Shown here piece by piece: positions 1-64,000 of a DNA stretch of 64,000 nt. The translations under genes and the position numbers were made by a program. The DNA comes from Brasilonema sp. CT11 (GTDB lineage Bacteria; Cyanobacteriota; Cyanobacteriia; Cyanobacteriales; Nostocaceae): contig NZ_JABXYX010000011.1 in the NCBI RefSeq assembly GCF_017982655.1, positions 1 to 64,000 on the forward strand, read 5' to 3'. The stretch's first letter is position 1. Each line of letters starts with the position of its first letter. The notes beneath the pieces were generated by a model, which searched no databases, was not told the DNA's origin, and saw nothing but the letters and a program-made list of their open reading frames with translations.

Positions 1-108
1 ATAGACAATCAACCACTTCTGTTGCCTGCGAGGATTGTCGCTTGTGGCTATTTTTTGTTTGATTTGTTCTAACCTTAGATGCGGTTGAACCCTGCTTACC
101 CTTGCCAT
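1..108 (-). CDS. N-terminal part of a helix-turn-helix/transposase-like protein (runs off the window)
   Basis: An open frame of 36 codons runs from an ATG at 108 to the window edge with no stop. It begins MARVSRVQPHL and contains SDNPRRQQKWLIVY. This resembles the start of winged-helix/IS630-family transposase-like proteins common in cyanobacteria, from memory of the family only. It lies 15 bp downstream of the toxin gene on the same strand. The body of the protein is outside the window, so whether it is intact is unknown. Recognition rests on a short stretch, hence moderate confidence. Confidence 0.5.
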   Translation of the reverse strand, partial: MARVSRVQPHLRLEQIKQKIATSDNPRRQQKWLIVY

Positions 109-123
109 AACCTTGTAATTCTT

Positions 124-549
124 TTAACTTATATCCATTTTACTATTTTTACGCTTCAGAACGCGGATTGGTATCACTTGGACATTGATCCCTAATTCTA
201 AATCAGCCCAAGTTTTATCGGTAGTTAGTATTGGCAAATCCAAGGATTTACCCAGCGCTAAACAAGCTCTATCGCCAAAAGATAATCCAGCCTGTCTTGT
301 TAACGGACGTAACAATCCGGCATAATAAGCCATTTCAGTATCAAAGTGAATCACATCTAACCCGAGATTACTGATAACTTCCCTCACTTCTGCCTCAGAC
401 ATTCCAGTATCAGCAAGTTTTGCTACAACTTCACTCAAATTCACGCTACTGATAGCAGCTACAGTGAGAACATTTATGACCCTTTCGCTACTAGGTTCAT
501 TGTTTAAAAGCGCCAAAATAGCAGAAGCATCCAAAATATAATCACTCAC
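124..549 (-). CDS. vapC: PIN-domain toxin, VapC family
   Basis: A 141-residue single PIN domain, predicted to be a Mg-dependent RNase acting as the toxin of a type II toxin-antitoxin pair. The acidic active-site residues are in the expected order: Asp7 in YILDASA, Glu40 in NLSE, Asp93 in FGDRACLALG and Asp111 in LTTDKTW. Length is normal for VapC. The gene overlaps the upstream AbrB-type gene by 8 bp (542-549), the usual antitoxin-then-toxin order with translational coupling. Family and role are clear; the RNA target cannot be told from sequence. Confidence 0.92.
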   Translation of the reverse strand: MSDYILDASAILALLNNEPSSERVINVLTVAAISSVNLSEVVAKLADTGMSEAEVREVISNLGLDVIHFDTEMAYYAGLLRPLTRQAGLSFGDRACLALGKSLDLPILTTDKTWADLELGINVQVIPIRVLKRKNSKMDIS

Positions 550-790
550 TCAAATTCTCCTGACGTCGTTCTGCTATGAGTTCATCACTCAGCGATCGCC
601 CCTGGGGAACATATCGACGCACTATTTCTTGTGCTCGTTTAATTGCCATATCTAATGTAAAAATTCTCAATTCCCCATTCACTAGCCCAATCATAACTTC
701 ATCGCCTACTTCCAATCCTAATTGTTTGCGATACTCAGATGGAATCACAACTCTGCCACCCTCAGATATTTTTGTCTTAATTGTTTGCAT
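542..790 (-). CDS. AbrB/MazE-fold antitoxin of the VapC pair
   Basis: An 82-residue protein with an N-terminal swapped-hairpin AbrB/SpoVT DNA-binding fold: KISEGGRVVIPSEYRKQLGL followed by GDEVMIGL. The C-terminal half (about residues 50-82) is charged and helical and would be the toxin-binding tail. It is the first gene of the pair, so by analogy with other VapBC loci it probably represses its own promoter just upstream (about 791-850). This upstream DNA is AT-rich, with no clear operator palindrome that I can point to. Confidence 0.9.
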   Translation of the reverse strand: MQTIKTKISEGGRVVIPSEYRKQLGLEVGDEVMIGLVNGELRIFTLDMAIKRAQEIVRRYVPQGRSLSDELIAERRQENLSE

Positions 791-1300
791 ATGACATATT
801 TACATGATTTTGACATAATAAGTAACAAAATTATATCCCATATACATGCACCCTCAATTGGAACAATCGGTTGTTACTTTTAGAAAGGACTGAAGCTTTT
901 GTGAAGACTTTTTACTACGAAAATTGTTGAATTTTGTTATTGAATAGGAAGAAAGAAGACTTAAGATTTCTTCTTGTTGTATTGCAGGGAAGAGGGAACA
1001 AAACAATTCAAAGTATGCCCTATGTCCAGAGGACACGCTGCGTGAACGCCTCCGGCGTGCACTTTGCGCATACAAAAAAAGAATTCTTTAATTTTGAATT
1101 TGAGCGCAGCGAGTGGTGACCGCGTTTTTTCATTAGTTCGTGTCCTAATCTACCTGGCGACTGGTAGATTTCATCGTTTGATTAGTTGAATTTATAAGTT
1201 TGAATAAAAATAATATTTGATTCTATCAATCAACTTATTTAAAGTGAAAACATCAAGTACTTTAGTGGAGGCTTCATAGAAGTAAAGCCGCCGAACTCTA
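791..1300. other. Intergenic region with a repeat hairpin
   Basis: 510 bp between the divergent antitoxin and pentapeptide genes. I see AT-rich DNA plus a short GC-rich palindromic repeat around 1030-1072 (ACGCC-TCC-GGCGT hairpin at 1046-1058) of the kind scattered through this window. Short frames here (854-1075 minus, 934-1119 plus) run through the repeat, lack family resemblance and are probably not genes. Confidence 0.5.
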
Positions 1301-1810
1301 GTGAATAAATCAAACTTAAAAAAATTAACTAGCTGGCTCGTAACTACAGTATTTTTAGTACTTGTAGTCGCATTTTCTCTGTTTAACCAGCCTAATGCGA
1401 TCGCTCAATCACAAACACCATCTATAACCACGCAATCTACACCTGTTCCCATAACATCTGTAGTAGCAAATGTTAGGCATTTACTACAAACCAACGAATG
1501 TGTAGGCTGCAATCTCATTGGAGCAAAGCTCAAAGATACAAACCTGCAAGCTGCAAACTTAGAAAATGCTAACTTGCAAGGTGCTGATTTAGAAAGAGCA
1601 AACTTACAAGGAACTAACCTGGCTGGTGCTAACCTGCAAGGAGCTGATTTAGGTAAGACAAACATCATAGGAGCAAACTTAGAGAGAGCAAACCTCTTTG
1701 ATGCGGACTTAGAGAAAGCAAATCTCACAGATGCGAATATAGTGGGGGCAAACCTGCAAGGGGCTGATTTGGAAGGCTCAATAAGACCCCAAGGATTCAC
1801 CATTCAGTGA
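1301..1810 (+). CDS. Secreted pentapeptide-repeat protein
   Basis: 169 residues starting at a GTG. Residues about 1-35 form a signal peptide: basic start, hydrophobic TTVFLVLVVAFSLF, then an Ala-rich cleavage region ending near AIAQ. After a short linker, residues about 70-160 are tandem A(N/D)LxxA pentapeptide repeats (for example ANLQGADLERANLQGTNLAGA), which fold as a right-handed quadrilateral beta-helix. CVGCNL just before the repeats has two Cys that might be redox-active or bind a ligand. A strong hairpin terminator follows at 1863-1891. Function is unknown; export to periplasm or thylakoid lumen is inferred. Confidence 0.85.
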   Translation: MNKSNLKKLTSWLVTTVFLVLVVAFSLFNQPNAIAQSQTPSITTQSTPVPITSVVANVRHLLQTNECVGCNLIGAKLKDTNLQAANLENANLQGADLERANLQGTNLAGANLQGADLGKTNIIGANLERANLFDADLEKANLTDANIVGANLQGADLEGSIRPQGFTIQ

Positions 1811-1862
1811 TCAAGCCTCTTTGCGCGAAATAAACGCTAATTGAATATTTCCCCGGTTGACT

Positions 1863-1892
1863 CCAACTGATTGCTTGTGTCAGTTGGGGTTT
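1863..1892 (+). terminator. Rho-independent terminator after the pentapeptide gene
   Basis: An 8-bp perfect stem, CCAACTGA (1863-1870) and TCAGTTGG (1880-1887), with a 9-nt loop, followed by GGTTTTTG. Placed 53 bp after the stop codon. Confidence 0.8.
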
Positions 1893-2034
1893 TTGTTGGT
1901 ATAGTGTACCATTTAGTCCAGAAAATATCTCCAAGCGTCGAAATTGCCTCACAAATCAACTGTCTGTACTCGCCGACATCTTTGGACAGGGACAATTTGA
2001 CCGCCCTCAAAGATCAATCCTCGAAACGAACACG

Positions 2035-2077
2035 AGCAGGTGAAGGAAGTCCTGTTTTTTCCAGGATTTCACCTGCT
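2035..2077. terminator. Hairpin between convergent genes, possible terminator
   Basis: AGCAGGTGA (2035-2043) pairs with TCACCTGCT (2069-2077), with an inner TCCTG/CAGGA stem and a TTTTTT loop. It sits between the pentapeptide gene and the convergent raf1. No T-run follows the stem on either strand, so termination is only likely. Confidence 0.5.
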
Positions 2078-2097
2078 TAGAGCTTAATAGTCAATAT

Positions 2098-3177
2098 TTA
2101 CTCGTCAATTTGCCAAAAGTCCTTGGTCACATTTTCATCCAAAATCTTCTTTGGTCGCACAATTACGATTACTTTACCAAGCAAAGGAATTTCCGGTGCT
2201 GTTTCAAACCATTGGAAATCTAATTCACCAGAGTTATCAACAACAAAGTAACTATTAGAGTCCCATTCTCGCTCTTGCCGGTCTACAACAACTAACACAG
2301 GTTGTGAGGAATTTTGTGTTTGGTTGGGAAAGCTATCGCTCTTGCACAAAATCACCACTGGATCTTCTGCACTCAACAAAATCTGCCAACCTGGTAACGG
2401 TACCCAAGCTTGCTCTCCAGCAAACTTGACCATACCAAATGGTTCTATCCCTTCTACTATGGGTACTGCTTTGAAATCTTGTGCGGTTATTGGCAACTCA
2501 CCCACAACTGGTATCATACGCGGTAATTCTTCCTCAGAGTCCAGGCGATAAAAGGGCAACAAGGGAGCAGGACGTTTGGGGACTACCGTAAAATCTGTTA
2601 ATAACTGTTCGATTTGCTTCCTTGCTGTTTGTGAGTGAGCGAAACGCAAACCTTTGGCTATGAGGCGAGAGCGTTCTTGTAAGTCTGAGTTTTGGCGGGC
2701 GAGTTTCCAAGAATGATATGCTACTGCATCTCCCGGATAACTTTCAAACCCCTCTGGTAGGGTACGAAGGCGAGAGAAATCCTTTACTGCTTTGGCGACT
2801 TCCCGCGCCTCATCAATATCAAGTTTGTGCTGGAAGGTGAGTTCTGCAGCTGCTGCGCGTTCTTCTTGGGTGAGTAAGCGTAGTTCGTACAAAACATCAC
2901 TACCTCGTGTTGAGTAATGCGATCGCGCTGCTTGGGATGCACCGACCTTTTCTATAGAATTGTACACTTGAGCGCCAACAACGACTTGATTTTGTTGTAT
3001 CGGCTCAAATCCAGTTCCTTCAAAGATGGTTTGGGGATCATAACCAAGTTTTTGCAGTTGGGCGATCGCAATTCCCCATTCCACCCAGGTGCCTTGCTTT
3101 TGTCTGAGCTTTCGCACCAATTCTTGTGCGATTTCACTATTATCCGAATTTTGAGCATTGGGTGGTAGGTCAGTCAT
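2098..3177 (-). CDS. raf1: Rubisco accumulation factor 1
   Basis: 359 residues, normal for cyanobacterial Raf1, an assembly chaperone that clamps RbcL dimers and hands them on for L8S8 Rubisco assembly in the cytosol. The N-terminal alpha domain (residues about 15-190) has the typical helical text: VRKLRQKQGTWVEWG, the GTGFEPIQQNQVVVGAQVY stretch, and YELRLLTQEERAAAAEL. The C-terminal beta domain (about 200-345) has PLLPFYRLDSEEELPRMIPV and LPGWQILLSAEDPVV. No rbc gene is in the window; Raf1 is often unlinked from rbcLXS. The ATG at 3177 matches the family start. Confidence 0.93.
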   Translation of the reverse strand: MTDLPPNAQNSDNSEIAQELVRKLRQKQGTWVEWGIAIAQLQKLGYDPQTIFEGTGFEPIQQNQVVVGAQVYNSIEKVGASQAARSHYSTRGSDVLYELRLLTQEERAAAAELTFQHKLDIDEAREVAKAVKDFSRLRTLPEGFESYPGDAVAYHSWKLARQNSDLQERSRLIAKGLRFAHSQTARKQIEQLLTDFTVVPKRPAPLLPFYRLDSEEELPRMIPVVGELPITAQDFKAVPIVEGIEPFGMVKFAGEQAWVPLPGWQILLSAEDPVVILCKSDSFPNQTQNSSQPVLVVVDRQEREWDSNSYFVVDNSGELDFQWFETAPEIPLLGKVIVIVRPKKILDENVTKDFWQIDE

Positions 3178-3567
3178 AATCCACTAACAACTTCAAGGGA
3201 GAGCAGTTCATTGCTTGTTGCATTTTACCAAAAACAGCGATTTAAATCGCCTCCGTCCTCATACGCTCAACCGATGTTTCTTTATATTTCCTATAGCTGA
3301 GTATTTCTATCGATTCAGCAAGTGAAGTTTTACAATATTATTGCTTACGTCTTATAGCAATTTTTTTTATTTTTTAATTTACGTTTTTATACTGAAAAAT
3401 CAAAATTAGTCGCCTAAATTTTTTCGTATAAATAAGTACAAAAGGTTTAAATAGTCAATTTCTTCACAAATGATCCGGGTATCTGCTGCTTCTGCTTGTA
3501 TGATGTTTCCAAGCGAAGCTGGTATGAAATATAACAAAAGTGTCCGATAAGGATTTAAAAATTTTTT
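3178..3567. other. Divergent intergenic region
   Basis: 390 bp between raf1 (minus) and the receiver-GAF gene (plus), so promoters for both should lie here. It is AT-rich; a small palindrome GCGATTTAAATCGC lies around 3238-3251. No recognisable operator or RNA. Confidence 0.4.
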
Positions 3568-4578
3568 ATGGATAATCAAACTCCTGAACTGGATAAGATT
3601 CGCCATCCATTATTGACTATAGAAAAACCAAAAAAGCAAAAAATTTTGGTAGTTGATGACGAACAAGATAATCTCGATTTACTTTACCGCACCTTCCGGC
3701 GCGACTTTCATGTCTTGAAAGCAGACAGTGGTATGAAGGCTCTGCAAATCTTAGCAACTGAAGGGGAAGTAGCTGTGATTATATCCGATCAACGAATGCC
3801 CCAAATGAAGGGAACTGAGTTTCTAAGTAAGACAGTGCCTCAGTTTCCAGATACCCTAAGAATTATCCTTACAGGTTTTACTGATGTTCAAGACTTAGTA
3901 GAAGCGATTAATACAGGACAGGTTTATAAGTTTATCACCAAGCCTTGGGATCCAGGGCAATTGAAGGCAGTTGTCCAACAAGCAGCCCAAACTTACGATT
4001 TGCTCAAGCAACGTACAGAAGAATTGCAACGTGCTCATGCTCAAAGAGCACTACTGAGTGTTTTAGTGCAGGTTACTCAAGAATATACTTGTTTGGAAAC
4101 AACTCTCAACTCTATTGCTAGGGCATTTGGTGAAAATTTTGCAACTCATAACTGTATATTGCAGTTAGTAAACGGTAATACCTTGGCTGCAAATCAAGGA
4201 ACTTACAGTACGACAGGTAAAGTGAAAAACTGGCTCGCTCAAGATCCACTCACAATTGAGGCGATAAGCCCAAGGCTTGACGCACAGCGTATCGTCACTC
4301 ACGAAATGCAAGTCTCGCTCAATGTACTTAATGACCAAAAGTTACTTGGTGTTGGTCACTACTCAGATAACAAAGTTCAAGCACATCTGGTTATTCCGAT
4401 AACCTATCGCCAAGAAGTATTGGCAGTGTTATCACTACAGTGGCAACAACCCCAGACTTTGAGCGAAGATGAACTTAAATTCCTTGATTTGTCTGCTGAA
4501 CTGATAGCGATCGCGCTGCGCGCAGTGTCTGCTCATGATCAAGCTCCAGCAGGAAGCGCTACCATTGGCTATGAATGA
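3568..4578 (+). CDS. Response regulator: receiver plus GAF-like domain
   Basis: 336 residues. The receiver domain (about 24-145) has the acidic pair DD30-31, phosphoacceptor Asp74 in IISDQRMPQMKG and the conserved Lys in FITKPWDPG. This variant (DQRMPxMxG, FITKPW) is the one usually seen in RpfG-like and hybrid-signalling receivers. A helical linker follows (about 140-165), then a GAF-like domain (about 165-325) ending in LSEDELKFLDLSAELIAIAL. No DNA-binding, HD-GYP or GGDEF output is present. The ligand is unknown and no kinase is adjacent. Confidence 0.85.
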   Translation: MDNQTPELDKIRHPLLTIEKPKKQKILVVDDEQDNLDLLYRTFRRDFHVLKADSGMKALQILATEGEVAVIISDQRMPQMKGTEFLSKTVPQFPDTLRIILTGFTDVQDLVEAINTGQVYKFITKPWDPGQLKAVVQQAAQTYDLLKQRTEELQRAHAQRALLSVLVQVTQEYTCLETTLNSIARAFGENFATHNCILQLVNGNTLAANQGTYSTTGKVKNWLAQDPLTIEAISPRLDAQRIVTHEMQVSLNVLNDQKLLGVGHYSDNKVQAHLVIPITYRQEVLAVLSLQWQQPQTLSEDELKFLDLSAELIAIALRAVSAHDQAPAGSATIGYE

Positions 4579-4788
4579 CACAAAGTCGCGATGAAACAAC
4601 AAAATAAACACTAATCCAAATTCAAGTTTACAGGAAATTTATAGAGATAGCTCCAAAAAGTTCGTTTTGCAGCAGTAACACATTACCCTGTTGCAAACGA
4701 TATGATGGGAATGCTAGTAATAACGAAAGCTTAGTTGTTAATGATTAGTTATTAGTACTTTGCTTCTAATGCTAATGACTAATGACCC

Positions 4789-4868
4789 TTCGGGTTCGCC
4801 AGTCGCCTGCGGAGGGAAATACTTCCGCAGCGCTGGTCTCACTAATGACTAATAACAAATGACTAATG
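4789..4868. repeat. Palindromic repeat plus ACTAATGAC tandem repeat
   Basis: The interval before the DUF445 gene contains a GC-rich hairpin unit (CCCTTCGGG and CTGCGGAGGGAAATACTTCCGCAG, about 4789-4845) flanked by repeated CTAATGACTAATGAC words. The last copy supplies the ATG of the next gene. A related hairpin is at about 35080-35130 and the CTAATGAC word recurs at about 28760-28790. Confidence 0.7.
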
Positions 4869-6116
4869 ACTTTGGATTGGTCTCATCTTTGGCTTTATGT
4901 CTCTCCCCCAATAGTGGGTGGAATTATTGGCTACTTCACTAACGATATAGCCATCAAAATGTTATTTCGTCCCTACCGTGCAATTTACATCAGTGGACGA
5001 AAAATACCTTTTACACCTGGATTGATTCCCCGCAATCAGGAACGGCTTGCTAAGAATGTCTCAGATACAATTATGGGGTCGCTATTGACACCCCAAGAGT
5101 TGCAAAAACTAGCGCGGCGATTGTTGCAAACAGAACGCATCCAAGGAGCAATTCTCTGGATCTTGCGACTGGCAATTGACCAACTAAAATCCGATAAAGA
5201 GCAGAAAACTGCTAAAATCTTGTCGGGAATTTTGCGGGATTTGTTAGGAGAATCCTTACCGCGTCTTTTGAAGGTGTTGGCGCGGCGGGAAGACTTTTTA
5301 GAGGCGCAAGTTAATCAAATTTTTGACCAGATATTACTGGACTTTCAATTAACCGACGAACAAGCCACTCGTCTGGGTGATTGGTTGTTACAGGTTGTCA
5401 TACCGCCGGAGATTTTGCGACTAGCAGTTATTGACTTTTTGACGGATCGTACGATTCAAACTATTGACGAAAGTTTTCGGGAAAAAACCAGCGGTACCTA
5501 TTGGGTTGTGGCAAATCTGTTTGGTTTACGCAATACTTTGACGCGCCTACGGACTTACTGTTTGGATGAGAAAGATGCTACCAATACTCGCTTGCAGGAA
5601 TTGATTCAACAGTTACAGCTGCGCGATCGCCTTAAGCAACTTCTACAAAGTTTTTCTTTGGAAAGTTTACCAATAGGTACAGTACGACAGCTGCGAAAGA
5701 CGACACGCGAAACCGTCCGCAATTACGCACAAACGCGTGGTAGCGACTTACTCCAAGGATTAGGTAGTTCCGTTGACTGGGAAAATGTTGCTATGTTGCT
5801 GGTGAATCGCCTCAGCTCCTCTCCTGTTGTGAATGCTTCACTGGAAGTAGTCAGTAAAGAACTAGCTCTTGTTTTAGAGCGGTATTTGGAGAAAGACTTG
5901 GAAGCAATTGTAGCTCAGGCAATTCCCATTTTGGCAATTGACCAAGTGATTGTTGACCGGGTGAAATCAACTTCACCTGCTGATTTAGAAGCAGCAATAG
6001 AAGGGATTGTTAAAAATGAGTTGCAAGCAATTGTGAATTTAGGCGGTATTTTAGGCTTTGTTGTGGGATTGGTGCAAACAATGTTTTTGTTATTTAGTCA
6101 ACAGTTAGGGGTGTAA
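4866..6116 (+). CDS. DUF445 family membrane-associated protein
   Basis: 416 residues, usual length for the family. The N-terminal hydrophobic segment contains [21 protein letters not shown] and the diagnostic [23 protein letters not shown] long amphipathic helical middle part follows, and a C-terminal membrane segment (about 392-412, [18 protein letters not shown]). Members are membrane proteins of unknown function related to YheB of Bacillus spores. The ATG at 4866 lies inside the ACTAATGAC repeat and is the first possible ATG in frame: an in-frame TGA at 4860-4862 blocks anything earlier. Flanked by unrelated genes. Confidence 0.9.
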
Positions 6117-6190
6117 GGGATATAGAGTCTTGCCGCGACACCAGGGGTGGCGGTCTTTCAAAACAATCTTTAACTCAACAGTACTGATTT

Positions 6191-7663
6191 TTAAGCTAGT
6201 AAGTGCTGTTGAACCTGCATCACCAATTCATTTGTCCAGTAATTGACGAGTTCTGCGGCTTCGGCTTCTACCATAACTCGGATGAGTGGCTCTGTACCAG
6301 AGGCGCGGACTAAAACTCTACCAGAATCTCCCATTGCTGCTTCCGCGCGGGCGATCGCCTGTTGCAGCGGTTCACATTCTTTCCATCCCAAACGCTTGGA
6401 TTTGTCTTCGACTCGGACATTTTGCAACAGTTGGGGATAGGTTTGAAAGCTTTGAGTCACCATTTCTGATAACGGGACACCAGCTTGTTGCACTAACGCT
6501 GCTATATGTAAGGCTGTTAACAAGCCATCTCCGGTCATACCATAGTGACGACAGAGGATATGACCTGATTGTTCACCCCCTAGCATTCCTCCAGTCCGCA
6601 ACATTTCCGCTTGGACGTACTGATCACCAACTGCTGTGCGAATGAATTGACCACCAACTTGCTTCCATGCTCTTTCAAAACCTAAGTTTGCCATAACAGT
6701 GGAAACAATCAGGTCACCTGGCAGTTGTTGGTTTTGCTTTAGTTTTTGTCCCCAGAGGTAGAGGATGTAATCCCCATTGATCGCTCTTCCGGTGTTGTCT
6801 ACAGCCAAAACGCGGTCTGCATCACCATCAAAAGCGAAGCCTAAATCGGCATTGTGTTCTTGTACGGCGGCTTGGAGAATTTCTAGGTGAGTGGAACCGC
6901 AGTTGACGTTGATGCGATCGCCATCTGGTTCGTTATGTAAGTAGATGACTTGGGCCCCCATCTCCTTAAATACCGATGGTGCTAGACCAACAACTGCTCC
7001 CCATGCCAAGTCTAAAACAATTTTCATACCCTGAAAATTCATCGCACCGTGCAGGGGTTTTTTCAATGCTTCAACATAACTTCCCACTAAGTCCAAGCGC
7101 GAGTAATACCGTCCGCAATCGCTACAGTTTGCAGAAGCCATACCACGCACTCCTGCTTCTATTTCTGTTTGCAAAGCTTGAGATAGCTTCATTCCATCCG
7201 CGCCAAAAAATTTAATGCCGTTGTCTTCTGGCGGGTTGTGGCTAGCAGAAATCATCACCCCACCTATGGCATCGGTGACGCTGGTAAGATATGCAACGCA
7301 AGGAGTAGGACATAGTCCCAAATGCCACACTTCTAATCCTGCGGCTGTTAACCCTGCACTTAACGACATCGCCAGCATATCACTAGAGTTTCTGGAGTCT
7401 TGGCCGAGGATAATTGGTCCTGGGTTGGAAGCATGACTACGCAAAACAGTACCTGCCCAAAAGCCTACTTGTAATGCTAGGGGTGCACCCAGCAAGTCTC
7501 CCACTCGTCCTCGAATACCATCTGTACCAAACAGGGGTGTACCCACAAGTGATGCTAAGTTCAACCCAAAACCGCCCTCATTAAGTTTGTTTTCCGATTC
7601 AACAACATTAGTTGTTGAATTTTCTGAGACAGTAGCTTGAGTTCGAGTTATGTATGAAACCAT
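6191..7663 (-). CDS. glmM: Phosphoglucosamine mutase
   Basis: Interconverts glucosamine-6-phosphate and glucosamine-1-phosphate for UDP-GlcNAc and peptidoglycan. About 490 residues from ATG 7663 (MVSYITRT); the longer frame from 7684 adds only MCGVFLL and is less likely. Visible features: [11 protein letters not shown] near the start, the active-site serine loop [13 protein letters not shown] with the phospho-Ser near residue 141, the Mg loop DGDADR, the sugar-binding GGEQSGH, and the C-terminal phosphate-binding [16 protein letters not shown] 40-residue N-terminal extension before [13 protein letters not shown] is typical of cyanobacterial members. Monocistronic by context. Confidence 0.95.
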
Positions 7664-8038
7664 AAGTAAAAAAACCCCACACACTCACACTGGAGAATAG
7701 CACTTTCAACAATATTCAACAATATTCAACAATTTCTGCTGGATGCCTTTCAATCGGCATACTTTACTGTTTATTGTTTCATTTTGACTCAAAGTCGTTG
7801 TAAGTATTTTTTAAGTATTTTTTTGTATTTATAAAGATATTGTAAACTACTGGGCTACATCAAAAAGTGCTCTCAAGACTTATCACTAGGAACTTACAAA
7901 TATCTCAGATGGTCTCAACTTAAACATTTTTAATATAATTTCTCATCAAATAGTTCTACTGTAACGTTTTAGTGGCTTGTGTAGCCGTTCGTAAATTAGA
8001 CTTCAGCAGTTGACATTTTATAGTCGAGCAAATTTAGC
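7664..8038. other. Divergent intergenic region with ATTCAACA repeats
   Basis: 375 bp between glmM and heme oxygenase. Near-tandem CAACAATATT units lie at 7708-7736. The rest is AT-rich, with several TAAGTATTTTT words near 7801-7830. The heme oxygenase promoter should be here but I cannot place it. Confidence 0.4.
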
Positions 8039-8752
8039 ATGAGCAGCAATTTAGCAACAAAATTACGTGTCGGAACCAAAAAAGCCCATACAATGGCAGA
8101 AAATGTTGGTTTTGTCAAGTGTTTTTTAAAAGGAGTCGTAGAAAAAAACTCCTATCGGAAGCTGGTAGCTAACTTTTACTTCATCTACTCAGCGATGGAA
8201 GAGGAGATGGAGAAGCATGCCAATCATCCGATTATTTCAAAAATCAATTTTCCTCAACTTCACCGTAAGGAAACTTTGGAGCAAGACCTCACCTACTACT
8301 ATGGGGCAAACTGGCGCGAGCAAATCCAACTCTCTTCGGCGGGTGAAGCTTATGTGCAACGGATTCGGGAACTATCTCAAAACGAACCAGAACTATTAGT
8401 TGCTCACTCTTACACCCGATACCTTGGGGACTTATCTGGTGGACAAATTCTCAAAGGAATTGCTGAAACTGCGATGAACCTTTCTGACGGAGGAACCGCC
8501 TTCTATGAATTTGATGAGATTCCAGATGAGAAGGGGTTCAAAGCAAAATACCGTCAAACTTTGGATGAATTAGCTATAGATGATGCGACTGCTGATCGCA
8601 TTGTTGATGAAGCAAACGCCGCCTTTGGCATGAACATGAAGATGTTCCAAGAGTTGGAAGGAAATCTTATCAAAGCAGTTGGAATCATGCTTTTCAACAG
8701 CATCACACGTCGTCGCACACGCGGTAGTACCGAACTCGCAACTGCTGAGTAA
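8039..8752 (+). CDS. ho1: Heme oxygenase, biliverdin-producing
   Basis: 237 residues, the normal size of cyanobacterial HO1. It opens heme to biliverdin IX-alpha with CO and iron release, using ferredoxin electrons; biliverdin feeds phycocyanobilin and hence phycobilisomes and phytochromes. The proximal heme ligand is His17 in GTKKAHTMAENVGFVKCFLKG. The distal-helix signature is SYTRYLGDLSGGQILKG. The ATG at 8039 gives the family's MSxNLA start. It stands alone, divergent from glmM. hemC later in the window belongs to the same broad tetrapyrrole pathway. Confidence 0.96.
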   Translation: MSSNLATKLRVGTKKAHTMAENVGFVKCFLKGVVEKNSYRKLVANFYFIYSAMEEEMEKHANHPIISKINFPQLHRKETLEQDLTYYYGANWREQIQLSSAGEAYVQRIRELSQNEPELLVAHSYTRYLGDLSGGQILKGIAETAMNLSDGGTAFYEFDEIPDEKGFKAKYRQTLDELAIDDATADRIVDEANAAFGMNMKMFQELEGNLIKAVGIMLFNSITRRRTRGSTELATAE

Positions 8753-9175
8753 ACATTAGCACAATCTTTTGATTAATTGCTAGGGGCAGCGCCTCTGGGA
8801 TTACCCTTGTATAAAGGGGAATCGCGGGGAAGTTGCCCCTAGTCGCGTCTTGAGCACAATTTACGCATTCAAAAATCAACAGGTTTAGATTCTGACTTTT
8901 CACATTCTGTGAAAAAGGCGATTTGATCGCGAAAGTCGTCCGCGAATAAATTATCTACTACAGCTTTATTTTGACAGGTGTAAAATTCTTCATCTGTTTG
9001 ACACAACTCCGACACATTGAGATTCTAAATTATAAATAGCAGTTTTAGCTTACTTATGTCGTTGTATCACCTGAAAATGATCTTCTTTTTGAAGAAAACT
9101 AAGAGCGCTAAGTTTTTGATGAATTAACAGAATTTAAATTTAACATTTACATACTTTTTACCTTTTATTCATACT
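8753..9175. other. Intergenic region with an inverted-repeat element (8780-8842)
   Basis: 423 bp. CTAGGGGCA (8780-8788) and TGCCCCTAG (8834-8842) are inverted ends of a 63-bp small repeat just after the heme oxygenase stop; it may also act as a terminator. The remaining AT-rich DNA precedes lepB and shows no gene. Confidence 0.5.
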
Positions 9176-9730
9176 ATGTCTCATATTCCTCAACAAAAAA
9201 AAGAAAAACAAGAAAATGTTTTTATAGAAGGAATAAAAACTGTTGGTTTAAGCCTAGTTCTTGCCTTTGGTATTCGCACCTTTATTGCTGAAGCTCGTTA
9301 TATTCCTTCTGGTTCTATGGAGCCAACACTCCAGATTAACGATCGCTTAATCATCGATAAAGTTAGCTATGACTTTACCTCACCTCAGCGAGATGACATT
9401 GTTGTTTTTAATCCAACTAAAACACTACAATCGGAAAATTATCATGACGCTTTCATTAAACGTATAATTGGCTTGCCAGGAGATAAAGTGGAAGTGAAAA
9501 ATGGACTCGTTTATATTAATGACTCGCCTTTAAAAGAAAATTATATTGAAGCTAAACCAGACTATAAATGGGGTCCTGTCATTGTACCAAAGAATTCTTA
9601 TCTAGTTTTAGGAGACAATCGCAATAATAGCTATGACAGTCACTATTGGGGTTTTGTCCCCCGTAATAACATCGTAGGTCGAGCAATTGTTCGCTTTTAT
9701 CCATTCAACCGAATTGGATTTATCAATTAA
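9176..9730 (+). CDS. lepB: Signal peptidase I
   Basis: 184 residues, type I leader peptidase (family S26), cleaving signal peptides at the plasma or thylakoid membrane. One N-terminal membrane segment (about 21-38). Box B has the nucleophile Ser47 in PSGSMEPTL; box D has the general-base Lys95 in [11 protein letters not shown]; box E is [18 protein letters not shown]. All catalytic parts are present. A hairpin overlaps its stop codon. Confidence 0.95.
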
Positions 9731-9752
9731 CCTGTTTATATTTTCAGGTTAA
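9727..9752 (+). terminator. Hairpin overlapping the lepB stop codon
   Basis: TTAACCTG (9727-9734) pairs with CAGGTTAA (9745-9752) across a T-rich loop. No strong T-run follows, so it may be a weak terminator or an mRNA 3-prime stabiliser. Confidence 0.45.
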
Positions 9753-9839
9753 CCAAAGTAAAGAAAAATGGAAAAATCAGAGAAAAAATCTGCGCGTATA
9801 TAATTTTATAAATTATTGAAATGAATATCTATCAACTAT

Positions 9840-9930
9840 AGGACTTACGCACGAGTTACGAAAGAACAAGACTGTGAGATTGCTTCCTTACGTCGCAATG
9901 ACACAACTACCTTTACCTTGCGTAAGTCCT
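9840..9930. mobile_element. MITE with AGGACTTACGCA ends
   Basis: Perfect 12-bp terminal inverted repeats, AGGACTTACGCA (9840-9851) and TGCGTAAGTCCT (9919-9930), bound a 91-bp non-coding element between lepB and the sigma factor. AACTAT occurs just before the left end and one base after the right end, possibly part of a target duplication. A lone copy of this end sequence (AGGACTTACGCA) is at 41160. Such ends are shared by cyanobacterial IS elements and their non-autonomous derivatives (established in general, not checked here). Confidence 0.75.
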
Positions 9931-9964
9931 GAACTATCAAGTATTAAGCCATGCTGGAAAAACT

Positions 9965-10948
9965 ATGAAAAACCTATCTCAGAAATCTATAAAAGTAAGC
10001 GATAAACAGGAAAAATATTTATCTACTGCTGATCTGGTGCATATCTATCTTCTTGAAATTGGACGTACACCTTTGTTAACTTATGAGCAAGAAAAACATT
10101 TTGGCAAGCAAGTCCAACAAATGATGGCTTTACTTGCTGTCAAAGAAAAATTAACTATTCAATTCAAGCGTCAACCAACACAAATAGAATGGGCTGAAAA
10201 TATAAATATTAGTGAAGACTCATTAGTGCAACAACTCCAGCAAGGACATCAAGCCAAGCAGAAAATGATTGAGGCTAATTTACGGCTTGTAGTATCTATT
10301 GCCAAGAAATATCAAAGACGTAACCTAGAATTTCTCGACTTAATTCAAGAAGGAAGTTTGGGTTTAGAGCGAGGGGTTGAGAAATATGACCCTAGCAGAG
10401 GATACAAGTTTTCAACTTACGCCTATTGGTGGATTCGTCAGGCAATGACACGGGCGGTCGCCCAACAAGGACGCACTATCCGCTTGCCTATCCATGTTAC
10501 TGAAAAATTAAATAAAATCAAACTTATTCAACGTGAATTAGCTCAAAAATTAGGTCGTATTCCCACCGCTACTGATATCGCCCAAGCACTATCTCTAGAT
10601 CCTAAGGAAATTCGAGATTATTTACTCTTAGCACGTCGCCCTGTTTCTTTGGAATTGCGAGTTGGCTCAGAAAAAGATACAGAATTACAGGATATGTTGG
10701 AGGATGACGGACTCTCTCCCGAATTATACGCTGAGCAGAAATTTCTCCAACAAAATCTTCAAAATTTATTGGAGAAATTAACTCCTCAGCAACGGGAAAT
10801 ATTAACTTTACGTTTTGGTTTAACAGATGGAAAAGAACTGTCTTTAGTACAGATTGGTCAATGCATGGGTATCAGTCGAGAACGAGTGCGACAACTAGAG
10901 CAACAAGCTTTGGGTATCTTACGACAACATAAAGATAAGATAAGATAA
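9965..10948 (+). CDS. Group 2 RNA polymerase sigma factor (SigB/C/D/E type)
   Basis: 327 residues, sigma-70 without the long N-terminal region of SigA, hence a non-essential group 2 factor used in stress or nutrient responses. Region 1.2 is LVHIYLLEIGRTPLLTYEQE. Region 2 has MIEANLRLVVSIAKKYQRRNLEFLDLIQEGSLGL and FSTYAYWWIRQAMTRA. Region 3 starts IRLPIHVTEKLNKIK. Region 4 has LTPQQREILTLRFGLTDG and the helix-turn-helix ISRERVRQLEQQAL. Odd point: LGLERGVEKYDP where most members have LGLIRGVEKFDP. It lies between two MITEs, so its promoter may overlap the left one. Confidence 0.93.
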   Translation: MKNLSQKSIKVSDKQEKYLSTADLVHIYLLEIGRTPLLTYEQEKHFGKQVQQMMALLAVKEKLTIQFKRQPTQIEWAENINISEDSLVQQLQQGHQAKQKMIEANLRLVVSIAKKYQRRNLEFLDLIQEGSLGLERGVEKYDPSRGYKFSTYAYWWIRQAMTRAVAQQGRTIRLPIHVTEKLNKIKLIQRELAQKLGRIPTATDIAQALSLDPKEIRDYLLLARRPVSLELRVGSEKDTELQDMLEDDGLSPELYAEQKFLQQNLQNLLEKLTPQQREILTLRFGLTDGKELSLVQIGQCMGISRERVRQLEQQALGILRQHKDKIR

Positions 10949-10959
10949 GCAGCTATCTA

Positions 10960-11074
10960 ATACCAATTCTTTTTAAAGATGTATAGAATTAGCCTGCGGA
11001 GGCAGGCTTTGTTTGTGTAGCCCCACACTTCTAGTGTGCGGGCGATAATGTGCAACCTCACATAAAATTGGTAT
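10960..11074. mobile_element. MITE with ATACCAATT ends
   Basis: ATACCAATT (10960-10968) and AATTGGTAT (11066-11074) are perfect inverted ends of a 115-bp non-coding element containing two internal hairpins (GCCTGCGGAGGCAGGC; CACACTTCTAGTGTG). It starts 11 bp after the sigma-factor stop. Confidence 0.7.
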
Positions 11075-11102
11075 AACTAGTTAATGTTGACCAAATTATT
11101 CA

Positions 11103-11131
11103 GATATAAAGTCGCTCAGCGACTTTATATC
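11103..11131. repeat. Perfect 14-bp palindrome
   Basis: GATATAAAGTCGCT (11103-11116) and AGCGACTTTATATC (11118-11131) are separated by one base. It lies 58 bp before the first TauE gene; it could be an operator or a repeat remnant. Confidence 0.6.
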
Positions 11132-11189
11132 ATTTTATGATTAAGAAATTGCCGCAAACAGAAAACTATCTCTAGAAATACTTTTAATC

Positions 11190-11567
11190 ATGACTAACAT
11201 TTGGGTTTGTTTAATTTTGGGACTGGTAGCGGGTACTATTAGTGGTATGACCGGTATTGGTGGTGGAATAATCATCTTACCTGCCTTGATTCTTTTCTTA
11301 GGATTTTCTCAGCACCAAGCCCAAGGAACTACATTGGCATTGTTAGTTCTGCCAATAGATTTATTAGCAGCATGGACTTACTATAACCAGGGATATGTAG
11401 ACTTAAAAGTAGCAGCGCTTCTCTGTCTTGGATTTCTTTTTGGTGGGTGGTTCGGTGCTCAAATAGGAACGAGTTTACCGAATGGGGTTTTAACTAAAAT
11501 ATTTGCTTTTCTACTAATTATCAGTGCTGTAAGAGTTTTATTCATGACTAGTGCTGATTCAGTATAA
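11190..11567 (+). CDS. Half-length TauE/SafE family transporter
   Basis: 125 residues with about four membrane segments, one repeat unit of the TauE/SafE (sulfite/organosulfonate exporter-like) fold. It shows the N-terminal signature VAGTISGMTGIGGGIIILPALILF. Full-length members have two such units, so it may act as a dimer or together with the full-length TauE gene starting 120 bp downstream. The stop is clean and no second half follows in another frame, so I treat it as a short family member and not a frameshifted gene. The substrate is unknown. Confidence 0.8.
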   Translation: MTNIWVCLILGLVAGTISGMTGIGGGIIILPALILFLGFSQHQAQGTTLALLVLPIDLLAAWTYYNQGYVDLKVAALLCLGFLFGGWFGAQIGTSLPNGVLTKIFAFLLIISAVRVLFMTSADSV

Positions 11568-11687
11568 ATAATTTATCATTTGTTTGATTCACCATAAAAT
11601 TAGGAAATCGTTTTAATATACAATCCAAACATTGCCATTGAGCTGTTCGATAACCAACGTTTCATTCAAAAGCGAAGGTGCGATTGC

Positions 11688-12524
11688 TTGAATATTTTAG
11701 AATTTACTTTATTGGTTTGGCTTAGTTCTGCTAGCGCAGGCTTTTTGGGAGCGCTAACAGGGTTAGGCGGTGGAGTGGTACTTGTCCCCTTGTTAACTTT
11801 AGCCTTTGGTGTTGACATTCGTTACGCAATAGGTGCTTCTCTTGTATCGGTAATCGCAACTTCTTCAGGTGCTGCTGCTGCATACGTTAAAGAAGGCTAC
11901 ACCAATTTACGCTTGGGAATGTTCTTGGAAGTGGCAACAACATTTGGAGCTATTACAGGTGCAACTATAGCCGCTTTTGTTCCCACCAGAATACTGGCTG
12001 TGGTGTTTGGATTTGTTTTACTTTATAGTGCCTACCTTTCACGTCAACCTCGTTCTGAACATTTAGATAACACTCCACCTGATTCTCTAGCAACTCGTTT
12101 AAAGTTAAATAGCACTTACCCAACGCCTGAAGGTGAACAATCCTACAATGTCCGTGCTGTTCCTGTAGGATTTAGTCTCATGTATGTCGCCGGAGTGCTT
12201 TCCGGGTTACTTGGTATTGGTTCTGGCGCACTCAAGGTACTAGCGATGGATCAATTTATGCGGATTCCGTTTAAGGTTTCTACCACTACCAGTAATTTTA
12301 TGATTGGGGTGACAGCAGCAGCTAGCGCGGGTGTGTACCTGAAACGAGGTTACATCGATCCTGGACTAGCAATGCCTGTCATGTTAGGAGTACTTTTAGG
12401 CGCATTGATCGGGGCTAGGGTATTGGTAAAAGCCAGAGTAGGCGTTTTAAGAAATATTTTTAGTGTAGTTATTGTGCTGCTAGCTATTCAAATGATTTAT
12501 AACGGCTTCCTAGGGAGGATTTAA
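11688..12524 (+). CDS. TauE/SafE family anion permease
   Basis: 278 residues with about eight membrane segments. It carries the two family repeats: SAGFLGALTGLGGGVVLVPLL at the start and VLSGLLGIGSGALKVLAM in the middle. Proposed substrates in the family are sulfite, sulfoacetate and related anions. The start is TTG 11688 (reading MNILEF); no ATG fits nearby. The next gene begins one base after its stop, so they are co-transcribed. A sulfide:quinone oxidoreductase sits 6 kb away, a loose sulfur-related hint only. Confidence 0.88.
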   Translation: MNILEFTLLVWLSSASAGFLGALTGLGGGVVLVPLLTLAFGVDIRYAIGASLVSVIATSSGAAAAYVKEGYTNLRLGMFLEVATTFGAITGATIAAFVPTRILAVVFGFVLLYSAYLSRQPRSEHLDNTPPDSLATRLKLNSTYPTPEGEQSYNVRAVPVGFSLMYVAGVLSGLLGIGSGALKVLAMDQFMRIPFKVSTTTSNFMIGVTAAASAGVYLKRGYIDPGLAMPVMLGVLLGALIGARVLVKARVGVLRNIFSVVIVLLAIQMIYNGFLGRI

Positions 12525-12525
12525 A

Positions 12526-12909
12526 GTGTCCCAAACTCGACGTAATTTGAGTGAAAGACAAGTCGAAATTTTGGTTGGTAATTTATTGAGATACGGGGTA
12601 CTGCTCGCTACTGCTATCGTTTTATTAGGCGGGGTGTTGTACCTAATTTATCATGGAAAGGAAGCTCCAAATTATCAAATTTTTCGCGGTGAGCCTCCAG
12701 CTTTTAGCTCTCCTGAAGGAGTTGCAAATTCCGTATTATCAGGTCGTCGTCGTGGCATTATTCAACTTGGATTGTTGTTATTAATTGCTACTCCTGTTGC
12801 GAGAGTTGCTTTTTCTCTATTAGCTTTTATGCGTCAGCGAGATATCACCTATATTATTTTGACTGTGATTGTTTTGACTGGGCTGATAATTAGTTTTATA
12901 GGTGGTTAA
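12526..12909 (+). CDS. DUF1634 membrane protein
   Basis: 127 residues, three membrane segments (about 21-42, 79-100, 106-125). It is a typical partner gene of TauE permeases: family text ILLGGVLYLIYHG and RRRGIIQLGLLLLIATPVARVAFS. It starts at GTG 12526, one base after the permease stop, with an AGGGAGG ribosome-binding site at about 12511-12517 inside the end of the permease gene. It is likely a subunit or assembly partner of the permease. Confidence 0.88.
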   Translation: MSQTRRNLSERQVEILVGNLLRYGVLLATAIVLLGGVLYLIYHGKEAPNYQIFRGEPPAFSSPEGVANSVLSGRRRGIIQLGLLLLIATPVARVAFSLLAFMRQRDITYIILTVIVLTGLIISFIGG

Positions 12910-13000
12910 TAGATAATTATCTACTTTTGTTACTGTGAGTAAGTAGCCATCATGAACTGCGTACACTCCTGAGCATGAAAAATTTTCTCTTCTCTCCCTG

Positions 13001-13020
13001 TTCCCTGTTAAGCGTTCCCT
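13001..13020. repeat. 20-mer repeat, copy 1
   Basis: TTCCCTGTTAAGCGTTCCCT. Exact copies also occur at 28852-28871 and 50757-50776, each in an intergenic region. Confidence 0.85.
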
Positions 13021-13095
13021 ATTTTCAAGCTAGAACGACATAAATAATTCATACGATAGAATCGCAATGGTGCTCTGTAATCCATCCTCAACTTG

Positions 13096-15666
13096 ATGAA
13101 AGCCGATCGCAAACCAACTCCTGAAATGACTTTGCCTACCTTTAATCGCCCTGAACTACTCGCCCCCGCAGGTTACTGGGACTGTGCTAAAGCTGCTGTG
13201 GAAAATGGGGCAGATGCTATTTATTTTGGGTTGGATCGCTTTAATGCGCGAATGCGGGCGCAAAACTTCACGGAGGCAGATTTGCCCAAGTTGATGGAAT
13301 TTCTGCACCGTCGGGGTGTGAAGGGGTATGTCACCCTGAATACACTGATTTTTCCGCAAGAACTAAGAGAAGCAGAGCAATATCTTCGCACGATTATCAC
13401 TGCTGGCGTGGATGCAGTCATTGTCCAAGATATTGGAATTTGTCGTCTGATTCGTCACCTTTCTCCAGATTTTCCTATCCATGCTTCCACGCAAATGACT
13501 ATCACCAGTGCAGCAGGGGTGGAATTTGCTAAATCCTTGGGGTGTCAGTTGGTAGTACTTGCGCGTGAATGTTCCCTAAAAGAAATTGAGAAAATTCAGC
13601 GCCAGCTTCCAGAACAAGCCTCACTTCCTCTGGAAGTTTTTGTTCATGGTGCTTTGTGTGTAGCATATTCTGGTCAATGCTTGACGAGTGAAGCTTTAGG
13701 AGGACGTTCTGCTAACCGTGGCGAATGTGCCCAAGCTTGCCGAATGCCCTACGAGTTAATCTCAGATGGCAAAAGTGTAAATTTAGGAAATCGCAAATAT
13801 TTACTCAGTCCTCAAGACTTGGCTGGGTTAGAAGTACTGCCAGAATTGGTGAAAGCGGGGGTGAGTTGTCTCAAGATTGAAGGTCGCTTGAAAACTCCTG
13901 AGTATGTCGCGAATGTGACCCGCGTTTATCGTGAAGCTTTGGATCGGGTAATGGCTCAGTTGGATGTAGGAGACAAGGAGAAATTCTCCACATCTTTTCA
14001 AGAACACTACAACTTAGAGATGGCGTTTTCTCGCGGACAGTATACGGGTTGGTTTGGCGGTGTTAACAATCAAGAACTAGTTCATGCCCACTTTGGCAAA
14101 AAGCGCGGGGTTTACTTGGGCGAAGTCACTCGCATCAGTAACGAAAAAGTAACAGTACGGTTACAAGCCCCGGTGAAACCAGGAGACGGTGTTGTTTTTG
14201 ACTGCGGTCACCCAGAAGCGCAAGAACAAGGCGGTCGAGTTTATGCGGTGGAAGATAAAGGAAAGGAAGTGCTGCTGACTTTTGGTCGCCGTGATCTCAA
14301 CTTGCGACGAATACACGTAGGGGACAAGATTTGGAAAACCAGCGATCCAGAACTTGATAAGCAACTACGTCAGACTTTTGCTGGAGAAAATCCGCAGTTT
14401 CAGCGTCCAATTCACATAGAGGTGCATGGAGAAGTTGGTCAGTGCGTGAGTGCGATACGCGGAGCGTCAAGCCTCCGGCTTATCGCCCGCGACGAACTAG
14501 GTCACATTGTCCAAGTAGAATCTACAATCCCCCTTGAAGAGGCGCACACCAAACCCCTCACCCCAGAACGTTTACAAGAACAGTTTGGTCGTCTGGGCAA
14601 CACACCCTTTTGTTTGGGAACCTTGACAAATCACCTTAATGGTGCTGTTACGTTACCCGTGAGTGAGTTGAACCGTTTACGACGAGAGATTGTGGTGCAG
14701 TTGGAAGAGTTGCGTTCCCAACCCAAACGTTGGCAACTCCGTCCTGAAGCCTCCCTCTCAGACTTACTTGCTTCCTCCTCCCTTCTTTCCTCCCTCCCTC
14801 CTTCATCCCCCTCCCTGATTGTGCTAGTGCGAAACTTCAAGCAACTACAAGCTGCACTGGAAGCGGGAATCGAAACACTCTACTGTGAATTTGAAGACCC
14901 CCGCGCTTATCGGGAAGCAGTGCAGATCGTACGCCAAGCAAGCAAAGGAAATACTCAGCACTCCATCTGGGTTGCGCCTCCGAGAATTACCAAACCTGGG
15001 GAAAATTGGATTTTGCAACAGGTGCGTTCCTGCGAGGCAGATGGCTATCTGATACGCAACTATGACCATCTCCAGTTTTTTGCCAATGAGCGTTGCATAG
15101 GGGATTTTTCTCTCAACGTTGCTAATCCCTTAACAGCAGATTATTTTAAGAATCAACTTGGTTTAGAACGGGTAAGTGCATCTTACGATTTGAACATTAC
15201 TCAGTTGGAAGACTTGCTGACAAGTTGTCCACCCCAGTGGTTTGAGGTGACAATTCATCAACATATGCCCATGTTTCATATGGAGCATTGTGTCTTTTGT
15301 GCCTTTCTCTCTCAAGGAACTGACTATACCAACTGCGGACGCCCTTGTGAGAAACATGAAGTGAAATTGCGTGACAGGGTGGGAACAGAACACATTCTCC
15401 AAGCTGATGCAGGTTGTCGAAATACTGTATTTAATGGCACTGCTCAAACCGGAGCAGAATACGTACAACACCTGATAGAGCTTGGTGTACGGAATTTTCG
15501 GATTGAATTTGTCAATGAGACTCATGAAAAAGTGACGCAAACGATACATCGCTATCAACAACTGCTGCAAGGTGAAATGACTGGCTCTCAACTGTGGCGG
15601 GAGTTAAAGTTACAAAATCAGCTTGGTGTCACTCGTGGTCCAATGGGAGTAAATGCAAGTCGGTGA
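13096..15666 (+). CDS. U32 family peptidase (large, two-part form)
   Basis: 856 residues from ATG 13096 (TTG 13093 also possible). The N-terminal U32 domain (about 10-330) shows RPELLAPAGYWDCAKAAVENGADAIYFG, VFVHGALCVAYSGQC, and the Cys cluster NRGECAQACRMPY. The C-terminal half (about 560-850) carries a further Cys-rich stretch HCVFCAFL...CGRPC...AGCRNTVFNG. Some U32 proteins (RlhA, TrhP, UbiU/V) use such cysteines for Fe-S clusters in RNA or quinone hydroxylation, so an RNA-modifying role is as likely as proteolysis. Oddities: a 36-bp repeat (14452-14487) inserted in frame, and a Ser/Leu-rich linker (about 553-575). Confidence 0.88.
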   Translation: MKADRKPTPEMTLPTFNRPELLAPAGYWDCAKAAVENGADAIYFGLDRFNARMRAQNFTEADLPKLMEFLHRRGVKGYVTLNTLIFPQELREAEQYLRTIITAGVDAVIVQDIGICRLIRHLSPDFPIHASTQMTITSAAGVEFAKSLGCQLVVLARECSLKEIEKIQRQLPEQASLPLEVFVHGALCVAYSGQCLTSEALGGRSANRGECAQACRMPYELISDGKSVNLGNRKYLLSPQDLAGLEVLPELVKAGVSCLKIEGRLKTPEYVANVTRVYREALDRVMAQLDVGDKEKFSTSFQEHYNLEMAFSRGQYTGWFGGVNNQELVHAHFGKKRGVYLGEVTRISNEKVTVRLQAPVKPGDGVVFDCGHPEAQEQGGRVYAVEDKGKEVLLTFGRRDLNLRRIHVGDKIWKTSDPELDKQLRQTFAGENPQFQRPIHIEVHGEVGQCVSAIRGASSLRLIARDELGHIVQVESTIPLEEAHTKPLTPERLQEQFGRLGNTPFCLGTLTNHLNGAVTLPVSELNRLRREIVVQLEELRSQPKRWQLRPEASLSDLLASSSLLSSLPPSSPSLIVLVRNFKQLQAALEAGIETLYCEFEDPRAYREAVQIVRQASKGNTQHSIWVAPPRITKPGENWILQQVRSCEADGYLIRNYDHLQFFANERCIGDFSLNVANPLTADYFKNQLGLERVSASYDLNITQLEDLLTSCPPQWFEVTIHQHMPMFHMEHCVFCAFLSQGTDYTNCGRPCEKHEVKLRDRVGTEHILQADAGCRNTVFNGTAQTGAEYVQHLIELGVRNFRIEFVNETHEKVTQTIHRYQQLLQGEMTGSQLWRELKLQNQLGVTRGPMGVNASR
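14452..14487. repeat. 36-bp palindromic repeat inside the U32 gene
   Basis: It begins GCGATACGCGGAGCGTC and ends CTTATCGCC, forming an imperfect hairpin. A second copy with two mismatches lies in intergenic DNA at 38868-38903. In the U32 gene it is exactly 12 codons and keeps the frame (encodes AIRGASSLRLIA). Confidence 0.85.
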
Positions 15667-15690
15667 TTGTCAACCTGCTTGCTCAAAATC

Positions 15691-15723
15691 CTTTGTCTTG
15701 CTGTAGAAATCTAGCAAGACAAG
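15691..15723 (+). terminator. Hairpin after the U32 gene
   Basis: CTTTGTCTTGCT (15691-15702) pairs with AGCAAGACAAG (15713-15723), an 11-bp stem, then GGCGACTTTT. A plausible intrinsic terminator. Confidence 0.6.
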
Positions 15724-15828
15724 GGCGACTTTTCATGCAGAGTGAAAGAAATCTTTATGAGTTTAAACCGGAATAACACTAGATGAGAATGTAGCAGATA
15801 GTAGTTGAACTTAAGTGTGCTACTGATT

Positions 15829-16299
15829 ATGAGTGATACATTTAAACCTGGCGATCGCGTATTTGTGAAGAGTGGATCATATAAAGATCAACATGGCAAG
15901 GTGACTGGTGAGACGCAAGGTCTTTTTTTTAAAAAAGTCTCAGTAAAATTAGATGAATCTGGGAAGGAGGAGATTCTAGAGGGTGATTTACTCCATGAAA
16001 AGCTAGAAGCACATGAAGTAAATGCCGAAATAGAAAAGGTTGATAAACACTTTAAGGAAGTTCTTCCCAAACTACCCGAACCAACGGGAGGACAAATGAA
16101 AAAAGAGATTCCTACTCATTTGGTATATCTCAAAAATGCTCTAAATTCCAAACAGAAACATCGAGCTAATCAAGAATCTACCTACCTTGTCGGAGCAATT
16201 CCAAGCATACGCGAAACCGAATCAATACCAAAAGAGTGGGGGAAGGATCTAGAAATTGGGCTGGATAGAATACAACACTGGATTAAAAAAAATCTGTGA
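15829..16299 (+). CDS. KOW-like domain protein of unknown function
   Basis: 156 residues from ATG 15829 (MSDTFKPGDRVFV); the frame is open to TTG 15805. Residues about 5-50 look like an SH3-like KOW barrel (PGDRVFVKSGSYKDQHGKVTGE), as in NusG/ribosomal proteins, which bind RNA or protein. Residues about 60-156 are charged and helical and match no domain I know. The gene lies between the U32 peptidase and the convergent DUF924 gene. Confidence 0.75.
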   Translation: MSDTFKPGDRVFVKSGSYKDQHGKVTGETQGLFFKKVSVKLDESGKEEILEGDLLHEKLEAHEVNAEIEKVDKHFKEVLPKLPEPTGGQMKKEIPTHLVYLKNALNSKQKHRANQESTYLVGAIPSIRETESIPKEWGKDLEIGLDRIQHWIKKNL

Positions 16300-16444
16300 A
16301 CCAACCTCACATACATCTTGTTTTTTTGATTAAACTCAGCAAGGCTGAGTTTAATTGCTTCATCGGGAACGGGGTTCCTGGAAAAATCAGCAGACGCACG
16401 CACTTGGGCAAATAAAGAAGGAGCGACGGAGTTAGGTAACTTGT

Positions 16445-17650
16445 TCAAACTTTTTTAGATTTTAAACTCTGAAAAAGTTCTAGAAACTCTTCATAACTGA
16501 CTTGTCCGTCACCGCTGGTGTCTGCTCGCTTTAGCATGTCTTGAATCTCGGCACTCGTAACCAGAGAATCAAGGCTGCGAATACAAATTTTCAACTCTTC
16601 TAGACTTATCTGACCAGAACCGTCTGCATCAAACAATTTAAAACGTTCTAAAAGCCGTTTATCTTGATCGTCCATGAGATCTGATTCCAGCAGGGTAGCA
16701 AACTCCTCAAAGCTAATGCTTTGACTATTCGGTCTACCTGTAATCATGTCCATCGCTTCTTGAACCCGTTGGAGCGAATAGGGGCGAGCAACGGCTTTCA
16801 ATACAGATGCAAGTTCTGTAACAGACATGGAATTGCTGCCGTCTTTATCAAATTTTCTAAATGTGTCTTTACAGAAGGCAATTTGCTCATCGCTCATCCA
16901 GTCAATAGTGACGGATTTTTTTCCACCAGCTTGGCGCTGAGTGGAGAGTGAATCTAACCGATCAAGGACATCGAACGTGTGCGCTGTCGCTTGCCAAAGC
17001 CGACCTGAATCAGTACCAAACCGCACACTGCCGTTTTCGGCAATCAGGGGTAAATCAAATCGCAGCGTTGAATCTTCCATTAGTATCCGTCCGGCTTCCG
17101 AAGTTTCTCGTCCATAGTAGTGATCTCGATGGGGAAAGAAGTTGCAAATGTTGATGATTTTTAGATGTTCTTCAAAAATAGTGCGGAAGATGCGGAATTC
17201 TGATTGCAAATGCGGCTCAATTTTCTCGTAATAGCTGACACACTGTTTCTGAGCATCAAGATCTTCCTGGTGCGTTAGAATCAAACAGGGCATAAACAGG
17301 CACTCTTCTGGGGTAAGTGATGCTTGCCAATCATGCCCCGAACTAACCATTTGCATTGCCTTTTTATCGCCGTCGTACATATGGACAGTGTGGCGATAGA
17401 GGTTACGGGGAAACTGATCCAGTAGGATCATCAAGGCAAGACAACCGCGTGGGGTTTCCATCCAATGGTCGAGTTTGCCTGCGATCGCACTGGACACCAA
17501 GTCCCCATATTTTTTACGGATTTCGTTATCTGTATCTTGACTTTTCCCAAACCATAAGGAAAGACACGCCATCGCATCGAGATTTCCTGCATCATCGCGA
17601 AGGAACATGAAGTTAATTAAATCTTGCTGGAGTTGTTGCTCGTTATCCAT
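16445..17650 (-). CDS. DUF924 protein fused to a calmodulin-like EF-hand domain
   Basis: 401 residues. The N-terminal part (about 25-200) is DUF924: LSLWFGKSQD, LDHWMETPRGCLALMILLDQFPRNLYR, LFMPCLILTHQEDLDAQ and FFPHRDHYYGRETSEA. The C-terminal 150 residues form four EF-hands. Loop 1 (Asp268, DKDGSNSMSVTE), loop 3 (Asp341, DADGSGQISLEE) and loop 4 (Asp377, DTSGDGQVSYEE) have all calcium ligands. Loop 2 (around 303, GRPNSQSISFEE) is degenerate. DUF924 usually stands alone at about 180-200 residues. A calcium-controlled enzyme is inferred; the DUF924 activity itself is unknown. Confidence 0.9.
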   Translation of the reverse strand: MDNEQQLQQDLINFMFLRDDAGNLDAMACLSLWFGKSQDTDNEIRKKYGDLVSSAIAGKLDHWMETPRGCLALMILLDQFPRNLYRHTVHMYDGDKKAMQMVSSGHDWQASLTPEECLFMPCLILTHQEDLDAQKQCVSYYEKIEPHLQSEFRIFRTIFEEHLKIINICNFFPHRDHYYGRETSEAGRILMEDSTLRFDLPLIAENGSVRFGTDSGRLWQATAHTFDVLDRLDSLSTQRQAGGKKSVTIDWMSDEQIAFCKDTFRKFDKDGSNSMSVTELASVLKAVARPYSLQRVQEAMDMITGRPNSQSISFEEFATLLESDLMDDQDKRLLERFKLFDADGSGQISLEELKICIRSLDSLVTSAEIQDMLKRADTSGDGQVSYEEFLELFQSLKSKKV

Positions 17651-18140
17651 AGTTCTTTAGTCCCTGTTACTTGAATGTGTCAAGATTAACTGTTACTTAC
17701 GCAGCCCTACCCACCCCATCCATACTCGAAGAGTTGGATGAGGATTTTTTTGCCATGTAGCGGATAAATCAAGTTTGGAATGTGATGACTTTAGAAAAAG
17801 TAGGATAACTACATAAAATTTTCAAACAAAAAGAAATTTTATTTTTAAAAGTACTAACCTCATTTCTTGCACCTAACCGTAGAAAACCGTACAAGCTAAA
17901 AAGATGCAAGGGTAAGCTAGGTTATCCCAACCTCTGATTTTCAGTCAGGGATTTTTTACTAATTCAGATCCAAATTATTGCGTGGCAAACTATCCGCCTA
18001 TGACTTGCTTTCAAAAAACATATTGATAGTAAACAATTCATGATTCTTTGTCAAATGCATGAAATCAATAGTATGTATGCATGAAATAGATTTGTCACAA
18101 CTCGATCTTAATTTTTTATTGGTGTTATGGGAATCCAATT
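17651..18140. other. Intergenic region, one terminator-like hairpin
   Basis: 490 bp upstream of the DUF924 gene. CATCC-AT-ACTC (17717-17727) pairs with GAGT-T-GGATG (17731-17740) and is followed by AGGATTTTTTTG, an intrinsic-terminator shape on the plus strand with no gene in front of it. The rest shows no gene. Confidence 0.45.
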
Positions 18141-18415
18141 GTGGAACCGCAGGCATCACAGTCGCCACCCGACTACTGAAAAAAAATAAACAGCTTGATG
18201 TTGCCATTATTGAACCAACAGACAAGCACTACTACCAACCAGCTTGGACTCTAGTTGGCGGTGGTGTTTATAAAGCTCTTGATACTGTCAGGGATGAAAA
18301 AGACTATATTCCTGATAGTGCTACTTGGCTGAAAGATTATGTAGCTAAGTTAGATCCAGATCAGAAAAATCCACATTTATCAATACGTCCAAGTGTAGAA
18401 AATAATATAAATTAA
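18141..18415 (+). pseudogene. Broken inverted copy of the sqr N-terminal coding region
   Basis: 18141-18360 is a near-identical inverted duplicate of 19628-19847, the region encoding residues about 31-103 of the sulfide:quinone oxidoreductase. In frame it reads AGITVATRLLKKNKQLDVAI through YVAKLDPD, then diverges to unrelated residues and stops at 18415. The copy lacks the first glycines of the FAD-binding GxGxxG loop and everything after residue 103, so it cannot be functional. Most mismatches are in its first 50 bp. Confidence 0.9.
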
Positions 18416-18590
18416 TAATGATAATCATATTGTTGCAACATTGCCTGAATCTCGTCCCTAGTAACTAGACGATTGATATAATCAATGCACACCGAGAGTT
18501 TTTGCAGATCGATGTTAAAAATTATGTTCTAGCATTTTTTCTATTCCGGATAGTTCTAATTTAAAGTCCCCAATTTACTTGGACAATAGT
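18412..18590 (-). pseudogene. Frameshifted remnant of an unidentified gene
   Basis: Reading the minus strand, one frame gives GDFKLELSGIEKMLEHNF, then a stop. A one-base shift continues as NIDLQKLSVCIDYINRLV through MLQQYDYHY and a stop at 18412. The joined text looks like the helical C-terminus of a real protein broken by a one-base insertion, but I do not recognise it. Confidence 0.3.
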
Positions 18591-18672
18591 ATCAGTCACA
18601 CACTTAATAATTCAGCTATTCAAGAATACAAATTATTTCCGAAGTTCCAGAGTAAATTCCTAAGAGTTTCTC

Positions 18673-19938
18673 TTATAACGGGTAACCTTTCAACATTATA
18701 TCCCAGTAGAGATAGGGAAAGCCATATTTTTTTAGCAGCCACATACTGTACCGTTCTCTAGTTGGATCAATTGGGAATGTGGGGAAAAGCTTGTTGTCAT
18801 AACCAAATTCAGCAAGTACTACCTTGCCATATCCTGTAGTTATTGGACAGGAACTATAGCCGTTGTATTTTTGAGTGAGGTTTTTTGAGTTGATTAAAGC
18901 CAGTAAGTTATGAACAAGAACTGGCGCTTGTTTTCTCACAGCAGCCGCTGTTTTCGATGTTGGGAGACTCGCCGCATCACCCAAGCTAAAAACGTTGGGG
19001 TAAACATTGTGCTGTAGCGTATATTTGTTTACATTTACCCAGCCTTGACTTGCCCCATCTGGTACAGCTAATTTACTCTGTTTTATAAAGTCTGGTGCGC
19101 TCATAGGTGGTGTGACATGGAGCAAGTCATATTGGATAGCGACTTCTTCGACACCTGAATCTGTTAGAACATCAAAAATTGCTGTTTTGGTATCTGCTTT
19201 AATTTCTTTGAGATTGTGTTTGTATCTTACGTCTATCTGTTTACGCTCTACTACAGAAAGCAGTGTTTCCGCAAATTCTTTAACGCCGAAAATTACTCCC
19301 ATCGCTGTGCAAAACATGATTTTTGACTGAGGGCGTATCCCTTGTTTCCTGAAGGCATCATCAGCCAAATACATAATTTTCTGTGGTGCTCCTCCACATT
19401 TTACCGGAGTATTAGGGTAAGTGAATATAGCATTACCATCTTTGAAGTTCTTGATGAGTTCCCAAGTGTAAGGGGCGTATTCATAAGCATAATTACTGCA
19501 AACGCCATCTTGCCCAATTGTTTCTTTTAGCCCTTTAATTAAATGCCAATCAATTTGAATACCTGGAGCTAATACCAGATATTCATAACAAATACGCTTT
19601 CCTTCCTGAGTAATAACTGTATTGTTGTCTGGATCTAACTTAGCTACATAATCTTTGAGCCAAGTAGCACTATCAGGAATATAATCTTTTTCATCCCTTA
19701 CAGTATCAAGAGCTTTGTAAACACCACCGCCAACTAGAGTCCAAGCTGGTTGGTAATAGTGCTTGTCTGTTGGTTCAATAATGGCAACATCAAGCTGTTT
19801 ATTTTTTTTCAGCAGTTGGGCGGCAACTGTGATACCTGCGGCTCCACCCCCGACGACTACGACTTGGTGCTGCACACTCACTGCGTCACTTGGAATGGCT
19901 GATTCACCATCTAATGGCTTAACTAGTGCTGAGGACAT
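18673..19938 (-). CDS. sqr: Sulfide:quinone oxidoreductase-type flavoprotein (type II)
   Basis: 421 residues, FAD-dependent oxidoreductase passing electrons from sulfide (or polysulfide) to the quinone pool. The N-terminal FAD loop is QVVVVGGGAAGITVAAQLL, followed by DKHYYQPAWTLVGGG. The stretch YPNTPVKCGGAPQKIMYLADD with its Cys is the hallmark of type II SQR, related to the mitochondrial enzyme SQOR. The second FAD contact is YPNVFSLGDAASLPTSKTAAAVRKQAPV. The type II group also handles low sulfide as detoxification. A partial inverted copy lies 1.3 kb downstream. Start ATG 19938. Confidence 0.92.
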   Translation of the reverse strand: MSSALVKPLDGESAIPSDAVSVQHQVVVVGGGAAGITVAAQLLKKNKQLDVAIIEPTDKHYYQPAWTLVGGGVYKALDTVRDEKDYIPDSATWLKDYVAKLDPDNNTVITQEGKRICYEYLVLAPGIQIDWHLIKGLKETIGQDGVCSNYAYEYAPYTWELIKNFKDGNAIFTYPNTPVKCGGAPQKIMYLADDAFRKQGIRPQSKIMFCTAMGVIFGVKEFAETLLSVVERKQIDVRYKHNLKEIKADTKTAIFDVLTDSGVEEVAIQYDLLHVTPPMSAPDFIKQSKLAVPDGASQGWVNVNKYTLQHNVYPNVFSLGDAASLPTSKTAAAVRKQAPVLVHNLLALINSKNLTQKYNGYSSCPITTGYGKVVLAEFGYDNKLFPTFPIDPTRERYSMWLLKKYGFPYLYWDIMLKGYPL

Positions 19939-20276
19939 GATGTTTTTTTTGCTTTAAAAATCAAAATTTCTCGTTTTATTGATTTTATAAGTGTGAAAGC
20001 GCTTGCCTAAATCTTGTCAAAAAGCAAATATTAATAAAATGTACTAAAGCTTTATTCACAAGATCCGCTTACCCTGATACACGACTTGTGAGCTTGCTTT
20101 AGGTAGTTGATACTTTTAAATATTAGATTTTTTTGAAAAAAATTTATGTTACTCTCCTACTTTTTATAAAGTGACCAAATTGCAGACTAAAGATTCTGAA
20201 AAAGTTCTATAAGTAGATGAGTAGAAATAAACCGAACTATGTAAAGAATTGTAAAACGTCTCAAACCCCAATCATT
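19939..20276. other. AT-rich intergenic region
   Basis: 338 bp upstream of sqr and downstream of the Nif3-like gene. It must hold the sqr promoter; no operator, repeat or RNA recognised. Confidence 0.35.
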
Positions 20277-21002
20277 TCATGAATGGTGAAGCACAACCAC
20301 CTCTAAGTCAGACCAGCGTTCGCGTAGGACTCCAGCAAGCGATCGCAAACCCCATATTTCTCCTCGATGATGACCAACAGCAATCGCACTAATTTTTGTT
20401 TCTAGCAATGCTTGTTCAGCAGGCTGTCGCAACTGTCCGGTTATGTAAATATTAGCACCACGAGTTACTACTTCACGCACAAGCGAGTCAGTCATTGCAC
20501 CAACAACAGCAACTCGTGTGACTTCAGTGGTTTGGGCTGCACGTACCTGCTCGTATCCACCAAATATTTGATTGACACTATCACACAAACGGGCAAAGCT
20601 TTGAGTCGGAATATCTCCTATCATACCGATCGCTCTGCCGTCTTTGTTTCCCAACACTTCTAAACCAGACATTCCCAAAACTTGGGCCAACCTGGAATTG
20701 AAAGAAAACGTTAAGCGCTGATCAAATGGTAAATGATAAGATATAACACCAATATCTGGTGCTTTTTGTCCTGGTTCAAGTTTCCAAGGACGATGTAAGA
20801 AGAGTGCATCTATATGTTGAGTGCTTGCCCATTCCTGTAATTGCGCCCCAGGTTCTAGTGCCAAGCCAAAACGTTTAATCGGGCGTGTTGAAGGCAAATA
20901 TACACCTCCTCTTTCCTCTTGAGAGTATAGCTCAACAGCAAAGAATTGGTCTAGAAATTCTGTTATTTCTTGTAAAAGAATCAAGTTGCTTTCAGCTATC
21001 AT
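20277..21002 (-). CDS. Nif3-like dinuclear metal centre protein
   Basis: 241 residues, NIF3/YbgI family, normally toroidal hexamers with a two-metal site. Text consistent with the family: LLQEITEFLDQFF, IDALFLHRPWKL, NKDGRAIGMIGDI, VAVVGAMTDSLVREVVTRGANIYITGQLRQ, AIAVGHHRGEIWGLRSLA. The usual metal-binding HHP is replaced by LHRPW, and the C-terminal HxxxE is seen as HHRGEIWG, so metal binding may be altered. Function is unknown across the family. Confidence 0.82.
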   Translation of the reverse strand: MIAESNLILLQEITEFLDQFFAVELYSQEERGGVYLPSTRPIKRFGLALEPGAQLQEWASTQHIDALFLHRPWKLEPGQKAPDIGVISYHLPFDQRLTFSFNSRLAQVLGMSGLEVLGNKDGRAIGMIGDIPTQSFARLCDSVNQIFGGYEQVRAAQTTEVTRVAVVGAMTDSLVREVVTRGANIYITGQLRQPAEQALLETKISAIAVGHHRGEIWGLRSLAGVLRERWSDLEVVVLHHS

Positions 21003-21156
21003 TCATAATGTATTATTAGGAATATTTTAACAAAACTTTCTTATTTATATATTTTTTGTAAGCAGTAACACAAAAAAATATTATAAGTCTTAATTTTTCT
21101 ACAATAGTAATCAAACAGTTAACTAAAATAGTGGCGATTGTCTAAATATAACTAAA

Positions 21157-21252
21157 TATAGCAATCCTAAATCATTTGTAAACAATTCCTGTTCCCTGTT
21201 CCCTGTTCCCTGCCCTCATGAGACAATTTACAACTCAAATAGGACTGCTATA
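21157..21252. mobile_element. MITE abutting the hybrid-kinase start, with heptamer repeats inside
   Basis: TATAGCAATCCTAAATCATTTGTAAA (left, from 21157) and its imperfect inverse ending AGGACTGCTATA (21241-21252) bound a 96-bp element. Inside, 21186-21214 are TTCCCTG-type tandem heptamers. The right end stops 3 bp before the kinase ATG at 21256. Confidence 0.75.
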
Positions 21253-21255
21253 GAG

Positions 21256-24200
21256 ATGCTTAATAATCTGACAATAGGTAAAAAAATAGGTGCAAGCATT
21301 GGATTTGGGTTAACGATGCTTGCCGCTATTGGAATTCTTTCATACAAAGCAACAAAAAATCTTATTGAAAGCTCTGACTTGCAAACCCATACCTATCAAG
21401 TTCTTGGGCAATTGAATAATTTAAGATCTCAGCTAAAAGATGCCGAAAAAGCACAACGCAATTATATTGCCACAGGTGATAAAAGTGATTTACAACTTTA
21501 CAATACTACGATTCCACTGGTTGAACAGAGTATTAAATCCTTTAGAAACTTAACGGTGGAGAACCCTAATCAACAGCGTAGAATTGATGTTATGGAGCCA
21601 GAGATTAAACAAAAAATAGCGATAATGCAAAGCTTGATTTCCTTGCGTAGCAGTCAACGATTAGATGCTATAAGCAAACAAAAATTGATGGATAATAGCA
21701 ACAATTCAAGTAATGAAATCCGTCGCATAATGTTAAATATGGAAAGCGAAGAACGGAATTTATTAAAACAACGCTCTGAGTGGACTAAAGCAGCAACTCA
21801 TCAAGCCATTGATACTATCACTTATGGTATTCCTCTGGCTTTTTTACTTTTAACTTTAATTGGTATTTATTTAAGTAGGAACATTTCTAAACCTCTTCAA
21901 GAACTCTCTCAAGTCACAGAAAAACTGGCAATGGGAGACTTATCGGTAAGTACAACTACTGACAATCGCAAAGACGAAATTGGTACGTTAGCGCAGGCGT
22001 TTAACGAGATGATTGCCAATTTACGCCAAACAACTCAGACAAATAATGAACAGAACTGGTTAAAGTCCAATTTAGCTAAATTTAGCCAGATGCTGCAAGG
22101 TCAGAGAAGTTTGGAAACTGTCGCTAGTATGATTCTCTCTGAACTTGCCCCATTGGTTAATGCACAACGTGGTGTTTTCTACATTATGGACTCTGTTGAT
22201 GAACAGCCAATCCTCAAGCTTATCGGTAGCTATGCATATCAACAGCGTAAACATCTGTCGAACCGATTCTCCTTAGGTGAAGGACTGGTAGGACAATGCG
22301 CTCTAGAAAAACAAAAAATTATACTTACAGATGTACCAAGTGACTACATTCATATCAGTTCTGGTTTAGGCGAAGCCAAACCATTAAATATTATTGTGTT
22401 ACCTGTGCTGTTTGAAAATCAGGTGACAGCCGTGATTGAGTTAGCTTCTTTTCAACGCTTTGGAGAGATTTATCTGATTTTTCTAGAGCAAGTTACACAA
22501 ACCATAGGTGTGGTGCTGAACATAATTGCAGCCGATATTCGCACTCAAGAACTACTCCAACAATCCCAAGCTTTGACACAACAGCTACAAGTTCAGCAAG
22601 AAGAACTTAAGCACAGTAATAAGATATTAGAAGAACAGGCTCAGACCTTGCAAGCATCAGAAGAACTTTTGAAGCAGCAGCAGGAAGAGTTGCAGCAATC
22701 TAACGAAGAATTGGAGGAGTTAACCGCCAATTTAGAAGAAAAAGCGGAGCTACTATCAACGCAAAAAAAGGAAGTTGAACGCAAAAATCAGCAACTGGAA
22801 GAAACAAGGCAATCATTAGAAGAGAAAGCAGAGCAACTAGCGCTATCGTCAAAATACAAATCAGAATTTCTGGCGAATATGTCCCACGAATTACGGACAC
22901 CGCTCAATAGCTTATTGATTTTGGCGAACTTATTAGCAGATAACGTTGAGGGGAACTTGAGTGCAAAACAAGTAGAATATAGCCGTACAATTCACTCAGC
23001 AGGTCGTGATCTTCTGGTGTTAATTAACGACATTTTAGATTTGGCAAAAATTGAATCTGGAACTATGTCAATTAACATTAACCAGATGCTGTTCCTCGAA
23101 TTGCGGGACAACATAGAAGGTACATTTCGGCAAGTCGCAATAGACAAAAAACTTTCTTTCACCATTGAATTAGCTCCAGAACTGCCAACAACAATTGAAA
23201 CCGATGTAAAATGCTTACAACAAGTTTTGAAAAATCTGTTAGCAAACGCCTTTAAATTTACAGAGCGAGGAGAAGTCAGCTTACGGATGTTTGTGGCAAA
23301 CCAGGGATGGAGTTCCGACCAGGAAACTTTGAATTGTGCCCCTATGGTTATAGCCTTTGCTGTCAAAGATACAGGCATAGGTATTGCCTCACAAAAGCAA
23401 AAGATTATTTTTGAGGCATTTCAACAAGCAGATGGTAGTACGAGTCGGAAGTATGAGGGTACAGGGCTAGGCTTGTCAATCAGCCGTAAAATCACTGAAA
23501 TATTGGGTGGCGAAATCAAGCTTGAGAGTCACTTAGGTCAAGGAAGCACGTTTACGCTTTACTTACCCCAAGCAGGAAGAAAGAGAGAGACAGAGAGGGA
23601 GACAGACAGAGAAATGGAAAGTTCTGTGAGTTTGTCCTTGACTCCTTCAATTATGCCAAACTTTGAAGCACAGACACGAACACCGGATCTGCCCACTCCC
23701 CTAATTGACGATAGAGCTAACATTCAACAAGGCGATCGCCTGCTTATAATTGTGGAAGATGATCTGATGTTTGCGCGTATCCTTTTAGACATGGCACGCC
23801 AAAAAGGATTTAAGGTCATCCTTGCCCACAACGGCAGTACCGGTTTAAGATTGGTACAGGAATTTCAGCCTTCAGCAGTCATCCTGGATATCCGCTTACC
23901 AGAAATGGATGGTTGGACAGTGCTGGATCGCCTCAAGCATGATCCTTCTGTGCGTCATATCCCAGTACATATCATGACAGTTGAGGAGGGGCGACAGCGC
24001 GGTTTGCAACAAGGGGCGATCGCCTATCTACAAAAGCCAGTTAGTAATGAAACGTTGCAGCAAGCATTGACAAAAATGAGGGGTTTCGTGGATCGCAGTG
24101 TGAAGAATCTGCTAATCGTGGAAGATGACTCCACTCAACGGTACAGCATTGTGGAACTGATAGGTAACGGCGATGTTGAAACGACTGGTGTTGCAACGGG

Positions 24201-24906
24201 AGCAGAAGCACTAGCGGCGATTCGCTCACAGCATTATGACTGTATGGTGCTGGATTTAGGACTACCAGACATGAGTGGGTTTGAACTGATTGAACAAATT
24301 AAGCAGCAACCAAATGGTGAAGCATTGCCCATCATCATCTATACTGCCAGAGAACTGACCAGAGCCGAAGATACTCAACTGCGACGCATTGCAGAAACGA
24401 TTATTGTCAAAGATGTACGCTCACCCGAACGTCTGCTGGACGAAACTGCTTTATTCTTGCATCGAGTACAGGCAAACTTGCCGATACCTAAACAACAAAT
24501 GCTTGAACAATTGCAATCGTCTGATCCTGTACTCGCAGGTAAAAAAGTGCTGATTGTCGATGATGATGTGCGTAATATCTTTGCTCTGACAAGTATGCTT
24601 GAGCGTTATCAAATGCAGGTTTTGTATGCCGAAAACGGTAGGGAGGGCATTGAAGTTCTGCAAAACAATCTAGACATTGATATGGTTTTGATGGATATGA
24701 TGATGCCAGAATTGGATGGTTACCAAACCACTCGTCTGATTCGGCAAAATAATCAATTCAAACCCTTGCCGATCATTGCTCTGACTGCTAAGGCTATGCA
24801 AAGCGATCGCGACAAGTGTATTGAAGCTGGTGCATCCGATTATATTTCTAAGCCTGTTGACACCGAGCAGTTGGTTTCTCTTTTACGCGTTTGGCTATAT
24901 CGATAG
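21256..24906 (+). CDS. Hybrid histidine kinase with three receivers
   Basis: 1216 residues. Order: membrane segment (about 8-28), CHASE3-like periplasmic helices (30-190), second membrane segment (about 190-207), HAMP (208-262), GAF (275-420), a Gln/Glu-rich coiled coil (425-530), HisKA with [15 protein letters not shown] (about 538), HATPase with [10 protein letters not shown] and [12 protein letters not shown], then receivers at about 826-945, 950-1070 and 1095-1214. Receivers 1 and 3 have clear acceptor aspartates ([24 protein letters not shown]); receiver 2 has [12 protein letters not shown] but lacks the usual KP motif ([12 protein letters not shown]). This resembles the BarA/Hik-type multi-receiver kinases of cyanobacteria. 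The input signal is unknown. Confidence 0.93.
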
Positions 24907-24932
24907 TTTTCTTTATCCTCCTCACTCTATGA

Positions 24933-26078
24933 TCACCCCTTCATTTTGGCGAATAAAGATTCATATTGAGCCGTTACTGATTGAGATAAAGGAAGTAAAA
25001 ATTCACTTTTCTCAAACACTTCAGGTTTCATAGGTAACAAGCTGCGTAAAGGTTCTTGAAAATCAGCAGCAGTAATTTTTGTCGGAATTGGTGAATTTGT
25101 TTTAGTTAGTAAAGATATTTTTTCCGCAACGTCAGGGTTTAAACAAAAATCTATCCATTGATATAACAAAGATTGCTTATCTTGCTCTGCGGGAGTTACC
25201 CATACATCTGCCGAAAGTGCTGTTCCTGACTGAGGAACTACTACCTCTAATTGTGGATAGCGCCCAATGATTGATACAACATCGCTTGACCAGCCAACTG
25301 CTAACCAAGTATCCCCAATAAGTAGAGGTTCCAAGTATCTAGTATAATCGTAAAATTTAGCCTGTTGATTTAATCGTTGTAATTCATTTTCTAAATTTGG
25401 AACTGTATTTAAGTTTTCTGTATTGTAAGATTTTCCCAGCTTTTTTAAAACTAGACCAATGACTTCCCGTGGTTGATTTAAAAGAGAAATGCGCCCTTGC
25501 AGTTTTTCATTCCATAAATCACCCCAATCTCTCGGCGGCGTCAAACCTAATTCTTGGAACTTATCTCGGCGATAAATCATCACCGTACTACCCCAACGGT
25601 AAGGAACAGCCCAAACGTTTCCTTTGGTATCCACCAAACCTTTGTCGTTACGTGTTACCAATTCCTGCCATTTTTTGGGCAAACCAGACCACTGTTTTAT
25701 CTTTGTCACATCCAGTGGTTGTATAAGTTTCTTCTCAATTGCATAACTTATCCAGTAATCTCCTAAAGTGACTAAATCAGCTTTGGTAACTTTTTGAGAC
25801 TTCACAAATGGTACGAAGCGACGCCATCCTTCCTCATCAGTGCTATTCGTTTTTTTCTGCCAAGTTTGCAATTGTTGAAATAAATCGTGTAATTGCTCTA
25901 CAGGAGTAAATTTTAATTGCACTTTTGGCTGCAAGCGGCTGAATTGATTAACTATCTGACCAGGGATAGAACCTTGCAATATTTCCACGTTTAACACCTG
26001 TTTGTTGTTAGCACACCCAACAAGCAGTTGTGAAAGCGCGAGTGTACTTGTACCTAGCAAAAAAGACCGTCGCTCCAT
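24933..26078 (-). CDS. Extracellular solute-binding lipoprotein, PotD-like
   Basis: 381 residues. The N-terminus MERRSFLLGTSTLALSQLLVGCANN has a twin-arginine-like RR and a lipobox LVGC, so it is probably a lipidated periplasmic protein. The body matches spermidine/putrescine-type binding proteins: WAVPYRWGSTVMIYRRDKF, GLTPPRDWGDLWNEKLQGRISLLNQPREV, LAVGWSSDVVS, DVWVTPAEQDKQSLLYQWIDFCLNP. No permease or ATPase gene is adjacent, so the transporter is elsewhere or the protein acts as a sensor. It is convergent with the hybrid kinase, 26 bp apart. Confidence 0.87.
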   Translation of the reverse strand: MERRSFLLGTSTLALSQLLVGCANNKQVLNVEILQGSIPGQIVNQFSRLQPKVQLKFTPVEQLHDLFQQLQTWQKKTNSTDEEGWRRFVPFVKSQKVTKADLVTLGDYWISYAIEKKLIQPLDVTKIKQWSGLPKKWQELVTRNDKGLVDTKGNVWAVPYRWGSTVMIYRRDKFQELGLTPPRDWGDLWNEKLQGRISLLNQPREVIGLVLKKLGKSYNTENLNTVPNLENELQRLNQQAKFYDYTRYLEPLLIGDTWLAVGWSSDVVSIIGRYPQLEVVVPQSGTALSADVWVTPAEQDKQSLLYQWIDFCLNPDVAEKISLLTKTNSPIPTKITAADFQEPLRSLLPMKPEVFEKSEFLLPLSQSVTAQYESLFAKMKG

Positions 26079-26407
26079 TGATTTTGACTTTTAGCTTGGA
26101 AAAGCGTTAATAGTAGCAGTTTTACAAACCTAAGTGTAGCAACAATTAACTTAGACCATTAAAAGATATCTCTATCGCTTGATTTATAGTTTTTATTTTT
26201 ATATGAAAAGATATTTATTTTTAGGGCATACTAGTCAATATAGCTAATTGTCAGAGTTTTTTGACAATCCGATTTGAAATTTCCTTTTTTAACTTGATAC
26301 CGGTGTAAGCTATTAGTGATATTTTACCTAAGTAAGAATTTACATAAACAGCCAGTTATTGAGTACGCAGTGTCTGACTTTTTGTTTTACAGTCCCTAAA
26401 ATTCAAG

Positions 26408-26546
26408 GCGCTTAGGCAAAGGTTTTACGTCGTGAATTTATTTATGGCACAAGCATGGGCGATCGTCGCTGAATCCAGAGGATTTATCAGGAGGGATTTA
26501 CTGAGAACTCAGCCTATGCACTCAGCACCAAGAAAACGTTAAGCGC
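26408..26546 (+). ncRNA. Candidate structured RNA or riboswitch-like element
   Basis: In a 676-bp gap (26079-26754) this 139-nt stretch has a closing stem GCGCTTA (26408-26414)/TAAGCGC (26540-26546). Inside it are hairpins AATCC-AGA-GGATT (26472-26484) and CTGAG-AA-CTCAG (26501-26512) and a possible pairing of GCATGGG (26453-26459) with CCTATGC (26513-26519). GC content is higher than the surrounding AT-rich DNA. It lies 208 bp upstream of the next plus-strand gene. The CGCTTA...AAGCG closing helix recalls the c-di-AMP (ydaO) class, but I cannot match that core. The rest of the gap shows nothing. Confidence 0.4.
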
Positions 26547-26754
26547 AAGTATTTTTCCAAAAAAATCGCTAATTTAATTTTTGTAAATAAAAAATGTTAA
26601 TAAGACTTCTAGAGAATATATAGAAATATTTATAATTGAAAATTTAAGTATTGCATTTCAACAGAACATATTAAAAGTTAAAAAAATCATAAGTATAGTT
26701 AACATGGTCAATTGATTGAATACTATAGATAAAGTAAGCGGATGAGGGTATTCA

Positions 26755-27138
26755 ATGGAGCCATTACAAAACCAGGTCCAAACTCTGAGTAACAAACTGG
26801 ATGCCCTCTCTGAGGTGATTTCGCAGCTTGATAGTAAAGTTTCTCAAGCTTTATCAGAAGGCTGCCTAGTGAAAGCACAAGAGGCTCAGAATCATTTCTT
26901 GGAAAATAGCGAAGCAAAGCGCTATCAGTTAAAAGGGCAAACCAGTTTCCGTTCAGAGCTTGAACATAAGGATGTCATCATAGATGGCATTTATCCAGAT
27001 ACCACGAATTTTCAAGGCGGAGATAAAAGTATAACACCAGAAATTCAAATCCAACGGCTGACAGCGCAATTAACAGCAGCATACAATCGCATTGCTGCTC
27101 TGGAAGAACAATTGCTGCTCAAAAGAATTCATTCTTAA
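26755..27138 (+). CDS. Small coiled-coil protein of unknown function
   Basis: 127 residues from ATG 26755 (a GATGAGGG upstream is a weak ribosome-binding site). Residues 1-50 and 95-122 are heptad-like helices (VQTLSNKLDALSEVISQLDSKV; RLTAQLTAAYNRIAALEEQLLL). The middle (60-90) holds ELEHKDVIIDGIYPDTTNFQGGDKSIT. It is soluble with no signal peptide. I do not recognise the family. The candidate structured RNA upstream may control it. Confidence 0.65.
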   Translation: MEPLQNQVQTLSNKLDALSEVISQLDSKVSQALSEGCLVKAQEAQNHFLENSEAKRYQLKGQTSFRSELEHKDVIIDGIYPDTTNFQGGDKSITPEIQIQRLTAQLTAAYNRIAALEEQLLLKRIHS

Positions 27139-27329
27139 CCAACCAACAACATTGAACTCCCGCCATAGCAACTCAGGTTGAAAATTTCTACACAGTTTTT
27201 AGCTAATTTCATTGCATTTTTGTTCGATTTACATATAAACCAATTGCAAAATTCTTATAAAGCTTGATAAAAGCATGTTTTTTGCTTGGCTATATTTTTA
27301 ATTCTGACCCCTGGCTTCTAGACATGGGA

Positions 27330-28766
27330 TCATTCGCAATTCTGAGTTCTGTATTCTGACTCCTTTTCATATTCCTCTAGTTGGTCTTCAATTGCTTGCA
27401 AAAGTTGATGTTGCTGCCAACCTTGGACTAGATGAGCAGCTATACAAGCGCCCCCAGCGCCGACACCTTCTTTGACAAAACCGTGTTCGTAGGCTCTTAG
27501 TTGAGGATAACGGGAATCAGCAAAACTCAGTTCAGTCGCTAGTAGCGGTGGAGTCACTCCGTTAGGAGTTATGTTGCTCTTGCCAACTAGCTGGGCTAGT
27601 TCAATTGTGCCCCCCGTAAGGTCTTGTGCTACCCAACGGGTTGTTCCGATAAGGACTTCTTCTGGTCGCCAGGATAAAGCGTAAACTTGAGCAATGGCAC
27701 TGATCAGTGCATATACTGCTAGCATTTGTGTTCCACCAGCAAGCAAAACACCACAACTGCGGCTAAGGGCGATCACCATCCCAGCAACTACAACTTGCAT
27801 GGGATCGCCCACTGCTGCAACTAGATGAAGGGGATCAATGGAAGCAGGGGATGAGGATAGCGGAGTGTTAGCGTTTGCGCAGCGCCAAAGTCTGCCGGGG
27901 GGAGTATCCCCCCGGCTCGCTTTGCCCCTTAGGGGCCAGATCGCCGTAGGTTGGGAGTGTGGGAGTGTGGGAGTGTGGGAGTGAGACAGCGCTGCAGGAG
28001 GGTTTCCCGACAGAGGCGACTGCGTTAGCGCAGCGGAACCGGAGGTTCTCCCCGAAGGGTGTGGGAAAATATCCTTCCTTCCTTCCTTTCCTCCTTCCCT
28101 CCTTTCCTCCTCTGGTTGTCCTCGACTCCTCATCTTCTCCAGTCCAGCCTGCACCACTGCCCACTTTTGCGCGTGATTGCAAACTGGGTGAGAACTGTTA
28201 ACCTTTCCGACTGCTGGTATGCCTAAGCCAGTTAAAATTGCTAAGGCAGTTGTCGTTCCTCCTACGACACACTCGCTCAAAATAAAATATCGATTTTGGA
28301 TTTCTCTACCCAGTCGTTCTCCCCAAACGAACCCCTGCTTGAACAAGTGGTGTACCGTTGCAAGTTCCATAGCAGCGCCTTGACTTAAACACCTAGCTGA
28401 AGAACCACCTAAATCAATAGCTGGGACAGCAGGGGACTGAGGTAAACCAGCATTGAATAAATAAAGTGGAATATTTAGCGCCTCAACCACAGCGCGGGAA
28501 ATGATCACCGGAGACGCCCCAGCCGCTAATGGTGGTAAAGAATATTTGGGTTTATGTTTTGCACCATAGTATAAAAACTCAGCATCTGCACAAGCGGTGT
28601 ATTTTCTATCCTCACAAGTACGACCAGCTGCGGAAATTCCAGGAATCAAACCAGTTTCAGTAAATCCTAAAACACAGGCAAATAGCGGTAAACAACCGCG
28701 ATATTTTGTTATCCATTCCTGAGCCTGATCAGTCTGAGTATAAATACGAATAAAGTCATTGGTCAT
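27330..28766 (-). CDS. CobT-like nicotinate-nucleotide phosphoribosyltransferase family protein with a large repeat-derived insert
   Basis: 478 residues; cyanobacterial members are about 370-380. The family, related to CobT (activation of the lower-ligand base of cobalamin), is seen in FACVLGFTETGLIPGISAAGRTCEDRKYTACADAEFL, LSECVVGGTTTALAILTGLG, LVAAVGDPMQVVVAGMVIALS and GVLLAGGTQMLAVYAL. Between EKMRSRG and the IDPLHLVAAVGDP motif lies a 96-residue low-complexity insert (27843-28130) made of DNA repeats in frame. The core motifs on both sides are intact, so the enzyme may still fold with a surface loop. The ATG 28766 lies in an ACTAATGAC repeat. Last gene of a Crp-DUF2232-CobT run. Confidence 0.85.
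   Translation of the reverse strand: MTNDFIRIYTQTDQAQEWITKYRGCLPLFACVLGFTETGLIPGISAAGRTCEDRKYTACADAEFLYYGAKHKPKYSLPPLAAGASPVIISRAVVEALNIPLYLFNAGLPQSPAVPAIDLGGSSARCLSQGAAMELATVHHLFKQGFVWGERLGREIQNRYFILSECVVGGTTTALAILTGLGIPAVGKVNSSHPVCNHAQKWAVVQAGLEKMRSRGQPEEERREGGKEGRKDIFPHPSGRTSGSAALTQSPLSGNPPAALSHSHTPTLPHSQPTAIWPLRGKASRGDTPPGRLWRCANANTPLSSSPASIDPLHLVAAVGDPMQVVVAGMVIALSRSCGVLLAGGTQMLAVYALISAIAQVYALSWRPEEVLIGTTRWVAQDLTGGTIELAQLVGKSNITPNGVTPPLLATELSFADSRYPQLRAYEHGFVKEGVGAGGACIAAHLVQGWQQHQLLQAIEDQLEEYEKESEYRTQNCE
27843..28130. repeat. Composite repeat insertion inside the CobT-like gene
   Basis: 288 bp, a multiple of three. It includes a GC-rich hairpin CCGGGGGGA-GTA-TCCCCCCGG (27895-27915), four tandem GGGAGTGT-type octamers (27953-27984), a hairpin around 28040-28061 and a CCTTCCTTTCCT-type pyrimidine tract (28072-28112). 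All three minus-strand frames stay largely open through it, as expected for low-complexity DNA. Confidence 0.85.
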
Positions 28767-28884
28767 TAGTTATTAGTCATTAGTACTTTCAAGAAACACA
28801 GGGGTGTAGGGGTTCCCTGTTAAGCGCGATGCACTGAGCGTGGTCGTTGTGTTCCCTGTTAAGCGTTCCCTATTCCCTGTTTTA
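28767..28884. repeat. Intergenic repeats: ACTAATGAC words and 20-mer copy 2
   Basis: CATTAGTTATTAGTCATTAG words next to the CobT start, a partial copy TTCCCTGTTAAGCGCGATGC at 28812, and an exact copy of TTCCCTGTTAAGCGTTCCCT at 28852-28871. Confidence 0.8.
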
Positions 28885-29544
28885 TCATTCATAATCCATG
28901 ATGACCTGCACCCAGCGTGGGGGGCGAGGGATGGGGTTACCAAGGCGATCCAACAGCAGCCATGCTGCTAAGTGTACTGTAAATAAGTAGATAAAGTTGT
29001 TGAAGATAATTAAGGCGATCGCCCCCACTTGAATCCAAAATACACTGGGATTGACCAAAATTCCCAGTTTGAGAACAACCCACTCTACAAAGTCCGTCAC
29101 TTGGTTGATGACATAAATCCAAAGGTCTTCACTAGTCAGCACAGACATCAACCATATACGAAAAAAGACTCCTATGGTTCCCAATAGTGCACCCAAGGTG
29201 ATGGAAACAATCCAAGGAACCCGACGATTCCATGTTGATCCCAAAAGTACGCCCATAAAGGCAAAGGGGATGACAAACAGTAGACTGCGGACTGGTCCCA
29301 TCAGCACCGAAAGCAGCAATCCACATGTCACTGCCGCCATCCATGCCGCTCGTTTGCCCCAGCGAAGGTATACTAGGGCGATCGGCACGGGAAAAAATAT
29401 TCGTAATACAGGTCCTAAAGGAAAGTAGAAATTAATAAACCAAATCAAGCTAGCGGTGCTTGCTAAAAACGCCGTTTCCACCATTCTTAACGGCACTTCC
29501 AGCTTCATAGAGTTTTTGTTAGAGTCTTTTGTTTGCCTGACCAT
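28885..29544 (-). CDS. DUF2232 integral membrane protein
   Basis: About 219 residues from ATG 29544; the frame is open to TTG 29580, which would leave only 3 bp after the Crp gene, and ATG 29508 (MKLEVPLRMVETAFLAS) is also possible. Five to six membrane segments, for example STASLIWFINFYFPLGPVLRIFF and LLFVIPFAFMGVLLG. The text FPVPIALVYLRWGKRAAWMAA and the C-terminal LAAWLLLDRLGNPIPRPP are conserved in cyanobacterial DUF2232 proteins, some of which resemble transporter S-components. The substrate is unknown. Probably an operon with the upstream Crp gene. Confidence 0.82.
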   Translation of the reverse strand: MVRQTKDSNKNSMKLEVPLRMVETAFLASTASLIWFINFYFPLGPVLRIFFPVPIALVYLRWGKRAAWMAAVTCGLLLSVLMGPVRSLLFVIPFAFMGVLLGSTWNRRVPWIVSITLGALLGTIGVFFRIWLMSVLTSEDLWIYVINQVTDFVEWVVLKLGILVNPSVFWIQVGAIALIIFNNFIYLFTVHLAAWLLLDRLGNPIPRPPRWVQVIMDYE

Positions 29545-29583
29545 TAATTTCAAAGGAGGTAAGATGAGAAGAACGAACAACTG

Positions 29584-30282
29584 TTAAACGATCATTTTTT
29601 CTAAGCTTGACAAATCGGGAATACAAATCACCTCTTGCTCTCGTTTAATCAATCCTTTTTTTTCCAGTCTAGTCAAGACTCGTGTAACTGTTTCCCTTGC
29701 CAGCCCACTTAAACTACTCAATTCCCTGTGAGGTAAATTCGGAATTTTTATTCCCTCTTCTCCTTTCTTTCCCTGCCCCTCTGCTAAAAACAATAACGTA
29801 TCTGCTACCCGCGATTGACTGTCAGATTCCCTTAAGCGCAATCGCCGGTTTATTTGACGCAAACGACGTGCCATCAGTTGCGCCAGTCGGACTCCCGCCA
29901 TTGGTTCTGTTTGAAGTAACTTGACGAAATCTTGTGCTGGCATACTACCAATGATCGTAGAAGTTAGCGTAATGACGTCAGTGGAACGAGGCACTTCATC
30001 AAGAGCTGCCATTTCACCAAATAATTCTCCTTTGCCAAGAATATTCAGTGTTACCTCTTTGCCTTCTAAATTATAAGTCCGTATTTTTACCCAACCCTCT
30101 ATTATAAAATATACGGAACCACCCCAGTCATTTTCTAACAAAATCACTTGATTTGCTGGATGAGTGCGGGTTACTAGATGAGTAAGTGCTTGTTCTACAA
30201 CGGTTTCAGGTAACCCTTGGAAAAAGGGTGCCAAATACCTTAAGGGATTGGTAAGTGCTTGTACGCTATACCGGTCTTCCAT
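29584..30282 (-). CDS. Crp/Fnr family transcription regulator
   Basis: 232 residues. The cyclic-nucleotide-binding beta-barrel (about 20-135) has LLENDWGGSVYFIIEGWVKIRTYN and GELFGEMAALDEVPRSTDVITL. A long dimer helix follows, then a winged helix-turn-helix (about 165-228) with LPHRELSSLSGLARETVTRVLTRLEKKGLI. The phosphate cassette GEMAALDEVPRST resembles cAMP-binding members, but a ligand cannot be assigned. It is clearly not NtcA, whose sequence differs. It is the first gene of the run with DUF2232 and CobT-like genes, divergent from the large Hsp70-like gene. Confidence 0.9.
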   Translation of the reverse strand: MEDRYSVQALTNPLRYLAPFFQGLPETVVEQALTHLVTRTHPANQVILLENDWGGSVYFIIEGWVKIRTYNLEGKEVTLNILGKGELFGEMAALDEVPRSTDVITLTSTIIGSMPAQDFVKLLQTEPMAGVRLAQLMARRLRQINRRLRLRESDSQSRVADTLLFLAEGQGKKGEEGIKIPNLPHRELSSLSGLARETVTRVLTRLEKKGLIKREQEVICIPDLSSLEKMIV

Positions 30283-30724
30283 TACGACATTTTGTTGATA
30301 AAAGCTGTAATATACACAAAAAATAACGCTACTTTTATAAGCCTAGGCTATTAAAGTACAGGCATTAAAATCTAAGAATAAACTATGTTACACAATAAAG
30401 CGAGCCAAACGTTTTTTAGCAAAAGTATTACCTTGTAGCAAAAAAAATCGCAAAAGTATGGCAATAATAAATAGTCTACAGCTTACAGTTCCCAGATTAA
30501 AGACTAGCAGCATTGTAAACATCAATACTTACAACTCAAAACTATAGGCAAGCTAAATAAATAATACTCATGGTCATTAATTTTTGCTACCCTATAATTT
30601 TTAGCTGTTTTGCTGCAAACTACAAGAATATTGCCGCATACCCGTTTAATGCCTAACATAGTTGCAACAGTTAAAAAATTTTCTATAGCCACCTGAGTTA
30701 AAATTCTAGATAAGGTAAATTAAC
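30283..30724. other. Divergent promoter region, AT-rich
   Basis: 442 bp between the Crp gene and the Hsp70-like gene. A TACCCTATAATTTT word (about 30588-30601) contains a good -10-like TATAAT. No clear Crp half-site pair (TGTGA-N6-TCACA) was seen. Confidence 0.35.
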
Positions 30725-33700
30725 GTGACTTCCCGCGCAACAGAAACTCAACAACTGATTGCAGACATTGACCGCTTACTCACCAACAAGCGTCTACCTA
30801 GACTTTTCTCTAATCAAGGATCAGAACTACGGCAAGTTTTAGAACGAATTCGCGACTTTTTAGTCAATTTATCAGAAAGTTATCCTCAAGTTCAAACCTA
30901 CGAGGAGCTACAATCACAACAATCTTTACCACAGCAGCAATCTTTACAGCAACAGGAAAATATTAATGTTGTGGCAGGACAAGAAAACAATCCATTTGCC
31001 GTAGTACTGGCACCGTTACAAGAAGAAATTAAAGTACTATTGCAACAGCGATCAAATCTTGCCGAAGAAATCAGGCAATTAGAACAAAAACGCCTGCATA
31101 ACTACTCCTTAGCACAGCAATTGGCGAATCAGGAGCGGATGATTTCCGAATTTTTGCAGGTGCTTAAAAGCCGCGTTGTGTCCGATATTACACTATCAAC
31201 GACAGAAACTGGAGTCAATTCTCAAATCCAGCATTTGGTGACAACTCATCAAGATCATACAGATCCTGCAACTTCTTCGACTCTACCCGTAGTTGAGTCA
31301 CCAGAGCAAGTGGAACGATTATCAAGACTTACAAACAAGTTAGATCAAAAGTTACTCGCCCTTGATGGAACTGTGAATGTTGTTTTTGAGGCATTACAAG
31401 GCAATATTCACACTTATCACGAGTCTTTGTCCCAGGCGCTGGCGAGAATGCACAGCAAAGGAGTGCAAGGAGAACAGTTACTGGCAAGTTTAATCACCAA
31501 TTTTACGCAGCAGTTGCAACAACAAACTTCCATCAACCAACCGTCTGTTGAGAATATAAAAGATGAAACACCACAGTTAGTAGAATCTAATCAGTTAGCT
31601 TCAGAGCTATCTGAAGTAACACCAAATAACCAAGTACTTAGCTTGGAAGTACAACAGGAGAGTGCGAATGCATCAGATTTAAATGCAGTCGTTGTTCAGG
31701 ACAGCCAAGACACACAAAACTTTGTAGAGACTGCTCATATTAGTGCTGTACACCAGGGTAGTTCTCCATTGATTCGTGATCAAGTAGACCAACTATATGC
31801 CAGTCTGTTTGGTGTTGACGTGACAGATGTGCCAACACATCAAGTCACCGATATCACGGATGACTTCTTTGATCAGCCAACGCCAACTGTATCAGCACCC
31901 AGTGAAGTCACGGATATCACAGAAAAATCGTCTACTTCCACATTCCCTGAATTTACAGATGAGTTATTTGAGCAAACCACAACCATACCTGCTGAAAGTC
32001 AAGTAACAAATGTTATAGATATCACAAATAAATTATCTGAACTTGATGCCATTGATTTGACAACTTTTATAGATGAATTTTTTGAGGGACAAACGACAAC
32101 CAGACCACCGGTGACAACAGATGATGACAAAGATGTGACGCAGACCGACACAAATGTCACAAATGAGTTATCATCTGACCAACCAACACTTATCTCATCT
32201 GCCAACACTTCGCCACCAACTGTAACTCCTCAACCACAATCAGAGTTCCTGTATGAGATAACTTTTGAAGCACCGCAAGTCCCAGCTTCACCAGTGTCGA
32301 ATCTCTCACAAACTTATCCAAACGCTGCAACTAATCAAGATCAACTTGTTGATTCTGTTGTTGAGATTCCAGATCCCTGGTTGGAGGAACTAGAAGCGGA
32401 TCTTGTAAAACTCAGTAGCGATGAGCCAAAACAGACACAAGGTCTGATCTTGGAAACCACAGAACAATCATCCATTCCTCGGGAAAATATATTGCCAGAA
32501 TTACCACTTGTGGAAGAGTACACTCAAGTTGTTTCTTTTGACAGTACCAGCCCAGTTAGTCCAACAACTGAAAATATAATTACAGTGTTGACTGATTTAT
32601 TGACTGATATAAACCGCGAGCAGTCACTGACAGTAAGCACAGCACCTATCACTTCAGAAACCCTAAAAAGTTCTCCACGCAATGTTGCTGAATCAACAGC
32701 CGCTGAGATTCAAAATCGTGATGTACAAGAGTCTTCAGATAACAACGTTCTTGGTTCACCACAAGAGAATGTGCGATTTCAAGAAGAAAATCAATCTACA
32801 GAAATGGTTGATATTTCCTTGGAAGAAGCGCAGTTGGAGCAGTTGGAACAGGATTTAGCGAGTTTTGATGGCGAGATAAATGCTCTGTTGCACCCTTTAA
32901 CTCAAAGCGAAAATCAAGAACAAGCAGAGACTGAGCCAAACTCAACCACAATAGAACCACAAGCGGAACTCAAAAAAAATGTGGTAACAGAAGAAATCGA
33001 CGCTTCTTCTGTCTTCATTTCTGGTTCAACAAATAACGACGCTCGTAAATCTGTTTGGTATTTAGGAATAGATTTGGGTACAACCGGAATTTCTGCTGCT
33101 TTATTAAATCGCTCCACAACACAGGTGTATCCTCTGTATTGGTCAGCAGCACAAACCCAAGAGGAAGCAACTTCTATAAAAGGATCGTTTCGTTTACCAG
33201 CAGAAGTTTATCTGCCAACTGCTTCGGTGAGTGGCGGCGAAACAGAAAACTCTTTTGCACAAGATGCGACACCACCAGCGGCTGTGGCTGAAGAAAAAGT
33301 ATCTGAGAATGTGGCTACGGGTTCTGGCTCACCTCAGTTAGGTGCTGCAACGCATAACTTATTCTCAGCACAGTTGAAACCCTATCTGCAAATTGCCTTA
33401 CCTTACAAGAGTGAGGGACAAAAATGGGAACCAGTTTTGCAATTAAACGAATCTTATAGTGTTCCATTGGTTTGGGTTGTGCGATCGCTCTCGAAATTGC
33501 TGTTAACATTCACCTCGGATCGCAGCAGCACGACATTGGGTTTAACTGCAGCTGCTGTTGGTCTAGAGCAAGAAACCTTCCGTGGTATTATCAATGAGAT
33601 TACTGGTGTTATTTGCACTTGCCCATCCAACTGGTCGGAACAATATCGCTTTAACATCCGAGAAGCTATACTTATCAGCAAATTAGTGCAGCATCCGGAA

Positions 33701-34990
33701 CAAGTCTTTTTCTTGGAGGAAGGGATTGCTTGTTTGCTCTCAGAACTTGACGGCGCTGAAGGTGAAATCGTCAAAATCACAGATCATCAGGGGACTCGTT
33801 CTGCAAGAAGCAGCGATCGCCCTGTTGTGGGTAATACTTTCGTCCTTAATATCGGTGCTGCTGCAACAGAAATGGCGTTAGTTGATTTGCCGCAAAACCT
33901 GGAAGACCTCACCCATAGTGATTTTATGCTTCACGGTTTTGCTTTTGCTGGCAAAGAATTAGAGCAAGACATTATTTGTCAATTGCTATTGCCATCTAAA
34001 TGGCGACAACCACGCACAATTTCTCAAGAAGATACCAAAACAATTACCACAAAATCCAATAATTGGCAACCATCAATTCCTGGTTTAGATCAGATGTCGT
34101 TTTCTAGTTTAAGCTTGGAAGAATTGAATTTGCCTCGAGCTGGGGAACCAGATGTTGGAGAACGCATTCGCCTACAGCAACGGTTAGAAAGTTCACTTTT
34201 AGGAAAGGCGATTATTGAGGCGGCGATCGCTCTGAAGCTGATTTTGCAACACCAAGAATCTTTTACTTTAGAACTGGCAGATCAGCAATGGGTTTTGCAG
34301 CGACGAGACTTAGAAAGCCAGGTGTTTGTGCCATTTGTTCGACGCCTCAACCGAGAAATTAATCGCTTACTTGTTGCCAAAGGCATACCAACAGAAGCAA
34401 TAAATCAAGCTATCCTCACAGGTGGGGTTGCTTGTGTTGCGGCGGTGAGTCGTTGGCTGCGGCAGAAACTGCCCAACGCTAAAATTATCCAAGATTTGTA
34501 TCTTGGTGAAAATGGCTCTCCCAATTGCAGTCGGGTTGCATATGGTTTAGCAGTACTCCCGCTGCATCCTCAAGTCTTAGACGTTCCCAGACAACAGTAC
34601 ACCGACTATTTCCTGTTCACAGAATTGCTGCAAATTTTGCCATCAAGAGCGATATCCTTTAGCGAAGTTATCCAGTTATTAGAGAATCGTGGCATTAATA
34701 CCCGCAGTTGTGAGCAACGTCTGCTGGCTTTCTTGGAAGGTGAGTTACCTTCTGGCTTGATCCCCAACAGCATAGATGCCATCTGGCTCACCCAAGGTTC
34801 GTGTGAAAATTCTAACTATAAGGCGATAACAGGCGCACCACTTTTTGAAAAACAAGGAAGTCTCACTTTTCGTCCCAATACCGAACAACTGCAGGCTGTT
34901 GCTCGCTATCTCGACGCCATAAAACCTAATATTCAGCAATCCCTAGAGGAACCTTACACAGTTAATTTCGCGTTGGGAGTTGTTGATTAG
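30725..34990 (+). CDS. Giant protein: coiled coil, disordered acidic region, Hsp70-like ATPase
   Basis: 1421 residues from GTG 30725. Residues 1-220 are helical and Gln-rich (coiled coil). Residues about 260-770 are low-complexity, Thr/Ser/Glu-rich, with repeated (D/E)VTDIT and TDELFEQ words. From about 775 an actin/Hsp70-fold ATPase begins: phosphate loop 1 GIDLGTTGISAALL, phosphate loop 2 VLNIGAAATEMALVDL, adenosine motif ILTGGVACVAAVSRWL. No DnaK substrate-binding domain or EEVD/IEEVD end follows, so it is not a normal chaperone. The N-terminal regions may tether it to a partner. Large ORF with normal codon use throughout; function unknown. Confidence 0.88.
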   Translation: MTSRATETQQLIADIDRLLTNKRLPRLFSNQGSELRQVLERIRDFLVNLSESYPQVQTYEELQSQQSLPQQQSLQQQENINVVAGQENNPFAVVLAPLQEEIKVLLQQRSNLAEEIRQLEQKRLHNYSLAQQLANQERMISEFLQVLKSRVVSDITLSTTETGVNSQIQHLVTTHQDHTDPATSSTLPVVESPEQVERLSRLTNKLDQKLLALDGTVNVVFEALQGNIHTYHESLSQALARMHSKGVQGEQLLASLITNFTQQLQQQTSINQPSVENIKDETPQLVESNQLASELSEVTPNNQVLSLEVQQESANASDLNAVVVQDSQDTQNFVETAHISAVHQGSSPLIRDQVDQLYASLFGVDVTDVPTHQVTDITDDFFDQPTPTVSAPSEVTDITEKSSTSTFPEFTDELFEQTTTIPAESQVTNVIDITNKLSELDAIDLTTFIDEFFEGQTTTRPPVTTDDDKDVTQTDTNVTNELSSDQPTLISSANTSPPTVTPQPQSEFLYEITFEAPQVPASPVSNLSQTYPNAATNQDQLVDSVVEIPDPWLEELEADLVKLSSDEPKQTQGLILETTEQSSIPRENILPELPLVEEYTQVVSFDSTSPVSPTTENIITVLTDLLTDINREQSLTVSTAPITSETLKSSPRNVAESTAAEIQNRDVQESSDNNVLGSPQENVRFQEENQSTEMVDISLEEAQLEQLEQDLASFDGEINALLHPLTQSENQEQAETEPNSTTIEPQAELKKNVVTEEIDASSVFISGSTNNDARKSVWYLGIDLGTTGISAALLNRSTTQVYPLYWSAAQTQEEATSIKGSFRLPAEVYLPTASVSGGETENSFAQDATPPAAVAEEKVSENVATGSGSPQLGAATHNLFSAQLKPYLQIALPYKSEGQKWEPVLQLNESYSVPLVWVVRSLSKLLLTFTSDRSSTTLGLTAAAVGLEQETFRGIINEITGVICTCPSNWSEQYRFNIREAILISKLVQHPEQVFFLEEGIACLLSELDGAEGEIVKITDHQGTRSARSSDRPVVGNTFVLNIGAAATEMALVDLPQNLEDLTHSDFMLHGFAFAGKELEQDIICQLLLPSKWRQPRTISQEDTKTITTKSNNWQPSIPGLDQMSFSSLSLEELNLPRAGEPDVGERIRLQQRLESSLLGKAIIEAAIALKLILQHQESFTLELADQQWVLQRRDLESQVFVPFVRRLNREINRLLVAKGIPTEAINQAILTGGVACVAAVSRWLRQKLPNAKIIQDLYLGENGSPNCSRVAYGLAVLPLHPQVLDVPRQQYTDYFLFTELLQILPSRAISFSEVIQLLENRGINTRSCEQRLLAFLEGELPSGLIPNSIDAIWLTQGSCENSNYKAITGAPLFEKQGSLTFRPNTEQLQAVARYLDAIKPNIQQSLEEPYTVNFALGVVD

Positions 34991-35809
34991 CACTTTGTCC
35001 CCTTATTTCCAGAGGGGACTTTGAAGCCGTAGGGTGGGCACTGCCCACAACGAAAAAAAAAGATTTTGAGCGAACGGAAGCCAGTGCCCAACGCCAGATG
35101 CCTACGGAGGGAAACCCTCCTGCAGCACTGGCTCCCTTACAAATATTGCAATAACGCAATTGGTGAGACAAGCAGGGCGCACGAAGGTTTCCCGCTCTCA
35201 CGGCGATGGGCGTTCCTGGAGGATGCATTCCGGTTATTTTCTACATTTTTTTTATCATTTCTGGTTCCGCAAAGCAAGATGTGATAATCTCATATATCTG
35301 TAGGAAATCAAAGTAGGCTAATTGCCAATCAGCTCGAAAGCATTTACCAAGTCAAAGTCTTCGAACAAAAAAGCGTGCATATACCTCTCTCTGGAGAGTG
35401 GCTTTTCGGACAAAAATCATAGTTTTCAACTTTACCTAAATTTTTTTTTTAGAGAAAAATATTTCTGTATGGATCTGGGCGAAAAATACTAATCTTATAA
35501 ATAACAGCCATATTTATACTGAAATATTTACAACGATTCAGGGTAAGCAATTCATTCTGCTTGACATTTCCAGCCAAGGAGAAACAACAGTCTGCAAGCT
35601 CGACTTGAAAAAGGCAGAGGAGGCAGGTGCGAACAGCGGGTAATGCCCGACTTGTTGCAAGAGCGCCTGGTGCAGGAGTTAGTAACTGCCGTGGCAGATG
35701 GCAGATGGCACAAGGGAAGAAAAGTTTTTTCATTCCTTTTGGTGTACACCAAGTACATGATGGCTATTGAATACTCTCAGATTCTCTCTAGGAGGGTTTA
35801 TAAAAAATT
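34991..35809. other. 819-bp intergenic region with repeats
   Basis: A hairpin GTCCCCT/AGGGGAC (34997-35019) follows the Hsp70-like stop and may terminate. A REP-like unit with GCCAGTGCCC and CTGCAGCACTGGC lies around 35080-35130, related to the unit at 4789-4845. The 35560-35720 stretch is GC-richer with short inverted words (GTTGCAAG, GCAGATGGCAGATGG). No frame looks like a gene. AGGAGG at 35790-35795 is the ribosome-binding site of the next gene. Confidence 0.5.
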
Positions 35810-36916
35810 ATGGACAATACAAATCGAAAAAAAATTGTCATTCAAGGAGAAATGGCACTCCTTCTGCGAGGCTTAATTATTGGCAAAGTCTTGACACTTG
35901 TGGTTATTGGTGGACTGTTCTGGTGGCTAGTGCGCCCACGCTTGTTGATTACCAACAGCATTGACTCTTCGCCTAGTCAAAATATAAACACTACCTCTAC
36001 CTCTAGTCCTAAATTAGCCTTTGAGACAACTGCTGATATTCCTATCGGTTCATTCAAATACGGTGGCAGTACAGCCTGGGCACCTATTCGACAATTAATA
36101 GATTCTCAAATTCAAAATGCTCATCCAGAATTGCAGTTAAATTACGTAAAACCGACTAACGGCAGTCCTGGTTCCGGTTCAGGTATTCGTATGTTGCTTA
36201 ACGGGCAATTGGATTTTGCACAGTCTTCTCGTCCGCTGACAGTTGAAGAGTTGAACACAGCCAAGCAGCGAGGCTTCACGCTTGAACAACGTCAAGTTGG
36301 TATTGATGGAATAGCTGTAGTGGTGAACCCATCACTCACGGTGCCCGGTTTAACAATTGACCAATTGCAACAAATTTATCACGGAGACATTACAAACTGG
36401 AAACAAGTAGATGGACCAGACTTACCCATCACTCCTTTTGCCCAACGTCCAGAAGACGCAGATACACTAATATTTTCAACCAACAAATCAAGCGGCACAT
36501 CAAGCAACAAAGACTTAAACAATCAAGGATTTAGCTCTAGCGTGCAGTATGTCAACTATACTACACAAGCGCTGCGCCAGGTCAGTAAAACCCCAGGGGG
36601 TTTGTATTACGCTTCTGCTCGTACACTAGTCCCTCAATGTAGTGTGAGGCATTTGCCACTTGGTCGGACTCCGACTTCGCTCATCCCCCCCTACCGTGAA
36701 CCCAAAGTGCCAAACGAGGAGTGCCTACACAAGCGCAATCAGATCAATACTGAAGCGATCAAAAATGGTAGCTATCCACTCACCACAAACCTGTTTGTGA
36801 TTATTAAGCATAACAATGGTCGGGAACAGCGAGCAGGAGAAGCCTATGCCAAACTTTTACTGACTGAGCAAGGGCAAAAGGCAATTGAGCAAGCTGGATT
36901 CGTTAGAGTTCCTTAA
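35810..36916 (+). CDS. Membrane-anchored PstS-like substrate-binding protein
   Basis: 368 residues. One N-terminal membrane anchor (about 22-44, GLIIGKVLTLVVIGGLFWWLV) and no lipobox. Then a phosphate-binding-protein-like domain (about 75-365): FKYGGSTAWAPIRQLID, NGSPGSGSGIRMLLNGQLDFAQSSRPL, DGIAVVVNPSL, QLQQIYHGDITNWKQVDG and a C-terminal LLTEQGQKAIEQAGFVRVP. Its loop has GSPGSGSGI instead of the phosphate-binding SSG-type signature, so the ligand may not be phosphate. No pst genes nearby; in cyanobacteria such proteins also serve as signalling parts. Confidence 0.85.
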   Translation: MDNTNRKKIVIQGEMALLLRGLIIGKVLTLVVIGGLFWWLVRPRLLITNSIDSSPSQNINTTSTSSPKLAFETTADIPIGSFKYGGSTAWAPIRQLIDSQIQNAHPELQLNYVKPTNGSPGSGSGIRMLLNGQLDFAQSSRPLTVEELNTAKQRGFTLEQRQVGIDGIAVVVNPSLTVPGLTIDQLQQIYHGDITNWKQVDGPDLPITPFAQRPEDADTLIFSTNKSSGTSSNKDLNNQGFSSSVQYVNYTTQALRQVSKTPGGLYYASARTLVPQCSVRHLPLGRTPTSLIPPYREPKVPNEECLHKRNQINTEAIKNGSYPLTTNLFVIIKHNNGREQRAGEAYAKLLLTEQGQKAIEQAGFVRVP

Positions 36917-37026
36917 ATTTATATAATTCCTTTGTGTATACAGTTACATTAGATATCAAGCAGGATGCATACTTCACAAGACACAAAGGAAGAATATATA
37001 AACCTCCGCAATGAATCCTATTAAAC

Positions 37027-37923
37027 ATGGATTTGCCTCTCAACTTACTAGTTTATACTAACTTTACTAATGTGGGCTTTGAGCTGCTTACCAGTGAGCA
37101 GGTTCCCTTGGACATTCAGCAAACGTTTCTTAAAAAGGTGGTTTTCCGCTACAGGAACGCCTTTGAGTGTAGAAACCATAGTAACAGAGCTGCTTATCTT
37201 CTTCAGGTTAGTCTAGAAGATTGGTTGTTTGGCTGGCTGTACAACGATGAGTGGGATAACACTGATTACAGCTACATACCGTACTTTATTTGCTACCACC
37301 TAACGAAACCACTACACTCTTTCCAGGTTGAAAAAGTTTGTGCTTGCCTGCAAAAGGGACCATTAGCACTGGTAGATCGCCACAACTTTTCAAATTCCTT
37401 AAAATCCCTGATTCTAAAAGACGTGAGTAGTTACCAGGAGGCGAAGCCAGGAGTGTTGATTTCCTGGGAAACCCGTCAGCAAATTCATATGAACCTTAAG
37501 CAGGGAAAATTCATAGATTTATTTATCCCGGCCAAGGAACACGAAGGGCTTATCGAAGTATCGTTACCAGTCGAATCTCAAGAACTATTTACTGCTGACA
37601 AAAGCGTTGAAAAGGCTACTTTGCTCCCTTTGATTCCAGTCACAGAAAAACGAAGGATTACCGAACTGTCGTTACCAGTCGAATCTCAAGAACTATTTGC
37701 TGCTGACAAAAGCGCTGAGAATGATCTTTTGGTACTTCGTAGAAATTTTATTTTGCTGTTGGGAATAGGCTTTGGCGTAATCACGAGTTTGGCATTGATA
37801 GTTTTCATCTGCGCACTTTTTCAGATAACATCGTCCCAGAAGCAACCTGATCAATCAGTCTGGCAAAATACTTCACCTCCAACGACTCCACTACCACACA
37901 ATTTTGGCAATTTTGTACGTTAA
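37027..37923 (+). CDS. Unknown protein with C-terminal membrane anchor and internal duplication
   Basis: 298 residues. The N-terminal part (1-180) is Cys/Trp-containing and soluble (FRYRNAFECRNHSNRAAYL, WLFGWLYNDEWDNTDYSYIPYFICYHLTKPL). A segment SLPVESQELFxADKSxE occurs twice (about 179-195 and 215-231), from DNA copies 108 bp apart. A membrane segment (about 240-265) is followed by a Pro/Thr-rich tail. I do not recognise a named domain. It follows the PstS-like gene by 110 bp on the same strand, so co-transcription is plausible. Confidence 0.75.
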   Translation: MDLPLNLLVYTNFTNVGFELLTSEQVPLDIQQTFLKKVVFRYRNAFECRNHSNRAAYLLQVSLEDWLFGWLYNDEWDNTDYSYIPYFICYHLTKPLHSFQVEKVCACLQKGPLALVDRHNFSNSLKSLILKDVSSYQEAKPGVLISWETRQQIHMNLKQGKFIDLFIPAKEHEGLIEVSLPVESQELFTADKSVEKATLLPLIPVTEKRRITELSLPVESQELFAADKSAENDLLVLRRNFILLLGIGFGVITSLALIVFICALFQITSSQKQPDQSVWQNTSPPTTPLPHNFGNFVR

Positions 37924-37946
37924 TTATTTTTGTGCCAGGAGGAGCG

Positions 37947-38777
37947 TCAACCTTTGACACCGCTAGCAGTTTCTGTGGGGACAATGTAGCGTTGTAAAAA
38001 CAGGAATAATAATAGTACTGGAGCGATAGAAATGACTGAGCCTGCGGCGACTAACCGCCAGTTCAAGGAAAATGTACCCGCAAGCTTGGCTACTCCTAAA
38101 GGAAGAGTGTATAAGTTTTCATCTTGAATAACTATTAAAGGCCATAGAAAGTCGCTCCAAGAACCAATAAATACGAAAATTGACAGAGTGACGAGTGCTG
38201 GACGAATTGCCGGAATCATAACATACCACCAGATGCCTAACTCCGAACAGCCATCCATGCGTGCTGCTTCTTCCATCTCTTTGGGGACACTCATAAAAGC
38301 TTGTCGCAACAGAAAAATCCCAAAAGCAGAAGCTAAATCAGGAAAAATGATTCCCAAATAAGTATTTCTTAAACCCAACTGGACTGTCAAAATATACAGC
38401 GGAATCATCACGATTTGAAAAGGAATCATAATCGTGCAAACAATGGCAAGAAAAATCCAGTCTCTGCCTGGAAAAGACAATCTTGCCAGTGGGTAAGCAG
38501 CTAAAGCGCAAAAAATTAGATTTAAGCATACAGTCAGCACCGCCACCAAGGTACTGTTCAATAGGTATTGCCCAAAGGGATTTGTCTGCCAAACATTGAC
38601 AAAATTCTCGATGGTTGGTTGAGTTGGCAATAACTGCGGAGGGGATTGAAATATATTTTCTGTTGATGATTTTAACGCTGTACTGATTAGCCAAAACAGG
38701 GGAAATAGCGTTAAAACTGCTATAACCAGTAATGGTACGTACATTAATAAACGATTTTGGATTTTCCAATTACTCAT
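37947..38777 (-). CDS. Carbohydrate-type ABC transporter permease (MalG/UgpE class)
   Basis: 276 residues, six membrane segments, with the family start LTLFPLFWLISTALKS and the EAA loop EEAARMDGCSELGIWWYVMIPAIRPAL that docks on the ATPase. It usually pairs with a MalF-type permease and a sugar-binding protein; neither is next to it, so the rest of the transporter is elsewhere, as often in cyanobacteria. Convergent with the preceding gene, 23 bp apart. The substrate is unknown. Confidence 0.93.
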   Translation of the reverse strand: MSNWKIQNRLLMYVPLLVIAVLTLFPLFWLISTALKSSTENIFQSPPQLLPTQPTIENFVNVWQTNPFGQYLLNSTLVAVLTVCLNLIFCALAAYPLARLSFPGRDWIFLAIVCTIMIPFQIVMIPLYILTVQLGLRNTYLGIIFPDLASAFGIFLLRQAFMSVPKEMEEAARMDGCSELGIWWYVMIPAIRPALVTLSIFVFIGSWSDFLWPLIVIQDENLYTLPLGVAKLAGTFSLNWRLVAAGSVISIAPVLLLFLFLQRYIVPTETASGVKG

Positions 38778-38867
38778 CTGCCAAGAAGTTTATGTCTGGT
38801 TGTTCTATTCTCATGTTCGCAGACGGCAACCAATTCCTCTAATTGTCTCAATCCATCATCAGCTTGG

Positions 38868-38903
38868 GCGATACGCGGAGCGTCAAGCCTCTGGTTTATC
38901 GCC
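38868..38903. repeat. 36-bp palindromic repeat, intergenic copy
   Basis: Same unit as 14452-14487 inside the U32 gene, differing at two positions (CTCTGGT for CTCCGGC). Confidence 0.85.
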
Positions 38904-39003
38904 TGCACAATTGCAAGTCCCTAGCCATGCCGCTTCATTTTCCATAGACAAAAATGGACAACCCTAAGATTTACACTTCAGCTATAGCAGATTCCTCCAA
39001 AGC

Positions 39004-39240
39004 CTAAAGGTTTTTAGCTGTTTTATCCGGTTCATCCAGAAACTTCAGTTCGCAATTCATGACTACACCGTTAGGAAGTTTCACCCCCACAGTGTCAAGT
39101 CTGGATGGGTACAAATCGACGATGAGCATTAAACCTAGAGCTTTATGCTGTACAGGCTTGTTGGCAATGTAATACTTGGTAGCAGCTTGAATATCCACGT
39201 GTCTTACTCCGATCTTACTTGTATTTTGCAGTTGCATCAC
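39004..39240 (-). CDS. Small hypothetical protein, uncertain
   Basis: 78 residues (MMQLQNTSKIGVRHVDIQAA... ending DEPDKTAKNL), soluble, no known motif. It has a Lys/Val pattern like a beta-rich domain (VGVKLPNGVVMNCELKFL). It sits in the decayed region 38.8-41.2 kb, so it may be a gene fragment. Confidence 0.35.
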   Translation of the reverse strand: MMQLQNTSKIGVRHVDIQAATKYYIANKPVQHKALGLMLIVDLYPSRLDTVGVKLPNGVVMNCELKFLDEPDKTAKNL

Positions 39241-39353
39241 AGCGCTGTATTACGCTGCAAATCCGAATCCTTTCGGCTTATTCAGTTTAATAATTGCCTC
39301 GTGATGTCCGAATAAACCTTTTTCACCTATGTTATCTATCTCTTTAAACTAAT

Positions 39354-40370
39354 TCATCCACTCCCTACTGTGCATTGTAGGGCTTTGAGACTGTTTGCTG
39401 GTCTAGAGTGAGTGACATTTGTTCTTGATAATTCAGTCGTAGTGTACTCGTAGGCAACAGTTGCAATTATCTGGTCATTGCTATACAGTTCAATTTGACA
39501 GCAGTCTGCCTGTAGTACCTGTGCTAATTCCTGCATTGGTGCTTGCAACGCCGGAATTACATCTAGATTGTCACAGATTTGTTGCGTAATGCGCGGACTA
39601 CAGGCTCAAACTTAAGAAAGTATTGCAACTCGCTTGTTTGTTTTTGCGACTGCAATTGTTGTTGAACTTTTAGACACTCTATCTGCTTATGTAATTCTGC
39701 CAGTTGAATAGCAATTCCTAATTGATCTGCCAGTTGCTGAAGTAAATCAATTTCTGTTTGTTGCCATTGACGCGGTTGATGACACTGCTGGGCGATTAGC
39801 AAGCCCCACAAATCTTGTGCTAGTAAAATTGGAACTATCAACTCCGCTCTGACTTGCATAGAAGCAAGTCAGTCAATTTAACACGGAGCTAGCCCTGCTG
39901 CAAGAATATTCTCCACCGCGTGAATATAACCCTGCTTGTAGGCCTTGATGTATTTCCCTGTAAAACAGGGGTCTTTGATGATGGTTCCTAAAAGTGGACA
40001 ACTTACAACAGTTGATTATACAACGATAACACCACTCCCATCTGGCTCAAAGCGGTTGAGAATGACGCGATAGCGTCCTTTGAGTGCGCCCCCTATGCCT
40101 AACGGCACGCTTGGGCATAGGGGCTAGCGCTGCAGCAAAGCAGCAGATCGCACACTAAAAACTGCCGAAGTTCCGTTACTGTCTGATTGAGAATTGTCTC
40201 TAAATCTAGAGATTGACGAATACGTTGGGCGGTTGCTCCCGCGCTGCTTGATGATGTTGCAACCCTTGTTTTGGTTGCTTGTCTTCAATAATATTGATAC
40301 TAGTACCAATCTCATCTGTATTTGTGGGTAGCTCAAAAAAAAGACGGTGATTCTGTTAGTTCTGCAGTTG
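39354..40370 (-). pseudogene. Decayed multi-GAF sensor protein
   Basis: Read on the minus strand, successive fragments in shifting frames give a phytochrome/kinase-type GAF. They are: QRIRQSLDLETILNQTVTEL (about 40150-40230), RYRVILNRFEPDGSGVIVV (about 40010-40075), then IKDPCFTGKYIKAYKQG with an in-frame stop where a His or Tyr is expected after LAPC, then the open part 39563-39859 (LIVPILLAQDLWGLLIAQQC, WQQTEIDLLQQLADQLGIAI). The start of a second GAF is at 39354-39548. A palindromic repeat (40090-40123) interrupts it. Frameshifts and stops show it is dead. The upstream limit is uncertain. Confidence 0.75.
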
Positions 40371-40417
40371 ATTGCGATGGGATGCGTACTCATATCGTGA
40401 TCACCCGCAACGCCAGC

Positions 40418-40690
40418 TTATGAAACAAATGTACCTAACATCACCCCTAAAATTGCGATTATTGGCAAGGAATAGCGGAATATGTACTCACCTTGAGTGG
40501 AGTCGTTATTCATATAATCAATTAGGCACTTGTACCACAGACAAAGCGTCAACGCCAAAATGAAGAAAACAAACACAAACTTGTACAAAGGTGAAGCAAT
40601 GAGTAATGCAGTACTATACCCAAATAGCTGACTAGCATTGTACAAACCTGTTGTTACACAAACTCTACGTATAAATTGATCTGATGTCAT
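40418..40690 (-). CDS. Small membrane protein, uncertain
   Basis: 90 residues with two hydrophobic segments (about 35-53, YKFVFVFFILALTLCLWY, and 73-90, YSLPIIAILGVMLGTFVS), ending right after the second. Not recognised. The helical pattern suggests a real protein, but it lies among pseudogenes and lacks a clear ribosome-binding site. Confidence 0.4.
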   Translation of the reverse strand: MTSDQFIRRVCVTTGLYNASQLFGYSTALLIASPLYKFVFVFFILALTLCLWYKCLIDYMNNDSTQGEYIFRYSLPIIAILGVMLGTFVS

Positions 40691-40881
40691 ATTTTGATAT
40701 ATCCGGAAGTAAGCCGGTCTTTTCGTTATATTTGTTATTAGCTTGTTTTTCGCTCGCTTTTTTAATTATTGTCTGGAATAATTGCATGTAAATACCAGGG
40801 GTAATTTATACCATTTTTAAAAGTCAGTGATCTGAATCCTCTCGCTAAGTACAACGGTAACTAATTAAAATTCCCAACTTC

Positions 40882-41159
40882 TTAGCTCAAAGCTGTCCGA
40901 AGTTCGCGACGACGAGCTTGTTTTTCTTTTTCTTGGCGATCGCGCAACTCTACACAACCGTTGACATACAGCAGAATTCAGGAATAAGAAGTAAAAAGGT
41001 CTTTATGTCTAGCTTTTAGACCTCGATATTACACCTCACTTACCTGCAATGTGCTGTAATCTGCCTCAAGTTGGTTCAAAAATCTGGATTGTTTGGATAA
41101 TGCAAACGCATCTTCTGATTTTTGCTGCTTATCCTACTCGATTGCTGCCTGACGAATCC
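40882..41159 (-). pseudogene. Remnant of an unidentified coiled-coil gene
   Basis: On the minus strand SWIRQAAIE, stop, DKQQKSEDAFALSKQSRFLN, QLEADYSTLQ, then after stops and frame changes ELRDRQEKEKQARRRELRTALS and a stop at 40882. The charged text looks like real protein, but stops break it. An AGGACTTACGCA MITE end at 41160 marks its upstream edge. Confidence 0.35.
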
Positions 41160-41306
41160 AGGACTTACGCAACTGGCACAACGTGAGCGCTATATTTATT
41201 ACATAAATATTAATCTGCACAGTAAGCAGCGAAGCTATCGCTGTGTTAAATAACCTGAGAAACAACGCACCAGAAATTTATGCTCGTTTGGCGATATAGT
41301 TAGGCA

Positions 41307-44261
41307 ATGGCGATAAGTAGCGACATCATCCAAAAATTATTGCGTCTGCTTAGACCGCTTATGCAAAGCGAAAGCGAGCGTAAAGGATATCTAATGCGAT
41401 CTGCGCTTTGCGCAGCAGCGAAGCTATCGCTAGGCATGGATACACCTGTATTAAATCGCTTGTTGTTCAATCAACCTGTGGATAATTTCATCACAGATAT
41501 GTTGAGGGAACTGGTAGCTTTAAGCGAAACGACTGCTAGTAAACCTGCACTTTGTGCGTTGTTGGAAGTGATTCGTGAAGATGTAGGGACAGACGTAAAG
41601 CTAAGCATAGATGAACTGCTGCAACGAATTCGAGAAGAACTTCAGCGATCGCCTAAATCCTCCGTAGTATCGCCTCTATATCCTCGTCCTGAATTCCAGA
41701 CATATCTAGAAAATATCGCCCAGAAGTATCAGCAATGGTCGAATATGTATACTTTGACCGATGCCGAGGGTAAAATATTTGACGTCGTTTTGATGGTGCA
41801 AACACGGCAACCTAAACAACGAGAAGGAATGCCAGGTGAAGGAAGACAGGAAAAAGTTGAGCGGTTGCCCGTGTTGGAGGCTACCCGTAAATATGCTGAA
41901 GAGGACAAACATGTTTTACTGGTAGGGAAACCTGGTTTGGGAAAGTCCACAGCTTTACAACGGTTGCTGTGGGAAGAAGCACAAGCAGCAATTCAGGGAG
42001 AAAAGGTAAAAATTCCGGTTTTGGTAGAACTCCGCAAGTGGGATACTTCTGTAGAAACTTTAATTTACAAGTTTTTGCGAAAGCACAAGCAGCGCGTTGA
42101 TATTAATAAAATTGAAGACTTACTAATTGACGAGGAATTATTGCTGTTGATGGATGGGTTGAACGAATTACCCTCCGATGAAGCACGCACCAAAGTCGCT
42201 CAATTCCGTCAAGATTACCCGGAAACACTAATGATTTTTACCACGCGGGATTTAGGTGTGGGGGGAAGTTTAGGAATTGACAAGCAACTGGAAATGCAAC
42301 CCCTGACAGAAGCACAGATGCGAGAGTTTGTGCTTGTCTATCTCCCAGAACAGGGTGAGCAAATGTTGCAGCAGTTGGGAAATAGACTGCGCGAGTTGGG
42401 AGAAACTCCGTTGATATTGAAGATGCTGTGCGATGTATTTTTTCAAAAACGGGAAATTCCCAAAAGTCGGGGAGATTTATTTCGTCAGTTTGACAGTACA
42501 GTTAACAAGCTCAAAGAAGAAAAAGAAACTGTTCCGGTTGCGGAAGGATTGCGACTCTGGAAAAAGGATTTATTGCAGCATCTAGCATTTGTGATGATGC
42601 AACCCGAAAATCCCCAAGCCAACCCTACAAATTTTCGACTATTAATTTCTCGCAGTCAAGCGGAAACAATTTTAGAGGATTTTCTCAAAGGTAGGGTAGA
42701 GTATGCCACGCAAAAAGCCAAGGATTGGTTAGAGGGTTTGCTGAAATATTGCTTGCTGGAGAGTAAAGCTTCCGAATCCGAGCAAGTTTTGATTCAATTT
42801 CACCATCAGCTTTTTCAAGAATATTATGCGGCGGAATATTTGCTGCGGTTGTTACCTAACTTGAGCGATGCGAAGTTAAAGCGCGATTATTTGAATTATC
42901 TTAAGTGGACGGAAAGTATAGCGATCGCATTAGCTTTGGTGGAGGATGAAGCTTTAGCTGTGCGGGTGGTGCGGTTAGCGTTGGATGTGGATTTGATGTT
43001 AGGTGCGCGGTTAGCGGGGGAGGTTAAGGAGGAGTTTCAGGAGAAGACAGTAGGGTTGGTTTTGAGGTTGGAGGTTAGGGAGTTAGTAAAGATTAAGCTT
43101 TTGGGTATTACTCGTTCTGAATTTGCTTTTGTATATTTAGAACGTAGACTGTATGAGCAAAGTTCATCTATTCCTTCCGGTATTATCTTTGAATTAATAA
43201 ATATCGGTGGCGTTAGAGCAATTAATGCTTTAATACAGGCTTTACAGCATAAAGACTATAAAGTTCGTAGTCTAGCCGCATGTCAATTAGGAAATATCCA
43301 CAATCAACAAGTAGTAGATGCTCTTATTTTTGCTTTACAAGATGAAGAATTTGAGGTTCGTCGCCAAGCCGTATGGGCATTGCAGAATTGCATCATGTGG
43401 ATTGGCGATCTTAGGGCAATAAATCCTCTCGTTTCTGCTTTACAAGATGAAGAATCTGAAATTCGTTCCTGTGCTGCTTATGCATTAGATGTATCGAAAG
43501 ACTACGTCAGCATCGATGAAGCAGTGCTTAATATGGTAGATATTTATTATGAAAATGAAGAACCGAATCGTGATTGGATTGATGAAGATGCAGAGCGTTA
43601 TTGTATAAATCAGGTAAACCAAGCAGCATGGCATATATCTTTGACTTATGATTGTACATTGGAGGCAGAAGGTTATGACGCTGCTGTAAACGCTATAATT
43701 AAATGCCTACAAAATCAAAGTTCATATATTCCTGAAGCTGCAATAGAAGAACTAGGAAAAATCTGCAACGACAGAGTAAAAGATAGAGCTATTGATGCTC
43801 TTATTCCTTTCTTAAAATCTAAAGAATTTAACAAACGAAGTAAAACCACAGATGTGTTAGGAAAAATAGGCAATGAACGGGCTATAGAAGCTCTAATATC
43901 TGCTTTGTTTGACGATGAATACTACATTCGTGGGAGAATTCATACAGCATTAGCGAATATTTCTACATTGAAAAACTTGCCCAAAATGTGGGAAATATGG
44001 TTAACTGATTTTCACAAAACAACTCAAAACTTGTCTCAGAGGCTTGAACTGTGGGTAACTGACATTCAGGACACAAGCCATATAATTTTAAAAATTCAAG
44101 AACGCTGCAAATTTTACAACCATGAAATTTTCCATTCACTCCCAATAGAAGAAACAAAATCAACACCTACTAGCTCTACAACTATAATTAATTCCGAAAT
44201 AGTACAAATTATAGAGACAAATGAAGGTGATGTCATCGGGAAAAAAACAACTGAAACCTAA
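41307..44261 (+). CDS. NACHT NTPase with effector-associated-like N-terminus and HEAT repeats
   Basis: 984 residues. N-terminus (1-115) resembles a cyanobacterial effector-associated domain: PVLNRLLFNQPVDNFITDMLRELVAL...KPALCALLEVIREDVG. NACHT domain (about 195-480): Walker A GKPGLGKSTALQRLL (from residue 207), Walker B LLLLMDGLNELPSD (about 278), sensor FTTRDLG. A helical region follows, then HEAT repeats (about 633-930: AINALIQALQHKDYKVRSLAACQLGNI and more). It ends with SEIVQIIETNEGDVIGKK. STAND proteins of this kind sense a ligand through the repeats and trigger an effector, often in phage defence or cell death; that role is inferred. A 38-bp repeat is inserted in frame in the N-terminal domain. 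Confidence 0.92.
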   Translation: MAISSDIIQKLLRLLRPLMQSESERKGYLMRSALCAAAKLSLGMDTPVLNRLLFNQPVDNFITDMLRELVALSETTASKPALCALLEVIREDVGTDVKLSIDELLQRIREELQRSPKSSVVSPLYPRPEFQTYLENIAQKYQQWSNMYTLTDAEGKIFDVVLMVQTRQPKQREGMPGEGRQEKVERLPVLEATRKYAEEDKHVLLVGKPGLGKSTALQRLLWEEAQAAIQGEKVKIPVLVELRKWDTSVETLIYKFLRKHKQRVDINKIEDLLIDEELLLLMDGLNELPSDEARTKVAQFRQDYPETLMIFTTRDLGVGGSLGIDKQLEMQPLTEAQMREFVLVYLPEQGEQMLQQLGNRLRELGETPLILKMLCDVFFQKREIPKSRGDLFRQFDSTVNKLKEEKETVPVAEGLRLWKKDLLQHLAFVMMQPENPQANPTNFRLLISRSQAETILEDFLKGRVEYATQKAKDWLEGLLKYCLLESKASESEQVLIQFHHQLFQEYYAAEYLLRLLPNLSDAKLKRDYLNYLKWTESIAIALALVEDEALAVRVVRLALDVDLMLGARLAGEVKEEFQEKTVGLVLRLEVRELVKIKLLGITRSEFAFVYLERRLYEQSSSIPSGIIFELINIGGVRAINALIQALQHKDYKVRSLAACQLGNIHNQQVVDALIFALQDEEFEVRRQAVWALQNCIMWIGDLRAINPLVSALQDEESEIRSCAAYALDVSKDYVSIDEAVLNMVDIYYENEEPNRDWIDEDAERYCINQVNQAAWHISLTYDCTLEAEGYDAAVNAIIKCLQNQSSYIPEAAIEELGKICNDRVKDRAIDALIPFLKSKEFNKRSKTTDVLGKIGNERAIEALISALFDDEYYIRGRIHTALANISTLKNLPKMWEIWLTDFHKTTQNLSQRLELWVTDIQDTSHIILKIQERCKFYNHEIFHSLPIEETKSTPTSSTTIINSEIVQIIETNEGDVIGKKTTET
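41394..41431. repeat. Palindromic repeat inside the NACHT gene
   Basis: TGCGATCTGCGCTTTGCGCAG followed by GCAGCGAAGCTATCGCT (41415-41431). The same 17-mer is upstream of the gene at 41226-41242, and 16 bases of it occur inverted at 61777-61792 in the ParA-like gene. It encodes roughly residues 31-42 (RSALCAAAKLSL). Confidence 0.8.
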
Positions 44262-44282
44262 CCAATCTAAATCTGTGTTGCT

Positions 44283-44424
44283 ATATAGCGGTTCTCGTTT
44301 GCATGAAGTACATTTTTCAACCTCACCCCCAACCCCTCTCCTTGGTAAGGAGAGGGGAGCGTTTGCGTCAGCAAATGCGGGGTGAGGTGACGACTGTATT
44401 GCACCGAAGTGAGAACCGCTATAT
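44283..44424. mobile_element. MITE between the NACHT gene and its partner
   Basis: ATATAGCGGTTCTC (44283-44296) and GAGAACCGCTATAT (44411-44424) are perfect 14-bp inverted ends of a 142-bp element with internal CCTCACCCC/GGGGTGAGG and CCTCTCCTT/AAGGAGAGG hairpins. It fills the gap between the NACHT stop and the ribosome-binding site of the next gene. Confidence 0.8.
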
Positions 44425-44439
44425 TTCCAGAGGTAAAAA

Positions 44440-44796
44440 ATGTCAGAACAATCCAAAGCGTCTAAATACAACTTTGAAAAACCTGAAATAGTACAAATTA
44501 TCGAAGAGAATCAAGGTACTGTTATCGCTAAAAATGTTGCAGAGAAAACCCCAGCCGAAGCTGCAAAGGAAATTCAAGATTTATTAGCGCAGCTGCAAAC
44601 AAATTACCCGATAACAACAGAATACGAAAAACAAGTGTTTGTCAATAAATTTAATGACGAAGTGAAAACTAATTCCCGCGTTCGGGATGTCATTTTAGCT
44701 GGAGGAATTGAATTAATTAAAATCCTTTGTCCACCATTGGGTATCCCGATTGAAATGGGTAAAAGGTGGTTGGAAACTGCCCAGAAACAGAAGTAA
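44440..44796 (+). CDS. Small partner protein sharing a motif with the NACHT protein
   Basis: 118 residues; an AGAGG ribosome-binding site lies 7-11 bp before the ATG. Residues 15-33 (KPEIVQIIEENQGTVIAKN) match the NACHT C-terminus: EIVQIIE-x-N-x-G-x-VI-x-K in both. The rest (40-118) is helical: AAKEIQDLLAQLQTNYPITTEYEKQVF, VILAGGIELIKI, IEMGKRWLETA. The EIQxLLxQLxxxYPxxTxxEK pattern recurs in small cyanobacterial proteins near NACHT or pentapeptide genes (from memory). No enzyme motif. Possibly an adaptor or effector brought to the NACHT protein by the shared motif; this is inference. Confidence 0.8.
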   Translation: MSEQSKASKYNFEKPEIVQIIEENQGTVIAKNVAEKTPAEAAKEIQDLLAQLQTNYPITTEYEKQVFVNKFNDEVKTNSRVRDVILAGGIELIKILCPPLGIPIEMGKRWLETAQKQK

Positions 44797-44812
44797 CCAG
44801 CTTGCTGGTTAC
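44793..44812 (+). terminator. Hairpin overlapping the partner-gene stop
   Basis: GTAACCAGC (44793-44801) and GCTGGTTAC (44804-44812), 9-bp stem with 2-nt loop, overlapping TAA 44794-44796. No T-run follows. Confidence 0.45.
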
Positions 44813-44959
44813 AAATCCAGGCAGTTTTGACGGCTAATGGAAAAATATAGTTACAGTAGCCGAAAATTGATGCAAATTGATGCTCGTTTAGCGAACAGAG
44901 TAACTGATCGCATTAAGTAGCGGTACTATCGCTTGTTGCGCTACCTGAAAGTTGTGCAT

Positions 44960-46408
44960 TTAGGACTTGCCAGTAGCTACTGGCTCATCAACTTGCGCCT
45001 CTTCCTGCTGTGGCTGTTGCTGTTCTTCCTCAGGTGGTAAGCCATAAATCGACCGATACAGGTTCACATACTCCTTGGCAGATTGATACCAACTAAAGTC
45101 TTGACTCATTCCGCGTTGTTGTAGCTGTTCCCAATAATCCTTGTAACGGAAACCTTCCCATGCCCGTATCATACAGGTAAACAGATCCAGTGGTTCATAA
45201 CGGTCAAAGCAATAACCAGTACCTGCATGGTTCGTTGGATCATGGTGGAATACAGTATCAACTAATCCCCCAGTACGACGCACAATTGGCACTGAACCGT
45301 AACGCAAAGCCATCATTTGGCTAATACCGCAAGGTTCAAAACGACTTGGCATGAGGAAAGCATCGGTACCCGCATAGATGCGACGAGCCAAGGCATCGTT
45401 ATAAAGTAAGTAAGTTGCCATGCGTCCGGGGTAGCGGGATGCGAGTTGCCACATTTGGGTTTCGTAGTAGCGATCGCCCGTCCCCAACAAAACAAACTGT
45501 GCATCTGTGTACGCCAAAAAGCGATCCAAAATATTCAACGTCAAATCGATGCCTTTTTGTTCCACCAACCGTGTCACCATACCAATAAAAAAGGCATTGC
45601 TATTTACTTCTAACCCTACTTCTTCTTGCAAAGCAATTTTGTTTGCTTTGCGTTTCTCTAAAGTATCAGCACTAAAGGTTTGGGCTATGTACTTATCGGT
45701 GACTGGGTCAAAAACTTCTGTATCAATGCCATTGATAATACCGGACAACTTGCCACTGATGAAAGACAATAACCCTTCTAAAGTTTCACCATAATCGGCT
45801 GTCTGGATTTGCTCGGCATAAGTTGGGGAGACAGTATTCACCTTATCTGCGAACTGTACTGCAGCTGCCATTGTGTTGTGTCCTTGCATATACCAAGGAC
45901 ACCAAGTCGTTTTCTCTAAAAACCAACGCCACGGACCTTGATATGCCAGGTTGTGTATCGTAAAAACAGTGCTGATATCAGGAGATTGATGCATCCACAC
46001 AGGAATCATTCCTGTGTGCCAATCGTGACAGTTGACAATTTCCGGTTTCCAATAATTCCAACAAAACTCTGCTGCTCCGTTGGCGAAGAATGTGAACCGC
46101 CAATCTTCATCTTCTCCACCGTAAATTCGACGGGGCGAAAAAGCCGGATGTCCAAATAAGTACAAGGGAACATCAGTACCAGGTAGAACAGTTTCGTAAA
46201 CTGCAAAGCTTTGGAACATGGCAGATCCCCACCAAATTGGCTCGGTGGGAATTTCCATTTTGTCTGGTAGCATACCGTAGTAAGGCAAGAAGATTCGCAC
46301 ATCATGCCCCATCTCCCTCAATATTTTGGGGAGTGCTCCGACAACATCACCCATTCCACCAACTTTTGCAATGGGAGCTGCTTCTGCAGCCACAAATAAA
46401 ATCCGCAT
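44960..46408 (-). CDS. glgA: Glycogen synthase, ADP-glucose type
   Basis: 482 residues, GT5 family, transferring glucose from ADP-glucose to growing alpha-1,4-glucan. N-terminal [16 protein letters not shown] holds the ADP-glucose contact (KxGG). Also visible: [37 protein letters not shown], and the C-terminal donor site [34 protein letters not shown]. The Gln/Glu-rich last 25 residues are an extra tail. The region just upstream of the ATG is tandem-repeat DNA. Cyanobacteria often carry two glgA genes; which one this is I cannot tell. Confidence 0.95.
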
Positions 46409-46652
46409 GATAATGTGTGTTCCCTCGATTCTGCCTAGGTTCTAATTCCATGACTAATAGGCTAATGCCCCACACAGAGAGTGTTGATGCGCACTGCCCA
46501 CCCTACAATATAACCACATATACTGGTCACCTAAAAGTTCAACCAGTTATCAGTTATCAGTTATCAGTTATCAGTTACAACAGAAAATACGGATCTGTTT
46601 GTTTTGTTAAGTGTTAACTGTTAACTGTTCACTGACTTTGCTGTTCGCTGTT
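46409..46652. repeat. Heptamer tandem repeats between hemC and glgA
   Basis: CAGTTAT repeated four times (46544-46571) plus CAGTTAC, and GTTAACTGTTAACTG (46613-46627). Typical short tandem repeats of filamentous cyanobacteria; no gene. Confidence 0.85.
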
Positions 46653-47624
46653 TCAGGAACCCCGTTGAATCTCAGTGAAGATTTGATCCAAAATTTCTTG
46701 TGCTCCTTGTTGACGCAATAGCTGTGCGAGTTCTTGACCTAGCTGTTCAGCATTTTGAGCTTTTCCTGTGACTGTATCTTTGACGAATTTTTGACCATCT
46801 ACGCTTGCAACTATACCCGTTAGAGTTAAATTCTCTCCATTTATTTCAGTATTTACACCAATAGGAACTTGACAACCGCCCTCAAGTTCGCGTAAAAAAG
46901 CTCGCTCAGCAAGACAGCGATCGCGTGTTTGTGGATGTTCAATAGCTTTGAGGATCGAGAGCAATTCACTATCGTCTCCACGACATTCAATTCCCAAAGC
47001 ACCTTGCCCAACGGCGTGCAGAGAAATTTCTTTTGGTAGACTTTGATGGATGCGATCGCCCATTCCCAATCGCTCTAAACCCGCAACTGCCAAAATCAGC
47101 GCGTCATACTCACCTGCATCCAGTTTTGACATACGTGTGTTTAAATTTCCCCGCACATCTTTAAATTGCAGGTGAGGGAAATGATGCCGCAACTGTGCTA
47201 AGCGTCGTAGGGAAGACGTACCGATAACAGCACCCTCTGGCAGTGTATCAATTTGCTTATCTTTGTGTTTTTCATGCACAACTAAAGCGTCTGCTGGGTT
47301 TTCTCGTTCTGTAATTGCTGCCAGAACTAACCCTTCTGGTAAGCGAGTCGGCAAATCTTTAAGAGAGTGAACCGCAAAATCAATCTCCTGGTTCACCATT
47401 CCTACTTCAAGTTCTTTGGTAAATAATCCTTTATCGCCAATCTTAGCTAAAGCAACATCCAGGATCTTGTCACCCTGAGTGGACATGGTGTGGACGTCAA
47501 AAGAGATATCAGGAAAGCTTTTCTTGAGTTGTTCTTGTACCCAGTAAGTCTGAATAAGAGCCAGTTGGCTTTTGCGAGAACCAATGCGAATTGTGCGGGC
47601 GGAAGTGGAAACAACAGATGTCAT
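46653..47624 (-). CDS. hemC: Porphobilinogen deaminase (hydroxymethylbilane synthase)
   Basis: 323 residues from ATG 47624 ([23 protein letters not shown]); the frame extends to 47657 but the added 11 residues are not family-like. It polymerises four porphobilinogens into hydroxymethylbilane for heme, chlorophyll and bilins. Motifs: [49 protein letters not shown], and the dipyrromethane-cofactor cysteine in [14 protein letters not shown]. Confidence 0.96.
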
Positions 47625-48011
47625 AAAGAAATATATCAAGCTGGGAGATAAATTCACTTTATCTAGACTACCGCAGTGGGTGACTTATCAGCTTTGTGCC
47701 TGATTTGAGTTTACGATTATTCTCAGTCGTCTTTACATAACTTTATTAAGTTATATGAAGTTATAAGAGATATCAGTTGTTCAAATTAAAATTTAAAATT
47801 TAAGTTCTTACTTTCTAAAGTTGTTTTACAATCATTACATAAAGCAGATATTTTTACGGAATATACAGTACTGAAACAGAAGTACAACTTATACTTTATA
47901 AAAAGTTTGAGCTATTGTATTGTGTCAAGGACGTTCTGGGGAATGGCTAGATTTCGAGAGATTTTGCAAAAGAACTTTAGAAAAATAAGCCCCTGAAATT
48001 AAAATTGACAG
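47625..48011. other. Divergent intergenic region
   Basis: 387 bp between hemC (minus) and a kinase gene (plus). AT-rich with TTATAAGAGATATC-like words. No repeat element or RNA recognised. Confidence 0.35.
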
Positions 48012-49748
48012 ATGACTAGTTGCAGCGTCACAGAATTTCAGGTATCGCAGTTTCAATTGCGAGGGAACAAACGCATGGCTTGGGAAGAACTCTCATCAGT
48101 CTACGAGCAACTACACGAATGTGCAGTCCAAATTGAGGAAATCGCTAAAGCTAAGGAGCGTCAACGTATCGCTCGCGATCTCCATGATTCACTTGGACAA
48201 ACCTTAACAGCGCTGAATATTCAGTTGCAAACTGCTGTCAAGCTTTGGAAGCTCGATCCAACCAAGGCTAAATTTTTTCTAACGCGGGCTCAACGGCTTG
48301 GTGCCAATGCTATTAAAGAAGTACGACAGTCTGTCTGCTCATTACGAGCCACAGAAAATACCAACAAGCCTTTAGAACAACTAATTGAATCTCTAATAGG
48401 AGATTTTCAGCAAGTTAGTGGCTTATCAATCTCGACGTGTATAAACCTATCTACTGCTCTGCCTGAAGATGTTAGTAGCACAATCTATCGAATTGTACAA
48501 GAAGCCTTAACCAATATCTGCAAGCATGCAGCAGCAACAGTAGTCCAAATTCAGATCAGAACCATCCCAGGTAGAGTGAAGGTTGTGATCACAGACAATG
48601 GCAAGGGATTTAAACCAAATACATTGCCAAAAGGATCAAAAGGATTTGGACTACAAGGAATGGCAGAACGAGTAGCAGCTTTAAACGGTCAGTTGCACAT
48701 CGAATCAGAGCCAGCAAAGGGTTGTCGGCTCAAGATTTCACTGCCAATTCTGCAAGAAGTGACACCAGAGAAATCATCAAAGAGTTTTAGTCAGAATAAC
48801 ATTGCTCAGAATAATGATGATTTTTGTATATTGATTGCTGCACGACCAACAGCAAGCTCAGTTATTAATAACAAATATTCTTCGCAGTTGAACCCATCCC
48901 CCAGCCAACAGAAACCCACTGGAGAAGGTTTATCAAACTCAACCTATCAAGCTATTGATGAGAGTTTTCTTCGCCAATGTAAACAAAAATTAACGGATTT
49001 GTTCGGACCGTTCGCTTCTGTTCTAATAAAGGAAACGCTTAAGTCTTCGCCTGGTATTTCCCGACGAGAACTAGTAGAAACCATAGCAGCAAAAATTCCC
49101 GATCCTCAGATTGCTGCCGAATTTCGACAAGCCTTGAACAGCCAGCTCGATATTGAAACAGAGCAAAGTATCAGTCGTCCGTTTACGATTGAATTGCCAT
49201 TCCAGCAAGAGCAGTCACTAGATGATATTGCTGCTGATATTTTGGCTTTGACTGCTACAGAATCAACAACAGACTTGGCTTTCTATTACAATTCACGCTT
49301 AGAAAAGATTTTGGTAGACTATATTGGTTTTCTCGGCTCATCCTTGGTGCAACAAATGACACAACAGGTGCTCAACTGTAAAGAAGTAGTTGCAAGAGTG
49401 TTCTATGACATCCCTAACGCTCAATCAACTGAGTTGGAGGAGCAGGTAACGCTTTTGTTAAACACAACCCTCAGCAAATCAGGAAGCATTGGAGAAGATT
49501 TCTCAACTTCGTCAAGCGATCAAATGATAGATGAGAATTTTCTTTACCAATGCCAGCAACAACTGATAGATTTAATCGGACCGTTCGCTCCATTGCTGAT
49601 CAAGGAAACGCTCAAATCTTGGGCTGGAATTTCCCCATTAGAACTGGTAGACAAGATAGCAAAAAAAATTCCCGATGCTCAGGTGGCTGCTGAATTTAAA
49701 GAGCGGATGTATTTTTGGAACCAGAAGAAAAGTTTGTCCTCATCATAA
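48012..49748 (+). CDS. NarL-type sensor kinase with three copies of a small C-terminal domain
   Basis: 578 residues, cytosolic, no membrane segment. HisKA_3 domain with phosphoacceptor His58 in RIARDLHDSLGQTLTALNIQL. HATPase: IVQEALTNICKHAAA, VVITDNGKGF, GFGLQGMAERVAAL (to about 245). After a linker come three copies of a 60-residue unit. Copies at 316-375 and 507-566 share GPFAxxLIKETLKSxxGISxxELVxxIAxKIPDxQxAAEF; a diverged copy is at about 421-483 (YIGFLGSSLVQQ...IPNAQ). The unit is known to me from cyanobacterial Ser/Thr kinases as an unnamed domain. The cognate regulator follows by 13 bp. Confidence 0.9.
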   Translation: MTSCSVTEFQVSQFQLRGNKRMAWEELSSVYEQLHECAVQIEEIAKAKERQRIARDLHDSLGQTLTALNIQLQTAVKLWKLDPTKAKFFLTRAQRLGANAIKEVRQSVCSLRATENTNKPLEQLIESLIGDFQQVSGLSISTCINLSTALPEDVSSTIYRIVQEALTNICKHAAATVVQIQIRTIPGRVKVVITDNGKGFKPNTLPKGSKGFGLQGMAERVAALNGQLHIESEPAKGCRLKISLPILQEVTPEKSSKSFSQNNIAQNNDDFCILIAARPTASSVINNKYSSQLNPSPSQQKPTGEGLSNSTYQAIDESFLRQCKQKLTDLFGPFASVLIKETLKSSPGISRRELVETIAAKIPDPQIAAEFRQALNSQLDIETEQSISRPFTIELPFQQEQSLDDIAADILALTATESTTDLAFYYNSRLEKILVDYIGFLGSSLVQQMTQQVLNCKEVVARVFYDIPNAQSTELEEQVTLLLNTTLSKSGSIGEDFSTSSSDQMIDENFLYQCQQQLIDLIGPFAPLLIKETLKSWAGISPLELVDKIAKKIPDAQVAAEFKERMYFWNQKKSLSSS

Positions 49749-49761
49749 GCAGGTGCATAAG

Positions 49762-50427
49762 ATGATTCGTTTGTTACTGGTAGATGACCAAAGTCTTGTC
49801 CGCGACGGTATCAAAGCCATGCTGAGCTTAGAACCAGATTTGCAAGTTATAGGTACAGCTGAGAATGGAAAAGCTGCAATCCAGCAAGTAGAAGCTCTGC
49901 AACCAGATGTAGTCCTGATGGATGTGCGGATGCCAGTTATGGATGGCAAGGAGGCTACGCGGATCATTACTCAGCGCTTCCCAAAGATCAAAGTCATTGT
50001 TTTGAGTACCTTTGATGATGATGAATACATTACTGATTCAATGCGGGCTGGTGCTAGAGGATATTTGCTCAAAGATATGCTGTCTGAAGAATTGGCGGAG
50101 TCAATTCGGTTTGTCCATCGTGGTTATACGCATCTAGCCCCTGGACTTATAGAAAAGTTGATGACTCAAGCTTCTAGTTCAGCATCTGGACATCACGAAT
50201 CTACCCCAACTCTTCTGGCTGAGTTACCTGCTAGGGAGCGAGATGTATTGCGTTTAATTGGGACAGGTGCTACCAATCGCGAGATTGCTCAACAGCTTTT
50301 TATTTCCGAAGGAACAGTCAAGTCTTACGTGACTAATCTGTTTAACCGTTTGAATTTAAAGAACCGAGCACAGTTGGCGATTTATGCCACTTCTATCATC
50401 TGGGATAAGAATCAGGATAAATCGTGA
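49762..50427 (+). CDS. NarL/FixJ-type response regulator
   Basis: 221 residues from ATG 49762 (MIRLLLVDDQSLVRDGIKAM); the longer frame from 49675 overlaps the kinase and is not family-like. Receiver with Asp54 in VVLMDVRMPVMDG and the conserved Lys in GYLLKDML. LuxR-type helix-turn-helix at the end (LPARERDVLRLIGTGATNREIAQQLFISEGTVKSYVTNLFNRL). Directly downstream of its partner kinase. Confidence 0.94.
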   Translation: MIRLLLVDDQSLVRDGIKAMLSLEPDLQVIGTAENGKAAIQQVEALQPDVVLMDVRMPVMDGKEATRIITQRFPKIKVIVLSTFDDDEYITDSMRAGARGYLLKDMLSEELAESIRFVHRGYTHLAPGLIEKLMTQASSSASGHHESTPTLLAELPARERDVLRLIGTGATNREIAQQLFISEGTVKSYVTNLFNRLNLKNRAQLAIYATSIIWDKNQDKS

Positions 50428-51045
50428 TGAAAGTTATAAGAATATTTACTTATTGCGTCAACTTTAGTCCAGGGAAATTTATCTATTCGTTGCAGTAGGA
50501 GTCAGACGTTTTTCAGATATTGATTTCTGATTCAAACTTTATAATAAAAATCAAGTGGTTGAGAACTCTTTTCTATAAAAACCATGTTATTCAATTGAAA
50601 AAAATAATATTATCGAAAAAAAGGATTGGTGCAGCATAAACTTTTCTAAGTTATTTCTAAGAAAATTACTAGAACTTTTTTTAAAGCACTGGAAAACTAT
50701 AGGACTCATATTTGATTTTTGCTCAGCTAGGTACATTTGATGTTAAGCGTTAAGAGTTCCCTGTTAAGCGTTCCCTGTCTTGACGAGTAAGTATGGCTAT
50801 CGCTCACGCCACTGGGCTAGCCTAACGCCACGCAAGCAAACATAAATCAAACCGGATTCATATATCAAATACAGGATTTATACAAAGCTTCCTTCAAAAA
50901 GAGAGTTGAGAGGATTTGCAATGTCTGATATTCCTAAAATGCTGTCAAGGCTGCGTGAGTCGTGAAACAGCAGCTTACTGATACTTTGAAACTCTACTTA
51001 AAAATCAGAAAGGTCAAAACTTTACAGTAAAAATTACCATTCTCT
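50428..51045. other. Intergenic region with a conserved block and 20-mer copy 3
   Basis: 618 bp. 50448-50530 resembles 59518-59603, the DNA after the truncated kinase (AACTTTAGTCC, TATCTATT, TTTTTCAGAT shared). TTCCCTGTTAAGCGTTCCCT is at 50757-50776. A 14-codon frame with a GAGAGG site (ATG 50921, MSDIPKMLSRLRES) is too short to call. No other gene. Confidence 0.5.
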
Positions 51046-52347
51046 ATGCGAAATACAACAGTTAAAAGTATGTTTGTTCGCGATATTCACAACTGCAAGC
51101 CACCTTTTTTTACTTCACAGAGGACTCATAAAGCTTTAGAGTCCAAAGTGGAAAAGCTTCTTGATCAATTACGTAATGCTAATGAAGAAATATATCGTGA
51201 AAAAGTTGCGCGTCTGCAGGCAGAGGAAGAACTAGAAAAGTCGGTTTTTTTACTACAGGCGACTCTAGAATCTACTACAGAAAGTGTTATTGCAATCAAC
51301 TTTAACGGACGTATTGTTAGCTTTAATCATAAATTTGTCCAAATGTGGCAGATTCCAGAGTCTATCATGAAATCACGCAACCATAAGCAATGCCTAAGTT
51401 TTTATCAAAACCAACTTAAAGATCCAGAAAGCTTTACTGGGCGTATTCAAAAACTAGATAGCGAAACAGATATTGAGGGTGACTCTACTCTAGAGTTAAA
51501 AGATGGTCGAATTTTCCAGCAATACTGGCGACCTTTGCTCCTTAATAATAAAATCATCGGCACAGTATGGAGTTTTCGCAACATCACCAACAGTTTACAA
51601 GCAGAAAAAGAAACTCCTGACACCATACCACAAGAAGAGGAGATTGGTGAGCACAAACAGGAATTGATATCCATGATTTGTCATGAATTCCGCTCTTCAC
51701 TGAATCTGATTTCATTCTCCACTAGCTTATTGAAACGTCATCTTCATAGTTGGAGTGAGCAGAAAAAGTTACAGTGTCTGCAACGGGTTCAAACAACAAT
51801 TGAACAGATGAATCAATTAATGGATGAAGTTTTCATTATTGATACAGTACAAGCAGGAAAGCTAAAGTTCGAGCCGAAACCACTGAATTTACTCCAATTC
51901 TGTCATGACATATTGGCTCAAATAAATTTGAGCGAAAGTAACCAGCACACAGTTACCTTTGTCAGTCAGGGTGATTGTCAAGTAGTTTGTATGGATAAAA
52001 AATTACTGCAGCCCATTCTCACGAATTTACTCTCGAATGCACTCAAGTATTCTCCAAAGGACAGCACAGTTGATATGGTGCTTTCTTGCCAAGATGAAAA
52101 AGTTATTTTCCAGATAAAAGATAGAGGAATTGGCATTCCCAAAACAGATCAACAACTATTGTTTGAACCATTTCATCGCGGTGAGAATGTTGGTGATATC
52201 CCAGGTAATGGACTGGGGCTAGCAATTGTCAAAAAGCTTGTGGATGTACATGGTGGTCAAATTATTGTGGATAGTGAAGTTGCAAAAGGTACTACGTTCA
52301 CAATCACATTGCCATTATGCAAACCAGTAACAATGACTAAACATTGA
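51046..52347 (+). CDS. PAS-domain sensor histidine kinase
   Basis: 433 residues, cytosolic. N-terminal coiled coil (about 25-70), PAS (about 70-180: LQATLESTTESVIAINFNGRIVSFNHKFVQMW), HisKA with His213 in ISMICHEFRSSLNLISFSTSLL, HATPase with NLLSNALKYSPKDS, IKDRGIGIPKTDQQLLFEPFHRG and GNGLGLAIVKKLVDVHGG. All kinase boxes are intact. The next gene, a receiver-AraC protein, begins at or just after its stop and is the likely partner. Confidence 0.93.
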   Translation: MRNTTVKSMFVRDIHNCKPPFFTSQRTHKALESKVEKLLDQLRNANEEIYREKVARLQAEEELEKSVFLLQATLESTTESVIAINFNGRIVSFNHKFVQMWQIPESIMKSRNHKQCLSFYQNQLKDPESFTGRIQKLDSETDIEGDSTLELKDGRIFQQYWRPLLLNNKIIGTVWSFRNITNSLQAEKETPDTIPQEEEIGEHKQELISMICHEFRSSLNLISFSTSLLKRHLHSWSEQKKLQCLQRVQTTIEQMNQLMDEVFIIDTVQAGKLKFEPKPLNLLQFCHDILAQINLSESNQHTVTFVSQGDCQVVCMDKKLLQPILTNLLSNALKYSPKDSTVDMVLSCQDEKVIFQIKDRGIGIPKTDQQLLFEPFHRGENVGDIPGNGLGLAIVKKLVDVHGGQIIVDSEVAKGTTFTITLPLCKPVTMTKH

Positions 52348-52355
52348 AGAAAACC

Positions 52356-53153
52356 ATGACAAAAGTTTTAGTGATTGAAGATGAGGCAGAAAATAGAAAT
52401 CTTTTTCTAGAATGCTTGGAGACGGAAGGGTTTGATGCCATTAGTGCAGAAAACGGTCTTGTTGGCGTCGAAAAAGCACAAGAACACGTGCCTGACTTGA
52501 TACTTTGTGATATTGTAATGCCGCAACTAGATGGTTACGGTGTTCTTACCTCGTTACGCCAAAACCGGGTAACAGCGATGATTCCCTTCATTTTTCTTAC
52601 TGCCAAGAGTACCACGGCTGAAGTTCGTCAAGGCATGAAGCTGGGAGCTGATGACTATCTTAGCAAACCTACGACTGTAGAGGAATTATTGGGAGCGATC
52701 GCCACCCGGCTAGAAAAACAAGCAGCCATCAGGCAGTGGTACGCTGCTCAGTTACAACAAGTCACAGCACCACCTCCTACTGACACTACTCTGCCAGCAG
52801 ATCCCCAGTCAATTTTTCCTGTTTTCCCTCAACTAAAAGAAGTGTTCGACTTTATCGAAGCCAATTATGAGCAGTCAATTAACTTGAGTGACGTAGCCCA
52901 GGCAGTTGGTTACGCCCCAGCTTACTTAACAGATCTCGTACGACGTCAGACGGGAAAAACGGTGCATCAATGGATTGTAGAGCGCCGGATGGCAAAGGCA
53001 TGCTCCTTGCTTCTGGAAACCAACCAGTCAATGGAGCAGATTGCTGAGGCAGTGGGATATCATTATACAGGCTGTTTGTTTCGTCAGTTTCGCATCAGCT
53101 TTGGAACGACTCCTCAAGTTTGGCGAAACCAACACCGCTCTAGTCCTGAGTGA
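52356..53153 (+). CDS. Response regulator with AraC-type DNA-binding domain
   Basis: 265 residues from ATG 52356 (MTKVLVIEDEAENRN); TTG 52344, overlapping the kinase stop by 4 bp, would add MKKT. Receiver with Asp52 in LILCDIVMPQLDG and Lys in DDYLSKPTT. The AraC-type double helix-turn-helix (about 160-262) has NLSDVAQAVGYAPAYLTDLVRRQTGKTVHQWIVERRM and MEQIAEAVGYHYTGCLFRQFRISFGTTPQVWR. It pairs with the upstream PAS kinase. Its last 14 bp overlap the end of the convergent protease gene. Targets unknown; the lanthipeptide genes 2 kb away are candidates by position only. Confidence 0.92.
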   Translation: MTKVLVIEDEAENRNLFLECLETEGFDAISAENGLVGVEKAQEHVPDLILCDIVMPQLDGYGVLTSLRQNRVTAMIPFIFLTAKSTTAEVRQGMKLGADDYLSKPTTVEELLGAIATRLEKQAAIRQWYAAQLQQVTAPPPTDTTLPADPQSIFPVFPQLKEVFDFIEANYEQSINLSDVAQAVGYAPAYLTDLVRRQTGKTVHQWIVERRMAKACSLLLETNQSMEQIAEAVGYHYTGCLFRQFRISFGTTPQVWRNQHRSSPE

Positions 53154-54354
53154 TTAGTCCTGAATGAACTAAGGTGAGGGCTTGGGAATTTACCTGATTC
53201 CGTTTTAGGAGTAGACCAGCAATCAGAACGCTAACACACAGCAAAGCTGGGGCCGCAGAAGGTTCGGGGATAGTTGTCGGTTTGGGTTGCACACCCAGTG
53301 CGAGGATAGCTTGATCTCCCCTAATCAAACCAAAGCCATGTCTGGAGTCGAAGCCCGGCGAAGGGTTATAAGCTGTATTTCTCAGAGCATTGTAGATTTC
53401 CGTGGGCGTTGCGTTCGGGTTTGCCTGTTGTAGCAGTGCTGCTACTGCAGCTGTAAACGGAGCTGATGCCGAGGTGCCGAAGAAGCTGAAGAAGCGTGAG
53501 TTGGCATCAATAGATGAATCTCCTCCTAAGTTGAAAGAAATTGGCAGCACATCCGGAGCCACAACATCAGGCTTCAGGGAACCTGGGTTACCTTCTGAAG
53601 AGAAGGGTTCCAGTTGTCCCTGCTCTACAACAACACCGAATCTTTGGTTTGAGTAAGATTGGGCGTTCCCGTAGTACACTGCTCCAACGGTCAGCGCATT
53701 TGGGTTATTTGCGTGCCCGTATATTGAGGTATTGGGAAAATCATTACCAGCGCCAGTGAAGTAAGAAATCCCCTGATTGAATACCGCGTCAATCGCCTGG
53801 TTGATAGAACCATTAGGAGGCTCTAGATCTAGAAGGTTTGAGGGTGCATCAGGAGTATTCTGGGGGAGTAAACCGATATCATCCACGATGATGTCTGCTC
53901 CAGCAGACGCCAGAGCTTGAATGGCTTGACCAATGGAATCTACGCCACCTGTACCTGTGTAAAACGCCAACTTGGCCCCTGGAGCCACAGCATGAATGAG
54001 TTGCGATATGGCGCGACCCTCATCTATGGCATCAGACCCAGTGTAGTCCTTCAGCACATTAATGCCAGATGGTAGGTAGCCATTGGCTACATTGGTTGCA
54101 TAGGTGTCTGCATTGCCAGAGACGTCGAAAGTTTGTGCTGTGGCAAAGCTATCGGATATTACTCCAATGGTGATTCCAGTACCGTCTAGACTGTAGCGAT
54201 CCCGTAAAATATCAATCCCTGTAGCTTTGGCTGCTGGCTCCATCGGCAGGGTGAAGGTAGCCGCTTGAACCTTAGCAACAAAGCTTCCAAGTAGTACAGT
54301 CGTCCCAATTACCCCTGAAGTAACAATTCTTTGAAGGAGTTTTAAATTTCTCAT
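53140..54354 (-). CDS. S8-like (subtilisin-fold) secreted protein with PEP-CTERM signal
   Basis: 404 residues from ATG 54354; TTG 54375 adds seven residues. Signal peptide (about 1-31, ending VQAA). Subtilase fold: Asp68 in GITIGVISDSF, a late catalytic-serine motif FFGTSASAPFTAAVAALLQQA, and DAVFNQGISYFTGAGND. The HGTH histidine motif is not seen: the corresponding part reads DEGRAISQLIHAVAPGAKLAF, as in a group of divergent subtilases. The C-terminus has PEPSAAPALLCVSVLIAGLLLKRN, a PEP-CTERM sorting signal, followed by 17 extra residues. Same strand as, and 0.6 kb downstream of, the lanthipeptide precursor. Confidence 0.88.
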   Translation of the reverse strand: MRNLKLLQRIVTSGVIGTTVLLGSFVAKVQAATFTLPMEPAAKATGIDILRDRYSLDGTGITIGVISDSFATAQTFDVSGNADTYATNVANGYLPSGINVLKDYTGSDAIDEGRAISQLIHAVAPGAKLAFYTGTGGVDSIGQAIQALASAGADIIVDDIGLLPQNTPDAPSNLLDLEPPNGSINQAIDAVFNQGISYFTGAGNDFPNTSIYGHANNPNALTVGAVYYGNAQSYSNQRFGVVVEQGQLEPFSSEGNPGSLKPDVVAPDVLPISFNLGGDSSIDANSRFFSFFGTSASAPFTAAVAALLQQANPNATPTEIYNALRNTAYNPSPGFDSRHGFGLIRGDQAILALGVQPKPTTIPEPSAAPALLCVSVLIAGLLLKRNQVNSQALTLVHSGLITQD

Positions 54355-54987
54355 GGCTTTTAAGGATCTTCTCAAAATTCACTTTTATTAGCTTAGGTGT
54401 AATTTAATGCTGATTATTGGTTAGCTAAGATTACACTTACAATCGGTCTTTAGCATTGTGAACCATCCCTCCTGACTTCTAGCATCTTAGGGAGTGTTTC
54501 AGTATATAAGATTTCATTTTACAAGGTTGTGGTATAAAAGTACAACATATGCAACTAACAGTATTTTTTTCATACCCTTGGCATTGTTGTTTCTCATATT
54601 AATGATTAACCAAATTCATTATCTGACTTTTCACGGGATGTGGAAAAGAAAAACTGGTTGCGACTAAGCATCGCAAACTATGGACTAATAAACTGAAACA
54701 TTAATTATGTTAAGGGTACAAGAAAACCCAGTGATACTAGCAGAACTTTCTGTCATGGTTCACTGGGCGATAGTACTTTGGATGTAAGTAGGTCAACATT
54801 GAAAAACACAAAATAGATTCTTTGTGATTACTTCGCTACCCTATCCTTCAGGGTCTACGGGAAGCCGCTTCGTATCTACATTGCGTTCCGTATGCCCTCC
54901 GGGCACGCTACGCGCTCCGTAATGACATTTTATGTTTCATGTTTGTTGAGCTACTTACTACTGATTATTAGCTTGTTAAACTTAGCC
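54355..54987. other. Intergenic region with a palindromic repeat cluster
   Basis: 633 bp between the S8-like gene and the lanthipeptide precursor. 54830-54922 contains GC-rich hairpin words (CCTTCAGGG, GCCCTCCGGGC). The rest is AT-rich. I looked for a second precursor (ELxxxxLexVxGG leader) on both strands and found none. Confidence 0.5.
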
Positions 54988-55191
54988 TTACTTTACGTTG
55001 TTGGCGTTCCTGTAAAAAGTCCAGCCAATACAATCACTATATTTGCTCCAGTTCTTACAACGGCCACCTGCGACTCCTTCGAGAGCTTCGTCAGATAATT
55101 CTCCTTCAGCAAATTGTGTGGTTGACTCTTGCTCAAACTCAGAGTTAGAGTTCATAGCTTGAGAGATAACTTTCTTCAGTTCGTCTTGCAT
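54988..55191 (-). CDS. lanA: Class II lanthipeptide precursor peptide
   Basis: 67 residues. An AGGAG ribosome-binding site (55200-55204 on the minus strand) sits 8 nt before the ATG. The acidic leader (1-43) ends ELSDEALEGVAGG, a classic double-glycine leader of LanM substrates. The 24-residue core (44-67) has Cys45 and Cys54, Ser49 and Ser52, Thr58, three aromatic W/Y pairs and a basic end. Only two Cys allow at most two thioether rings. The synthetase gene is divergent, 264 bp away. No C39 transporter/protease is in the window. The assignment rests on leader, size and neighbour. Confidence 0.88.
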   Translation of the reverse strand: MQDELKKVISQAMNSNSEFEQESTTQFAEGELSDEALEGVAGGRCKNWSKYSDCIGWTFYRNANNVK

Positions 55192-55455
55192 GATTTTGTC
55201 TCCTGTTTTCTAATTTGTGATGTCAATTTACTCTTGATACTTACTACAATAGCTAGCTTCAAAGAGAGCGTCAATTTGATTTTTTTAGAAGACAAACTAA
55301 ATAATGATCAGTCAGTCAAAAAAATAATCTAAAGATTTTGGAGTCAAAACTAAAAAATTTGAATTGTGATGCATAGTTGATATTATCTAAAATTCAAATT
55401 TGAAACTAATAGAACAAATATTCTGAACTCAATAAAAACAAAGGATACAAATAAC
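55192..55455. promoter_or_regulatory. Divergent promoter region of lanA and lanM
   Basis: 264 AT-rich bp between the two divergent start codons. It must contain both promoters. AAAATTTGAATTGTG and AAAATTCAAATTTGA (about 55352-55405) form loose inverted words that could be an operator. Confidence 0.45.
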
Positions 55456-58400
55456 ATGGATGTTTCACAGCAAGATTTACTTAAAATAGCCGAGCAAGCC
55501 AGTACACTCGTTGAGAGATTGGGTAATTGCTTTGTTCCGGATGAAGCTGAGGACAACAACAAGTTAGCTATGTCTCGCTTGAAAGCATGGTGTCAGGTGG
55601 TAGCACAAAGCAACCCAGAAAAGTTAGCCAAACGCCTTGTCTGGGATGAGCTGGATTCTGGCACTATTGTTAAGGTTCTCGGTGCTGTCCGTCTCGTCAA
55701 TGGGGAACAACTGCCCGTTTGGACGGAAACTTTGCGGGAAGCATTGCAAACTGATTGGGACACAGCTTATACAAGTACCAATCGCTGTCTGGAAACTGAA
55801 GAGCCAATTCCTTTTGAAGAAGTTTATCTGCCCTTTGTTTATATAGCGCAGCAAAAACTAATTGCACAGGTTGGTGCTAGTTGGCAATTGCTGTCCGAAG
55901 CAGTCCACATCAGCTTGGAACGTCAACTGCTATCGAAGTTCGCGTCTCTTGGTGTCCGGGCTTTAGACCTTGAGTTTTCAAAATTTAAAGCACAGAAGCA
56001 ATCTGCTGACATTTCCTTAACCCAACAGCAAAGTGAACATTCTAATGTGCAGTATCAAACTTTTGTTAAAGACTTAAAAGCAGAAGGACTGTTATCTTTC
56101 TTTCAAAAGTACAGTGTATTAGCACGGCTAGTGGCGACCACAATAGATTTTTGGGTAGAAGAAAAAGCGGAATTTTTTCAGCGGTTAGCATCAGATTTAC
56201 CAACCATCCAGCAAACGTTCCAAGAAAAAACAGCTCATATTGTTGCAATCCAATTTGAACTCTCCGATCCTCACAACCGGGGACGCTCCGTAATGGCTGT
56301 GACTTTTGAGTCTGGATTGAAGGTAATATATAAACCTAGAGGCTTAACTTTAGAAGCTACGTATTTTCAGTTACTCGCTTGGTGTAATCAGTATTTTGTA
56401 GAGACGTTGCATGCAACGTCTCTACACCCGTTCAAGATAATCAAAGTTATTAACTGCAAGACTCATGGCTGGATGGAGTATGTAGAGCATTTGCCTTGTG
56501 AATATGAGATAGCAGCACAGCGATACTATCAGCGTGTCGGAATGCTTCTGTGTTTAGTTTATTTGCTCCAAGGCAATGACTGCCATCAGGAAAATCTCAT
56601 CGCCTGTGGAGAACATCCGGTGCTGGTAGATTTGGAAACCCTTCTCCATCCCTATGCTCGCGAGGTTAATCCTACAGAGGAAGAGGAAGTAGGCGCACAA
56701 TCTCTAGCGGGTTTGCAATTGTTTGAAGATTCAGTGTTGCGGACTGGACTACTGCCAAGATGGGAATTTGGGGCAGATGGAGGCAAAGCTCACGATATTA
56801 GTGGTTTAGGAGGATTTGGCGAGCAGGAAATTCCTGTTCCCATACAAAAGTGGCAGAACATCAATACTGATAACATGGCATTGGAGTATGAGCCTGGTAT
56901 TATGTCAGCTGCCAACAATGTACCTTCGCTCAATGGCATCGCCCTTTTACCTTGTGATTACGTTAATGAAATTGTAGATGGTTTCCAAAAGATGTATCAG
57001 TTCTTGTTAGAACGACGAGAGGCTCTTTTAAAAACTGATAGTCCTTTGCCTCCTCTAGCTCATCAGAGAGTAAGATTTTTGTTTCGTAATACTCACGTCT
57101 ATGGTCATTTTTTGGAAAAAACCCTCTATCCACAATTTTTGCAGCATGGTGTAGACCGCAGTATTGAACTGGATGTGCTGAGTCGGGCATTTTTGGCAGC
57201 AAAAGAAAAACCCTCTATCTGGTCACTGCTTGCACTAGAACTACAAGCTATGGAACAAATGGATATTCCTTATTTCTTTGCTGACTCAAGCAGTGATGCT
57301 CTGACACTCAACTCTGAGTTAGTCATTAAGGGATATTTTAAAGAACCTAGTTATAACCGCATGATTTCTCGTCTACAGCAGCTTAATGATGGAGATTTAG
57401 CTCAACAGATTGGAATTATTCGGGGTTCTTTTTACTCACGGGTTGCTCGTGGCATGACTAATATTGCATCCACTCAGCGTGTTAGTGTTGGTTTGGATCT
57501 CAATGCAATCACTCCTTTAACACAAGCACAACTGGTACAAGAGGCAGTAGAGATTGCGAAAGAATTGCAAAAACGAGCAATTTACGCTCCTGACGGTAGT
57601 GTGACCTGGATTGGCATGGGATACCTCCCTAAAGCTCAACGGATGCAACTTCAGCCTTTGGGCTATGGCTTGTACGATGGTATTTGCGGAGTTGCTCTGT
57701 TTTTTGCGGCGTTGGCAAAAGTTACTGGTGATGAGGGATTTCGAGGTTTCGCATTGAGCGCCTTGCAAGACCTGAAAAAAACCTTACAGCACACAGAACC
57801 GAATGACCAAGTAAAATTTACCAAGGAAATAGGTATTGGTGGAGCGACTGGATTAGGGTCTATTATTTATACATTGGTACAAGTCAGTCAGTTTCTGGAT
57901 GAACCGGAGCTTCTCGATATTGCGAGTCTTGCAGCTTCATTGATAAGCCAAGAAAGCATTGAGAGCGATCGCCAATTTGACACAATCATTGGGGCAGCAG
58001 GGACAATACTAGGATTACTAACTTTGTACCAAGCAAAGCCAAACCCAGCCATTCTCGATCAAGCCCAATCCCTAGGTTATCACCTACTCAATAACCGCAC
58101 CAAGAGCGAGACTGGATTTAGAGCTTGGGCAACTTTGGAAGACAAGTTAGCAACGGGAATTTCTCATGGTGCAGCCGGCATTGCCTACGCCTTACTGCGA
58201 TTGTACAAAACTACTCAAGACCCGGTTTTTCTGGAAGCAGCAGAGGAAGCGATCGCCTATGAACGCAGCGTCTTCTCACCCAATGATGGTAACTGGCCAG
58301 ATGTACGAAATTTTTCCCTTAACAAGAGTAAACTATCCTTTATGACGAGTTGGTGTCATGGTGCTCCTGGTATTGGTTTAGCTCGTTTGGGAGCTCTTTC

Positions 58401-58749
58401 GATACTCGATACAGCAGAAATTCACCAAGAAATTGCAGTTGCCTTAAAGACAACCCAACAATTTGGTTTACAAAACATCGACCATCTGTGTTGCGGTAAC
58501 TTTGGCAGAATGGAGGTGTTATTGGTAGGAGCGTCCAAGCTGTCGCGTCCGGATCTGTGGAATACTGTTCAAAAACAGGCAGCACGAGTTGTAGCAAAGG
58601 CAAAACAAGTTGGTACTTTTGATCTGTTTTCTGAACTTTCCGGAGATATTTACAACCCTGGTTTCTTTCAAGGCACCTCTGGAATCGGTTATCAACTATT
58701 AAGACTGGCGTATCCTGAATCACTTCCTTCCGTGTTGTTATGGGAATAA
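55456..58749 (+). CDS. lanM: Class II lanthipeptide synthetase LanM with CCG-type cyclase
   Basis: 1097 residues, bifunctional. The N-terminal dehydratase (about 1-700) phosphorylates and eliminates Ser/Thr: VIYKPRGLTLEATYF, GNDCHQENLIACGEHPVLVDLETLLHP, VRFLFRNTHVYGHFL, MDIPYF. The C-terminal LanC cyclase (about 725-1097) has ISHGAAGIAYALL, Cys967 in SWCHGAPGIGLARLG, and Cys1012-Cys1013 in LCCGNFG. The CCG motif gives a three-Cys zinc site, as in ProcM and other substrate-tolerant LanMs (established). A 28-bp palindrome is inserted in frame at 56398-56425. AAAGGA before the ATG serves as ribosome-binding site. Confidence 0.96.
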   Translation: MDVSQQDLLKIAEQASTLVERLGNCFVPDEAEDNNKLAMSRLKAWCQVVAQSNPEKLAKRLVWDELDSGTIVKVLGAVRLVNGEQLPVWTETLREALQTDWDTAYTSTNRCLETEEPIPFEEVYLPFVYIAQQKLIAQVGASWQLLSEAVHISLERQLLSKFASLGVRALDLEFSKFKAQKQSADISLTQQQSEHSNVQYQTFVKDLKAEGLLSFFQKYSVLARLVATTIDFWVEEKAEFFQRLASDLPTIQQTFQEKTAHIVAIQFELSDPHNRGRSVMAVTFESGLKVIYKPRGLTLEATYFQLLAWCNQYFVETLHATSLHPFKIIKVINCKTHGWMEYVEHLPCEYEIAAQRYYQRVGMLLCLVYLLQGNDCHQENLIACGEHPVLVDLETLLHPYAREVNPTEEEEVGAQSLAGLQLFEDSVLRTGLLPRWEFGADGGKAHDISGLGGFGEQEIPVPIQKWQNINTDNMALEYEPGIMSAANNVPSLNGIALLPCDYVNEIVDGFQKMYQFLLERREALLKTDSPLPPLAHQRVRFLFRNTHVYGHFLEKTLYPQFLQHGVDRSIELDVLSRAFLAAKEKPSIWSLLALELQAMEQMDIPYFFADSSSDALTLNSELVIKGYFKEPSYNRMISRLQQLNDGDLAQQIGIIRGSFYSRVARGMTNIASTQRVSVGLDLNAITPLTQAQLVQEAVEIAKELQKRAIYAPDGSVTWIGMGYLPKAQRMQLQPLGYGLYDGICGVALFFAALAKVTGDEGFRGFALSALQDLKKTLQHTEPNDQVKFTKEIGIGGATGLGSIIYTLVQVSQFLDEPELLDIASLAASLISQESIESDRQFDTIIGAAGTILGLLTLYQAKPNPAILDQAQSLGYHLLNNRTKSETGFRAWATLEDKLATGISHGAAGIAYALLRLYKTTQDPVFLEAAEEAIAYERSVFSPNDGNWPDVRNFSLNKSKLSFMTSWCHGAPGIGLARLGALSILDTAEIHQEIAVALKTTQQFGLQNIDHLCCGNFGRMEVLLVGASKLSRPDLWNTVQKQAARVVAKAKQVGTFDLFSELSGDIYNPGFFQGTSGIGYQLLRLAYPESLPSVLLWE
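56398..56425. repeat. 28-bp perfect palindrome inside lanM
   Basis: GTAGAGACGTTGCA (56398-56411) followed directly by its reverse complement TGCAACGTCTCTAC (56412-56425). It encodes the VETLHATSLH part of the dehydratase domain. This unit is a common dispersed repeat in cyanobacteria (from memory). Confidence 0.9.
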
Positions 58750-58783
58750 ACAATATCGCGATTGGCAGTACTTTTTCTTACCA

Positions 58784-59341
58784 TTGCCTGGGCGTTGGAT
58801 ATTGGCGGAGTTTGTTTTAACAATTATGTTACTAACAAGAGTGCAAGAGTTTAGTACCAGTCATACACCTTCTTTCTTCAATCAGTCACTACAAAATTGG
58901 TTGAGTGAGTGGAGTGATGTTTTCTGGTTTGGGATTGTGCTGTTACTACTAATACAGTTGACGAAAACTGTATTTATATTGCGAAAAATACAACAGCAAC
59001 TAGCGCGAGAGCAACAACGATGGCGACAGTATACTCAACAACAGGAGAATCTCACTGCACTCCAAGCACAACTTTGCGTTGCATATGAAAGCTATGACGC
59101 GTTAGGACACGCATTAATTGGGATTAATATTCAGTTACAAACTGCTCTAAAACTTTGGTCTATCGATCCTAGTCAAGCACAAAAGTTTTTAGCACAAGCC
59201 CAACACTTAGGAGTTAGCACTATGCAAGATCTTCGCAATAGTGTTCGTGTGCTACGGACGCATAGTGTACAGGCACGAGCAGAACTGTCCTTTAAGAATA
59301 ACTCAGAATGCAAAACACAGAACGTAAACCCTGAGCGTTAG
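58784..59341 (+). pseudogene. Truncated sensor kinase with degenerate phosphoacceptor
   Basis: 185 codons from TTG 58784, 34 bp after lanM; the frame stays open upstream into lanM but has no ATG. Two hydrophobic segments (about 8-20, 46-66), a coiled coil, then a HisKA_3-like dimerisation domain: GINIQLQTALKLWSIDPSQAQKFLAQAQHLG matches the intact kinase at 48012 (LNIQLQTAVKLWKLDPTKAKFFL). The phosphoacceptor position is Tyr104 (YESYDALG) where RDLHDSLG is expected. The ATPase domain is absent. It is either a decayed gene or a small non-catalytic dimer that could titrate or steer other kinases. Confidence 0.75.
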
Positions 59342-59906
59342 CTCCAGCTCCCTTAGGGGCTAGCCGAAGGGCAAAATATCCTCACGGATGAAATCCTCGA
59401 ACAAGGAAAAAATTGTTTGCTCTGTCTGACTACACCAATTCACTAGTTCTGAGTACTTTTTCTGTTAGGTTAATGACAATAGCTGCGACTTTTTTGGACT
59501 TTAGTCGTAGCTAATTCTACTTATTGACTTAACTTTAGTCCCAGAGAATATATCTATTTTGTTAGAAGATGATAGACATTTTTCAGATGTTTATTACTAG
59601 TTTTTTTTTTACGATGATTACAGTTAAAAAAAATAAAAACTTGTATAAAGTGTATGCTTTATTAGTCATAAACCAGGATCAAATGTCAGGAGCCAGAAGG
59701 AATGAGTCTTACCAAAAACGAACATACTTCTGTATGAGTAACTTCTGAGTCGAAGGATCTAAAACCTCTTCCTTCTAGGATATCTTTAATTGGGAGGGGT
59801 CATAATCCTCTCTCAACTTCTTATTCTGACTTCTGAGTTTTTCTGTATTTTTAGCCTCTCTTCACATTCATAAGACATTTTTTTATAGATAAAAACAAGA
59901 AGAGTA
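59342..59906. other. Intergenic region with a block shared with 50.45 kb
   Basis: 565 bp. 59518-59603 resembles 50448-50530. A hairpin CTTAGGGGCTAG lies near 59352. The rest is AT-rich with runs of T. No gene. Confidence 0.5.
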
Positions 59907-60971
59907 ATGAGAAATCATTCTAAGCTTGCTGTCAAATTTACCTTGCTCCTTTCGCTAGTTTTTATAGGTGCTGTGTTAATGAGTAGTTTTGCTTTATCAA
60001 AAACACTTAAGCATAGAGCTGAAGATGAAATAAACTATAGGGGGCAGCTTATCGTACAAATGATAAATTCAGTCAGAGATTATACTGCTAACCACATCAC
60101 TACTCTAGTTGCACCTAACCTGGAAACTAAACAACATTTTATTCCCGAAAGTATACCAAGTTTTGCAGTGAGAGAGGTATTTGAGAATTTACGAAAAAAC
60201 AAAGAATATAAAGATTACTTTTACAAAGATGCCACACTCAACCCAACCAATTTAAGAGACAAAGCAGATGAATTTGAAAGACAACTTCTAGAAAACTTTC
60301 GTAACGAGCCAGAGTTGAAAATCTTGTCAGGTTTTCGGAATATGTCTGGAGACAAATTATTTTACAGTGCTCGTCCTCTGACTCTTAAAGATTCAAGCTG
60401 CCTACGTTGTCATGGCACTCCAGAAACAGCCCCTAAGAGTTATGTAGAAACCTATGGAACAGAAAACGGTTTTGGGTGGAAGCTCAATGAAATTATTGCT
60501 ACTCAAGTTGTTTATTTTCCTGCCAGTGAAATTTTTGACAGAGTTTCTCAAGGTTTTTTATTATTTATCGCAATTTTTCTTGGTATTTTTACCTTAGTGA
60601 TTTTTACATTTAATGATTTGCTGAAGCGAAACGTTCTCCAGCCTATCAAACCAATGGCTCAACTGGCTCAAAAAATTAGCACTGATACATTTGTTTATGA
60701 TCAAAATGAGAAAGTTGAACTTAGAAGTTTGGTCGCGATCGCTAAGCGCAATGACGAGTTAGGACAATTGGGACAGGTTTTTCTGAGAATGGTGCATCAA
60801 GTTTACACTCGTGAGCAACGCTTGAAAAAACAGATGCAAGAACTAAGTATCCAAATTGATGAAACTAAGAAAGCTCGTCAAGTGGCTGAAATTGTTGATG
60901 CTGATTATTTTCAAAATTTAAGTATACAGGCAAAAGAAATTAGAAAAAAATGGGCAGAAACCGACTCGTGA
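59907..60971 (+). CDS. Membrane heme-c sensor protein (Tll0287/DUF3365 type) with HAMP
   Basis: 354 residues. Membrane segment (about 10-30), a periplasmic or lumenal DUF3365 domain (about 35-205), second membrane segment (about 213-235), HAMP-like linker (about 238-300) and a helical tail. The c-type heme site is CLRCH (Cys165, Cys168, His169), within LKDSSCLRCHGTPETAPKSYVETYG, typical of Tll0287-like redox or heme sensors. No kinase or cyclase output is fused. It is followed by a MinD/ParA-like gene 61 bp on, so a joint function is likely. Confidence 0.9.
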   Translation: MRNHSKLAVKFTLLLSLVFIGAVLMSSFALSKTLKHRAEDEINYRGQLIVQMINSVRDYTANHITTLVAPNLETKQHFIPESIPSFAVREVFENLRKNKEYKDYFYKDATLNPTNLRDKADEFERQLLENFRNEPELKILSGFRNMSGDKLFYSARPLTLKDSSCLRCHGTPETAPKSYVETYGTENGFGWKLNEIIATQVVYFPASEIFDRVSQGFLLFIAIFLGIFTLVIFTFNDLLKRNVLQPIKPMAQLAQKISTDTFVYDQNEKVELRSLVAIAKRNDELGQLGQVFLRMVHQVYTREQRLKKQMQELSIQIDETKKARQVAEIVDADYFQNLSIQAKEIRKKWAETDS

Positions 60972-61032
60972 ATAAGAGTAGAAAAATTATTAGATTTTAC
61001 CTCATTTTACTTTTCATCTTTTAGAAAATATC

Positions 61033-61836
61033 ATGTCTAAAATTGTATCCATTCATTCCTTCCGTGGTGGAACTGGTAAATCAAACGTAACTGCGAACCT
61101 AGCAACTATCATCGCTCGTTCTGGTCAACGAGTTGGCATTGTCGATACCGATATTCAATCGCCTGGAATTCACGTTCTTTTTGGTCTCAATGAGGAAAAA
61201 ATAGGCTACACCTTGAATGATTATCTGTGGGGACGCTGTGCTGTTGAAGATGCTGCATACGATGTCACTCCACTTCTCAAGATGAGCCATAAAAACACTG
61301 GGATAAGAGGTAATATTTACCTGATTCCCTCCAGCATTAAAACTGGCGAGATATCTCGAATATTGCGTGAAGGATATGACGCACGCCTACTCAACGAGGG
61401 TTTCGGCAATCTCATCCGCCGTTTTAAACTGGATTACTTATTCATTGATACTCACCCTGGTATTAATGAAGAAACCTTGCTTTCTGTGATTCTTTCTAAT
61501 GTCTTAGTTATTATCCTGCGTCCAGACCACCAGGACTACCAAGGTACGGCAGTCACTGTAGATGTTGCTCGCAAATTAGAGGTGCCTAAAATGCTGCTGG
61601 TTGTTAACAAGGCACTACCAACAATCAACTTTCAGGTTTTAGGGCAACAGATGCAAAAAACTTACAACACAACTGTGGCTAGTATTTTACCTGTCTGTGA
61701 AGAGATGTTTCAATTGGGTAGCAGTGATGTTTTCAGTCTGCGCTATCCGAATCATCCTTGGACACAGGGTGTGAGTGCGATAGCTTCGCTGCTGCCCTTC
61801 GGCAGATCGCAAAACACATCGTTCCAAACAAAATAA
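61033..61836 (+). CDS. MinD/ParA-like ATPase
   Basis: 267 residues. Deviant Walker A SFRGGTGKSNVTANLA (residues 9-24) with Arg11 where the usual signature Lys stands, switch I VGIVDTDIQSPGIHVLFG, Walker B-like YLFIDTHPGINEETLL, and NKALPTINF. No MinD amphipathic tip is seen at the C-terminus. The last 20 residues (SAIASLLPFGRSQ...) come from an inserted repeat at 61777-61810. Same strand as the heme-c sensor; it may position or switch that sensor or a complex. Confidence 0.88.
   Translation: MSKIVSIHSFRGGTGKSNVTANLATIIARSGQRVGIVDTDIQSPGIHVLFGLNEEKIGYTLNDYLWGRCAVEDAAYDVTPLLKMSHKNTGIRGNIYLIPSSIKTGEISRILREGYDARLLNEGFGNLIRRFKLDYLFIDTHPGINEETLLSVILSNVLVIILRPDHQDYQGTAVTVDVARKLEVPKMLLVVNKALPTINFQVLGQQMQKTYNTTVASILPVCEEMFQLGSSDVFSLRYPNHPWTQGVSAIASLLPFGRSQNTSFQTK
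61777..61810. repeat. Palindromic repeat at the 3-prime end of the ParA-like gene
   Basis: GCGATAGCTTCGCTGC (61777-61792) then TGCCCTTCGGCAGATCGC (61793-61810). The first half is the inverse of the unit at 41226-41242 and 41415-41431. Confidence 0.8.
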
Positions 61837-62011
61837 CAAGTTTCTTGGGCGAGAAGAGTTATCTCAGATTTTGACTTGCTTTGTTGTAAATTTACAGCAC
61901 TTTTGATTTGCATGAACTACAAACTATATGCTGAGGGCACAGTTAGCTCGTGCCCGTACAACCTACACCTACTCTACAGTTTGGAAACTCCTTGCCAGAA
62001 ATCTCTTTTGC

Positions 62012-63541
62012 TCAGGTGGCAGGTGCAGTCGTCAAATTTTGGTTAGACTCAAAGTAGAGACTGCTCAATTCTTCCAAGGAAACATCCGTCTGCTGTTCTG
62101 GATTAAGAAAGTAGGGATGGATTGGCAGCAGTTCAGCTTGATCGCGTGCCTGTGGTGAAGATACAATCTGCTCGAGCTGGTTGAGGTAGTTTTGGGCAGT
62201 AGTTTCCCAGGTGTACGTCTTGAGTACCCGTTGCTGACCTGCAACGGCAAAATGCTCCCACTCATCAGAATCGCATAGCAATCGCTCTAAGCCCCGTGCA
62301 ATATCAGCAGGGTCTTCTGGGTCAACAAGTACGCCATATTCTGTATCTCCCTCTCGCAGGCTCTCGCTAGGACCGCCATTCTGAGTTGCGACTAATGGTA
62401 ACCCCGCAGCCGCCGCTTCTAAGGGAGCCAAGCCAAAGGGTTCATAAAGCGCAGTCAATGCAAACACCGAGCGCCGTTTAGCCATAAACCGATAAGTTGC
62501 AGCTAGTGCTTCTTGTCCTTCTGACAACCCAAATGCACTAATCTTGCCCGACAAGTCGTTTTCTTCGACCACTTTCCGGATGGGCGCTAAGACCTCTTCG
62601 GTGACTTCATCGCTAGTCAACTCTCGCAGCGGATCGTCCAACGCCCCTGTCAACAGCACCAAGTTGGCTCGTTCCTGAAGTGTTTGACTCATTGCAAAAG
62701 CTTGCACCAGCCCTAATAAGTTTTTTTTAGGTTCTAATCGACTGGATGCCAAAATGGCGGGCAAATCCCGACGTGATTCTGCAATATCCCGTGCCAATCG
62801 CTCCTGAACCAGTTGGTAAATACCTTCCTCGTTTTCATAACGCTCTTGAGCACCAAAGATGGAGAAATCTGCTCCCGGTGGAATCACTGCAAAGCGATTG
62901 TCATTGTTGACATCCACTGCATCACGATAGACTTGGTGAGAGTACTGTTCAAAGCGTTCCTGTCGTGTACTAGTGATATTGATAGCCGAGCGATTCATGC
63001 TCAGGCGTTCCGCTATGATGCGGTATCTGAACTGGAATTGCTCATCTATTTGCGCCACATTCTCTGCAGTGACCTCAAGTTTGTCTATCTTTTGGGCACC
63101 GAGAGAATGACCTGTAAAGGTGAAAGGTATACTAGTTTTCTCCTCAATCAAAACACCGCACAGTCCCCCATCAGCGTAATGGGCAGTCATAGCATCGGGT
63201 AAGCCACCTTCCTCTTCATAAAATTTCAGAATATTGGGTACCCAATCACTTACCAGATGAGGCCATAAAAACTCTTTGGGCACAAATTCTTCCGATCCTG
63301 CTGGTAACCGGATGACACGGACGTTATCGACGCCTGGATAAGTGTCAAAAGGTTCAGCAAACTCTGGCCACTGGGGGTCAATGATTTGACGCGTGAGAAT
63401 ATCGACTTTGTGACCCTTTTGAGCTAATGCTATAGCGACTTGTTTGACGTAGATCAACTGACCGCCAAAATCTGCATGTTCCGATATATGACTACTGCTT
63501 GAATCAAAGTTACCCTGAGGGTTGAGAAATCCAATGTGCAT
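62012..63541 (-). CDS. Sucrose-phosphate-synthase-type GT4 glycosyltransferase
   Basis: 509 residues from ATG 63541 (MHIGFLNPQGNF); the frame to 63604 adds a non-family stretch. Two Rossmann-like lobes of GT-B: DFGGQLIYVKQVAIALAQKGHKVDILTRQI with the GG sugar loop, PFTFTGHSLGAQKIDKLEV, NITSTRQERFEQY, SRLEPKKNLLGLV, and the donor site LYEPFGLAPLEAAAAGLPLVATQNGGPSESL. This is the SPS/mannosylfructose-phosphate-synthase group, without the phosphatase domain. It probably makes sucrose-6-phosphate for osmoprotection or carbon transport; a related disaccharide phosphate is possible. Confidence 0.85.
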   Translation of the reverse strand: MHIGFLNPQGNFDSSSSHISEHADFGGQLIYVKQVAIALAQKGHKVDILTRQIIDPQWPEFAEPFDTYPGVDNVRVIRLPAGSEEFVPKEFLWPHLVSDWVPNILKFYEEEGGLPDAMTAHYADGGLCGVLIEEKTSIPFTFTGHSLGAQKIDKLEVTAENVAQIDEQFQFRYRIIAERLSMNRSAINITSTRQERFEQYSHQVYRDAVDVNNDNRFAVIPPGADFSIFGAQERYENEEGIYQLVQERLARDIAESRRDLPAILASSRLEPKKNLLGLVQAFAMSQTLQERANLVLLTGALDDPLRELTSDEVTEEVLAPIRKVVEENDLSGKISAFGLSEGQEALAATYRFMAKRRSVFALTALYEPFGLAPLEAAAAGLPLVATQNGGPSESLREGDTEYGVLVDPEDPADIARGLERLLCDSDEWEHFAVAGQQRVLKTYTWETTAQNYLNQLEQIVSSPQARDQAELLPIHPYFLNPEQQTDVSLEELSSLYFESNQNLTTAPAT

Positions 63542-64000
63542 CGCCCGCGTCCTAATATAAATTGATTTCCGCCTATCGACTTCAGCCTGAAGACAATAGC
63601 ACAACAGTGTTGGCGAGCCATTTGAGATCTCCCAAGACCGAAGACCGCAGGCAGGGAGGCTATATATGAGCGCAATCTAAAAGTCGATCAAAGAGCTTTC
63701 ATTAATTCCCTTTGGCGTAGACCTTGTTGATTCGCAAATTTTCCTAATATTTCAACTTATCACGAGTTGGTCTCATTTACATATATCGGATAACATATAT
63801 TTTGCATGATCAAAAACTGAGCTTTTTGATTCAGGTAAGAGCAATACTAACTTAGGAGTAAAAGCGCAATCTGTGCTCGTGTGAAGTATTGTAAATTTGA
63901 AGAAAACAGAGGATTAACTTTTTCAAGAAAATTCCTAATTCCTTTCAAACTCAAGTCACACTGTCGCGTTTTGGTAGAAAGCTTTCATCTGAGCCAACCA
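63542..64000. other. Upstream region of the glycosyltransferase gene, nothing recognised
   Basis: 459 bp to the window end. It holds the promoter of the glycosyltransferase gene. No repeat element, RNA or convincing frame. Confidence 0.35.

What the first reader, a model, noticed from the sequence alone, without database searches (positions are those of the whole stretch)
54988..58749. Compact lanthipeptide locus: divergent lanA and CCG-type lanM
A 67-residue peptide with an acidic ELSDEALEGVAGG leader lies divergent to a full LanM. The LanM zinc site is Cys967/Cys1012-Cys1013 (CCG), the ProcM-like three-Cys type linked in the literature to substrate-tolerant enzymes. The core sequence is not one I know. 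There is one visible precursor and no transporter, so export and leader removal must come from elsewhere. This is the best candidate for an undescribed system in the window.
Basis: partly seen in the sequence, partly recalled or inferred. Interest (0 to 1): 0.8.

Follow-up and report, generated by a model that had tools for sequence, protein, structure and literature searches.

The report
Cyanobacterial lanthipeptide cluster with shortened leader
This is a real gene pair with which a cyanobacterium makes a ring-containing peptide, and its peptide precursor has lost the folded protein-like part that its relatives carry, which makes it possible to test what that part is for.

Summary
Window 54988-55191 (-) encodes a 67-aa double-Gly precursor, and 55456-58749 (+) a full LanM (TIGR03897, 1004 bits) with a Cys967/Cys1012-Cys1013 zinc site. 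The pair is conserved in seven other genomes.

A complete NHLP-type exporter (peptidase-ABC, second ABC, HlyD) starts 1.9 kb beyond the window edge and is syntenic in relatives. There is also no sign of ProcM-like dispersed substrates: one LanM and one such precursor were found in the genome.

New points. (1) The 43-aa leader is an NHLP (nitrile-hydratase-like) leader that lost the ~54-residue NHase fold, keeping an N-terminal helix and the L(X)4L-GG end. Related LanM lineages lost it two or three times. (2) Cores carry a doublet C-x3-[S/T]: 55 of 69 Cys against 7.9 expected; 19 of 23 held out. This predicts two small N-to-C rings, as in MppE and nostolysamide. (3) A hydrophobic LanM residue before the dehydratase domain is present in 21/21 enzymes with folded-leader substrates and absent in 12/12 with short leaders, suggesting a docking plug lost with the fold.

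Verdict: new variant of a known kind. Product, ring direction and plug are predictions.

The parts
54988..55191 (-). lanA, 67-aa precursor MQDELKKVISQAMNSNSEFEQESTTQFAEGELSDEALEGVAGG / RCKNWSKYSDCIGWTFYRNANNVK
   Evidence: conserved divergent to lanM in seven other genomes
55063..55191 (-). leader: N-terminal helix block (MQDELKKVISQAMN) plus L(X)4L and GG block (ELSDEALEGVAGG); the NHase-like body of NHLP leaders is absent
   Evidence: alignment A1 with NHLP-type leaders
54991..55062 (-). core RCKNWSKYSDCIGWTFYRNANNVK with two C-x2-W-[S/T] ring motifs (CKNWS, CIGWT)
55199..55204 (-). AGGAGA ribosome-binding site of lanA
   Evidence: read from the sequence
55456..58749 (+). lanM, class II lanthipeptide synthetase, 1097 aa
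   Evidence: TIGR03897 1004 bits; DUF4135 219-609 and LANC_like 734-1095
55996..56031 (+). LanM residues 181-192, segment where the hydrophobic residue found in LanMs with NHLP-fold leaders is missing (ADISL-TQQQ instead of AFTFLWGRG)
56578..56586 (+). LanM dehydratase D375-x-H377 motif
58354..58356 (+). LanM zinc ligand Cys967
58489..58494 (+). LanM zinc ligands Cys1012-Cys1013 (CCG)
53140..54375 (-). S8-type subtilase with C-terminal PEP-CTERM-like anchor, conserved neighbour of the precursors; catalytic His position reads Glu
51046..52347 (+). sensor histidine kinase, conserved neighbour
52344..53153 (+). response regulator with AraC-type HTH, conserved neighbour
58784..59341 (+). short membrane protein with a HisKA_3 segment, neighbour in the short-leader group
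59907..60971 (+). Tll0287-like/HAMP sensor, conserved neighbour
61033..61836 (+). ParA/MinD-like ATPase, conserved neighbour between lanM and the exporter

Best explanation
This is a class II lanthipeptide cluster that descends from cyanobacterial NHLP-LanM clusters. LanM phosphorylates and eliminates Ser6 and Thr15 of the core, then adds Cys2 to Dha6 and Cys11 to Dhb15, so that each Cys lies N-terminal to its partner. The product would be two separate five-residue rings followed by a linear tail ending RNANNVK. The NHLP-type exporter encoded 7.1 kb downstream cuts after Gly43 with its C39 domain and secretes the peptide. The leader is an NHLP leader that has lost its NHase-derived fold. LanM now works with only an N-terminal helix and the L(X)4L-GG end, and has lost the hydrophobic residue that in relatives probably plugs into the folded leader. 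Shown by sequence: genes, homology, synteny, leader deletion, core motif, residue loss. Inferred: ring direction, cleavage, export by this transporter, role of the residue.
For: LanM family and active sites. Short leader aligned to NHLP leaders at both ends with a ~54-residue gap between. Short-leader LanMs are one clade (100/100), NHLP-type outgroups have long leaders, and two further short-leader lineages exist. Exporter equivalogs TIGR03796 (1183 bits), TIGR03797 (1040), TIGR03794 (422), all over cut-off. Exporter downstream of lanM in eight relative loci whose LanM position was checked base for base, and directly on the fetched locus in L015, L022, L024, L025, L027 and L031. Core motif: Ser/Thr at Cys+4 in 55 of 69 Cys (7.9 expected, 0 of 20,000 shuffles), held out 19 of 23 (3.3 expected). 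Ring precedents: MppM joins Cys79 and Ser83 in ACWRWSG (PMC11791876); NpuM joins Cys5-Thr9 and Cys14-Ser18 (PMC13060382). MppM still forms the ring when residues 1-55 of the MppE leader are removed (PMC12715784). LanM residue: hydrophobic in 21/21 with NHLP-fold leaders, absent in 12/12 short; PMC12715784 says that insertion of hydrophobic side chains into the leader nucleus is how LanMs bind NHLPs.
Against: No mass, activity or expression data. Ser9 could also be dehydrated. A few sister cores (L014, L021, L025, L148) break the doublet, so ring patterns vary in the family. The 21/21 vs 12/12 contrast is not phylogenetically independent: it amounts to two or three events, and the plug position was not checked against the published LanM work (Nat Commun 2025, 16:9273, not held). 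The genome is a draft of 411 contigs, so further precursors may be missed.
Confidence: 0.8

Rival explanations
1. Same cluster, but rings form in the usual C-to-N direction: Ser6-Cys11 forms an inner ring and Cys2 pairs with Thr15 or stays free.
For: Most LanMs close rings with Cys C-terminal to the dehydro residue (PMC13060382); Ser6 precedes Cys11 here.
Against: The Cys-to-Ser/Thr +4 spacing is fixed while the spacing between the two units varies from about 4 to 10 residues across relatives; ProcM-type enzymes close both ways, and the same C-x3-[S/T] rings were shown in MppE and nostolysamide.
Confidence: 0.13
2. A ProcM-like combinatorial system: this LanM modifies many dispersed precursors.
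For: Three-Cys zinc site; leaders conserved and cores variable in relatives, with up to five tandem copies.
Against: Profile searches found one precursor with this leader and no NHLP leader in the genome. The Nif11-type precursor read out at C272 lacks core Cys, and C405 and C104 gave no double-Gly ORF under the filter used. NpuM also has three Cys but only one substrate.
Confidence: 0.08
3. A decayed cluster: relatives keep several precursors, here one is left and the system no longer makes a product.
For: Several relatives have 2-5 tandem copies, and here there are ~600 bp without a recognisable gene between the precursor and the subtilase.
Against: Precursor, RBS, LanM, exporter and neighbours are intact, LanM keeps its catalytic residues, and the core keeps both ring motifs. 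Relatives L017, L020 and L021 also show a single copy.
Confidence: 0.05
4. The short leader is ancestral or unrelated to NHLP leaders, and the NHase fold was inserted in the sister group.
For: The tree at the base of the 24-LanM clade is open, so the order of events is not fixed by the data.
Against: The NHLP-type outgroups carry the NHase fold, and the N-terminal blocks of short and long leaders match (MQDELKNVISQAMNT / MHEELKKVISQAMNT).
Confidence: 0.1

Closest known systems
NHLP-LanM clusters of cyanobacteria with the three-gene NHLP exporter (Haft 2010, PMC2887384; group IV of Wang 2011, PMC3140520)
   Same: LanM, double-Gly precursor, and exporter equivalogs of TIGR03794/03796/03797; conserved leader with variable core
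   Different: Leader lacks the NHase-like fold and fails TIGR03793; exporter separated from lanM by several other genes
Nostolysamide, NpuA/NpuM (PMC13060382)
   Same: Cyanobacterial three-Cys LanM; single precursor; C-x3-[S/T] rings with Cys N-terminal
   Different: Nif11 leader of 78 aa, four rings with an overlapping part, GNAT acylation; no acyltransferase seen here
MppE/MppM of Moorena (PMC11791876, PMC12715784)
   Same: Core ring C-x-x-W-S joining Cys79 and Ser83, the same motif as CKNWS and CIGWT
   Different: One ring, Nif11 leader, brominase and prenyltransferase present
Prochlorosins / ProcM
   Same: LanM zinc site with three Cys
   Different: Nif11 leaders, many dispersed substrates; here one substrate found
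Proteusins such as SrpE/SrpI (PMC10858898)
   Same: L(X)4L motif before GG; the structured NHLP part was dispensable for one enzyme
   Different: There the fold is present and was removed experimentally; here it is naturally absent

Membership tests
Class II lanthipeptide cluster | LanM with dehydratase and LanC-like cyclase domains over family cut-off | tested here: met
   TIGR03897 1004.4 bits vs cut-off 304; Pfam domains
Class II lanthipeptide cluster | Adjacent precursor with GG leader and Cys plus Ser/Thr in the core, conserved with LanM | tested here: met
Class II lanthipeptide cluster | (Methyl)lanthionine product | not testable with these tools
   needs co-expression and mass spectrometry
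ProcM-type (three-Cys) LanM | Three Cys zinc ligands | tested here: met
   Cys967, Cys1012, Cys1013, shared by all short-leader and NHLP-leader LanMs compared
ProcM-type (three-Cys) LanM | Many substrates in the genome (prochlorosin-like; not a trait of all members, NpuM has one) | tested here: not met
   one precursor with this leader; no NHLP leader found
ProcM-type (three-Cys) LanM | Rings closed in both directions | not testable with these tools
   inferred only from the core motif
NHLP / proteusin precursor (TIGR03793) | Match to leader model over cut-off, NHase-like fold | tested here: not met
   11.7 bits vs cut-off 50.9, only 14 residues matched
NHLP / proteusin precursor (TIGR03793) | Homology of leader ends to NHLP leaders of close LanM relatives | tested here: met
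   alignment A1
NHLP bacteriocin export system | TIGR03794, TIGR03796, TIGR03797 over cut-off | tested here: met
   422, 1183 and 1040 bits, same contig, outside the window
Nif11 leader precursor (TIGR03798) | Match over cut-off | tested here: not met
   12.4 bits vs 32.3

The most novel reading that the evidence does not exclude
The folded NHase-like body of NHLP leaders is mainly a docking module for LanM, held by a hydrophobic plug on the enzyme. It has been lost two or three times together with that plug, while the NHLP exporter was kept. This would show that the exporter does not need the fold and that leader fold and enzyme plug co-evolve.
Probability: 0.45. Interest if true: 0.72.

Novelty: new variant of a known kind. 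Interest (0 to 1): 0.55.

Why it matters
Why NHLP (proteusin) leaders keep an enzyme-like fold is an open question; Haft and colleagues argued that handling by the exporter keeps it conserved (PMC2887384). These short-leader clusters are natural deletions with closely related full-leader LanMs (70-75% identical), sometimes in the same genome (Scytonema NIES-4073, Tolypothrix VB511288). Leader, LanM and exporter can be swapped between the two types. A short leader that drives N-to-C ring closure would also be handy for peptide engineering.

Tried and rejected
Searches for further precursors in the genome gave Nif11-type and other double-Gly peptides but none with this leader. I looked for decayed precursor copies in the ~600 bp between precursor and subtilase by six-frame reading; none seen. 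A text search for leader strings found no paper. The paper on LanM-NHLP binding (Nat Commun 2025, 16:9273) is not held, so the plug is tied to it only through a citing paper. I considered that the short leader was a mis-called start of a long NHLP ORF: rejected, stops lie just upstream in frame. I considered a single deletion for all short leaders: the tree gives two or three losses. No structure prediction was run: a monomer model would not show leader docking.

Full report
OBSERVATION. Both ORFs exist as stated. The precursor (54988-55191, minus strand, 67 aa) and lanM (55456-58749, plus strand, 1097 aa) are divergent and 264 bp apart. The precursor has an AGGAGA ribosome-binding site and stops just upstream in frame. 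LanM is a full class II synthetase (TIGR03897 1004 bits; DUF4135 and LANC_like). Its zinc site reads Cys967 and Cys1012-Cys1013-Gly, where LicM2 has CHG.

MORE THAN CHANCE. A scan of 84,980 species genomes with LanM gave 22 loci. In those with the closest LanMs (about 80-92% identity) one to several divergent double-Gly ORFs of the same family lie directly upstream. A further search of same-family genomes added L140, with a 77% identical LanM and five tandem copies. Leaders of tandem copies are 78-98% identical while their cores are 38-62% identical, the usual mark of a precursor family.

TRANSPORTER. On the same contig (C81), 65869-73977, minus strand, lie four genes, each over its NCBIfam cut-off: an ABC permease/ATPase (TIGR03797, 1040 bits), a C39 peptidase-ABC protein (TIGR03796, 1183 bits), a HlyD protein (TIGR03794, 422 bits) and a cyclic-nucleotide-binding protein (TIGR03896, 338 bits). 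The nearest gene ends 7.1 kb after lanM and 1.9 kb beyond the window. In relatives a TIGR03796 exporter lies downstream of lanM at roughly 8 to 24 kb; for eight loci I confirmed that the contig named in that search holds the same LanM base for base. In L015, L022, L024, L025, L027 and L031 part or all of the exporter lies on the fetched locus itself. C39 proteins of the short-leader group are 83-97% identical to that of the window genome, those of long-leader clusters about 69-71%.

NEIGHBOURHOOD. The order histidine kinase, AraC-type response regulator, subtilase, precursor(s), lanM, then in most loci a Tll0287-like/HAMP sensor and a ParA-like ATPase, recurs with variations. No further peptide-modifying enzyme was recognised in the window part of the cluster.

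LEADER. The leaders of LanMs at 70-75% identity are long NHLP-type leaders: MHEELKKVISQAMNTRFEFEQ, then the NHase-like part, then ELSEEALEAVAGG. The window leader aligns to both ends and lacks the middle ~54 residues. It fails TIGR03793 (11.7 of 50.9 bits), so it is not an NHLP member by that test, but it appears to derive from one. Eight short-leader LanMs form one clade (100/100). Two other short types exist: MSNEQLMQ... in the Calothrix group and a 23-aa leader in L106. The NHLP-type outgroups all keep the fold, so it was probably lost two or three times; the order at the base is open.

CORE. In 33 cores with 69 Cys, Ser/Thr stands at Cys+4 in 55 cases; the shuffle mean is 7.9, the next offset has 11, and none of 20,000 shuffles reached 55 at any offset. 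In 13 cores not used to find the motif it is 19 of 23 (3.3 expected). Related cores are not independent, so the counts overstate the number of events. The window core has CKNWS and CIGWT. MppM joins Cys79 and Ser83 in ACWRWSG (PMC11791876). NpuM joins Cys5-Thr9 and, by mutant data, Cys14-Ser18 (PMC13060382). These are rings with Cys on the N-terminal side, which three-Cys LanMs are known to close. I therefore predict two separate five-residue rings. Some sister cores differ: L021 and L148 have T-x2-C twice, and L014 and L025 are irregular.

LANM RESIDUE. Comparing LanMs by leader type, one column just before the dehydratase domain stands out. It is Trp in all 12 LanMs with MHEEL-type leaders, and Leu, Phe, Ile or Val in nine others with NHLP leaders. 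It is a gap or Gln in all 12 short-leader LanMs, and mixed in LanMs with Nif11 leaders. [quoted passage not shown] The simplest reading is that the plug was lost when its socket was lost. These are few independent events, and the contact is inferred.

SUBSTRATE NUMBER. TIGR03897 finds one LanM in the genome, and the precursor profile finds one precursor. No TIGR03793 leader was found. Five Nif11-model matches exist; the precursor read out at C272 has a core without Cys. So a ProcM-like dispersed system is not supported here.

VERDICT. A real, probably working lanthipeptide cluster, a new variant of the cyanobacterial NHLP-LanM kind. Its value is less the core than the natural deletion of the leader fold with the linked change in LanM.

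Noticed in passing
window 53140-54375 (-): The subtilase next to the precursors keeps Asp, Asn and Ser positions (GTSASAP) but the catalytic His position reads Glu (DEGRA) in all 13 homologues aligned; either an inactive protease or a Ser-Glu-Asp type. Candidate for second-step trimming.
   Followed up: partly
G000 contig C81:65869-73977, outside the window: Complete NHLP-type exporter (ABC, C39-ABC, HlyD, cyclic-nucleotide-binding protein).
   Followed up: yes
L106 295-474 and 1047-1226: An ultra-short 23-aa leader (MLDELKTNEGELTDEALEAVAGG) next to a 66% identical LanM, in several tandem copies; smallest form of this leader seen.
   Followed up: partly
L021 6914-7294 and L148 5204-5581: Cores with an internal duplicate of T-x2-C (KIKKFTWDC twice; WTWKC/WTKKC) instead of C-x3-[S/T], suggesting a switch of ring direction in sister peptides.
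   Followed up: no
most cores, e.g. window 54991-55011: The core end RNAN(N/K/D)(L/K)(V/A) is conserved though it holds no ring residue; its role is unexplained.
   Followed up: no
L140 1-1232: Five tandem near-identical precursor copies upstream of a short-leader LanM.
   Followed up: no
L122 LanM: LanM homologue whose zinc ligands align as A, C, W instead of C, C, C; maybe a dehydratase without cyclase activity, or an alignment slip.
   Followed up: no
L056 404-682 (-), genome contig C298: A 92-aa double-Gly peptide with a Cys-containing, Gly/Val-repeat core (GGCAPTCGVPTVKPPTC...), unlike the lanA family; a separate bacteriocin-like precursor.
   Followed up: no
window 51046-52347: Histidine kinase resembles the scytonemin-cluster kinase NF045595 (473 bits, cut-off 865).
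   Followed up: no
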